The notes below the pieces were generated by a model. It searched no databases. It saw only the letters and a list, made by a program, of their open reading frames with translations, and was not told the DNA's origin. A DNA stretch of 39,644 bases. Origin: an uncultured Bacillota bacterium. Lineage in GTDB: Bacteria; Bacillota_I; Bacilli_A; RF39; UBA660. Position numbers and translations under genes: made by a program. Below are positions 1 to 39,644 of this stretch, piece by piece (within the stretch, counting starts at the first letter, position 1; every line of letters starts with the position of its first letter). The stretch spans positions 1-39,644 of the forward strand of contig CAMOYT010000010.1 in NCBI GenBank assembly GCA_946630315.1. The letters run 5' to 3'.

Positions 1-829
1 ATTCATATAGTCTTGTTTTTAATACTTTCATAGCTTGTTCTTTATTTTGAATTTGACTTCTTTCATTTTGACAAGTTACTACTACTCCTGTTGGTAAGTG
101 AGTTATACGTACTGCTGAATCTGTTGTATTTACTCCTTGTCCTCCACAACCTGATGATCTATAGATATCTATTCTTAAATCATTTGGATTAATCTCTATA
201 TCTACATCTTCATCGGCTTCTGGTATTACAAGTACTGTTGCTGTTGATGTTTGTAATCTACCATTTGATTCAGTAACAGGTACTCTTTGTACTCTATGTG
301 AACCAGATTCATATTTTAATAGTGAATAAGCACCTTTTCCTTTAATAATTAATTCTATTTGACTAAATCCACCGGCAGTACCATCTATTGAGTTATATAC
401 TTGATAAGTAAAGCCTTGTTTTTCAGCATATCTTGTATACATTCTAAATAAGTCTCCAGCAAAGATATTTGCTTCATCTCCACCTGCTGCTCCACGGATT
501 TCCATTACTACGTTTTTATTATCATTAGGATCTTTTGGGATTAAAAGTATTTCTAACTCTCCATCTAAGCTTTCTTTTTCTTGTTCTAGTTCTTTTAATT
601 CTTCTTTTGCCATTTCTCCTAATTCTGGATCTTTAGTCATTTCTTTTGCTTCTTCAATATCATTTAATACTTTTTTGTATCTTTTATAGCAATTAACAAT
701 ATCTTCTAAGTCAGACATTTCTTTTGAGTATTCTCTAGTCTTTTTTATATCTGATAATACTTCTGGTTTTGTTAATTCTTGCTCTAAAGATTCATATTTT
801 TGTAATGTTGCTTCTAATCTCTCTATCAC
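1..829 (-). CDS. prfA: Peptide chain release factor 1, 3'-truncated by window edge
   Basis: Class I release factor that reads UAA/UAG and triggers peptidyl-tRNA hydrolysis on the ribosome. About 276 N-terminal residues of a family usually near 355 are present; the rest lies left of the window. Visible are the N-terminal coiled-coil domain, the codon-recognition region with a P-V-T tripeptide (RVPVTES, the RF1 type rather than the SPF of RF2), and the catalytic GGQ loop ([17 protein letters not shown]). The start is a GTG at 829-827 with AGGTGA five bases upstream; an ATG a little further upstream in the same frame runs straight into a stop. It follows rpoE, with an extended -10 promoter and a weak terminator between them. 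The call is certain; the C-terminus cannot be judged. Confidence 0.96.
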
Positions 830-854
830 TTGTTTCACCTCATTTAACGTCCTT

Positions 855-863
855 ATTATAACA
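855..863 (-). promoter_or_regulatory. Extended -10 promoter for prfA
   Basis: Reads TGTTATAAT on the minus strand, a full TGn extended -10. It ends about 25 bases before the GTG start of prfA. No good -35 is visible because the upstream DNA is the T-tract of the preceding hairpin. Confidence 0.5.
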
Positions 864-875
864 TAACTTAATCAA

Positions 876-902
876 GAAAAAAACTAGATTATTCTTCTAG
901 TT
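876..902 (-). terminator. Weak intrinsic terminator after rpoE
   Basis: A 7-bp stem (AACTAGA/TCTAGTT) with a 7-base loop containing the rpoE stop codon, followed by a run of seven T on the minus strand. The stem is AT-rich, so it may only attenuate. Confidence 0.45.
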
Positions 903-1335
903 CTAATTCATCTTCATCAATAACTACTAAATCTTTTAAATCTTCATTAGTATCATCATCTTGATAATTATCATCGTCAGTGTCGTCAAATTCATCTTCT
1001 TCGATTTCTTCTTCAACTACTTCTTCCTCTTCTTCTTCATCCTCATCATCTTCGTCTTCGTCATGATATTTTACTCTTTTTTCAGAAGAGTGACGATTTC
1101 TTAAATCCCAACGTCCATCATCTAATAAAATAAATCTTTTATCAGTAGATAGTGCTGTATAAAAATCTGCTATTTTCTTTTCAAAAGTTGATTCAGGTAA
1201 TTCTAGTAAATCAATTATTTTTTTGAATAAATCTGCTGTATTTATTGTCCTTTTTCTTTCTTCTAATATCATATAAGCTATATCCTTATTGGATAATAAT
1301 TCTAATTCTTCTTTTTTCATTTTCTTTAGACTCAT
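889..1335 (-). CDS. rpoE: DNA-directed RNA polymerase delta subunit
   Basis: Small RNA polymerase accessory subunit of low-GC Gram-positives that promotes polymerase recycling and alters promoter selectivity. The protein has 148 residues: an N-terminal winged-helix (HARE-HTH) domain over about 1-90 (including ADLFKKIIDLLELP and a DKRFILLDDGRWDLR end) and then an almost purely acidic Asp/Glu tail from about residue 92. This bipartite build is diagnostic; the B. subtilis protein is somewhat longer. A promoter with both boxes lies just upstream, and a GGGGG ribosome site precedes the ATG. The neighbourhood (DUF1934-argS-rpoE) is the Bacillus arrangement, with one extra gene inserted between argS and rpoE. 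Confidence 0.95.
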   Translation of the reverse strand: MSLKKMKKEELELLSNKDIAYMILEERKRTINTADLFKKIIDLLELPESTFEKKIADFYTALSTDKRFILLDDGRWDLRNRHSSEKRVKYHDEDEDDEDEEEEEEVVEEEIEEDEFDDTDDDNYQDDDTNEDLKDLVVIDEDELELEE

Positions 1336-1372
1336 ATTAAAGCCCCCAGTTCTTTTTAAAATTACAAATAAA

Positions 1373-1401
1373 CTTATAACATATATTTTTTATAAATACA
1401 A
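1373..1401 (-). promoter_or_regulatory. Promoter for rpoE
   Basis: On the minus strand -35 TTGTAT (1401-1396), 17-bp spacer, -10 TATAAG (1378-1373) preceded by TGT. The predicted start of transcription is about 35 bases before the rpoE ATG. Confidence 0.6.
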
Positions 1402-1410
1402 TACTTTTTT

Positions 1411-2055
1411 TTATTTTATTCTAGGTACGAAATATTTCCATTCTTTTTTTGCTAATTCTTTTTCTTTTAAAATAGATTGTTCAATACCTTCATTATAGTT
1501 TTCATATGTATCTATTTCATCACTATTTTTATAAATATCATGTTTGAATGCTATCATTCTTTTTAATAATTGTACTTGATAATATATTTCTTCTTTTGGA
1601 ATATTATCTGCTATTTGTTCTTGCTCTACTATTTCTGGTAATAGTTTTGTTATCTCTTCTATTCCTTCTAAACCATCTATTTCATATTCTTCTTTGTATA
1701 AAATATCTATTCTTTGTGCTAGATGTCTCATTTGATAAATATATGGTATTAGATAATTATATATTAACTCTCTTTTACTCATATATTTAGTTAGAATATC
1801 TTTTACTTCATATTCTTCTTTTCCTACAGTAATTTTTGTATCATCTTCAACTAATGAATTTATTACATTCATCAAGAAATTATTATCATATTTATTAGAT
1901 ATTACTGTTAGTTGTTCTCTTACAGCATTTAAATATGATCTAATAGTGCTTTCTAGTTGCTCTTCTTTTTCTACTCTTTTTATTCTTTTTTTTGATAATT
2001 TACTATAGTTTTGTAATAATTCTTCTTGAATATTACTATAATTTTGTTTTTCCAT
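1411..2055 (-). CDS. Unrecognised 214-aa alpha-helical protein between argS and rpoE
   Basis: I do not recognise this protein. It has 214 residues, is charged (many Glu and Lys) and looks almost entirely helical, with a likely coiled coil near the N-terminus (residues 5-50). There is no signal peptide, membrane segment or cysteine motif. It follows argS by 8 bases and has no clear ribosome binding site in the AT-rich gap, so it may be translated by ribosomes leaving argS. Codon use is like its neighbours, so there is no sign of transfer. The position between argS and rpoE suggests co-transcription with DUF1934-argS, but this does not give a function. Confidence 0.8.
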   Translation of the reverse strand: MEKQNYSNIQEELLQNYSKLSKKRIKRVEKEEQLESTIRSYLNAVREQLTVISNKYDNNFLMNVINSLVEDDTKITVGKEEYEVKDILTKYMSKRELIYNYLIPYIYQMRHLAQRIDILYKEEYEIDGLEGIEEITKLLPEIVEQEQIADNIPKEEIYYQVQLLKRMIAFKHDIYKNSDEIDTYENYNEGIEQSILKEKELAKKEWKYFVPRIK

Positions 2056-2063
2056 ACTATTAA

Positions 2064-3812
2064 TTACATTTTTTCAGGTATATCAATTGCTAAAACATCT
2101 AAAAGTAATGAATTTACTTTATGAACTATTTTAGTTAAGACTAACCATGATTCTTGTAATTGTTCATCCCCCTCAGTTAGTACTTTGTTTTCAGCATAAA
2201 ACTTATTATATAAAGATGTTATCTTATATAAGTAATCTGCTATGTCATTTAAAGCTTTTGCTTCTAATGATTTATCTAAAACAGAAGTTAAGTTTAATAT
2301 ATTTAATATTATATCTTCTTCTGTTAAAGAATTAATTTTGTACATTTTATCTTGTTTTAACTCAGATGCTTTATTTAATAATGATTTCATTCTTATTGTT
2401 GAGTATAGTAGATATGGTCCAGTTTTTCCTTCTAAATCAGAGAATTTTTCTACTTCAAAGATGTAATCAGTTCCTCTATATGGTAGAAGATCAGCATATT
2501 TTAGAGCTGCGATTGCTACTTTTTTAGCAATTACTTTCTTTTCTTCTTCTTTAATTGATTCATTTGATATCTTTTTATATGTTTCTTCATACACTAAATC
2601 AATTAATTGTTTAAGATTCATTACTCCACCATCTCTAGTTTTGAATGGCTTTCCATCTTTACCATTCATAGTACCAAATCCAATATGTTCTAATACTACA
2701 TCATCTTCTACTAATTTTGCTTTTCTTGTTGCTCTAAAGATTTGATCAAAATGTAGTGCTTGTCTTCCATCAACTACATACCAAATTTCTTGTGGATCAT
2801 GATTTATTTTTCTTTCTAAGATTGTGGCTAAATCTGTTGTTTCATATGATGCTGATCCATTTGATTTAATAAATAGTAATGGAGGCATTGGTGCTTTATC
2901 ATCTTCATTTGCTACTTCTATTATTTTGGCTCCTTCACTATCTTTTAGAATACCTTTTTCTTGATAAATTCTATTTAATTCATCAAAGTATTCCATTTCA
3001 TCTGATTCACCATTCCATATTTCAAAATTAACATTTAAATCATTGTATGTTGCCTTTATATCAGCTTTTGAAATTTCTACTATTTTTTTCCATAAGTCAT
3101 AGTATCCTCTTTCATGTTGTTGTATCTTTACTGTTATTATTCTTCCTTCTTCTAGATAGTCTTCATCTTCTTTTGCCTTTGATGATGCTAATGGATAGAT
3201 TCTTTCTAGATCTTCATTAGTTATTGGTAATTCTACTTCAGAATAGTCTCCTTCATAATTTTCATCAAAATATGGAAGGTCTGGATACATTTCTTTAATT
3301 TCTTTTATAACAAAACCTAGTGGTCTTCCATAATCTCCTAAGTGAGCATCTCCTAAAGCATCATAGCCTAATAATAGAGCTAATCTTTTTATTGCCTCTC
3401 CAATATTTGCACTTCTTAAGTGTCCTACATGTAGAGCTTTAGCTACATTTGCTCCTCCATAATCAATTATTACTTTTTTCTTTTCTTTTTTATCTATTAA
3501 AACATTTATATCTTCATTTACTTTATTCATTAATTCTACTAAGTAATCATTAGTCAAAGTTATATTTATAAATCCAGGTCCAGCTATATTAATATTAGTA
3601 AATCTTTTATCTTGTTCTAAACCTTTTACTATATCTTCAGCTATTTCTCTAGGATTTTTATGATAAGTTTTAGCAAGAGACATAGCATCATTTATTTGAA
3701 ATTGACCAAGGTCTCTTCTGCCTGATGGTTGTAGTGTAAAATTATCTAGTTCATAACCTGACTCTTTAATTATATTTTTTATATCTAAAGTTAAATCTTT
3801 AATTAAACTCAT
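2064..3812 (-). CDS. argS: Arginyl-tRNA synthetase
   Basis: Class Ia aminoacyl-tRNA synthetase charging tRNA-Arg with arginine in the cytosol. The 582-residue length fits the bacterial family. In order: the Add-1 N-terminal domain (about 1-95), the catalytic Rossmann fold with the HIGH-type motif HVGHLRSANIGEA (near residue 130), the ArgRS form of the KMSKS loop (GKPFKTRDGG), which lacks the usual lysine pattern as in many ArgRS, and a C-terminal DALR anticodon-binding domain beginning around residue 470 (GPYLLYSTIRM). The ATG overlaps the stop of the preceding DUF1934 gene as ATGA and uses a GAGGTG site lying inside that gene, so the two are translationally coupled. Confidence 0.97.
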   Translation of the reverse strand: MSLIKDLTLDIKNIIKESGYELDNFTLQPSGRRDLGQFQINDAMSLAKTYHKNPREIAEDIVKGLEQDKRFTNINIAGPGFINITLTNDYLVELMNKVNEDINVLIDKKEKKKVIIDYGGANVAKALHVGHLRSANIGEAIKRLALLLGYDALGDAHLGDYGRPLGFVIKEIKEMYPDLPYFDENYEGDYSEVELPITNEDLERIYPLASSKAKEDEDYLEEGRIITVKIQQHERGYYDLWKKIVEISKADIKATYNDLNVNFEIWNGESDEMEYFDELNRIYQEKGILKDSEGAKIIEVANEDDKAPMPPLLFIKSNGSASYETTDLATILERKINHDPQEIWYVVDGRQALHFDQIFRATRKAKLVEDDVVLEHIGFGTMNGKDGKPFKTRDGGVMNLKQLIDLVYEETYKKISNESIKEEEKKVIAKKVAIAALKYADLLPYRGTDYIFEVEKFSDLEGKTGPYLLYSTIRMKSLLNKASELKQDKMYKINSLTEEDIILNILNLTSVLDKSLEAKALNDIADYLYKITSLYNKFYAENKVLTEGDEQLQESWLVLTKIVHKVNSLLLDVLAIDIPEKM

Positions 3813-4153
3813 TCTTTCACCTCAATTATATAGTTAAAAGTATCTTCTTCTATTTGATATTTGATTGATACTTTGTCTTTTTCTATTATTTTTTCTAATA
3901 CTTTAATTGTTACTTCTAATTCTTTTTTTAATTCTTTTATATAGATATTTCCTAATTCTTTTGAAAAGTTATAAGTCATTTCTAACTCTTCATTACTCCG
4001 TGTTAATTCTTGGTTTATTACATCAAAAAGAACTTCTGTATTAGTATTAGGTTCTAGATACTTGAATAAATTATTATTGAAATTACCTAATACATCATAA
4101 GAATTACTTGTTTCATTATTATTTATTGTTATCCGTAATTTCTTATTTGACAT
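3809..4153 (-). CDS. DUF1934 (YwiB-like) beta-barrel protein
   Basis: Small protein of 114 residues directly upstream of argS, the place held by ywiB (DUF1934, calycin-like beta barrel, function unknown) in Bacilli. The sequence shows the expected series of short beta strands: a VLFDVINQELTRSNEELEMTYNFS stretch corresponds to the family's internal arginine/strand region, then LEVTIKVLEK, VSIKYQIE and a final YIIEV strand. It is shorter than most members. Identity rests on weak similarity plus strong context. Its TGA stop overlaps the argS ATG. The stop being TGA argues that TGA is not a Trp codon here. Confidence 0.65.
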   Translation of the reverse strand: MSNKKLRITINNNETSNSYDVLGNFNNNLFKYLEPNTNTEVLFDVINQELTRSNEELEMTYNFSKELGNIYIKELKKELEVTIKVLEKIIEKDKVSIKYQIEEDTFNYIIEVKE

Positions 4154-4183
4154 AATATTCCTCTCCTTTAAAAATTCTATTAG

Positions 4184-4192
4184 ATTATATCA
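4184..4192 (-). promoter_or_regulatory. Extended -10 promoter for DUF1934-argS
   Basis: TGATATAAT on the minus strand, 30 bases before the ATG of the DUF1934 gene, which has a GGAGAGG ribosome site. No convincing -35. It lies back to back with the lemA promoter. Confidence 0.6.
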
Positions 4193-4255
4193 TATTTTGT
4201 TATTTTTTACTATAAAAATTGTTATTTCTTATATCTTTTTATTTTTGTAGATATT

Positions 4256-4264
4256 TGGTATAAT
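4256..4264 (+). promoter_or_regulatory. Extended -10 promoter for lemA-pta
   Basis: TGGTATAAT on the plus strand, 24 bases before the ATG at 4289, which has TGGAGGT as ribosome site. The -35 position is only T-rich. Confidence 0.6.
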
Positions 4265-4288
4265 CTTATTAGTATTGGAGGTTAGTAT

Positions 4289-4822
4289 ATGATAGAGTAT
4301 ATTTTAGCTGGTATTGTAATAATAGGAATTATCTCTATATTAGTTGTTATTGGTAATAATAAGATTAGTTTTGTATTAATAAAAATAGATAAAGCTAATG
4401 AAGATATTTCTTTATATTTGGACAAAAAATATGAATTATTAGAAAGAACTAGACCTATTATTAAGAAAGAATTAAAGATAGAGGAATTCTTAGATGGAAT
4501 AGAGGCTTATAATAGTTTTAAAGAAGATAGTTTTGATAGTCATAATTTACTTAAGAGTTGCTACAACGAATTATTTAAAACTTTGGATAATAATGAAAAG
4601 TTATTAAAGAGTGAAAGTCTTAATAAGATTTTGCAAGAGTTAACTGATAATGAGGAGAATATTGTTGGTGCTATTAAGTTTTATAATGATACTGTTGTTG
4701 ATTACAATAAGTTAGTTGTTTCTTTTCCTTCTAGAATACTTACTTTTTTTAGAGGTTGTAAGAAACTTGATTTTTATAATAATGAAAAAAGAGAAAGATT
4801 TGGCATTTTAAATGATAATTAG
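4289..4822 (+). CDS. LemA family membrane protein
   Basis: LemA proteins have one N-terminal transmembrane segment with a short outside N-terminus and a cytoplasmic four-helix bundle; their role is still unclear. This protein (177 residues) has the membrane segment at about 4-24 (ILAGIVIIGIISILVVIG), then long helices, and ends in the family signature IVGAIKFYNDTVVDYNKLVVSFPSRIL (the usual aR..YN..v..yN..i..fP pattern). A ribosome site TGGAGGT precedes the ATG. It is followed after 8 bases by pta, so the two form a short operon. The operon runs toward the origin, against replication. Confidence 0.88.
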   Translation: MIEYILAGIVIIGIISILVVIGNNKISFVLIKIDKANEDISLYLDKKYELLERTRPIIKKELKIEEFLDGIEAYNSFKEDSFDSHNLLKSCYNELFKTLDNNEKLLKSESLNKILQELTDNEENIVGAIKFYNDTVVDYNKLVVSFPSRILTFFRGCKKLDFYNNEKRERFGILNDN

Positions 4823-4830
4823 GAGGATTT

Positions 4831-5826
4831 ATGAATTTTATTGATAGTATTAAAAAACGTGCTAAAGAGAATTTAAAAACTATTGTTCTTCCTGAATCTA
4901 TGGATAGAAGGGTATTGGAAGCTGCTGTTAAGGCTATGAAAGAGGAAATTGCTAAGATTATAATTATTGGTTCTGAAGATGATATGATTGAATCTGCTAA
5001 GGGCCTTGATTTATCTGAAGCTATTATTCTTGATCCTAAGACTAATGAATTAACTTATATATTGATTGATGAATTAGTTAAATTAAGAAGAGAAAAAGGT
5101 ATGACTCGTGAAGAGGCAGAAAATTTAATATTAAATGATTATATGTATTATGCATGTATGTTAGTTAAATTAGGATATGCTGATGGTGTTGTATCTGGTG
5201 CTTGTCATTCATCTGCTAATACTTTAAGACCAGCATTGCAAATAATTAAAACAAATAAGGAAGTTCCTTTGGTTTCTGCTTTCTTTTTAATGGTAGTTCC
5301 TAATTGTGAGTATGGAGAACATGGTACATTTATTTTTGCTGATAGTGGTTTAGTACAAAATCCTAATAGTGAGGAGTTGGCTGCTATTGCTGAGTCTAGT
5401 GCTAAGAGCTTTAAGGAATTAGTTGGTGCTGAACCTATAGTTGCATTACTTTCTCATTCTACTAAGGGTAGTGCAAAGCATGAAGATGTTGATAAAGTTG
5501 TTGAAGCTGTTAAGATTGCTAATGAAAAATATCCAGAGTATTTAATTGATGGAGAACTTCAAACTGATGCGGCAATTGATATGGATGTTGCTAAAATGAA
5601 GGCTCCTGATTCTAAGGTAGCTGGACATGCTAATGTATTAGTTTTTCCTGACTTAGATGCTGGTAATAATGGTTATAAGTTAGTACAACGACTTGCTAAA
5701 GCTGAAGCATATGGTCCTATTACTCAAGGCATTGCTAGTCCTATTAATGATTTAAGTAGAGGATGTAGTGTTGATGATATAGTTGGAGTTATAGCTATTA
5801 CTGCTGTACAAGCTCAAAATGAATAA
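4831..5826 (+). CDS. pta: Phosphate acetyltransferase
   Basis: Converts acetyl-CoA and phosphate to acetyl phosphate and CoA, the first step of the Pta-AckA acetate pathway that yields ATP in fermenting cells. At 331 residues it is the short bacterial form without the regulatory N-terminal domain. Visible family features are the start FIDSIKKRAKENLKTIVLPES, the ADGVVSGACHSSANTLRPALQIIKT substrate loop, ALLSHSTKGSAKHEDV and the C-terminal GPITQGIASPINDLSRG. An AGGAGG site lies just before the ATG. A strong hairpin closes the operon. An ackA gene is not in the window. Confidence 0.97.
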   Translation: MNFIDSIKKRAKENLKTIVLPESMDRRVLEAAVKAMKEEIAKIIIIGSEDDMIESAKGLDLSEAIILDPKTNELTYILIDELVKLRREKGMTREEAENLILNDYMYYACMLVKLGYADGVVSGACHSSANTLRPALQIIKTNKEVPLVSAFFLMVVPNCEYGEHGTFIFADSGLVQNPNSEELAAIAESSAKSFKELVGAEPIVALLSHSTKGSAKHEDVDKVVEAVKIANEKYPEYLIDGELQTDAAIDMDVAKMKAPDSKVAGHANVLVFPDLDAGNNGYKLVQRLAKAEAYGPITQGIASPINDLSRGCSVDDIVGVIAITAVQAQNE

Positions 5827-5830
5827 AATA

Positions 5831-5858
5831 AAAATCCACTATTGTGGATTTTTTTATT
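5831..5858. terminator. Bidirectional terminator between pta and the PF06541 gene
   Basis: Nine-bp stem AAAATCCAC/GTGGATTTT with a 4-base loop, T-rich on both sides. It serves pta from the left and the long minus-strand operon from the right. Confidence 0.85.
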
Positions 5859-6614
5859 TTATATTACTTTTAGTATTACATGGAAAATAAAGTCTAGTAA
5901 CATAGGTATACCTATAATTGCTGTTATCCACAATTTTTGTGGATTTTTTAATTTCTTTAGCAATTTTTCTATTAATGGTTGAACTGTATATAATAAGAAT
6001 GTTCCACCTATCGCAAAGTTTCTTGAAGCATCCCAGTTTACTCTAGCATTGATATTTAAAAAGTCTTTTGTATAGTCCCATAACAGTTTATGTGTTGCTT
6101 TATCTATTGCAAAGTGTGATACATATTCTATTACTGTTGTAATTATCCAAATAAGTAAGAATACTAAGAATATTGTTGTATTAAAGTTTTTTATCTTTTT
6201 GTTTTTTGTTTTCTTTATAAATATATTTACTATAGTAATTATTACTACATTTAGTAATACTAGTAATAATCCATAATCTCTTAGATAATCTATCGGATTT
6301 AGTATTTTAGGAGTAGTTGTATATTCTATTATTGTTGTATAGATAAATGTTATTATAACAAATAGAGATATTGATGTATATATTGGATTACTTGCTGGAT
6401 GTTTTCTCTTCATAAAGTTACCAAGTAAAACTAATAGTATTAATAGGCCAAAACCATATATTGGTAAGAATGGTCCTATTAATACTCCTCTATTTATCCA
6501 TTCATGTGGAGCAACAACAAAACGCATCCATAGTACTTCATATAGCCAACCTATTAAGGCATAGATACAGAAGATAATATAATAATTTGAAAATACTTCT
6601 TTAACTTTTTTCAT
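5859..6614 (-). CDS. PF06541-type integral membrane protein (putative ABC-transporter type IV / CmpB)
   Basis: Predicted polytopic membrane protein of 251 residues with about six hydrophobic segments. The N-terminal half carries the PF06541 signature: IYALIGWLYEVLWMR followed by NRGVLIGPFLPIYGFG. The second half has a repeat-like ETVIEYVSHF...LLWDYTKDFLNINARVNW section typical of the family. It is annotated as a putative ABC transporter permease in databases, but no ATPase is adjacent and the transport role is unproven. Its ATG overlaps the ung stop by one base (TAATG). It is the last gene of the operon before the bidirectional terminator. Confidence 0.8.
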   Translation of the reverse strand: MKKVKEVFSNYYIIFCIYALIGWLYEVLWMRFVVAPHEWINRGVLIGPFLPIYGFGLLILLVLLGNFMKRKHPASNPIYTSISLFVIITFIYTTIIEYTTTPKILNPIDYLRDYGLLLVLLNVVIITIVNIFIKKTKNKKIKNFNTTIFLVFLLIWIITTVIEYVSHFAIDKATHKLLWDYTKDFLNINARVNWDASRNFAIGGTFLLYTVQPLIEKLLKKLKNPQKLWITAIIGIPMLLDFIFHVILKVI

Positions 6615-7276
6615 TATTCAACTCTCCAATCTATTTCTTTTATATTATTCTTTTTTAAAAATTCATTTGTTTTTGAGAAAGGTTTACTACCAAAGAATCC
6701 ATTATGAGCTGAAAATGGGGATGGGTGTGCTGATTCTATTACTAAGTGAATTGGATTAGTAATTAACGCTTTCTTTGCTTTGGCATAATTGCCCCATAGT
6801 ATGAATACTACAGGCGTTTCCTTTTTATTTAATAGTTTTATTACATCATCTGTAAATATTTCCCAACCTTTATCTTTATGTGAAGTTGGTTTATGTTCTT
6901 CAACAGTTAAGACTGCATTTAGTAATAGTACTCCTTCTTTTGCCCACTTTTTAAGTGAGTTTGCTTCTGGAAATGGTATTTTTAAATCACTTTCTAGCTC
7001 TTTAAAGATATTTTTTAGAGAAGGTGGTTTTAATACTTCATTGCTTACAGAGAAGGATAGTCCTTCTGCTTGTTTTGGTCCATGATATGGATCTTGACCT
7101 AATATAACTACTTTTACATTATTATAATCAGTATATCTAAATGCATTAAATACTTCATTTTGTTTTGGATAAATAGTTTTTGTTTTATACTCATTTTTTA
7201 CAAAGTTCATTAAGTTTATGAAGTATTCTTTTTTATACTCTTCATTTAATAATTGATCCCAACTGTTTCCTATCAT
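6614..7276 (-). CDS. ung: Uracil-DNA glycosylase (family 1)
   Basis: Removes uracil from DNA to start base-excision repair. The 220-residue length is normal. Motifs: GQDPYHGPKQAEGLSFSV with the water-activating Asp62 and Tyr64, LLLNAVLTVEEHKPTSHKDKGWE in the middle, and the DNA-intercalating loop HPSPFSA at about 184-190 with catalytic His184. The loop has Phe where E. coli and human enzymes have the intercalating Leu; this is a tolerated-looking exchange and does not suggest loss of function. AGGAG lies upstream of the ATG; the gene follows rlmH by 9 bases. Confidence 0.96.
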   Translation of the reverse strand: MIGNSWDQLLNEEYKKEYFINLMNFVKNEYKTKTIYPKQNEVFNAFRYTDYNNVKVVILGQDPYHGPKQAEGLSFSVSNEVLKPPSLKNIFKELESDLKIPFPEANSLKKWAKEGVLLLNAVLTVEEHKPTSHKDKGWEIFTDDVIKLLNKKETPVVFILWGNYAKAKKALITNPIHLVIESAHPSPFSAHNGFFGSKPFSKTNEFLKKNNIKEIDWRVE

Positions 7277-7285
7277 ATTAATCTC

Positions 7286-7741
7286 CTACTTATGATAACT
7301 TTCATTATTTATTATTTTATATGAACGATATATTTGTTCTAATAGTAATACTCTAAATAGTTGATGAGGAAAAGTCATTTTAGAGAAAGATAGATGGTAA
7401 TTAGCTCTTTCTTTTACTTTATCACTTAAGCCATAAGAACCACCTATTATAAATGTAATATTACTATTTTCTATTAATATATTATTAATTTTATTAGCTA
7501 ATTCTGGAGAAGTTAGTTCTTTGCCTTCTATTTCTAGAGTTATTACATAGTCTTTGTCTTGAACTTTATTTAATATTTTTTCTCCTTCTATTTCTTTGGC
7601 TTTTTCTTCTTCTACTTTACCTTCATCTTTTAATTCTATTATATCTATATTGTTGTACTTAGATAATCTTTTTTTATATTCATCTATAGCATCTTTTAGA
7701 TATTTTTCTTTTATTGATCCTACGGTAATAATTTTAATCAT
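7286..7741 (-). CDS. rlmH: 23S rRNA (pseudouridine1915-N3)-methyltransferase
   Basis: SPOUT-class methyltransferase that modifies pseudouridine 1915 in helix 69 of 23S rRNA. Length is 151 residues. The knotted SAM-binding core is visible as FIIGGSYGLSDKVKERANYHLSFSKMTFPHQLFRVLLLEQIYRSYKI, and the protein ends in the conserved YHK. The start is one base after the walJ stop, with GAGGTG located inside the walJ end. The walJ-rlmH pairing is the Bacillus arrangement (there htrA-type genes can lie between). Confidence 0.96.
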   Translation of the reverse strand: MIKIITVGSIKEKYLKDAIDEYKKRLSKYNNIDIIELKDEGKVEEEKAKEIEGEKILNKVQDKDYVITLEIEGKELTSPELANKINNILIENSNITFIIGGSYGLSDKVKERANYHLSFSKMTFPHQLFRVLLLEQIYRSYKIINNESYHK

Positions 7742-7742
7742 T

Positions 7743-8519
7743 TTACACCTCTATCATTTTACTTTCTTCATATTGTCTTGCAATTAATACTTCAATATTT
7801 TGATCTAATTCTTGGTCTTTTATAGCTTCTAGAGCTTTTTCTTCAGTATTATTTTTTTCACTTAGATGGGCTAAAACTATATATTTAGTATTTGGTCCAA
7901 CTATATTCTTTAAGTATTTAGCAGTTGTTTTATTTGATAGATGGCCTTGGTCTGATATTACTCTTTCTTTTAAGAATCTTGGATATGGTCCATCCATTAA
8001 CATTATTTCATCATGATTACTTTCAATAATATAGATATTATGATTAATCATCTTCTTTAGATATTTTCTATTGATATAACCGGTATCTGTTACATATACT
8101 AAGCTTTTGTCTTCATATTTTATGATAAAGCCTACTGAATATGGAGCATCATGAGATGTATGTATTAATTCTATATCTACATCATTAATTTTGAACTCAT
8201 CTTCTATAAATATGCATCTAGCATATGGTATTTCTTCTTTTAATCCATCGTACATAGCTTCTGGTATGTAAAATGGTAGTGTTGTTTTATTTACTAGTGT
8301 TCTTAATCCTTTTGTATGGTCTTTATGGTTATGTGTTATTAATACTCCTGAAAAATCAGAAAAAGAAAGGGAATTTTCTTCTAAACTTTTTTTTAAAGTT
8401 AAGTAGGAAATTCCCATATCTATTATTAATTTTGTATTTTCACATAACACTATTGCGCAATTTCCTTTGGAACCACTAGCAATTGTTTTTGCTTTGATTT
8501 TAATAGAATGACATGGCAT
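7743..8519 (-). CDS. walJ: Metallo-beta-lactamase fold exonuclease-like protein WalJ/YycJ
   Basis: MBL-fold phosphodiesterase family protein; YycJ homologues have 5'-exonuclease activity and are linked to coordination of division and replication. The 258 residues start with KTIASGSKGNCAIV and carry the zinc-binding THNHKDH motif at about 62-68, plus later ligands in HTSHDAP, YVTDTGY and VLAHLSEKN. The ATG at 8519 lies 20 bases inside the end of the M23 gene; it is supported by a GGAGGAG site nine bases upstream, giving translational coupling. In B. subtilis this gene ends the walRK-yycHI operon, which is not present here. Confidence 0.93.
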   Translation of the reverse strand: MPCHSIKIKAKTIASGSKGNCAIVLCENTKLIIDMGISYLTLKKSLEENSLSFSDFSGVLITHNHKDHTKGLRTLVNKTTLPFYIPEAMYDGLKEEIPYARCIFIEDEFKINDVDIELIHTSHDAPYSVGFIIKYEDKSLVYVTDTGYINRKYLKKMINHNIYIIESNHDEIMLMDGPYPRFLKERVISDQGHLSNKTTAKYLKNIVGPNTKYIVLAHLSEKNNTEEKALEAIKDQELDQNIEVLIARQYEESKMIEV

Positions 8520-9996
8520 TTAGTGCTACTCCTCCTCGATATGGATATCCTCTCCAGATTGCAAAGTGTAAGTGAACTCCTGTTGCGAATCCAGTTTGTC
8601 CCATTCCTCCAATTACTTGTCCTTTTTCTACGTGTTGTCCGACACTTACGTAACGACATCCTACACATAGATGGGCATACATTGTATAGTAACCATTATG
8701 ATGGTCTATTGTGATGAATTGTCCATTATCATATTTAGAACCAGATTGAACTACTGTTCCTGATTGAGCAGCAAAGATATTTGATCCATATCCACATCCG
8801 GCAATATCTGTACCATCGTGTAGTACTCCCCAACGCCAACCAAATGGACTTGAGACTGATGAACATGTTGCTGGCCATCCCCATTGACCTCTTGTTGGTA
8901 CTACTGTTCCATAACCACCACCATAGTAAGCAGATTGTCTACCACCTTTTGTGATTATTTCTTTTATTGGTTCTTTTATAACTTCTGTTGAAACTGTTAC
9001 GACGTTTGTTGTTTCTCCATTAACTTTTTGAATCTTTTGAGTTACTTTGTTTTCTCCTTTTACTCCTTTTTGAGTTACTTCAGTAAATCCAACATCTTTA
9101 TTATTATCATATTTAGTCTCTGATGCATAGTTCTTTTCTTCTTTAAAAACTACGTGATCTTCCTCAACAACACTAAATTGTGGATGAACTCCAATGATTG
9201 ATACTTCTTGTCCAGATGATAATAAACTTTTTTCATCATTAAATGATGGATTTGCAATTAAGAATTCATCTACTGATAATTTGTTATTGAAAGCTATATC
9301 GGATATAGTATCTCCGGCTTTTACTGTATATTTTGTCTCGACTGCATTTTCTCCAAACATTAGATATCTAGTTAATTCTTTTTCTGTTTGATATATCTTT
9401 TTATTTACTGGAATGTTTTGTTTTTTAATAGTTATTTTATTTTTTATATAGATGTTTTCTATTAATTTTCCAGTATCTTCTATAGGTGTTTGTGTATCAT
9501 TCGCAAAATTTTGATAATCTTCTTCTGATACAAATGATTTTACTGTAGTTTCTACTGACTTTCTAAAAATATCTTTATCTAATATATATAATGTTTGAGT
9601 TTTTCCTTTTATTTCTTTTCCAGTTGAATCTTTAGAATCTACTCCTTTTATTTTTACTACATATCCACTAATAGTAAATGGTGAAATATCTTTTATTTTT
9701 TCATATATTTCTTTAGTAGATTGTACATTCTTATTATAAGTTTTTTCTTTTACTATGCTTAAGTCTGCTGGTGCATATACTTTATCTACTTTATATTTTT
9801 TCTTGATTGATTCTTGTTGCTCATCGATATATTTTTCTAAATCTGCTTTTGATTCTATTAGTCCTAGTGATTTTCCTTTTAAATATACACGATATACTTG
9901 TTTTGGATTTTTAGCAATTGTACTAAATCCAGCTTGTGTAATAAATATAGCAGGAATTAAGATTAATATTAATAATAATCTAAGATTTTTATTCAC
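8500..9996 (-). CDS. LysM-G5-M23 peptidoglycan metallopeptidase
   Basis: Predicted exported cell-wall hydrolase of 498 residues. Order: signal peptide or membrane anchor (about 6-25), an alpha/beta region with no clear assignment (30-220), a LysM peptidoglycan-binding domain (about 223-269, YTVKAGDTISDIAF), a G5 domain (about 271-350, ending in the typical KEPIKEIITKG), a Gly/Tyr-rich hinge, and an M23 endopeptidase domain (373-485). The M23 zinc ligands are present: His393 and Asp397 (HDGTD), and His475/His477 (HLHF), with His442 (YAHL). Four Cys (378, 401, 444, 447) are confined to the catalytic domain. The start is GTG with AAAGGAGGAATAA upstream, 3 bases after dnaB. It precedes walJ where walRK-yycHI sit in Bacillus. 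Confidence 0.92.
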   Translation of the reverse strand: MNKNLRLLLILILIPAIFITQAGFSTIAKNPKQVYRVYLKGKSLGLIESKADLEKYIDEQQESIKKKYKVDKVYAPADLSIVKEKTYNKNVQSTKEIYEKIKDISPFTISGYVVKIKGVDSKDSTGKEIKGKTQTLYILDKDIFRKSVETTVKSFVSEEDYQNFANDTQTPIEDTGKLIENIYIKNKITIKKQNIPVNKKIYQTEKELTRYLMFGENAVETKYTVKAGDTISDIAFNNKLSVDEFLIANPSFNDEKSLLSSGQEVSIIGVHPQFSVVEEDHVVFKEEKNYASETKYDNNKDVGFTEVTQKGVKGENKVTQKIQKVNGETTNVVTVSTEVIKEPIKEIITKGGRQSAYYGGGYGTVVPTRGQWGWPATCSSVSSPFGWRWGVLHDGTDIAGCGYGSNIFAAQSGTVVQSGSKYDNGQFITIDHHNGYYTMYAHLCVGCRYVSVGQHVEKGQVIGGMGQTGFATGVHLHFAIWRGYPYRGGVALNAMSFY

Positions 9997-9999
9997 TAG

Positions 10000-11352
10000 T
10001 TATTCCTCCTTTTGTTCTCTATCTCTTCTTAAATTTAAGAATGTAGATGTATTCTTTTTAAATAATAATTCTATTGTTGCGGTAGGTCCATTACGATGTT
10101 TTCCTATGATTAATTCACTAATACTATTATTATCTTCTGATCTTGCTTCTTTGTTGTAATAGTCATCTCTATATAAGAAGGCTACTATATCAGCATCTTG
10201 TTCAATTGATCCTGATTCACGTAAGTCACTCATCAATGGTCTTTTATCTTCTCTTGCTTCTACACTACGTGATAATTGTGATAAAGCAATTACAGGTACA
10301 TTTAATTCCATTGCTAAAGTCTTTAGACTACGTGAGATATCTGATACTTCTTGTTGTCTATTTGCTCCATAGTTTTTACCTCCTGATATTAATTGAAGAT
10401 AATCTATTAATACTAAGCTTAAACCTTTTTCTGATGAAGCTAGTCTTCGGCATTTAGCTCTAATTTCTCCTATTGTTATACCTGGTGTATCATCTATTAC
10501 TAAATTTGTATTAGATAATTGTGATACTGCTTCATTTATTCTTTTCCAGTCATTATTCATTAGATTTCCGGTACGTAGTTTAAATCCTTCTAATTGTCCT
10601 AATGAAGATAATATACGCATGGCAAGTTGCTCTGCACTCATTTCTAAGTTAAATACGGCTACTGATTTATCTTGAGTCATAGCAGCATGAGTAGCTAAAT
10701 TTAGAGCAAAGGCAGTTTTTCCCATAGCAGGACGAGCAGCAATAATTATTAATTCATTTGGATGTAGGCCAGTTGTTAATTTATCAAAGTCATACCATCC
10801 TGTTGCTAAACCTGTTATTTCGCCTTTATTTTCTGATAGTCTTTCTAAATCTTGTTGTGTCTTTGCTAAAACATCTTTTATACTTCTAAATTCACTTGCT
10901 TTTCTATTTTTAACAATATTTAATATTTTCTTTTCTGAATTATCTAGTATTTCATTTACTGTATCTTCTGTTGAATATCCAGAACTTGCTATTTCCGTTG
11001 CTGTTTCTATTAAATTTCTTAATATAGCTGATTCTTCAACACTTTGAATATAGTAATCTATATTACTTGCTGTAGGTACAAAGTTTAATACTTCTGTTAA
11101 ATATTCTACTCCTCCTACTTCATTTAGTTCATTTTTCTTTTTTAAGTAACTTGTTACTGTTGTTATATCAATAGGTGTTGCTTCATCGGCAAGAGATGTC
11201 ATTGCCGCAAAAATCTTACCATTTTTATCACTATAGAAAGATTCTTGAGTTAAACTCTCACTTGCTTTTTGTAGGGCATATTTTGATAAGAAACATGCTC
11301 CTAATACAGATTCTTCTGCTTCTAAATTGTTTGGCATTGTTCTTTGTGGCAT
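10000..11352 (-). CDS. dnaB: Replicative DNA helicase (DnaB; called DnaC in B. subtilis)
   Basis: Hexameric 5'-3' helicase that unwinds the fork. 450 residues from the chosen start: N-terminal DnaB domain (about 5-105, NLEAEESVLGACFL), linker, then the RecA-like domain with Walker A AARPAMGKTAFALN (about 205), Walker B VLIDYLQLI, and the arginine-finger end HRNGPTATIELLF. I start at ATG 11352 because the GGGGG ribosome site is eight bases before it; an in-frame GTG at 11361 sits immediately against that site. The gene follows rplI as in Bacillus. The purA usually found downstream is missing. Confidence 0.97.
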   Translation of the reverse strand: MPQRTMPNNLEAEESVLGACFLSKYALQKASESLTQESFYSDKNGKIFAAMTSLADEATPIDITTVTSYLKKKNELNEVGGVEYLTEVLNFVPTASNIDYYIQSVEESAILRNLIETATEIASSGYSTEDTVNEILDNSEKKILNIVKNRKASEFRSIKDVLAKTQQDLERLSENKGEITGLATGWYDFDKLTTGLHPNELIIIAARPAMGKTAFALNLATHAAMTQDKSVAVFNLEMSAEQLAMRILSSLGQLEGFKLRTGNLMNNDWKRINEAVSQLSNTNLVIDDTPGITIGEIRAKCRRLASSEKGLSLVLIDYLQLISGGKNYGANRQQEVSDISRSLKTLAMELNVPVIALSQLSRSVEAREDKRPLMSDLRESGSIEQDADIVAFLYRDDYYNKEARSEDNNSISELIIGKHRNGPTATIELLFKKNTSTFLNLRRDREQKEE

Positions 11353-11373
11353 AACACTCACCCCCAGCCTATT

Positions 11374-11814
11374 TTATTTTATTACATGTACTTTGATTGT
11401 TGATACTATATTTGGATATAATTCGATATCTACATTATGAAATCCTAGAGATGCTATTGAATTATTAAGTTTAATAGCACTTTTTTCTATTTTATAGCCT
11501 TTTTCTTGTAAACCATCTTTTATTTGCTTAATACTTATACTTCCAAATACTTTATCTCCAGCTCCTGTTTTTACTTGGAATTCTAATACTATTTTATCTA
11601 ATTCTTTTTTTAGTTTTGTAGCTTCTTGTTTTTTATTTTCTTCTGCTTCTGCTTTTTTAGTTTTTTCATGATTTAATTTGCTAAGATTTTCTTTTGTTTT
11701 TATTACAGCATATCCATTCTTTATTAAGAAGTTTTGGGCATACCCATCTTTTACGTTTTTAATTTCCCCTTTTTTACCTTGATTCTTTAAATCTTTGATA
11801 AAAATTACTTCCAT
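11374..11814 (-). CDS. rplI: 50S ribosomal protein bL9
   Basis: Two-domain ribosomal protein that binds 23S rRNA and stabilises frame. The 146 residues show the N-domain signature [37 protein letters not shown], a long connecting helix rich in Lys/Glu (about 42-75), and the C-domain with [15 protein letters not shown]. The start follows the DHH gene stop after one base, with AAGAAGG near the end of that gene. Confidence 0.97.
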
Positions 11815-11815
11815 T

Positions 11816-12802
11816 TTATTCGCCTTCTTTCTTAAGAATATCTTTTAGTTCTTGCTCTACTTTACTAATTGTGGTGTTTTCAAATTTGGCTGCTCCATTG
11901 TAGGTATCTCCACCACCACCTAATTTTTCTAAGACTCTTCCAATATCAAAGTTTCCTAAGCTTCTAGCACTTATTCCTACTGTATCTTTACCTATTTTTC
12001 CTATTACAAATGATGCTTCAATATTATTAAAGAATAATAAGGTATCTGCTACTTTTGCTAAGTCTTCTCTTCTATAAACTGTATATGGTGTTGCTTTAGT
12101 AAAAGCTATTCTATTGTTTATAGTTTCAATTCCTGCTAGTAGTTTTTGTCTTTCAGTATATTCAGTTACATCTTGTTTTAATAAGTATTGAACTTTCTTT
12201 GCACTTCCTCCTAAACTACTTAAGTAATATGCAGAATAGAATGTTTCTGGTTTTGTTTTTAAGGTAAAGTTATTAGTATCTAGTACTATTCCAGCTAATA
12301 GGATTGTTGCATAATATGATTCTAGTTCTATGTCAAATAATTCTACTAGTTGTGTTATCATTTCACATGCTGATGATGCTTCTGTATCATCTATTATGAC
12401 TGCATCTTTTATTGTTGTTTTTCCTAATTCATGGTGATCTATTATTAGCTTGTTTGATATTTTCTTTAGAGCATCTTTACTTTGAACTAAATCTGTTTTA
12501 TTAGTATCTAAGATTATTAAAAGATTCTTATTATCTCTTGGATATAAGTATTTATCTATATCCTCACTTTTAATAATGTCTATACACCCTTCTAATTCTC
12601 TTAGTACTTTTTCTACTCCTAATTCATGAGTTTTATCATCAATAATTACATAGCATTTTTTTCTTTTTTGTTTTAGTAATGTATACATACCAATACAACT
12701 ACCTATAGCATCTAAATCTAGGTCTCTATGACCCATTAAGAATATAGTTTTGGCTTTTCTTATAGCAGACATTACTTTTCTACGCTCTTTAATTATACTC
12801 AT
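11816..12802 (-). CDS. DHH-DHHA1 phosphoesterase resembling the catalytic half of GdpP, without its membrane and sensor domains
   Basis: By position (upstream of rplI) and sequence this is the counterpart of GdpP (YybT), which cleaves c-di-AMP. GdpP has two membrane helices, a PAS and a degenerate GGDEF domain before the DHH part; here the 328 residues hold only DHH and DHHA1. Motifs: [13 protein letters not shown] (about 23-35, metal-binding His and Asp), LDTNK (99), DHH at 122-124, LDTNNF (175). The DHHA1 motif reads [11 protein letters not shown] (295-305), with Asp where GdpP has the His of GGGGH. Start chosen at ATG 12802 behind AGGAGG; the longer frame from a TTG runs through that site. 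Substrate could be c-di-AMP, pApA or short nucleotides; sequence alone does not settle it. First gene of an eight-gene operon. Confidence 0.85.
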
Positions 12803-12830
12803 ATTAGACCTCCTATAAAGTACCAATTTT

Positions 12831-12859
12831 ATTATATAATAAATACTTAAAGATGTCTA
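12831..12859 (-). promoter_or_regulatory. Promoter of the DHH-rplI-dnaB-M23-walJ-rlmH-ung operon
   Basis: -35 TAGACA (12859-12854), exact 17-bp spacer, -10 TATAAT (12836-12831) on the minus strand. The same TAGACA -35 is used for rpsF. A second AGACATCT copy lies 16 bp upstream at 12874-12867. Confidence 0.7.
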
Positions 12860-12881
12860 ATAAAAGAGATGTCTTTATAAA

Positions 12882-12910
12882 CAAAAAAAATAGTAATTGC
12901 TTACTATTTT
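12882..12910 (-). terminator. Terminator of the small RNA gene
   Basis: Ten-bp stem AAAATAGTAA/TTACTATTTT closed by a GCAA tetraloop (minus strand) and followed by eight T. It cannot belong to rpsR, which has its own terminator at 13150-13181, so it marks the end of a separate transcript. Confidence 0.85.
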
Positions 12911-12925
12911 ATTACACAATAAAAA

Positions 12926-13082
12926 GTCTAAAATGTTGAGGGGATAAAACCCAATCTTACAGGTGGGTATTTATATGTAACTTTTAGGATTCTTACTTCT
13001 AGTAAGCTTTCAACACCAGTTACCTTTTTCTAAATTCCCTTATTTTTTAATTCGGTGGTTTTAATAACTCTATCTTTTAGAC
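12926..13082 (-). ncRNA. ssrS: Candidate 6S RNA
   Basis: The stretch between rpsR and the DHH operon has no gene but has its own promoter and terminator. The RNA from about 13082 folds by hand into one long rod. Ends pair (13082-13075 with 12933-12926, 8 bp). Next come GAG/CTC (13070-13068 with 12940-12938) and AAAACC/GGTTTT (13062-13057 with 12951-12946). Then comes a large central bubble (17 bases on the 5' side, 13 on the 3' side). The apical arm has GGG/CCC, ATTTA/TAAAT, GTAACT/AGTTAC and a terminal hairpin CTTAC-TAGAA-GTAAG (13006-12992). A closing stem, a big open bubble and an apical arm with small bulges in about 160-190 nt is the 6S RNA plan, which mimics an open promoter to bind RNA polymerase. 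Other structured small RNAs are possible; I have no alignment. Confidence 0.55.
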
Positions 13083-13083
13083 A

Positions 13084-13097
13084 ATTATATTGTATCA
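13084..13097 (-). promoter_or_regulatory. Promoter of the candidate 6S RNA
   Basis: Extended -10 TGATACAAT (13097-13089) places transcription start at the G (13082) that opens the closing stem. An overlapping TATAAT (13089-13084) would start some five bases later. No clear -35. Confidence 0.5.
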
Positions 13098-13149
13098 TAG
13101 TTTTTTTGTTTTGGGTTATTTCTAGCCTAATTATTATTTAAGTTTACGT

Positions 13150-13181
13150 TAAATAAAAAAATGTAGTTGTTACTACATTTT
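13150..13181 (-). terminator. Terminator of rpsF-ssb-rpsR
   Basis: Ten-bp stem AAAATGTAGT/ACTACATTTT with a 4-base loop and a TTTATTT tail on the minus strand, beginning at the rpsR stop codon. Confidence 0.8.
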
Positions 13182-13395
13182 ATTTTGTATAAGGCATAAG
13201 TGCAATAGCACGTGCTCTTTTGATTTGTTTAGATACTTCTCTTTGATGTAGAGCACAAGTTCCAGTTACTCTTCTTGGAACGATTTTTCCTTTTTCATTT
13301 GTATATCTTTTTAATGTTTCTGGATCTTTGTAATCAACAGTTTTTCCAGCACATAACATACATACTTTTTTCTTTCTACGATTGAATTCTGCCAT
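13180..13395 (-). CDS. rpsR: 30S ribosomal protein bS18
   Basis: Small-subunit protein that pairs with bS6 on the platform. 71 residues, usual length, with [40 protein letters not shown]. It carries the cysteine form: CMLC near residues 12-15 and C-A-L-H later, consistent with a zinc-binding S18. A GGAGG site precedes the ATG. It is third in rpsF-ssb-rpsR. Confidence 0.97.
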
Positions 13396-13416
13396 TTTAT
13401 TTCCTCCTTTTTAGAA

Positions 13417-13893
13417 TTAGAATGGTAATTCATCATCACTGATTTCAATACTTGAACCAAAATCAGCAAATGGATTACTATCTATGTCTGTACCAGCTGA
13501 CTTACTATCATCTTTGAAGTCATATGGTGTTGGTTCACTTTTACTTGAACCTGATGTATTAGAATTGTTTGAGGAATTTTTTGATCCTAAAAATTCAACG
13601 TTATCAGCAACTACTTCAGTAACATATCTTTTTTGGCCATTTTGATCATCATATGATCTTGTTTGAATACGACCATCTATAGCAACTTGGCTACCTTGTG
13701 TTAAGAAATTCTTAACGTTTTCTGCTTGTTTTCTCCAAACTACTATATTTATAAAGTCTGCTTCTCTTTCGCCATTTTGATTAGAAAAGTTTCTATTTAC
13801 AGCTAATGAGAATGTTGCGACTGGGATATTGCTTCCAGTATATCTCAATTCAGGATCTCTAGTTAATCTTCCTATTAAAACTACTTTATTCAT
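13417..13893 (-). CDS. ssb: Single-stranded DNA-binding protein
   Basis: Tetrameric OB-fold protein that covers ssDNA at the fork. 158 residues: OB fold about 1-105 (MNKVVLIGRLTRDPELRYT, FINIVVWRKQAENVKNFL, GRIQTRSYDD), a Ser/Asn-rich flexible linker (107-145), and the acidic tip DDELPF that recruits repair and replication partners. It lies between rpsF and rpsR as in most Bacillota. Expression therefore follows the rpsF leader. Confidence 0.97.
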   Translation of the reverse strand: MNKVVLIGRLTRDPELRYTGSNIPVATFSLAVNRNFSNQNGEREADFINIVVWRKQAENVKNFLTQGSQVAIDGRIQTRSYDDQNGQKRYVTEVVADNVEFLGSKNSSNNSNTSGSSKSEPTPYDFKDDSKSAGTDIDSNPFADFGSSIEISDDELPF

Positions 13894-13909
13894 AACATAC
13901 CTCTTATTC

Positions 13910-14197
13910 TTAATCTTCTACTTTAACTATTAAATGACGAAGTAGACTTTCGTTAATTCTAACAACACGATCAAATTCTTTTACTGTTTCAGCTTCTGCT
14001 TCAACTACTAATAAATAATAATATCCAGTAGTGAATTTGTTGATTTCATAAGCAAGTTCTCTTTGTCCCATTGCTTTTTCTTCAACGATTGTTGCTTTGC
14101 CATCTGTTAAAACCTTTTTCATGTCTTCTGCTGTTTTCTTGATTTCAGCTTCTTCCATATCAGGTCTTACAATGAACATAATTTCATATTTAGTCAT
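13910..14197 (-). CDS. rpsF: 30S ribosomal protein bS6
   Basis: Partner of bS18 in the platform of the small subunit. 95 residues, full length: KYEIMFIVRPDMEE, MGQRELAYEINKFTTGYYYLLVVEAE and a final VVRINESLLRHLIVKVE. The ATG has GAGGAGGTG upstream. Part of this site can pair in the leader, so its translation is probably regulated. First gene of the operon. Confidence 0.97.
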   Translation of the reverse strand: MTKYEIMFIVRPDMEEAEIKKTAEDMKKVLTDGKATIVEEKAMGQRELAYEINKFTTGYYYLLVVEAEAETVKEFDRVVRINESLLRHLIVKVED

Positions 14198-14262
14198 TTT
14201 CTACACCTCCTCTTGGACTTAAGGACATCTATAGATGCCAAGGAGTATTTTAAATACTCGGT
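14198..14262 (-). promoter_or_regulatory. Structured leader of rpsF (candidate S6:S18 autoregulatory site)
   Basis: The roughly 60-base 5' leader holds three pairings. Right after a CCG, GAGTATT/AATACTC forms a hairpin with a 3-base loop. GGCATC/GATGTC forms a second hairpin with a TATA loop. A longer-range pairing is TCCTTGG with CCA-(AG)-AGGA, which covers part of the ribosome site. Leaders of rpsF that bind the S6:S18 dimer through a CCG element are known in many bacteria. That this is one is inferred from place, the CCG and the occluded ribosome site. Confidence 0.5.
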
Positions 14263-14265
14263 AGT

Positions 14266-14294
14266 ATTATAACAAAGTATTAAAGAAATGTCTA
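14266..14294 (-). promoter_or_regulatory. Promoter of rpsF-ssb-rpsR
   Basis: -35 TAGACA (14294-14289), 17-bp spacer, extended -10 TGTTATAAT (14274-14266) on the minus strand. Both elements are strong, as expected for a ribosomal protein operon. Confidence 0.8.
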
Positions 14295-14338
14295 GTTTTT
14301 TTATTTTATTTAGAATATACTTATTTTAGGGTGATATT

Positions 14339-15043
14339 ATGAAAATTGTCGAGGCTAAATGTCCTGGATGTGGAGCTAATGTTAAATTTAGTGAGGATGC
14401 TAAAAAAGGAATATGTGATTATTGCAAAAAAGAGTTTTTAATAGAAAAAGATCCTAATGAAGAATATTTATTATCTATCAATGAACTTAAAATGAAGTCC
14501 TTTAAAAGAGCTTCTTTAATGCAAAGAATTATTATTACTATGACTTTGATAGTTATGCTTACAATTGTTGGAGCATTCATTATTAGTATGTGGTCAGGAA
14601 CTATTGATAAGCCTTTAGAAAATATTAATAATATTTCTAATCATAGTTATAAATTTATTGATAGTTCTTCTACTAGAGCTATTGATAAGTTAACTAGTGG
14701 GGATTTTGATTATCAAACAGTTGGAGATATTCAAAGAGTAAAAGAGTATTTATTAACTAATAAAGATAATAGTGTATATATTCCTATTTATAAAGTTGTT
14801 TATACTGATTGGCCTAATAAAGAAAATAGGTTTACTTTATATATACCTGTTAGATATGATAATGTATTAAGAAATGGTAAGGATATTGATGTAATTAATC
14901 TTGGTAATGGAAAAATTGATTGTGATGATTATTATTTCAACTTAGAACACTCTTCTTCAAGTAAAGGGTATCAAAGTCTAGAAGATGTATATGAGAAGTA
15001 TATTAAGGCTAATAAGAATGATTATGATTTATTAAAAAAATAA
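14339..15043 (+). CDS. Zinc-ribbon, single-pass membrane protein of unknown function
   Basis: 234 residues, not recognised as a known family. The N-terminus is a zinc ribbon (Cys8, Cys11, Cys26, Cys29; KCPGCGANVKF...CDYCKKEF), followed by a short cytoplasmic linker, one membrane segment at about 64-84, and an outside domain of about 150 residues with mixed strands and several Asp/Asn/Tyr-rich stretches. The predicted topology is zinc ribbon in, C-terminal domain out. The ATG follows AGGGTGAT. The gene stands alone on the plus strand between rpsF and the laccase-domain gene and ends in a bidirectional terminator. It could be a sensor or an envelope-stress protein, but there is no direct evidence. 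Confidence 0.88.
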   Translation: MKIVEAKCPGCGANVKFSEDAKKGICDYCKKEFLIEKDPNEEYLLSINELKMKSFKRASLMQRIIITMTLIVMLTIVGAFIISMWSGTIDKPLENINNISNHSYKFIDSSSTRAIDKLTSGDFDYQTVGDIQRVKEYLLTNKDNSVYIPIYKVVYTDWPNKENRFTLYIPVRYDNVLRNGKDIDVINLGNGKIDCDDYYFNLEHSSSSKGYQSLEDVYEKYIKANKNDYDLLKK

Positions 15044-15066
15044 AAAGAGATTAATCTCTTTTTTAT
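15042..15066. terminator. Bidirectional terminator between zinc-ribbon and laccase-domain genes
   Basis: Perfect palindrome: AAAAAGAGA, loop TTAA, TCTCTTTTT. It gives a T-run in both directions between two convergent genes. Confidence 0.8.
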
Positions 15067-15836
15067 TTGTAATAGAATCCTACTATATTTTGTCCTAATT
15101 TATTATTATTTCCATGTACTGCTTCATAATGAGAGGCATAATTATTATTCTTATCTGCTGTATTAATAGGACTTATTATTACTTCTTTTATATTATATTT
15201 TTCTATTTGATTAGTAATTGCTTTTAATAAATCTATATGATAACCATCTTTTTCTTTTTCAATAGCATCTTTCCATATATCTTTATTTGTAGCTTGTTTT
15301 GGATAGGTATCATAAATATATGATTCTTTATGAATATAGCTTCCAATATATAGATATAAATTTTCTGGATTACTACCTTGATTATTAATCATTTCTTCTA
15401 TTAATGCTTGTGGAAGACCTCTATTTATATGATATATTCCACAATGAGCTATAGCAGTCTTACCTATTTTTCTATCTTCTAATATCAATACTGGGCAATC
15501 TGCCATGCGATGAGATAATGCTACTTTTTTATATTTATTACTAATTATTAAGATATCTGCATGTATTTCTTCTGTAAAAAAATCTTCTTTTTGCATATAT
15601 TCTTCTGTTATTTCTACTGATTTATTGTCTTCATATTCATCATTATCTTCCATCTTTTGGAGAACTTGAAACATTTTTAAACCATTAAAGTTATATTTAT
15701 TACCAAGTTTAATTCTTGATTTTTTTATTTGATTATATATTTCTTCATCTGTTGCATTTTCTTTATAAAACTTTTTGGCTTTGGAAAATATTCCTTGTTC
15801 TTGATTACCTTCAAAGATTTGTATTTGGCTTTTCAT
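15063..15836 (-). CDS. Laccase-domain protein (PgeF/YfiH/YlmD family), divergent
   Basis: The family (polyphenol oxidase / purine nucleoside phosphorylase-like) has a Cys-His-His metal site; in some members it edits cell-wall precursors or acts on purine nucleosides. The 257 residues keep HADILIISN, the ADC motif (HRMADCPVLIL) and the His of the third motif (AIAHCGIYHINRG). That motif is normally HAGWRG, so Trp and Arg are gone, and the expected QVH motif near the N-terminus reads QVL, so the first metal-binding His seems to be Leu. The C-terminal SYR/GR end is also degenerate. Fold assignment is fair, activity doubtful. The ATG overlaps the ychF stop (TAATG). Confidence 0.75.
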   Translation of the reverse strand: MKSQIQIFEGNQEQGIFSKAKKFYKENATDEEIYNQIKKSRIKLGNKYNFNGLKMFQVLQKMEDNDEYEDNKSVEITEEYMQKEDFFTEEIHADILIISNKYKKVALSHRMADCPVLILEDRKIGKTAIAHCGIYHINRGLPQALIEEMINNQGSNPENLYLYIGSYIHKESYIYDTYPKQATNKDIWKDAIEKEKDGYHIDLLKAITNQIEKYNIKEVIISPINTADKNNNYASHYEAVHGNNNKLGQNIVGFYYK

Positions 15837-16936
15837 TAGACATTAAACCTAAAGTGACAAATGTCACCATCTTGCATTAAATAGTCTTTTCCTTCAAGTC
15901 TTGCTTTTCCTGCTTCTTTTACTTTTAATTCAGAGCCATATTTTATTAAATCATCATATGACATTACTTCTGCTCGTATGAAACCTTTTTCAAAGTCGGT
16001 ATGAATTATTCCTGCACAGCTTTTAGCATTCATTCCTTTTCTAAATGTCCAAGCTCTTACTTCATCTTTTCCTACTGTGAAATATGTTGCTAAACCCAAA
16101 ATGTCATATGTTGCTTTTATTAACTTATCTAAGCCACTTCCATCTAATCCTAATCCTTCAAGCATTTCTTTCTTATCTTCTGGATCTAATTCACTTAATT
16201 CTTCTTCTACTTTTGCACATAGACTTACTACTCTAGCATTTTCGCGAGATGCATATTCTTTTACTTGTTTTACATATTCGTTATCTTGTTCTCCTAATTC
16301 ACTTTCAGGAATATTAGCTAGATAAATAATTGGTTTTTTTGTTAAAAAACTGTATGACTTTATAGCTTTTTCTTCTTCTTCATTAAATTCTAATTGACGA
16401 AGAGGAATATTTTCTTCTAAAGCTTTTTTACATTTTTCTAAGGTTTCCACTTCTATAAGATCATCTTTATCTTTGGTAGTTCTTGCTTTTTTTGATACTC
16501 TTTCTAATCTATTATTAATAATATCTAAGTCTGCTATTGCTAACTCTAGATTTATTGTTTCTATATCTCTTATTGGATCAATACTTCCTTCTACATGGAT
16601 TATTTTACCATCATCAAAGCATCTTACTACTTCTACAATAGCATCTGTTTCTCTAATGTGAGATAAGAATTTATTGCCTAGACCTTCTCCTTTAGATGCT
16701 CCTTTTACTAAGCCTGCAATGTCAGTAAATTCATAAGCTGTAGGTATAAATCTATTTGGTTCATACATTTCTTTTAATTTATCCATTCTTTCATCTGGTA
16801 CTGTTACTACTCCAACATTTGGTTCTATTGTTGCGAATGGGTAGTTTTCTGCTAAAATCTTTTGATTTGTAATAGCATTAAATAAAGTACTTTTTCCTAC
16901 ATTTGGTAGACCTACTATTCCAGCTGTTAAACTCAT
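15836..16936 (-). CDS. ychF: Ribosome-binding ATPase YchF (OLA1 family)
   Basis: Obg-family P-loop protein that prefers ATP and binds ribosomes. 366 residues, the normal length. P-loop GLPNVGKSTLFNAIT (8-22), switch region with PFATIEPNVGVV, DIAGLVKGASKGEGLGNKFLSHIRE, the NxxE-type base motif (LANIPE) that replaces NKxD and explains ATP preference, a coiled-coil arm, and a C-terminal TGS domain (YFTVGKDEVRAWTFRKGMNAKSCAGIIHTDFEKGFIRAEV). It starts an operon with the laccase-domain gene. Confidence 0.97.
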   Translation of the reverse strand: MSLTAGIVGLPNVGKSTLFNAITNQKILAENYPFATIEPNVGVVTVPDERMDKLKEMYEPNRFIPTAYEFTDIAGLVKGASKGEGLGNKFLSHIRETDAIVEVVRCFDDGKIIHVEGSIDPIRDIETINLELAIADLDIINNRLERVSKKARTTKDKDDLIEVETLEKCKKALEENIPLRQLEFNEEEEKAIKSYSFLTKKPIIYLANIPESELGEQDNEYVKQVKEYASRENARVVSLCAKVEEELSELDPEDKKEMLEGLGLDGSGLDKLIKATYDILGLATYFTVGKDEVRAWTFRKGMNAKSCAGIIHTDFEKGFIRAEVMSYDDLIKYGSELKVKEAGKARLEGKDYLMQDGDICHFRFNV

Positions 16937-16961
16937 AATATCACTTCTTTCTTTCGTTTGT

Positions 16962-16970
16962 ATTATATCA
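16962..16970 (-). promoter_or_regulatory. Extended -10 promoter for ychF
   Basis: TGATATAAT on the minus strand, 25 bases before the ychF ATG; the -35 position reads TTTAAA (16990-16985) at 17 bp. Confidence 0.55.
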
Positions 16971-17015
16971 AATATTATTAGTTATTTAAAGAATATATAT
17001 TTTTTTTATTATTTT

Positions 17016-17026
17016 TATAATATAAT
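17016..17026 (+). promoter_or_regulatory. Possible -10 elements for the CofE-like gene
   Basis: Two overlapping TATAAT hexamers (17016-17021 and 17021-17026) in AT-rich DNA, 21-31 bases before the preferred TTG start. No recognisable -35. Confidence 0.4.
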
Positions 17027-17046
17027 TAGGATGGAAGGTGATATAT

Positions 17047-18234
17047 TTGAGAAATGTTGGTACTGTAGTACGTGGTATTCGTACTCCTATCATCAAAGAA
17101 AATGACAAATTAGAAGATATTGTTATTCAATCATTATTAGATGCTCGTGAGAGTGAAGGTTTTGAATTTAGGGACAGAGATGTAGTTGCAATTACTGAGG
17201 CTGTTGTTGGAATTAGTGAAGGTAATTACTGTAGTGTTGATGATATCGCAACTGATATAAAAGAAAGATTTAATAATCCTGATGAATTAGGTATTGTTTT
17301 TCCAATACTTAGTCGTAATAGATTTTCTTTAATCTTAAAAGGAATAGCTAGAAGTACTAAGAAATTATATGTCCAATTATCTTTTCCAAGTGATGAAGTT
17401 GGTAATGGTATACTTGATGAAGATAAATTAGAAAATAGTGCTTTTAATCTTACTAGTGTTATTAGTGAAGAAGACTATAATAAAGTATTTGGTGATTTTA
17501 TTCATCCTTTTACTGGTATTAATATGATTTCTTTTTATAGGGATTTAATTAAGGAGCAAGGTTGTGAACCTATATTTGTACTTGCTAATAATCCGTTAGA
17601 AATACTTAATTATACTACTAATGTTATTAATTGTGACATTCATACTAGAGTTAAGACTAAGAAATTATTAGAAAATAAAGGGGCTAAGGTAGTTGGATTA
17701 TTTGAGATAATGAATCATTCTATTAATGGTTCTGGATATAATGAAAAATATGGATTACTTGGATCTAATAAGTCTACTGAGGAAAGACTTAAATTATTTC
17801 CTAAAGATGGACAAAAGTTAGTTGAAAATATTCAAAGAAGATTAAAGGAGATTTCTGGTAAGAATATTGAAGTAATGGTATATGGAGATGGTGCTTTTAA
17901 AGATCCAGTTGGTAAGATTTGGGAACTTGCTGATCCTGTGGTTTCTCCATTTTATACTAGTGGTTTAGAGGGTACTCCTAATGAGATTAAATTAAAGTTT
18001 GTATCTGATAATAAATTTCCAGATTTACATGGTGATGAATTAAAGAATGCTATTAAAGAAGAAATTAGAAAGAAAGATGCTGATTTAAAAGGACAAATGA
18101 TTACACAAGGTACTACTCCTAGAAGACTTACAGATTTAATTGGTTCTTTATGTGATTTAACTAGTGGTAGTGGTGATAAGGGTACTCCTGTTGTATTTAT
18201 ACAAGGATATTTTGATAATTTATCTGATGAATAA
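17047..18234 (+). CDS. CofE-like coenzyme F420-0:L-glutamate ligase family protein
   Basis: Belongs to the family of CofE, which adds glutamate to F420-0 in archaea and actinobacteria. The family signature at the N-terminus is clear: GTVVRGIRTPIIKENDKLEDIV, then FRDRDVVAITEAVVGISEGNY, and later VMVYGDGAFKDPVGKIWELADPV. About 395 residues. Stand-alone members are widespread in Bacillota that make no F420, and their substrate is unknown; a Glu- or peptide-ligating role is inferred only. I prefer the TTG at 17047, which has GGAAGGTGAT at good distance; an in-frame GTG at 17038 is inside that site. Convergent with abgT, sharing a bidirectional terminator. Confidence 0.85.
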   Translation: MRNVGTVVRGIRTPIIKENDKLEDIVIQSLLDARESEGFEFRDRDVVAITEAVVGISEGNYCSVDDIATDIKERFNNPDELGIVFPILSRNRFSLILKGIARSTKKLYVQLSFPSDEVGNGILDEDKLENSAFNLTSVISEEDYNKVFGDFIHPFTGINMISFYRDLIKEQGCEPIFVLANNPLEILNYTTNVINCDIHTRVKTKKLLENKGAKVVGLFEIMNHSINGSGYNEKYGLLGSNKSTEERLKLFPKDGQKLVENIQRRLKEISGKNIEVMVYGDGAFKDPVGKIWELADPVVSPFYTSGLEGTPNEIKLKFVSDNKFPDLHGDELKNAIKEEIRKKDADLKGQMITQGTTPRRLTDLIGSLCDLTSGSGDKGTPVVFIQGYFDNLSDE

Positions 18235-18265
18235 AAAAAGAAAGGTTTTCCTTTCTTTTTGTTTT
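18235..18265. terminator. Bidirectional terminator between the CofE-like gene and abgT
   Basis: Eleven-bp stem AAAAAGAAAGG/CCTTTCTTTTT with a TTTT loop and T-runs both ways. Confidence 0.85.
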
Positions 18266-18267
18266 TC

Positions 18268-19863
18268 TTATAATGTTGGGTAAACTCCAGCACCTATTGG
18301 TAGACCAAGTATAAACCATCCTATTATTAATAATACCCATGTTAATGATATTAGTAAGAAGTATGGTGAAATCATACTTAATGATTTTCTTATTGTATAT
18401 GGTCTTTCTTTATGTAAGTTATAGATATTTAAATATCCTATATAGATTACAAATGATGCTAATAAAGGAGTTATACCTTTAGTCATTGAATCTCCTGCTC
18501 GCATTATTATTTGAGCAAATTGTGGAGATATATTTGATTGCATAAACATTGGTACTACAACTGGTGCAAATATTAACCATTTATTTGCAGGTGAAGTTAA
18601 GAATAATCCTGAAATTGCTATTAAAATTAATGCTACTAGGACTAATACTATTCCACTTACTTCTAAATGTTCTAATAAGTTTGCTAACCAAACTGTTATT
18701 ACTGTACCAATATTACTCTTTCTAAATACAGCAATAAATTCTGATACTACAAACATTAGAATTAAAATACTTCCGATATTTTGATAATTTTTACTTGCTG
18801 TTTCTATTATTTCTTTATCATTTTTAATTGATTTTGAACCGATACCATAAGCAATACCGGCTAAAACAAAGAATAATGAAACCATGAATGTAAATCCATC
18901 TTGGAAATATGAATTATCACCAAATAATTGATTTAGATATGTATTCTCTGTCATATCTAGTAACATTCCTGAATATGGTAATCCAGGTATTAAGGCATAG
19001 ACAAAGATAAATAATGATATTATTGTAACTACTAAGGCGTATCTCAATCCTCTTTTTTCATTCTTTTCAGTTTCAATTTTCTTTTGCTCTTCTTCTTCTA
19101 TATCTAATACTCTATATTGAACTGTTTTTGCTTCTTCTTCTTCTCTTTTGTATTTTCCTATACGTGGAGAAATAATCTTTTCAATTATAATAGTTCCTAT
19201 TATAGATAAAATAATAGAAGCTACTATAATGAAGATTAAATTTGAAGTTAAAGCAATATGTGTTGTATCATCAATTAATAATGCTGCTTGTTTAGTATAA
19301 TTCATTAAGGCTACTTCTGTTGATCCTACGAATATTGATACTCCATAACCAAATGATACTCCGCAAAAGGCTGTTACTATACCAAGTATCGGATTTCTTC
19401 CCATCATAAAGTATACTAAAGCAACTAATGGTATTAATATTGCATATCCTACTTCATTTATTAGAGATGAAACTGTTGCAACAAATAATACGATAAAAGT
19501 TAATGATACTTTTGGCATTTTTGATAAATGTCTTTTTGTTAATGTTTCAATAAAACCTGTTCCTTCTGCAACTGTTAATCCTAATAATGATATTAATAAC
19601 ATTCCTAATGGACCAAAACTTAAAAAGTTTTTAGCAGCATTACTTATTAAGAATTTAATTCCTTCGAATCCTAATAGGTTTTCTACTGCTACTAGATTTG
19701 GTTCTAGATCTTTTGAATTAATATTTACAGTGTTATAAGTTGCTTGCATTTGAAAAACTGAGAATATTCCACTTAATACCATTACTAATAATGTTAATAA
19801 AATGAATATAGTAATAGGATGGAAATAAAACTTTTTCAGTTTTAATTTTCTTTTTTCATTCAT
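18268..19863 (-). CDS. AbgT-family transporter
   Basis: Integral membrane protein of 531 residues with about 11-13 hydrophobic segments. AbgT of E. coli imports p-aminobenzoyl-glutamate, while MtrF/YdaH homologues export sulfonamides and antimetabolites. Family motifs are present: FGPLGMLLISLLGLTVAEGTGFIETL near residue 85, NEVGYAILIPL, SPANKWLIFAPVVVPMF and the GDSMTKGITPLL end. A charged cytoplasmic loop (about 225-275) is long and Glu/Lys-rich. It starts one base after the DUF951 gene with AAAGGAG upstream. Last gene of the parA operon. Substrate cannot be told from sequence. Confidence 0.9.
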   Translation of the reverse strand: MNEKRKLKLKKFYFHPITIFILLTLLVMVLSGIFSVFQMQATYNTVNINSKDLEPNLVAVENLLGFEGIKFLISNAAKNFLSFGPLGMLLISLLGLTVAEGTGFIETLTKRHLSKMPKVSLTFIVLFVATVSSLINEVGYAILIPLVALVYFMMGRNPILGIVTAFCGVSFGYGVSIFVGSTEVALMNYTKQAALLIDDTTHIALTSNLIFIIVASIILSIIGTIIIEKIISPRIGKYKREEEEAKTVQYRVLDIEEEEQKKIETEKNEKRGLRYALVVTIISLFIFVYALIPGLPYSGMLLDMTENTYLNQLFGDNSYFQDGFTFMVSLFFVLAGIAYGIGSKSIKNDKEIIETASKNYQNIGSILILMFVVSEFIAVFRKSNIGTVITVWLANLLEHLEVSGIVLVLVALILIAISGLFLTSPANKWLIFAPVVVPMFMQSNISPQFAQIIMRAGDSMTKGITPLLASFVIYIGYLNIYNLHKERPYTIRKSLSMISPYFLLISLTWVLLIIGWFILGLPIGAGVYPTL

Positions 19864-19864
19864 A

Positions 19865-20062
19865 TTATGCTCCTTTCTCCTCGAGAACTTTTTTTAGTTT
19901 ACGATTGAAATCTACACGAGGTAGCATAACTGTATGATTACAGTTTAAACATTTTATTTTTATGTCTGCTCCTACTCTAACAACTTCCCATTTGTTTGTT
20001 CCACAAGGATGAGCTTTTTTCATTTCTACTATTGTTCCTAAAGTATAGCTTTTATTTTCCAT
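19865..20062 (-). CDS. DUF951 small zinc-finger-like protein
   Basis: 65 residues. DUF951 proteins are short and of unknown function, common near the origin of Bacillota. The hallmark AHPCGTNKWEVVRVGADIKIKCLNCNHTVMLPR is complete, with Cys in HPCG and in CLNC, so a metal site is likely. I start at ATG 20062 behind GAGGTG; the longer TTG frame crosses that site. It overlaps the end of mscS by 11 bases, so it is probably translated by coupling. Confidence 0.9.
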   Translation of the reverse strand: MENKSYTLGTIVEMKKAHPCGTNKWEVVRVGADIKIKCLNCNHTVMLPRVDFNRKLKKVLEEKGA

Positions 20063-20870
20063 TGTGCACCTCAATCTGATTGTATGGAATCTTTATCTTA
20101 GCTTTATCAAAAGCATCTTTTATTTCTTTACGTAGTTTTCTTTGGACTATAAAGTTCTTTGTTGGTTCACATTCTACTACTACTCTATAGACAACTGATG
20201 AGTCTGCTAAGTCTTCTACTCCCCATACTTCTATATCTTTCTTTGTAAATTCTATTTTTCCATTTAAATCTTTTATTAATTGATTTAATACCTCTTCTAC
20301 TTCTTTAGAATTATGTTCATAAGCAACTGATACATCTACTTGAGCTAGTGAATTATTAAGACTATAGTTAATAATATTATCCATATATCTATTAGATATA
20401 ATTTTTACTGCTCCTTTATAATTTCTTATTTGAGTAGTTTTTAGACCAAGAGCTATTACTTCTCCCATAAATCCTTCTACTTCTATTGTATCACCTACAT
20501 CATAAGTTCCTTCTGTTATTATTCCTATTCCGGCAATTAAGTCTTTAGCCATATCTTGGAAAGCTAAACCTATAATTGCAGTTCCTATTCCTAATCCAGC
20601 TAATATTGATTTAACATTTATTCCAAATACTGATAGAATTGCTAAAACAACTAAGATTACAATAATATATTTAATTATATTTAGAATTAATAATCTTATT
20701 GTTTTTACTCTTTGAGCTTGAGCTGGCTTTAGAGCTTTTTTAGAAAAACGAGGTAGTTTGCTTATAATATTTTTTATAATATTATAAATAACTACGCCCA
20801 TTAATATATAGATTATTGGATATACTATATGATTTAGATTAATTGTTACTGAATCAAATAATTTTATCAT
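20052..20870 (-). CDS. mscS: Small-conductance mechanosensitive channel, MscS family
   Basis: Releases solutes when membrane tension rises. 272 residues with three membrane segments (about 10-35, 60-85 and the pore helix 90-115). The pore region SILAGLGIGTAIIGLAFQDMAKDLIAGI is Gly/Ala-packed as in MscS TM3. It is followed by the cytoplasmic beta domain (VGDTIEVEGFMGEVIALGLKTTQIR) and the vestibule. ATG 20870 has GGAGG five bases before; the longer TTG start would include this site. Starts one base after the parB stop. A mechanosensitive channel downstream of parB is also seen in Bacillus (yyaD region varies). Confidence 0.92.
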   Translation of the reverse strand: MIKLFDSVTINLNHIVYPIIYILMGVVIYNIIKNIISKLPRFSKKALKPAQAQRVKTIRLLILNIIKYIIVILVVLAILSVFGINVKSILAGLGIGTAIIGLAFQDMAKDLIAGIGIITEGTYDVGDTIEVEGFMGEVIALGLKTTQIRNYKGAVKIISNRYMDNIINYSLNNSLAQVDVSVAYEHNSKEVEEVLNQLIKDLNGKIEFTKKDIEVWGVEDLADSSVVYRVVVECEPTKNFIVQRKLRKEIKDAFDKAKIKIPYNQIEVHNGK

Positions 20871-20871
20871 A

Positions 20872-21768
20872 TTATCCTCCAATATTCATTATCTCTAGTA
20901 TTCTATTTAAGTCATTTGTATTTACAAAGTTTATTTCTATTTTATTTTTACCTATTTTTACTTTAGTACCAAGCTTTTCGCATAATTCATCTTGTAAATA
21001 TTGATATTCATTTACTTCTTTTTTCTTTTTGATTGGATTTGTTCTTTTATATTCACTTGGTTCTGTTGTAAGAGTTTCTAATTCTCTTACGCTTATTCCT
21101 TCATTAATTACTTTTTTTGCTAGTTCTTCTTGTTGATCTATATTTTCTAATTTACTTAATACTCTAGCATGTCCCATTGTTATTTGTTTATTAGTTATTT
21201 CTTCTTGTATATCTTCTGGTAATGTTAATAAACCTAACATATTTGTAATATGAGATCTACTTTTACCAAGACGTTTTGCTAATGAATCTTGAGTTAAATT
21301 TAAAGTATCAATTAATTTTTTATATGCATTTGCTTCTTCAATAGCAGATAAGTTCTCTCTTTGTAAGTTTTCTAAAAGAGCTATTTCCATCATTTGAGTA
21401 TCATTGAAATCTCTAACTATTGCTGGTATTTCTTCTAAGCCAGCCATTTTAGATGCTTTTACTCTTCTTTCTCCGGCAATTATTTCATAACCTTTAATAC
21501 TTTTTTTAACAATAATTGGTTGAAAAACACCATGTTCTTTAATAGAAGAAGCTAATTCTTCTAGAGCTTGTTCATCAAAGTTTTTTCTTGGTTGATATGG
21601 ATTTGCTCTCAAGTCAGATAATTTCACTTTGATAATTTCTTCTTTTGGTGTTTCTGTTAATATTTTTTCTTCTACTTTACTGTAATCTAGTACTTCACTA
21701 TTAAATAATTCTTCTAGTCCTCTTCCTAAGGCTCTTCTTTTAGGAATTTCTTGATTATTATTTTCCAT
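20872..21768 (-). CDS. parB: Chromosome-partitioning protein ParB (Spo0J)
   Basis: CTP-dependent clamp that loads at parS and spreads, recruiting SMC and stimulating ParA. 298 residues. RRALGRGLEELF (11-22) is the ParA-activating N-terminus; CTP-binding motifs are GERR (99-102) and ENLQR (133-137); HTH is 159-183 with the ParB-type recognition helix GKSRSHITNMLGLLTLP (Arg, and Gly in GLL), unlike the Noc paralogue. A C-terminal dimerisation domain follows a short linker. It overlaps parA by 11 bases. A perfect parS is at 39593-39608. Confidence 0.97.
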   Translation of the reverse strand: MENNNQEIPKRRALGRGLEELFNSEVLDYSKVEEKILTETPKEEIIKVKLSDLRANPYQPRKNFDEQALEELASSIKEHGVFQPIIVKKSIKGYEIIAGERRVKASKMAGLEEIPAIVRDFNDTQMMEIALLENLQRENLSAIEEANAYKKLIDTLNLTQDSLAKRLGKSRSHITNMLGLLTLPEDIQEEITNKQITMGHARVLSKLENIDQQEELAKKVINEGISVRELETLTTEPSEYKRTNPIKKKKEVNEYQYLQDELCEKLGTKVKIGKNKIEINFVNTNDLNRILEIMNIGG

Positions 21769-22543
21769 TTCTAGAAATCACTTCCTTTGCTAGATTTAAA
21801 TAAGCTTCTGATCCTCTACTCTTTGGATCATAGGCTATGATTGGTTCTCCATGAGATGGAGCTTCTGTTAATCTTACTAGTCTTGGGATGATTGTATTAT
21901 ATACTTTCTCTTTAAAGAATTTTCTTATATCTTCTACTACTTCAAATCCTAAATTAGTTCTTGAGTCTAACATTGTTAATAGCACTCCTTCTATATCTAA
22001 TGTTGGATTTAATGTTTTTTGAGCTAACATAATAGTTCTTAGTAATTGAGTAATTCCTTCTAAAGCAAAGAATTCGCATTGTACTGGTATTATTACTGAA
22101 TTTGATGCTGTTAGAGCATTTGTTGTTATTACTCCTAATGATGGTGGACAATCAATAATAATATAGTCAAAACTATCTTTTATATCTTGAAGATGAATTT
22201 TTAATTGCTCACCTTTTAGGAATCCACTTTCATGTTGACTTTTTTCTACTAACTCAATATCTAATCCTGCTAGATTGATTGTTGCTGGTAATACATATAA
22301 ATTTTTATATTTTGTCTTTACCATAGCTTCTGTTATATTGCATTCACCTATTAAGACATCATATACACTTTTTTCTATATCACCTTTATTAATACCTACT
22401 CCAGTTGTAGTATTTCCTTGTGGATCTAGGTCTATTAATAATACTTTTTTACCTAATACTGCTAGAGATGCGGAAAGATTGATACTTGTTGTTGTCTTTC
22501 CTACTCCACCTTTTTGATTTACTAATGATATAATCTTTCCCAT
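21758..22543 (-). CDS. parA: Chromosome-partitioning ATPase ParA (Soj)
   Basis: Deviant Walker-type ATPase that binds DNA as an ATP dimer and, in Bacillus, also controls DnaA. 261 residues. Deviant Walker A KGGVGKTTTSINL (10-22) with the signature Lys, Walker A' DLDPQGN (39-45), Walker B FDYIIIDCPPSLG. ATG preceded by GGGTGATT. It heads the operon parA-parB-mscS-DUF951-abgT. Confidence 0.97.
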   Translation of the reverse strand: MGKIISLVNQKGGVGKTTTSINLSASLAVLGKKVLLIDLDPQGNTTTGVGINKGDIEKSVYDVLIGECNITEAMVKTKYKNLYVLPATINLAGLDIELVEKSQHESGFLKGEQLKIHLQDIKDSFDYIIIDCPPSLGVITTNALTASNSVIIPVQCEFFALEGITQLLRTIMLAQKTLNPTLDIEGVLLTMLDSRTNLGFEVVEDIRKFFKEKVYNTIIPRLVRLTEAPSHGEPIIAYDPKSRGSEAYLNLAKEVISRNGK

Positions 22544-22571
22544 CTAATCACCCATTTTCATTACATAATTT

Positions 22572-22580
22572 ATTGTATCA
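22572..22580 (-). promoter_or_regulatory. Extended -10 promoter for the parA operon
   Basis: TGATACAAT on the minus strand, 28 bases before the parA ATG; identical to the -10 of the small RNA gene. No clear -35. Confidence 0.5.
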
Positions 22581-22607
22581 AATATCTATATATTTTTAAA
22601 TGATTTT

Positions 22608-22636
22608 AATAAAAAAAGTAGAACTTTTTCTACTTT
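22608..22636 (-). terminator. Terminator of noc
   Basis: Nine-bp stem AAAGTAGAA/TTCTACTTT with a 4-base loop, then TTTTATT on the minus strand, one base beyond the noc stop. Confidence 0.8.
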
Positions 22637-22637
22637 C

Positions 22638-23963
22638 TTATTCTTTATTTTTATCAATTTTTATGATTATTTGATATGACTTATCAAAATTCATTTCATC
22701 TGTTTTTACAGGTACTCCATGTTGTTCTAATTCAGTTACTAAAGCTCTAATTTTTTCCATAGCATCTTCTGTTGAATAATGACCTGATGTTGAATCAGCT
22801 ACTGTTAAGTTTCCTGATGTATTTGGTAATGGTAAATCTGTTGCAATATTTACAGCTGCTAAATCTGGAGTTGTGAAATAATCAGCGGCTTTTTCTTTAA
22901 CTTGAGTATCAGTTTTAACTATCTTTTCAGCTGGTGTTATAAAACTATCAGTATTTAGCGGATTATTAGATAGTGATGGACTGATATTTAATAAATTATC
23001 TAATGATGAATTATTATTGTTATTATTTGTATTTATTGAACTTGTATTTGCTTTAATATCATTTATATCCATTGGTGTTAATGGTGACATACTTGAAGAT
23101 GATCCTCCGCCTAGTGGAATATCATTTAAATCATCGTCAGTGTCATTGTCACTATCAATTTCACCATAATTTAAAAATTTATTATCTGCTGGCATACTCT
23201 CTCCTTCTGGTGGTGCAATTGTCACCTTACCATAATTATCTTGAATTTCAGGTAAATCTGTAGTTGGTGTTAATGGGCTATTATTAACAAAACTATTAAT
23301 AGATAGTGAAGGGCCTATATCTTGAGGCTCTTCTTGTTGTTCTGGTTGAGCTCCTTTTATTTCTGCTTTTATTTCATCTTCAAGCATTCGAACACTCATT
23401 TTGTTAGTAATAACTTTCTTTAACATTTCTTTTTGTCTTTTACTATCATCAAGATTTAATAATGCTCTTGCATGTCTTTCTGATATTTGTTCTTTTAATA
23501 GAGCATCTTGAATTTCTTCTGGTAATGTTAATAGTCTAATTTTATTGGAAACAGCAGCTTGGCTTTTTCCCATTGTTTTTGCTAACTCTTCTTGAGTCAT
23601 TTGATCTATTTCTAATATTTTTTGATATGTTCTTGCCTCTTCTATTGGATTTAGATTTTTTCTTTGTAAATTCTCAAGTAATGCTACTTTTGAAGATTCT
23701 TTATCGTCTAGATCTCTTATTATGGCTGGGATTTTTGTCATTCCTGCTAAAGCAGAGGCTTTATATCTACGTTCACCAGCTATGATTTCATATTTTCCAT
23801 TAACGTTACGAACTATAATGGGTTGAATAACACCGTGCTCTCTAATTGAAACAGCCAATTCTTTTAAAGCTCTTTCATCAAAGACTTCTCGTGGTTGAAA
23901 TCTATTAGGAATAATATCATCTAAATATAATTGTACAACTTCATCTTTTTTTTCTGGATTCAT
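22638..23963 (-). CDS. noc: Nucleoid occlusion protein Noc-like, with long low-complexity linker
   Basis: ParB paralogue; Noc binds its own sites and keeps the division ring off the nucleoid. Of 441 residues, 1-205 align with ParB/Noc: NRFQPREVFDERALKELA, GERR (63-66), ENLQR (97-101), HTH 123-147. The recognition helix GKSQAAVSNKIRLLTLP has Gln, Lys and Arg as in B. subtilis Noc, not the Arg/Gly of ParB. A ~190-residue linker (205-394) is rich in Asn, Ser, Asp, Pro. A C-terminal piece (395-441) ends in SYQIIIKIDKNKE and may be the dimerisation domain. Bacillus Noc has about 283 residues and an N-terminal amphipathic membrane helix; here the protein starts directly at the DNA/CTP domain (MNPEKKDEVVQLYLDDI). 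Own promoter and terminator. Confidence 0.88.
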   Translation of the reverse strand: MNPEKKDEVVQLYLDDIIPNRFQPREVFDERALKELAVSIREHGVIQPIIVRNVNGKYEIIAGERRYKASALAGMTKIPAIIRDLDDKESSKVALLENLQRKNLNPIEEARTYQKILEIDQMTQEELAKTMGKSQAAVSNKIRLLTLPEEIQDALLKEQISERHARALLNLDDSKRQKEMLKKVITNKMSVRMLEDEIKAEIKGAQPEQQEEPQDIGPSLSINSFVNNSPLTPTTDLPEIQDNYGKVTIAPPEGESMPADNKFLNYGEIDSDNDTDDDLNDIPLGGGSSSSMSPLTPMDINDIKANTSSINTNNNNNNSSLDNLLNISPSLSNNPLNTDSFITPAEKIVKTDTQVKEKAADYFTTPDLAAVNIATDLPLPNTSGNLTVADSTSGHYSTEDAMEKIRALVTELEQHGVPVKTDEMNFDKSYQIIIKIDKNKE

Positions 23964-24009
23964 ATTAGCTCCCCACTTCTTTACTCTTTCTTAGTTTCCC
24001 TATGTTAAC

Positions 24010-24038
24010 ATTATAAACTAATTTTTATCTTCTTTCAA
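24010..24038 (-). promoter_or_regulatory. Promoter of noc
   Basis: -35 TTGAAA (24038-24033), 17-bp spacer, -10 TATAAT (24015-24010) on the minus strand. The noc ATG is 47 bases further with GGGGAG as ribosome site. Confidence 0.75.
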
Positions 24039-24051
24039 CTTGTTTTTTTAC

Positions 24052-24076
24052 AAAAATAGACATAATTTTCATTATG
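24052..24076 (-). terminator. Weak terminator of mnmE-mnmG-rsmG
   Basis: Six-bp stem CATAAT/ATTATG with GAAA loop at the rsmG stop codon, followed by TCTATTTTT. AT-rich, so possibly leaky. Confidence 0.5.
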
Positions 24077-24713
24077 CCTCTTTGTTTTTTATAATAACTA
24101 GACTTCGATTTGATTCTTCTTTTGGTAATTTGAATCTGATTATTTTGTCTATTATATATTTTTTACTTAATTTATTCTCTACTTCTTTTGTTAATTCTTT
24201 ATCAATTTCGCCTTTCATAGCAACAAATACTCCACCTTTTGATACTAAATGCATCGTATATCCTACTAGTTTTTCTATGTTTGCTACAGCACGTGATGTT
24301 ACGCAATCAAATGTTTCTTTATAGTCTTCTCCTCTTGTATGAATTGCTGTTATATTTTCTAGTTTTAACTCTTTTATTATTTCATTTAAGTAATTAACTC
24401 TTTTTAATAATGAATCTATTAGAGTTATTTTTAGATGTGGAAATACTATTTTTAGTACTATTCCTGGAAAACCTGCTCCTGTTCCTACATCACATAGAGT
24501 ATTTATTTTATTTAAATCTATTGCTTTTACAATAGTTAAACTGTCATAAAAGTGTTTTAAATATACTTCTTCTTCTGCAACTATTCTTGTTAAATTTATT
24601 TTATTATTCCATTCTATTAATAATTTGTAATATAAATCTAATTTATTTATTTGGTCTTTTGTTAAAACTATTCCTAGCTCTTTTAGAGCTTCAATAAATT
24701 CTTCTTTTGTCAT
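24072..24713 (-). CDS. rsmG: 16S rRNA (guanine527-N7)-methyltransferase
   Basis: Methylates G527 in the 530 loop of 16S rRNA; loss gives low-level streptomycin resistance. 213 residues. Rossmann SAM site CDVGTGAGFPGIVLKI (about 77-92), then TLIDSLLKRVNYLNEI, and the catalytic region CVTSRAVANIEKLV. The ATG overlaps the mnmG stop by one base (TAATG). Confidence 0.97.
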   Translation of the reverse strand: MTKEEFIEALKELGIVLTKDQINKLDLYYKLLIEWNNKINLTRIVAEEEVYLKHFYDSLTIVKAIDLNKINTLCDVGTGAGFPGIVLKIVFPHLKITLIDSLLKRVNYLNEIIKELKLENITAIHTRGEDYKETFDCVTSRAVANIEKLVGYTMHLVSKGGVFVAMKGEIDKELTKEVENKLSKKYIIDKIIRFKLPKEESNRSLVIIKNKEA

Positions 24714-26575
24714 TATTTATTATATTCCTTTTTTAAATATACTGATAATAATGATATATCTGATGGGTTTACTCCGCTAATTCTTATTGCTTGTGCTATT
24801 GTTTTAGGTCTTACTTCTTTTAATTTTTGTCTTGCTTCACTAGCAATATTTTTAACATCATCATAATCAATATCTTCTGGTATTTGTTTCTTTTCTAGTT
24901 TTAACATTTTTTCTGCTTCTTTATAGGCTTTTTTAATATAACCTTCATATTTTAGATTTATTTCAACTTGTTCTTGTATTTCTTCTTTAAATGGAATATC
25001 TACTATTTTATTAATAAATTTCATTGATATTTCTGGTCTTTTTACTAAGTCTTCTATAGACATTGTTGCGGTAGGTATTTGAATATTTTCACTTTCAAAG
25101 ATACTTTTTACTTCTTCTGTCATTTTTATTTTGTTTTCTTGCATAAATTCTCTTAGTTTTATTATTTCTTGTTCTTTTTCTTCTAGTCTTTCTAGTTGTT
25201 CATTATTTATTAAACCTACTTCATATCCATGTTTTCTTAATCTTAAATCAGCATTATCACTTCTTAGTAATAATCTAAATTCTGCTCTACTTGATAATAA
25301 TCTATATGGATCTCTTATTCCTTTTGTTATTAAATCATCTATTAATACTCCAATATATGCTTCATTTCTTTTTAATACTAAAGGTTCTTTGCCTTCTAGG
25401 GATAATGATGCATTAATTCCAGCCATTAATCCTTGGCAGGCTGCTTCTTCATATCCACTTGTACCATTAATTTGTCCTGCGGTATATAGGTTTTTTAATA
25501 TTTTTGTTTCTAATGTTGCATTTAATTGTGTTGGATAAATGGCATCATATTCTATTGCATAACCATATTTTAATATTTTGGCATTTTCAAATCCAGGTAG
25601 ACTATGCACCATTTGTTCTTGTACTTCTGGTGGCATTGATGTTGAAAATCCTTGTAGATACATATCATCATAATATCTACTTTCTGGCTCTATAAATAAT
25701 TGATGTCTTTCTTTGTCTTTGAATCTTGTTACTTTATCTTCTATTGATGGACAATATCTTGGACCTATTCCTTCAACATCATCTAGTGCTCCATACATTG
25801 AAGATTTATTTAGATTTTCTCTAATTATTCTATGGGTTTCTTCTGTAGTATAAGTTAAATGACAAGGTATTTGATCTTCGATTTTATATTGTGGTTCTAA
25901 ATCAAAGCTAAATGTAAGTAGCTTATCGTCCCCTGGTTCTACTCTAGTCTTAGAAAAATCTATTGATTTTTTATCTATACGTTGAGGAGTTCCAGTTTTT
26001 AATCTAATTATTCTAAAGCCATAGTCTTTTAACTTATCTGATAAATGATTAGATGGCTTTTCTCCATGTGGTCCTTGTCTGGTTCTTGTACTTCCTACTA
26101 AAATATCGGCTTTTAAATATGTTCCTGTTGTTAGTATTACTTTTTTTGACTCTATTTTAGTTCCATCTTCTAATATAATTCCATGTACTTCATTATTTTC
26201 AACTATTAAATCTTCAACCATTCCTTCTTTTATTTCTAGATTTTCTAGTGAATTTAGAGTATTTAACATTTCTTTTGGATATGTAACTTTATCTCCTTGT
26301 GCTCTTAATGCTTGGACTGCTGGTCCTTTAGCAGAATTTAACATTTTTATTTGTAAATGTGTTTTATCAGCAATTTTTCCCATTATTCCGCCTAAAGCAT
26401 CTATTTCTCTTACTACTATACCTTTAGCTGATCCTCCTATATGTGGATTACAAGGCATATCAGCAATATTTTTTAAATTGCTTGTTATTAGTAGTGTTTT
26501 ATGTCCTTTATAAGCACTTGCATATGATGCTTCACATCCAGCGTGTCCTCCACCTACTACAATTATGTCATACAT
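24713..26575 (-). CDS. mnmG: tRNA uridine-5-carboxymethylaminomethyl modification enzyme MnmG (GidA)
   Basis: FAD enzyme that with MnmE adds the carboxymethylaminomethyl group to wobble U34 of tRNAs. 620 residues. FAD-binding VVGGGHAGCEAS (6-17), MPCNPHIGGSAKGIVVREIDALGG, redox motif with conserved Cys in ARYCPSIEDKV-type region (GPRYCPSIEDKV, about 272-283), GTSGYEEAACQGL, and the C-terminal helical MnmE-binding domain ending in ISGVNPSDISLLSVYLKK. It lies 19 bases after mnmE. Confidence 0.97.
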   Translation of the reverse strand: MYDIIVVGGGHAGCEASYASAYKGHKTLLITSNLKNIADMPCNPHIGGSAKGIVVREIDALGGIMGKIADKTHLQIKMLNSAKGPAVQALRAQGDKVTYPKEMLNTLNSLENLEIKEGMVEDLIVENNEVHGIILEDGTKIESKKVILTTGTYLKADILVGSTRTRQGPHGEKPSNHLSDKLKDYGFRIIRLKTGTPQRIDKKSIDFSKTRVEPGDDKLLTFSFDLEPQYKIEDQIPCHLTYTTEETHRIIRENLNKSSMYGALDDVEGIGPRYCPSIEDKVTRFKDKERHQLFIEPESRYYDDMYLQGFSTSMPPEVQEQMVHSLPGFENAKILKYGYAIEYDAIYPTQLNATLETKILKNLYTAGQINGTSGYEEAACQGLMAGINASLSLEGKEPLVLKRNEAYIGVLIDDLITKGIRDPYRLLSSRAEFRLLLRSDNADLRLRKHGYEVGLINNEQLERLEEKEQEIIKLREFMQENKIKMTEEVKSIFESENIQIPTATMSIEDLVKRPEISMKFINKIVDIPFKEEIQEQVEINLKYEGYIKKAYKEAEKMLKLEKKQIPEDIDYDDVKNIASEARQKLKEVRPKTIAQAIRISGVNPSDISLLSVYLKKEYNK

Positions 26576-26594
26576 GTTATCACCTTATTTCTTT

Positions 26595-27959
26595 TTATTT
26601 TCCTAAACAAAATCTTGAGAACATTTCATCTAATAGTTCTTCCTCATATGTTGAACCATTTATTTCTCCTAATTGTTCCCAAATATTTCTAATATCTAAT
26701 TCTATCATATCTATTGGCATATTATTATTTAGTCCTTTTTCTACTTCTTCGATAGAATTTAAACATTTTTGTAAGATACTTATACTTCTTGTATTACTTA
26801 AATATGTTGGATCTTTAGTCTCTATTTGCGATAAATTAAACATATTAATTATTTTTTCTTTTAATTCATCTATTCCTTGATTATTAACAATACTCATTTT
26901 TACTATATTATCTTTGTTTATATTTACTTTTGATAAATCTAATTTGTTATCTAAGTCTATTTTATTTATTATGATTATATAATTTCTATTTTCTAATTTA
27001 TTTAATAGTTTTTCTACATCTTCTGTTAATTCTTCATTATTATTTAAAACAAATAATACTAAATCTGATTCTTCCATGGTTTTTAGGCTTTTCTCTACTC
27101 CAATAGCTTCTATTTTATCTTCTGTTTCTCTTATACCTGCTGTATCTATCATATTAAGTATTATTCCATTTATAGATATTTGTCCTTCTACAATATCTCT
27201 TGTTGTTCCAGCAATATCAGTTACTATTGCTTTATCTTCTTGTAATAATGCATTTAATAATGAACTTTTTCCTACGTTTGGTCTTCCTATTATTGATGTT
27301 TTTATACCTTCTTTAATAATTAAACCATTTTTACTTTCATCTAATATTTTTTTTACTTTTTCTTTTAAATTTACTATTTTAGGAATCATTATATCATTTG
27401 TTATGATATCTACATCATCATATTCTGGATAATCTATATTTACATTTATATTAGATATTATTTGAATCATATCATCTCTTAATTTATTAATAAGATCTGA
27501 TACTTTTCCATTTATTCCATTAGCAGCCATTTCCCTTTGAGCTTGTGTTTTAGCATTAATCATATCCATAATCGATTCTGCTTCTATTAAGTCTATTCTT
27601 CCATTTAAGAAAGCTCTTTTAGTAAATTCACCTGGTTCTGCTAAGCGACAACCATTGATTAATAATTCTTCTAATACTTTATTTGTTGGAGCAATACCAC
27701 CATGTGTATTAATTTCTACTATATCTTCTTTGGTAAATGTTTTAGGAGCTTTCATTATTGTTACTAGAACTTCATCTATCATATTGCCTCTTTTATCAAT
27801 TATTTTTCCATAATTAATTGTATGAGATTCTACTTGTGATAAATCTTTACCTTTAAATATTTTATTAACTATTTCTATAGCTTCTGGTCCACTTACTCTT
27901 ACTATAGCAATGGCCCCTACTCCTTGAGATGTTGATATAGCAGCTATTGTATCATTCAT
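26595..27959 (-). CDS. mnmE: tRNA modification GTPase MnmE (TrmE)
   Basis: Works with MnmG in U34 modification. 454 residues: N-terminal tetrahydrofolate-binding domain (1-118), helical domain, and an inserted G domain with G1 GRPNVGKSSLLNAL (about 226-239), IAGTTRD G2, DTAG G3, NKID G4. It ends in CLGK, the conserved catalytic C-terminal Cys451 motif. AAGGAGGG precedes the ATG. It has its own promoter after the rpmH operon terminator. Confidence 0.97.
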   Translation of the reverse strand: MNDTIAAISTSQGVGAIAIVRVSGPEAIEIVNKIFKGKDLSQVESHTINYGKIIDKRGNMIDEVLVTIMKAPKTFTKEDIVEINTHGGIAPTNKVLEELLINGCRLAEPGEFTKRAFLNGRIDLIEAESIMDMINAKTQAQREMAANGINGKVSDLINKLRDDMIQIISNINVNIDYPEYDDVDIITNDIMIPKIVNLKEKVKKILDESKNGLIIKEGIKTSIIGRPNVGKSSLLNALLQEDKAIVTDIAGTTRDIVEGQISINGIILNMIDTAGIRETEDKIEAIGVEKSLKTMEESDLVLFVLNNNEELTEDVEKLLNKLENRNYIIIINKIDLDNKLDLSKVNINKDNIVKMSIVNNQGIDELKEKIINMFNLSQIETKDPTYLSNTRSISILQKCLNSIEEVEKGLNNNMPIDMIELDIRNIWEQLGEINGSTYEEELLDEMFSRFCLGK

Positions 27960-27984
27960 AGTATCCCTCCTTTTTCCTGTACGT

Positions 27985-27993
27985 ATTATAGCA
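27985..27993 (-). promoter_or_regulatory. Extended -10 promoter for mnmE-mnmG-rsmG
   Basis: TGCTATAAT on the minus strand, 25 bases before the mnmE ATG; -35 position TTTAAA at 17 bp. Confidence 0.6.
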
Positions 27994-28009
27994 TATAAAT
28001 ATTATTTTT

Positions 28010-28038
28010 TAAATAAAAAAAGAGATTACTCTCTTTTT
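28010..28038 (-). terminator. Terminator of the rpmH-rnpA-yidC-jag operon
   Basis: Nine-bp stem AAAAAGAGA/TCTCTTTTT with a 4-base loop, then TTTTTATTT on the minus strand, starting at the stop of the 71-aa gene. Confidence 0.8.
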
Positions 28039-28252
28039 ATTTTGATTTAGCTGTTTCTTCTTGTGGTTGAATTTCTTCAAACATTTTATCTATTTCAATA
28101 CTATCTTTAGACATTTTTTCTTTTAATCTTTTAAATTCTTCATCTAATAAGACTAATTTTCTGTCATATTCAGCTAATGTTCCTTTTTTTTCTAATTTTT
28201 CAAGTGTTTCATCAGATGGTAGTGTTTTAATCATATCTTCCCATGTTTCCAT
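28037..28252 (-). CDS. Unrecognised 71-aa helical protein downstream of jag
   Basis: I do not recognise this protein. It has 71 residues, is highly charged and predicted to be all helix (a likely coiled coil about 15-58), with no membrane segment or Cys. A GGAG ribosome site lies before the ATG, and it starts 5 bases after jag and ends in the operon terminator, so the gene is probably real. Its place next to Jag and YidC may hint at a role near the membrane insertion or RNA-binding machinery, but that is only context. Confidence 0.75.
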   Translation of the reverse strand: METWEDMIKTLPSDETLEKLEKKGTLAEYDRKLVLLDEEFKRLKEKMSKDSIEIDKMFEEIQPQEETAKSK

Positions 28253-28257
28253 AATTA

Positions 28258-28878
28258 CTACTCCTCTTCTTTCTTTGGTTTAATAACTATATAACGATTA
28301 GGTTCTTCTCCTTCACTTTCTGTATACACTTTTTTGTTATTTGTTAGAGCATTATGAATTACTCTTCTTTCATAAGAATTCATAGAATCTAATTTAGCTT
28401 CTATTCCTGTTTTTGCTACTTCTCTAGCAACTCTTCTACCTAAAGCTTCTAATTGTTTATCATGTTTTTCTTTGTAAGAATTAATATCAATAATAAATTT
28501 AAATGTCTTACCTAATTCTGTATTTAGATGTTGGCTTGTTACTATTGATAAAGCTTTTAAGTTTTTACCATTTTTACCTATTAATAAAGCATCATTATCA
28601 GAATAAATAGTGTATGTAGGTACTTCTTCTTTATTCTTTATTTCAATGTTTGCTTCAAAGCCTAAATTTTTAAGTAATTTTTGTAAGTATTCTTTGATAT
28701 ATTTTACTACTTCTCTTCTTTCAATTACTTCAATTTCTACCTTTTTACTCTTAAATAAGCCGCCTTTTGTTTCAGATACTTCTTTAATAATTAAATTATC
28801 TTCTGTTTCTTCGATGTCTATTTTAGCAGCTTGAATTGCTTCTTCTTTTGTTTTTCCAGTATACTTATGCTTTTCCAT
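28258..28878 (-). CDS. jag: RNA-binding protein Jag (KhpB/EloR)
   Basis: KH/R3H protein that partners KhpA and in streptococci affects cell elongation. 206 residues: Jag_N domain (about 3-52, YTGKTKEEAIQAAKIDI...TKGGLFKSKKVEIEV), KH-like domain with the GxxG loop IGKNGKNLKAL (about 97-107), and the C-terminal R3H domain (RRVAREVAKTGIEAKLDSMNSYERRVIHNAL). It overlaps yidC by 14 bases, the usual pairing. Confidence 0.95.
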   Translation of the reverse strand: MEKHKYTGKTKEEAIQAAKIDIEETEDNLIIKEVSETKGGLFKSKKVEIEVIERREVVKYIKEYLQKLLKNLGFEANIEIKNKEEVPTYTIYSDNDALLIGKNGKNLKALSIVTSQHLNTELGKTFKFIIDINSYKEKHDKQLEALGRRVAREVAKTGIEAKLDSMNSYERRVIHNALTNNKKVYTESEGEEPNRYIVIKPKKEEE

Positions 28879-29803
28879 TGGCTTCCTTACTCCTTCTTAC
28901 TAATATATTTTGAATGATTGTAAATATATTTGATGTTACCCAATAGATTCCTAAACCTGTTGGCATAAATATAGCTGTTATTACAATCATTACTGACATC
29001 ATTATTGGCATCATTTTCATTGTTGGATCATTTGTCATATTACCAGCAGTATTCATTTTAAATGAATAGAATGTTGTTGCAGCAATAATTAACATTAATA
29101 TTAAGTATGAATAGAATGTTACTGATGTAATTCCAATCATAGGTGTTGTACCAAGTTGTAATCCTAAGAATTTTCCTTCAAAAATAACTGGTGTTCTTTG
29201 GATTGCTTCAAAGAATGCTATGAAAATTGGTAATTGTAACATAGCAAATAAGCAACCTCCTATTGGATTAATCTTGTATTTTTGATAAACTTGCATCATT
29301 TCTTGATTTTGCTTCATCATTGATTCTTGATCATCTTTACCTTTATATTTCTTTTGAATTTTTTCAAGTTCTGGTTGTGCTTTCTTCATAAGTTCAGATT
29401 GCATAGCAGTTTTTTTAGTTACTGGGAATGCAATTAATCTAATTACTAAACTTGCTATTATTACTGATATTGCGAAATTTCCAACTAAATAACCAATTTT
29501 AATTAAGAAATATGCTATTGTTTTTACAAATACACTAGTCCATAGTCCTTCATATTTTCCACTTGTTAATTTAAAATTCTTACAATTAGGTAATTTTTCT
29601 ATTTTTACTCCATATTTTTGATAGATATCAATAGTATGCTTATTTGTTGGTTGACAGATAATATTCTTTGTTAGTGTTTGCCCTGTGATTTCATTTTTTA
29701 CTGCTTTATTATCTTTATCCATTAATGTTTGAGTACATCCTGTTGTTACTAATAGTAATAGTAAAATGATGAATATCTTTATTTTATTGTTCTTTTTTTT
29801 CAT
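28865..29803 (-). CDS. yidC: Membrane protein insertase YidC
   Basis: Inserts membrane proteins alone or with Sec. 312 residues of the short Gram-positive type. Lipoprotein signal with a lipobox-like VTTGC (Cys23), then five membrane segments; the hydrophilic groove Arg sits in LVIRLIAFPVTKK (about residue 127). The cytoplasmic helical hairpin (about 135-175) is Lys/Gln-rich. Ends in IIQNILVRRSKE. The start lies 20 bases inside the end of rnpA, implying coupling. Confidence 0.96.
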   Translation of the reverse strand: MKKKNNKIKIFIILLLLLVTTGCTQTLMDKDNKAVKNEITGQTLTKNIICQPTNKHTIDIYQKYGVKIEKLPNCKNFKLTSGKYEGLWTSVFVKTIAYFLIKIGYLVGNFAISVIIASLVIRLIAFPVTKKTAMQSELMKKAQPELEKIQKKYKGKDDQESMMKQNQEMMQVYQKYKINPIGGCLFAMLQLPIFIAFFEAIQRTPVIFEGKFLGLQLGTTPMIGITSVTFYSYLILMLIIAATTFYSFKMNTAGNMTNDPTMKMMPIMMSVMIVITAIFMPTGLGIYWVTSNIFTIIQNILVRRSKEANGKA

Positions 29804-30140
29804 TACTATTTTCCTTTCCTATTTTATATATTAGTGATTGGTAATCTTTCTCTAATTCTTGAAATGACTTAGACAAGGCCCCTTTCCTTAATATTATAAT
29901 ATAATCTTTGTTATTTATATAGAGTTTTTTTGAATTATCAATAATAGATCTAATTTTTCTTTTATATTTATTTCTAATTACGGCATTCCCAAGTTTCTTA
30001 CTTACTGATATTCCGAATCTAGAGTATTTTAGTTCATTATCTTGATGAAAGATTTTAAAATTATTTGATATTTTACTTTTATTATTATCTAATATTCTTT
30101 TAAAATCTTTTGATTCTTTAACAACATATAGTTTTCTCAT
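29784..30140 (-). CDS. rnpA: Ribonuclease P protein component
   Basis: Protein subunit of RNase P, which matures tRNA 5' ends. 118 residues. The conserved RNR-type motif is KKLGNAVIRNKYKRKIRSII (about 48-67), and the central cleft strand RFGISVSKK is intact. Between it and rpmH a strong hairpin at 30179-30204 should lower the level of rnpA relative to rpmH. Confidence 0.96.
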   Translation of the reverse strand: MRKLYVVKESKDFKRILDNNKSKISNNFKIFHQDNELKYSRFGISVSKKLGNAVIRNKYKRKIRSIIDNSKKLYINNKDYIIILRKGALSKSFQELEKDYQSLIYKIGKENSNEKKEQ

Positions 30141-30178
30141 ACTACTACACCACTCTTTTTTTCTTTTTTCTTTTAAGA

Positions 30179-30204
30179 GTAAAAAACCACTGTATTAACA
30201 GCGG
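30179..30204 (-). terminator. Terminator/attenuator between rpmH and rnpA
   Basis: Eight-bp stem ACCGCTGT/ACAGTGGT (one G-U pair) with TAAT loop and six T on the minus strand. It sits inside the rpmH-rnpA operon, so partial read-through is likely. Confidence 0.7.
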
Positions 30205-30209
30205 TATTA

Positions 30210-30332
30210 TTATGCGCAAAGACTCTTACGACCTTTACGACGACGACGATTTAAAATATTTGTTTTCTTACGTGCAAAAAATCCTAATTTCTTAGCTTTT
30301 TTACGATTGTTTGGTTGATATGTTCTTTTCAT
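30210..30332 (-). CDS. rpmH: 50S ribosomal protein bL34, short form
   Basis: Small basic protein of the large subunit. 40 residues, [20 protein letters not shown] then [20 protein letters not shown]. The usual bacterial form has 44 residues; the missing four fall in the middle (the KNGR stretch of the common KTKNGRKVLARRR). Start chosen at ATG 30332 with GGAGGT upstream, not the longer open frame that begins near the -35. Typical place: first gene divergent from dnaA. Confidence 0.97.
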
Positions 30333-30362
30333 TTGTTCCACCTCCAGACATAAATCTCCATT

Positions 30363-30392
30363 ATTATAATAAGAATAATAGCATTTTGTCAA
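30363..30392 (-). promoter_or_regulatory. Promoter of rpmH
   Basis: Consensus -35 TTGACA (30392-30387), 18-bp spacer, consensus -10 TATAAT (30368-30363) on the minus strand. The strongest promoter in the window by sequence. Confidence 0.85.
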
Positions 30393-30634
30393 ATAAAATC
30401 ATAAAATTTCTAGTTTTTAACACTTTCCACACATATGTTGATAAGTATAAAATGCCTTGTGTAATAAAAATTGTGGAAAATGTGGAAAAGTTAATTTATA
30501 CTATATTTTATATTGTTATTAAATGTGGAAAAGATTGTTGAAAAGTAGTGGAAAACTTTTTTTAACAAAAAGCGGTTTATTTTTTTAACAATTTAATGTA
30601 CACTATTTTTAGAAGTTAATGGGGAGATGGTAGA
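30393..30634. other. oriC, rpmH-dnaA part: DnaA-box cluster
   Basis: Gene-free 302 bp between rpmH and dnaA (30333-30634). Likely DnaA boxes: TGTGGAAAA (reverse of TTTTCCACA) at 30472-30480, 30481-30489 and 30524-30532; variants CTTTCCACA at 30423-30431, TGTTGATAA at 30436-30444 and AGTGGAAAA at 30547-30555. Relative to the consensus TTATCCACA the main boxes differ at one base, as often in AT-rich genomes. Three boxes in the same orientation, two of them adjacent, support a DnaA assembly region that may also autoregulate dnaA. No clean -10/-35 for dnaA was found. Confidence 0.8.
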
Positions 30635-32014
30635 ATGAATGAAGAACTTTTATGGTCTAAATTTCTTGATCAAATAAAAGATGAACTAACATCTCTTTCT
30701 TTTAAAACGTGGTTTGAAGAAACAAAATTATATAAAATAGAAGAGGGAAAGGCATATATAATTGTACCAATGCCAATCCATAAAAAACATTTAATTGAAA
30801 ATTACGAAACAATAATAATTAATAAGCTACAGGAAATAACAGGAAGTCAATATGATTTAGAATTCTTATTAGAAGAAGAAATAGAGCAAATAAAAAAAGA
30901 AGAAGAGGTTAGTAATACTAATAGCAATGTAATTAATAATGAGGAAAAAGTAGGATATGAAGCTACTAATCTTCAGAAAAAACTTAATTTTGAAAATTTT
31001 GTAGTCGGTAATAGTAATAAATTTGCTCAAGCTGCTGCCTTAAGTGTAGCTGAAAATCCTGGTCAGATGTATAATCCATTCTTTATATATGGTAATTCTG
31101 GGCTAGGAAAAACACATTTAATGCAAGCTATTGGTAATTATATTGTTGATAATTCAGATAAAAGAGTTCTTTATGTGGAATGTGATAAGTTTAAACAAGA
31201 TTACCTAAGCATGATGAAAAAAGATGAAGATGGAACGAATTTTAATTATATGGAATTCTTTAGAAATAAGTATTCTAATATAGATGTATTAATTATTGAT
31301 GATATTCAATTCTTAGCAGGTAGTAATAAAACACAGGATGAGTTCTTTAATACATTTAATAATCTATTTAAAGATAATAAACAAATTATTATATCTTCTG
31401 ATAGATCTCCTGATGATTTACAAAAGCTTGCTGATCGTTTAAGAACAAGGTTTTGTTGGGGATTACAAGTTAATATTTTTCCACCAGATTTTGAACTTAG
31501 AAAAGAAATAATCAAGAAAAAGATTAAAGGTGCTGATTTTCCTAATGAAATATCAGATGATGTAATACTTTATATGGCTTCAAATATAGGTAGTAATTGT
31601 AGACAATTAGAAGGTGCTGTAAATAGGTTAGGGGCTTATTCAGCAATAATGGGAGGACTTCCAATTACTATGGATTTAGCAATAGATGCATTAAAAGACT
31701 TTGTATCTAAAGGAATGGGAGAGAATAATGATATTCATAGGATTCAACGAATTGTTGCTGAATACTTTCAAATATCTGTAGATGATATAAAAGGTAAAAA
31801 GCGAAATTCAAATATTGCATTTCCAAGACAGATTGCTATGTATTTGTGTAGAAATATGACTGATGAATCTTTTCCTAAGATAGGAATTGAATTTGGTGGT
31901 AAAGATCATTCTACGGTAATGCATTCTGTTGATAAGATAGAAGCAGAAATTAAAAATAATAGAGATTTAGCTAAAATTATTGAAAAATTAAAAAGTGATA
32001 TTGGAGTTGTGTAA
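30635..32014 (+). CDS. dnaA: Chromosomal replication initiator DnaA
   Basis: AAA+ ATPase that binds DnaA boxes and melts the origin. 459 residues. Domain I about 1-75 (LWSKFLDQIKDELTSLSFKTWFEET); an acidic, short domain II (75-115); domain III with Walker A GNSGLGKTH (153-161) and Walker B LIIDDIQFL (219-227); domain IV HTH with the DnaA-box-binding signature GGKDHSTVMHSVDKIE. GGGGAG precedes the ATG. Gene order dnaA-dnaN with DnaA boxes on both sides defines oriC. Confidence 0.98.
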   Translation: MNEELLWSKFLDQIKDELTSLSFKTWFEETKLYKIEEGKAYIIVPMPIHKKHLIENYETIIINKLQEITGSQYDLEFLLEEEIEQIKKEEEVSNTNSNVINNEEKVGYEATNLQKKLNFENFVVGNSNKFAQAAALSVAENPGQMYNPFFIYGNSGLGKTHLMQAIGNYIVDNSDKRVLYVECDKFKQDYLSMMKKDEDGTNFNYMEFFRNKYSNIDVLIIDDIQFLAGSNKTQDEFFNTFNNLFKDNKQIIISSDRSPDDLQKLADRLRTRFCWGLQVNIFPPDFELRKEIIKKKIKGADFPNEISDDVILYMASNIGSNCRQLEGAVNRLGAYSAIMGGLPITMDLAIDALKDFVSKGMGENNDIHRIQRIVAEYFQISVDDIKGKKRNSNIAFPRQIAMYLCRNMTDESFPKIGIEFGGKDHSTVMHSVDKIEAEIKNNRDLAKIIEKLKSDIGVV

Positions 32015-32144
32015 AAGTTAAAGTTTTCCATAAAATATCCACAAGAAAAAATTAGTTAAATCTTTATAAAATAAGGAAATAGGGTAGTTATCTACTTTTT
32101 CCACACTATTAATAATATTAGTTTATAAGAAAGAAGGAATATAT
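32015..32144. other. oriC, dnaA-dnaN part: DnaA boxes and likely unwinding element
   Basis: AT-rich spacer with boxes TTTTCCATA (32024-32032), ATATCCACA (32035-32043) and TTTTCCACA (32097-32105). Directly after the last box the lower strand reads, 3' to 5', GAT-AAT-TAT-TAT-AAT (32106-32120). The first two triplets fit the DnaA-trio pattern (3'-G/A-A-T/A) that follows the last box in Bacillus oriC. The 30 bases after that are A/T only apart from a few G, fitting a DNA unwinding element. Confidence 0.65.
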
Positions 32145-33272
32145 ATGAAATTTAAAATAAAAAAAGAATTATTACTTGAAGCTTTAAATAAAGTTAGTAA
32201 AGCTATATCTACTAAAAATCTTATTCCAGTACTTGCTGGTATTAAATTTGAATTAAAGAAAAAGAAACTTACATTAACTGCTACTGATAATGATATTACT
32301 ATTCAAACTATTATTGAATCTGATAAAGAAGAAGATTTTGTTATTGAAGCTGAAGGAAGCATTATTATACAAGGTAAATATATATTAGATATAGTAAGAA
32401 AATTACCAGCTGAATATATTAATATAGAGGTAATAGAAGATTTAAAAATATTAATATCAACAGAAAATAGTGAATTTAATTTAAATGGTATAAGTGAAAG
32501 TGAATATCCTAATATAGGATTAGAAGAAAGTAAAAAGAAAATTGAAATTAAAGCAGGTGTATTTAAGAGTATTGTTAATCAAACTGCATTTGCTTCTTCT
32601 AATGAAGAAAGTAAACCTGTACTAACTGGTATTAATTTTAATATAGTAGGGGATATATTAGAATGTAATTCAACAGATTCTTATCGTTTAGCAAGAAAAG
32701 TAATTAAATTAGATAAAGAAAGTGAAGAAAACTATAATATAGTAATACCAAGTAGAAATATTGTTGAGTTTAGTAGAATACTTGGTGATGATGAAGATGT
32801 TGTAGAAATACATGTATTTAGTAATAAAGTATTATTTAAAGTTAATAATTTAAAATTTGAATCTAGATTAATTAATGGTACTTATCCAAATACATCTAAT
32901 TTACTACCAGATGATTCATTCTTAGTTGTTAGTACTAGATTAAATGATTTCTATGATGTAATTGATCGTGTTAGTATTTTAACTAGTGATAAAGAAAAGA
33001 ATATTGTTACTTTAGAAACTCAAGGAGATACATTAATTCTTAAGAGTAGTTCTGCTGAAATTGGTAGAGTAGAAGAAAAAATGACTATTTCTAAGAATAA
33101 TAAAGAAGATATAAAAATATCATTTAGTGCTAAATATATGATGGAAGCATTAAAAAGTTTTTCAACAGAAAATGTGGATATTCATTTTGTAGGAGAAATC
33201 AAACCAATTTTAATAAAATCTAGCGAAGATGAAACCTTAACTCAACTAGTTTTACCTATAAGAACATACTAA
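32145..33272 (+). CDS. dnaN: DNA polymerase III beta sliding clamp
   Basis: Ring-shaped processivity clamp; also a hub for Hda/YabA-like regulation. 375 residues in three similar domains (about 1-125, 128-250, 253-375). Start MKFKIKKELLLEALNKVSKAIST and the closing QLVLPIRTY, which forms part of the hydrophobic partner pocket, are typical. AGAAGGAATAT precedes the ATG. A terminator follows, so comK and recF need their own promoters. Confidence 0.98.
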   Translation: MKFKIKKELLLEALNKVSKAISTKNLIPVLAGIKFELKKKKLTLTATDNDITIQTIIESDKEEDFVIEAEGSIIIQGKYILDIVRKLPAEYINIEVIEDLKILISTENSEFNLNGISESEYPNIGLEESKKKIEIKAGVFKSIVNQTAFASSNEESKPVLTGINFNIVGDILECNSTDSYRLARKVIKLDKESEENYNIVIPSRNIVEFSRILGDDEDVVEIHVFSNKVLFKVNNLKFESRLINGTYPNTSNLLPDDSFLVVSTRLNDFYDVIDRVSILTSDKEKNIVTLETQGDTLILKSSSAEIGRVEEKMTISKNNKEDIKISFSAKYMMEALKSFSTENVDIHFVGEIKPILIKSSEDETLTQLVLPIRTY

Positions 33273-33299
33273 AAAGAGTAAAAATTACTCTTTTTTTTT
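33271..33299 (+). terminator. Terminator of dnaA-dnaN
   Basis: Stem AAAAAGAGTAA/TTACTCTTTTT with AAA loop and a nine-T run, at the dnaN stop. Confidence 0.85.
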
Positions 33300-33305
33300 A
33301 TTTTT

Positions 33306-33345
33306 TTGTGAAATTTCGAGAAAAATCGAGAATTTTCGGCAATTT
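33306..33345. repeat. 10-bp-phased direct repeats upstream of the ComK-like gene
   Basis: Three adjacent 10-mers TCGAGAAAAA (33316), TCGAGAATTT (33326) and TCGGCAATTT (33336); a weaker copy TTGTGAAATT precedes them (33306). One helical turn per unit puts the TCG cores on one face of the DNA. This is unlike the nearby terminators or DnaA boxes and may bind a regulator. Confidence 0.5.
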
Positions 33346-33365
33346 TTTGTGTTAAGGTGAAATTG

Positions 33366-33384
33366 AAATGCAGTTAATGCATTT
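33366..33384. promoter_or_regulatory. Inverted repeat, possible operator before the ComK-like gene
   Basis: AAATGCA - GTTAA - TGCATTT: perfect 7-bp arms with a 5-bp centre, 22 bases before the proposed start. No T-run follows, so it is not a terminator. The AT-rich arms are only loosely like the ComK AT-box (AAAA-N5-TTTT). Confidence 0.45.
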
Positions 33385-33405
33385 TAAGAAATAGGGGGAA
33401 TATTT

Positions 33406-33852
33406 ACGAAATATGAAATAAGTAAGGGGACTTTGGCTATTGTTCCAAATAATGAATTTGATAGTTTAGTATATGAAGACGAGGACAGATTTATAGTAAA
33501 GGAAACACCATATGAAATTATGGAATCTTCTTGTAAGTATTTTGGTAGTACATATGAAGGTAGAAAAGAAGGAGCTAAAGAAATATTAGGTGCTGAATAT
33601 AAGGTTCCTATTATTATAGAAGATACTAATAATTTAATTGTTTTTCCAACTACTAGTCCTTACAGTGAAGATTGTATGTGGATATCTTTAAATAGAATAA
33701 ATAAGTTTTTAAAAATAGATGCTTATCATACAAAAATTGTTTTCGATAATAATATTGAAATAATTGTTCCTTGTTCTTATAGAACTATTGAAAATCAAAT
33801 TTCTAGAGCTTCTAGATTAGATTTAATTCTTCGTAAAAGAAGAAAAATCTAA
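33406..33852 (+). CDS. comK: ComK-family competence transcription factor, apparent ACG start
   Basis: ComK is the master activator of competence in Bacillus; it binds AT-boxes. The conserved core is clear: ESSCKYFGSTYEGRKEG, KVPIIIEDTNNLIVFPTTSPYSEDCMWISLNRI, and SYRTIENQISRASRLDLILRKR. With the ACG start it has 148 residues; B. subtilis ComK has 192 and a longer C-terminal tail. The family N-terminus KYEISKGTLAIVP begins at the codon after ACG 33406, and GGGGGA lies seven bases before that ACG. The first ordinary start is TTG 33433, which would remove part of the first strand and has its purine-rich site only three bases away. The ATG at 33413 is out of frame. It lies between dnaN and recF, where yaaA is usual. 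Confidence 0.85.
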   Translation, partial: TKYEISKGTLAIVPNNEFDSLVYEDEDRFIVKETPYEIMESSCKYFGSTYEGRKEGAKEILGAEYKVPIIIEDTNNLIVFPTTSPYSEDCMWISLNRINKFLKIDAYHTKIVFDNNIEIIVPCSYRTIENQISRASRLDLILRKRRKI

Positions 33853-33860
33853 TATTAATT

Positions 33861-33890
33861 AAAAATAGTTAGTAATAACTATTTTTTTAG
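33861..33890 (+). terminator. Terminator of the ComK-like gene
   Basis: Stem AAAAATAGTTA/TAACTATTTTT with GTAA loop and seven T, about 10 bases beyond the stop. Confidence 0.85.
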
Positions 33891-33909
33891 TGCTTTTTAA
33901 GGGCATATA

Positions 33910-33918
33910 TGGTATAAT
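33910..33918 (+). promoter_or_regulatory. Extended -10 promoter for recF-gyrB-gyrA
   Basis: TGGTATAAT on the plus strand; transcription should start near 33925. A palindrome ATACCGGTAT (33937-33946) lies just downstream in the leader. Confidence 0.65.
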
Positions 33919-33963
33919 AAATACGTATGTATAGGAATACCGGTATAGGGGATAGGTGATTAT

Positions 33964-33990
33964 ATGAGCTTTTTAAACGGTTTTAAATGA
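33964..33990 (+). CDS. Eight-codon leader ORF overlapping recF (MSFLNGFK)
   Basis: ATG 33964 has GGTGAT six bases upstream, the local ribosome-site style. The frame encodes MSFLNGFK and stops at TGA 33988-33990, which overlaps the recF ATG as ATGA. recF itself has no purine-rich site before its ATG, so recF is probably translated by ribosomes that finish this mini-ORF. It may be a coupling device or a remnant of the yaaA gene that usually occupies this place. Confidence 0.55.
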   Translation: MSFLNGFK

Positions 33991-35099
33991 AATTATCTAA
34001 AATTAGTCTCCTAAATTTCAGAAATTATTCTAACATTAATATTAAATTAGGAGATAAGATGAATATTTTTGTTGGTAATAATGCTCAAGGTAAGACAAAT
34101 ATACTTGAGGCTATTACTATTTTAGCTCTTACTAAATCGCATAGAGTAGGTAATAATCCTAATTTAGTGCAATTTAATAAGAAGAAATGTTCTATTAAAG
34201 GAGTTATTAAAAATAATAATATTATATCTAAATTAGAGGTTGATATTGTTGATGATCAAAAGAAATTACTTATTAATAGTACTAATATAAAAAGAGTTGC
34301 TGATTATATATCACATTTAAATGTAATAGTATTTTCACCTGATGATTTAGATATAATTAAAGGATCACCTAATATTCGTAGAAATCTATTGAATATTCAA
34401 TTATCCCAAATAAGTAAAGAATATTTAAATACATATAATCAATATAATAAGTTGCTAAAGACAAGAAATGAGTATTTAAAAGTATTATTTAATAATAATA
34501 TCGCTGATAAAAATTATTTAGATATTATTACTGATAAGCTTGTGGAAAAAGCAGTTTTAATATATAAAATGCGAAAAGAATATATTGATTATATTAATGA
34601 AAGTATTGATAATTATTATTCTGAAATATCTGGTATGTTTGGTATTAAAGTTATATATACACCTAATATTAATATAGATAATTATGATGAGGAGAGTATA
34701 AGAAAGAGTCTTAAACATAACTTTTATAAGAATTATATGAAAGAACTAAATTATGGTATGACATTATATGGACCTCATAGAGATGATATAGTATTTGAAC
34801 TTGATAACAATGATTTAAAATACTATGGATCACAAGGACAACAAAAATTAGCAGTTTTAGCATTTAAATTATCTGAAATTAATATTTTTAATAATTATTG
34901 TGGTACTAATCCAGTATTATTATTAGATGATATTTTTAGTGAATTAGATATTAAGAAAAGAAATAAGTTATTAAAGTTTATTAATAAAGATGATTTACAA
35001 AGTATTATTACAACTACTGATTTAAAGAATATTAATAAGAGATATTTAAATGATGCAAATATTTTTGAAGTAATAAATGGACAAATAGAAGGGAAGTAA
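33987..35099 (+). CDS. recF: DNA replication/repair protein RecF
   Basis: SMC-like ATPase that binds gapped DNA and helps load RecA. 370 residues, normal length. N-terminal LSKISLLNFRNYSNINIKLG, Walker A GNNAQGKTNILEAI (31-44), ABC-type signature region YGSQGQQKLAVLAFKLSE (about 297-314), Walker B PVLLLDDIFSELD. No ribosome site; translation appears coupled to the overlapping 8-codon ORF. Followed by gyrB after 6 bases. Confidence 0.97.
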   Translation: MKLSKISLLNFRNYSNINIKLGDKMNIFVGNNAQGKTNILEAITILALTKSHRVGNNPNLVQFNKKKCSIKGVIKNNNIISKLEVDIVDDQKKLLINSTNIKRVADYISHLNVIVFSPDDLDIIKGSPNIRRNLLNIQLSQISKEYLNTYNQYNKLLKTRNEYLKVLFNNNIADKNYLDIITDKLVEKAVLIYKMRKEYIDYINESIDNYYSEISGMFGIKVIYTPNINIDNYDEESIRKSLKHNFYKNYMKELNYGMTLYGPHRDDIVFELDNNDLKYYGSQGQQKLAVLAFKLSEINIFNNYCGTNPVLLLDDIFSELDIKKRNKLLKFINKDDLQSIITTTDLKNINKRYLNDANIFEVINGQIEGK

Positions 35100-35105
35100 T
35101 TATAA

Positions 35106-37034
35106 ATGAATGATGAAAAAGTAGAAACAAAATATGATTCTTCGGCTATCCAAGTATTAGAAGGACTAGAAGCAGTTAGAAAACGTCCTGGTATGTATAT
35201 TGGTAGTACTAGTTCTCGTGGATTACATCATTTAGTATGGGAAATTGTCGATAATGCTATTGATGAAGCTTTAGCAGGATATTGTACTCATATTGAAGTA
35301 ATTATTAATAAAGATAATAGTATTACTGTTAAAGATAATGGTCGTGGTATACCTGTGGATATCCATCCAAAGACTGGGAAGAGTACAGTAGAAACTGTTT
35401 ATACTGTATTACATGCAGGTGGTAAATTTGGTGGAGGAGGATACAAAGTATCTGGTGGACTTCACGGAGTTGGTGCTTCTGTTGTTAATGCTTTAAGTGA
35501 TTGGTTAGAAGTAAGAGTTTATAAGGATGGAAATGTTTATTATCAACGTTATAGTAAAGGTGGAAAACCTGAAGATGACTTAAAGATTATAGATAAATGT
35601 GATAAAGATAGAACTGGAACTACAGTACATTTCTTACCAGATGATCAAATATTTACTGAGACAACAGTTTATGATTATGATATTTTAAAAACTCGTTTAA
35701 AAGAGTTAGCTTTCTTAAATAAAGGTTTAAGAATAAGTCTTTATGATGAGAGAGAAGCAGATAAAAAGGATAGTTTCTGTTATGAAGGTGGTTTAGTTGA
35801 GTATGTTGAAATGCTTAATAAAAATAAGAATCCTATTCATGAAACTATTGTGGATATTTCTGGAAAAGAAAATGATATTTCGGTAGAAGTAGCTTTACAA
35901 TATAATGAAAGTTATAATGCAAGTATTTATTCTTTTGTTAATAATATTATTACACCTGAAGGTGGAACTCATGAAGATGGTGTAAAAAGAGCTCTAACTA
36001 GAGTTATTAATAAGTATGCTCAACAGGCTAATTTATTAAAAGAAAAAGATGATTCTTTAAAGGGAGAAGATGTTTCTGAAGGTTTAACTATGATTATTTC
36101 TGTTAAGCATCCTAATCCTCAATTTGAAGGACAAACTAAGACTAAACTAGGTAATAGTGAAGTTAGGGGAATTGCTGATAAAATATTTAGTGAAGCATTA
36201 GAGAGATTCTTAATGGAAAATCCTGATCAAGCTAGAATTATTGTTGATAAATCTATGACAGCAAGTAGAGCAAGAGTAGCAGCTAAAAAGGCAAGAGAGC
36301 TTACTCGTAGAAAAGGTGATTTAGATGTTACTAATTTCTTTGGTAAGTTATCTGATTGTAAGAGTAAAGATGCTACTGAGTCTGAAATATTCTTAGTCGA
36401 GGGTGATTCAGCAGGAGGATCTGCTATTAAAGGTAGAGATTCTATGACACAAGCTATTCTTCCATTACGTGGAAAGATACTTAATGTTGAAAAAGCTAGA
36501 CTTGATAGAGCTTTATCAAATGATGAAATTAGAACAATTATTACTGCTTTTGGTACTGGTATAGGTGAGGAATTTGATCTTTCTAAACTTAGATATCATA
36601 AGATAATAATAATGACTGATGCAGATGTTGATGGTAGCCATATTCGAGTATTATTATTAACATTATTCTATCGTTTCTTTAGACCTATTGTTGAAGCAGG
36701 ACATGTATATGCTGCTCAACCTCCACTTTTCTGTATAAAACATGGTAAAACTATAAAATATGTTTTAAATGAAGAGGAAAGAGATGAATATTTAGCTACT
36801 TTATCTCCAAATACAAAATATGATATTTCTCGTATGAAAGGTTTAGGAGAAATGGATGCTGAAGAATTAAATGAAACAACTATGGATATAAATAAGAGAG
36901 TTCTTAGACAAATAACTGTTGATGATACTATGGCAGCTGATGATGTATTCTCTAAACTTATGGGTGAAGAAGTTGAACCAAGACGTGAGTTTATTGAACA
37001 AAATGCTACATATGTTGAGAATTTGGATGTTTAG
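35106..37034 (+). CDS. gyrB: DNA gyrase subunit B
   Basis: ATPase subunit of gyrase. 642 residues. GHKL ATPase domain with [28 protein letters not shown] and [26 protein letters not shown]; transducer domain; Toprim domain with EGDSAGGSA (near 417) and [11 protein letters not shown]-terminal GyrB tail with RMKGLGEMD. Length is normal for Gram-positive GyrB. It sits in recF-gyrB-gyrA. Confidence 0.98.
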
Positions 37035-37046
37035 GGGGGATAGAAT

Positions 37047-39569
37047 ATGGATAGATTAGAACAAAATAATATAGTAAAAGAAGTACAAGATTCATTTTTA
37101 GAGTATTCAATGAGTGTTATAGTTGCTCGTGCACTTCCTGATCTTAGAGATGGATTAAAACCTGTGCATAGAAGAATTCTATATTCTATGTATGAATCTG
37201 GTTATACTCCTGATAAGCCTCATAAAAAGAGTGCTAGAATCGTTGGAGATGTTATGGGTAAATACCATCCTCATGGTGATTCTTCTATTTATGAAGCAAT
37301 GGTTAGAATGGCTCAAGATTTTTCATATCGTTATATGTTAGTTGATGGTCATGGTAACTTTGGTAATATTGAAGGTTATGGTGCTGCAGCAATGCGTTAT
37401 ACTGAATCTCGTTTATCAAAGATTTCATTGCAATTGTTACGTGATATTAATAAAAATACTGTTAATTTTACTCCAAACTTTGATGAGAGTGAAAGAGAAC
37501 CAGAAATTTTACCATCACGTTTCCCAAATATTTTAGTCAATGGAACCACTGGTATTGCTGTTGGTATGGCTACAAATATTCCACCTCATAACTTAAGTGA
37601 AGTTATTGATGGATGTGTTGCTTATATTGATAATCCTGATATTGATTTAGATGGTTTAATGCAATATATTAAAGGACCAGATTTCCCAACAGGTGCTTCT
37701 ATATTAGGAAATAGTGGTATAAGAAAAGCTTATGAAACTGGACGTGGAACTATTACTATTAGAAGTAAGGCTAGAATTGAAGAGAAGGGTGGCCGTCAAT
37801 ATATTATTGTTGATGAGGTTCCTTATGGTGTTAATACTTTAGAATTAAAAAATAAAGTAGCTGAACTTGTTCATAATAAAGTAATTGATGGTATTAGTGA
37901 TTATCATTCTGATTTAAAAGATGGTATTAAAATTACTATTACTTTAAAGAAGGATGCCAATGCTCAAGTTGTATTAAACAAATTATATAAGCATACTCAA
38001 TTTCAAACATCTTATGGAATTATATTCTTGATGCTTGATCAAGGTGTTCCAAAGACATTAGGTTTAAAAGATATTATTTCTAAATATATTGAATATCAAA
38101 AAGAAGTAATTATTAGAAGAACAAAGTTTGATTTAGATGTTGCTGAAAAAAGAGTTCATATTTTAGAAGGCTTAAAAATAGCTTTAGATAATATTGATGC
38201 TGTTATTAAATTAATTAGAGCTTCTAATTCTGATGATGAGGCTAGGGAAGGATTAATGAAGAACTTTAGTCTTTCAGAAGTTCAAGCAAATGCAATCTTG
38301 GAAATGAGATTACGTCGTTTAACTGGATTAGAGCGTGAAAAAATTGAAAATGAATTAAATGACTTACTAAAATTAATTGCGGATTTAAAAGCTATTTTAG
38401 CTAGTGATGAGAAGATTTTAGAGGTTATTAAGAATGAATTATTAGAAATTAAACAAAAATATGGTGATGAGAGACGTACTAATATTGATATGACAGCTAT
38501 TGAATATATTGAAGATGAATCTCTTATACCTGAAGAAGATATTATTGTTACATTAACTAATAATGGTTATATTAAGAGACTTAGAACTGATACTTATAGA
38601 ACTCAAAATAGGGGTGGAGTAGGTATTAAGGGAATGTCTACTAATGAAGAAGATTTTGTTAGCCATATTATTGCTACAAAGACTCATAATTATATTTTAT
38701 TCTTTACTAACTTTGGTAGAGTATATCGTATTAAAGGATATGAAATTCCTGAATTTTCAAGGCAATCTAAAGGTTTACCAATTATAAATTTATTACAATT
38801 AGATAAAGAAGAGAACATTCGTTCGATTGTGGAAATTGATCCAAGTGATGACCAATTGAAATATTTAATGTTTGCTACTAAGAACGGAATTGTTAAGAGA
38901 ACTGCAATTGAAGAATTTGATAGTATTAGAAAAGGTGGAAAGATTGCAATTGTTCTTAAGGAAGATGATGAATTAATTTCTGTTCGTAAAACTAATGGTA
39001 AAAGTGAAATTGTTTTAGGAGCAAGTAATGGTCGTATGGTTAGATTTGTGGAAGATGAAGTTAGAGCTATGGGTAGAAGTAGTTCTGGTGTAAAAGGTAT
39101 GGATCTTGATGGTGCTCATATTGTTGGTGCTGAAATGATTAATGCTGGTGAACAAATACTAATTGTTACTGAAAAGGGTTATGGTAAAAAGACTGTTATT
39201 GATGAATATAGACTTACACATCGTGGATCTAAAGGTGTTAAAGCATTAAATGTAACTGAAAAGAATGGTTCTATGGCTTCATTAAAACGAGTTGATGAAG
39301 GTAAAGAACTTGAATTAATTATTGTTACTGATAGTGGTGTAATTATTAAATTACCTATGGATCAAGTTTCTACATTAAAGAGAGCTACTCAAGGAGTTCG
39401 TTTGATTAATCTAAAAGATGAGCAAGCTGTATCTACTGTAACAATTGTGGAAAAAGAAGATGAGGATGAGAATGAAACTGATTCTGATGTTAATGTAGAT
39501 ACTAATCCAACTAATGAAGAAGCTCATGAGGTAGAAGAAGTTGTTGCAGAGGATGAAAAAGAAGATTAA
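37047..39569 (+). CDS. gyrA: DNA gyrase subunit A
   Basis: DNA-cleaving subunit of gyrase. 840 residues. [18 protein letters not shown], catalytic Tyr118 in AAAMRYTE, and the quinolone region [10 protein letters not shown] with Ser79 (E. coli Ser83) and Glu83 (Asp87): the wild-type, sensitive pattern. The C-terminal beta-pinwheel carries a GyrA box-type [10 protein letters not shown] and later repeats; the last ~35 residues are Glu/Asp-rich. GGGGGGATAGA precedes the ATG. The terminator hairpin overlaps the final codons. Confidence 0.98.
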
Positions 39570-39583
39570 TTCTTCTTTTTTTC
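39556..39583 (+). terminator. Terminator of recF-gyrB-gyrA
   Basis: Stem AAAAAGAAGA/TCTTCTTTTT with TTAAT loop, followed by TTC; the left arm is in the last gyrA codons. Confidence 0.75.
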
Positions 39584-39592
39584 TTGCATTAA

Positions 39593-39608
39593 TGTTCCAC
39601 GTGAAACA
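39593..39608. promoter_or_regulatory. parS: parS, ParB binding site
   Basis: TGTTCCACGTGAAACA, which fits the 16-bp consensus palindrome of ParB/Spo0J sites (TGTTNCACGTGAAACA) exactly. It lies just after gyrA, about 9 kb from dnaA, a usual distance for origin-proximal parS. It is the only copy I saw in the window. Confidence 0.93.
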
Positions 39609-39644
39609 TTATTTCCACAGTTTATGTTAATAATTAATTATTTT

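Follow-up and report, generated by a model that had tools for sequence, protein, structure and literature searches.

An independent 6S RNA gene, one of two 6S paralogues in the same genome, almost certainly occupies positions 12926-13082 on the minus strand of the DNA analysed here, a stretch of 39,644 nt from an uncultured Bacillota bacterium (from here: the window). Judged by its sequence, this gene has its own promoter, a predicted start that coincides with the closing stem, a bubbled rod kept by selection, its own terminator and membership in the 6S family. With it, a second 6S RNA is well supported for uncultured gut Bacilli.

Assignment to the 6S family

The Rfam model RF00013 matched positions 12948-13056 on the minus strand with 48.3 bits, compared with a gathering cut-off of 46.4 (E 8.2e-07 for the 39.6-kb window), and was the sole Rfam match over the cut-off within the window. 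The initial annotation had proposed a free-standing small RNA with a 6S-like fold and had named the Rfam 6S covariance model, run on this strand, and compensating changes in relatives as the checks. The score over the cut-off and the compensating changes described below bear the proposal out. The margin is only 1.9 bits, and the alignment is confined to the core of the RNA (model positions 39-148), with the closing stem outside the match. A profile of 11 relatives, from which the window copy was excluded, matched 13082-12926 end to end as its sole match in the window (E 2.4e-23), and a profile made from a second type of 6S gene in the same genus, named the tcdA type after its neighbour, matched 13066-12942 (E 3.5e-16). 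With the clade model the score was 144 bits, the window copy being among the training sequences. Rfam matches of LPR10, mir-728 and snR83 in the stretch were rejected, as they were far below their respective cut-offs.

Promoter, terminators and extent of the gene

The rpsR reading frame is located at 13180-13395 (minus strand), and no ORF of at least 80 aa exists between it and the DHH ORF, in line with the gene-free location between rpsR and DHH noted at the outset. An extended -10 promoter, TGaTACAAT, was recognized at 13097-13089 (minus strand), without a recognisable -35 element. Among the 12 genes found at the rpsR-DHH locus (from here: window type), TG is present in all and TACAAT in 10. 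Between the promoter and G13082, where the closing stem begins and transcription is predicted to start, lie 6 bases; this distance, picked as the best among 5-8 bases, recurs in 12/12 genes. Both the own extended -10 promoter and the coincidence of start and stem had been claimed from the window, and both are found again in its relatives.

Folding predicted an intrinsic terminator at about 12883-12910 (minus strand), consisting of a 10-bp A/U hairpin followed by U8 (-7.2 kcal/mol, z -2.13). It had been described as strong: the form, a hairpin with U8, is present, but the hairpin is A/U-rich and the word strong goes too far. A terminator scan that requires G+C found no terminator for the window 6S gene, and hairpins with T runs downstream of the 6S gene were visible by eye in about 10/12 relatives. 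Upstream of the 6S promoter, at about 13153-13182 (minus strand), a hairpin with a T run recognized by eye presumably terminates rpsR transcription, and downstream of the 6S terminator a putative DHH operon promoter, TAGACA-17-TATAAT, is located at 12831-12859 (minus strand; 11/12). Promoter and terminator signals delimit a predicted transcription unit of about 150-200 nt. Because rpsR ends in its own hairpin and T run and the DHH promoter follows the 6S terminator, the RNA would constitute a separate unit. The start at 13082 is located ~17.5 kb from dnaA (30635), therefore near the presumed replication origin, and growing cells could carry the gene at high dosage.

A conserved rod with a central bubble

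On the minus strand, the predicted 157-nt rod is closed by GUCUAAAA (13075-13082), which is nearly invariant in the 12 relatives, pairing with UUUUAGAC (12926-12933). Alignment and folding place a helix of AAAACC (13057-13062) and GGUUUU (12946-12951) beside the bubble. Provided that this helix forms, the 17/13 bubble described initially is reproduced, with a 5′ strand of 17 nt at 13056-13040, the presumed template for product RNA, and a 3′ strand of 13 nt at 12964-12952, which holds most of the invariant motif CCACCU. The upper arm (12965-13039), composed of a GGG/CCC helix and a stepped apical stem, carries most of the compensating changes. The rod (12926-13082) has a minimum free energy of -29.7 kcal/mol (z -2.09), with 3/200 shuffles as low, and z reached -3.19 when the terminator was included; by itself, the folding energy is modest.

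Covariation was assessed in 12 aligned sequences from the rpsR-DHH locus, using a structure of 35 pairs (418 pair cells). Of these cells, 95.0% can pair, hence the hand-folded rod of the initial annotation, with paired ends, bubble and apical arm, is kept across the relatives. Changes on both sides occurred in 10 of the 35 pairs and in 22 cells, compared with shuffled means of 4.1 and 5.9, and none of 500 shuffles reached either value. The number of further pair types, 14, did not stand out from the shuffled mean of 15.5 in this 12-sequence count. When the rod was slid by 1-3 columns, 28-54% of cells were paired and 0-3 were double-changed, a comparison biased in favour of the actual structure, which was partly drawn from the same 12 sequences. 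The closing stem is nearly invariant and therefore says little; the covariation evidence lies in the upper arm. Relative to the majority state among the other sequences, the window copy has 28/35 pairs unchanged, one single-side change, five double changes that still pair and one broken pair, counted after a one-column alignment slip of the window in helix 2 had been corrected by hand. The hairpin of its 3′ bubble strand is weak (-2.5 kcal/mol versus -6.0 in the tcdA-locus copy of the same genome); the range is -7.8 to -1.1 kcal/mol for the window type and -8.9 to -3.8 for the tcdA type.

The motif CCACCU is invariant in 12/12 window-type sequences and also belongs to the Rfam 6S consensus. 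In 11 of the 12 window-type genes the template site reads CCGAC[T/C]A, the exception being the window copy with AAAACCACCGAATT. According to PMC8414754, product-RNA templates follow a rule of GG at 5/6 or 4/5 plus a neighbouring A. This neighbouring A is found in 11/12 genes of the window type and 31/32 of the tcdA type, the remaining one (L134) being a mis-anchored match. As the window template reads differently, either 13050 (AUUCGG...) or 13054 (GGUGG...) is a possible start of its product RNA, and this departure from CCGAC, the form found in its relatives, may mean that the window 6S RNA is released differently.

A second 6S RNA gene at the aspS-tcdA locus

Initial genome searches suggested a single 6S gene in this genome; a DNA query then found the copy at the tcdA locus (G000:C12:21031-21157, E 2.6e-34). 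This gene (L134 4495-4682) lies between aspS upstream and tcdA downstream. It scored 38.6 bits with the Rfam model, below the cut-off, and other members of the genus scored 32-45 bits; here, the Rfam cut-off thus misses true 6S genes, and those below it in the genus were scored clearly by the clade model. Within the fetched stretches, tcdA is located downstream of 29/32 tcdA-type 6S genes, with other ORFs in G004, G017 and G027. A protein-coding gene directly follows the tcdA-type 6S gene in most genomes of the genus (L134 4718-5545). At the same locus, a T-box-like leader (408-575; 86.3 bits versus a cut-off of 93) precedes a hisS-like gene, followed by aspS.

The promoters of the two types differ sharply. 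TTG at the -35 distance is found in 32/32 tcdA-type genes and in only 2/12 genes of the window type (Fisher p 2.7e-8, an optimistic value as the genomes are related), and TACAAT in 0/32 tcdA-type promoters. Since the tcdA-locus copy has a -35/-10 promoter and the window copy an extended -10 without -35, the conditions under which the two paralogues are expressed probably differ. Several Firmicutes have two 6S copies according to PMC8414754 and PMC8876501.

In genome G032 the upper arms (GAGTCAACCGGTGTTGAA and its partner) of the tcdA-type copy (L113) and the window-type copy (L019) are nearly identical. Overall, these two copies share 72% identity, compared with 63-69% between the copies in the eight other genomes compared. 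Gene conversion between the G032 paralogues is possible.

Distribution and history

The genus survey comprised 39 genomes and used the clade model R1, trained on window-type sequences; the two types were separated by score and, where fetched, by neighbouring genes. A 6S match of any type was obtained in 37/39 genomes, with neither type in G010 and G034. The window type occurs in 12 genomes (144-183 bits, these sequences being in the training set) and the tcdA type in 35 (76-116 bits); 10 genomes have both, two only the window type (G021, G022) and 25 only the tcdA type. Because the genomes are incomplete, the absences are weak.

Among 79 named loci of DHH relatives, the window type was found between rpsR and DHH in 11, by motif and by model; these are the same genomes as in the survey and therefore not extra evidence. 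At most loci lacking the 6S gene, rpsR and DHH are about 90-150 bases apart, and a few have longer gaps without 6S. About 1.2 kb takes the place of the 6S gene at four junctions (L068, L077, L079, L104), in L068 and L077 with an ORF that starts like a secreted or membrane-anchored protein. From these sequences, the rpsR-DHH junction looks insertion-prone. The closest DHH-protein relatives of the window (L031-L036, L047) have no 6S copy at this locus. A single gain within one clade did not hold up, as the presence of the window type requires 7 changes on the DHH tree (shuffled mean 11.4).

At the family level, 10/386 genomes matched at E <= 1e-18. Seven family matches from two other genera (g36, g208) have a window-type-like sequence placed directly before tcdA. 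Because these copies resemble the window type yet sit before tcdA, the window type may occupy a new place while retaining older features of sequence, a history that trees of so short an RNA are too weak to settle. No other copy of its type has a branch as long as that of the window copy (0.34-0.37). Type 2 as a single clade was not rejected (p-AU 0.46, with long branches in the set), and types 1 and 2 jointly as a clade apart from the other family members were weakly rejected (p-AU 0.036, again with long branches).

Other members of the class have tandem arrays, with all genes above the Rfam cut-off. Six genes, an unusual copy number, are located in L147 (G109:C113, 1955-3393, minus strand; 47.2-80.2 bits), adjoined by a T-box leader; four in L148 (G085:C1, 1836-3426, plus strand; 82-103 bits); and three in L149 (G091:C1, 1724-2499, plus strand; 58-66 bits). 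A literature search on tandem 6S copies, judged by its listing, pointed to work on Rickettsia.

Discussion

An RNA from this locus could also be mere rpsR read-through or the 5′ leader of the DHH operon, as all genes point in the same direction around one intergenic stretch. With the rpsR hairpin and T run preceding the 6S gene and a conserved promoter (12/12) after it, read-through is unlikely; the 6S terminator is followed by a separate DHH promoter, and most relatives without 6S keep the short rpsR-DHH spacing. We give this reading practically no credence. Hardly more probable is a small RNA acting in trans by pairing with ribosome-binding sites via CACCU and AUCCCCUC, the alternative mentioned in the initial annotation. 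Both motifs are indeed present on the 3′ side, but CCACCU is the invariant 3′-bubble motif of 6S RNAs and AUCCCCUC occurs in only 2/12 relatives, far from a conserved unpaired seed; the alternative thereby loses its basis, and a closed, covarying rod offers little free sequence.

It is improbable, too, that the window copy is a decaying pseudogene and that the tcdA-locus copy does all the work. The longest branch of its type, the altered template site and one broken pair would fit such decay, but five double changes preserve pairing, and no damage is seen in the promoter, the start distance or the terminator. The best reading, as we infer it, is a 6S-2-like paralogue that would sequester sigma-A RNA polymerase under separate control.

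According to PMC4211561 and PMC8876501, the 6S rod mimics an opened promoter, occupies the holoenzyme and is freed by product-RNA synthesis from the bubble. By analogy with the family, the window 6S rod would imitate an opened promoter and be held by sigma-A RNA polymerase instead of DNA, dampening transcription, until synthesis of a short product RNA by the polymerase on the 5′ side of the bubble sets it free. E. coli promoters with an extended -10 and a weak -35 have been reported as 6S-sensitive, a connection that two later studies did not find (PMC5982834). As the window promoter is of this reportedly sensitive type, an extended -10 without -35, the tcdA-type 6S RNA might repress the window 6S gene; a cross-wired pair of this kind, its members active in separate growth phases and with distinct product RNAs, is a speculative and rather unlikely scenario.

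No description of this paralogue pair was found among the papers surveyed on 6S RNA in Tenericutes, with rpsR or in duplicated form, judged by titles or the beginnings of abstracts. In 10/39 genomes of one genus the two paralogues occur together, with promoters that contrast cleanly and sharply; the question why some bacteria keep two 6S RNAs thereby becomes comparable across species. Apart from this contrast and the point about the Rfam cut-off, the biology is ordinary.

Among known systems, Ms1 RNA of Actinobacteria is likewise a structured RNA that binds RNA polymerase (PMC9130861), but it binds the core enzyme, and the window has no Rfam match of the Ms1 kind. Legionella pneumophila, from an unrelated lineage and likened here by description rather than by sequence, has two copies, 6S1 and 6S2, which reportedly differ in growth-phase regulation (PMC4211561). 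With 6S/SsrS (RF00013), the window RNA shares the rod with a central bubble, CCACCU on the 3′ bubble strand, covarying stems and a score above the gathering cut-off, whereas it matches the model in the core only, its closing stem is short and A/U-rich and its template site is altered. Compared with 6S-1 and 6S-2 (BsrA and BsrB) of B. subtilis, the second copy here lies between rpsR and the DHH gene. The systems are alike in having two 6S paralogues at distant loci of one genome, and the neighbourhood of the tcdA type, with aspS and tcdA, presumably resembles that of B. subtilis bsrA.
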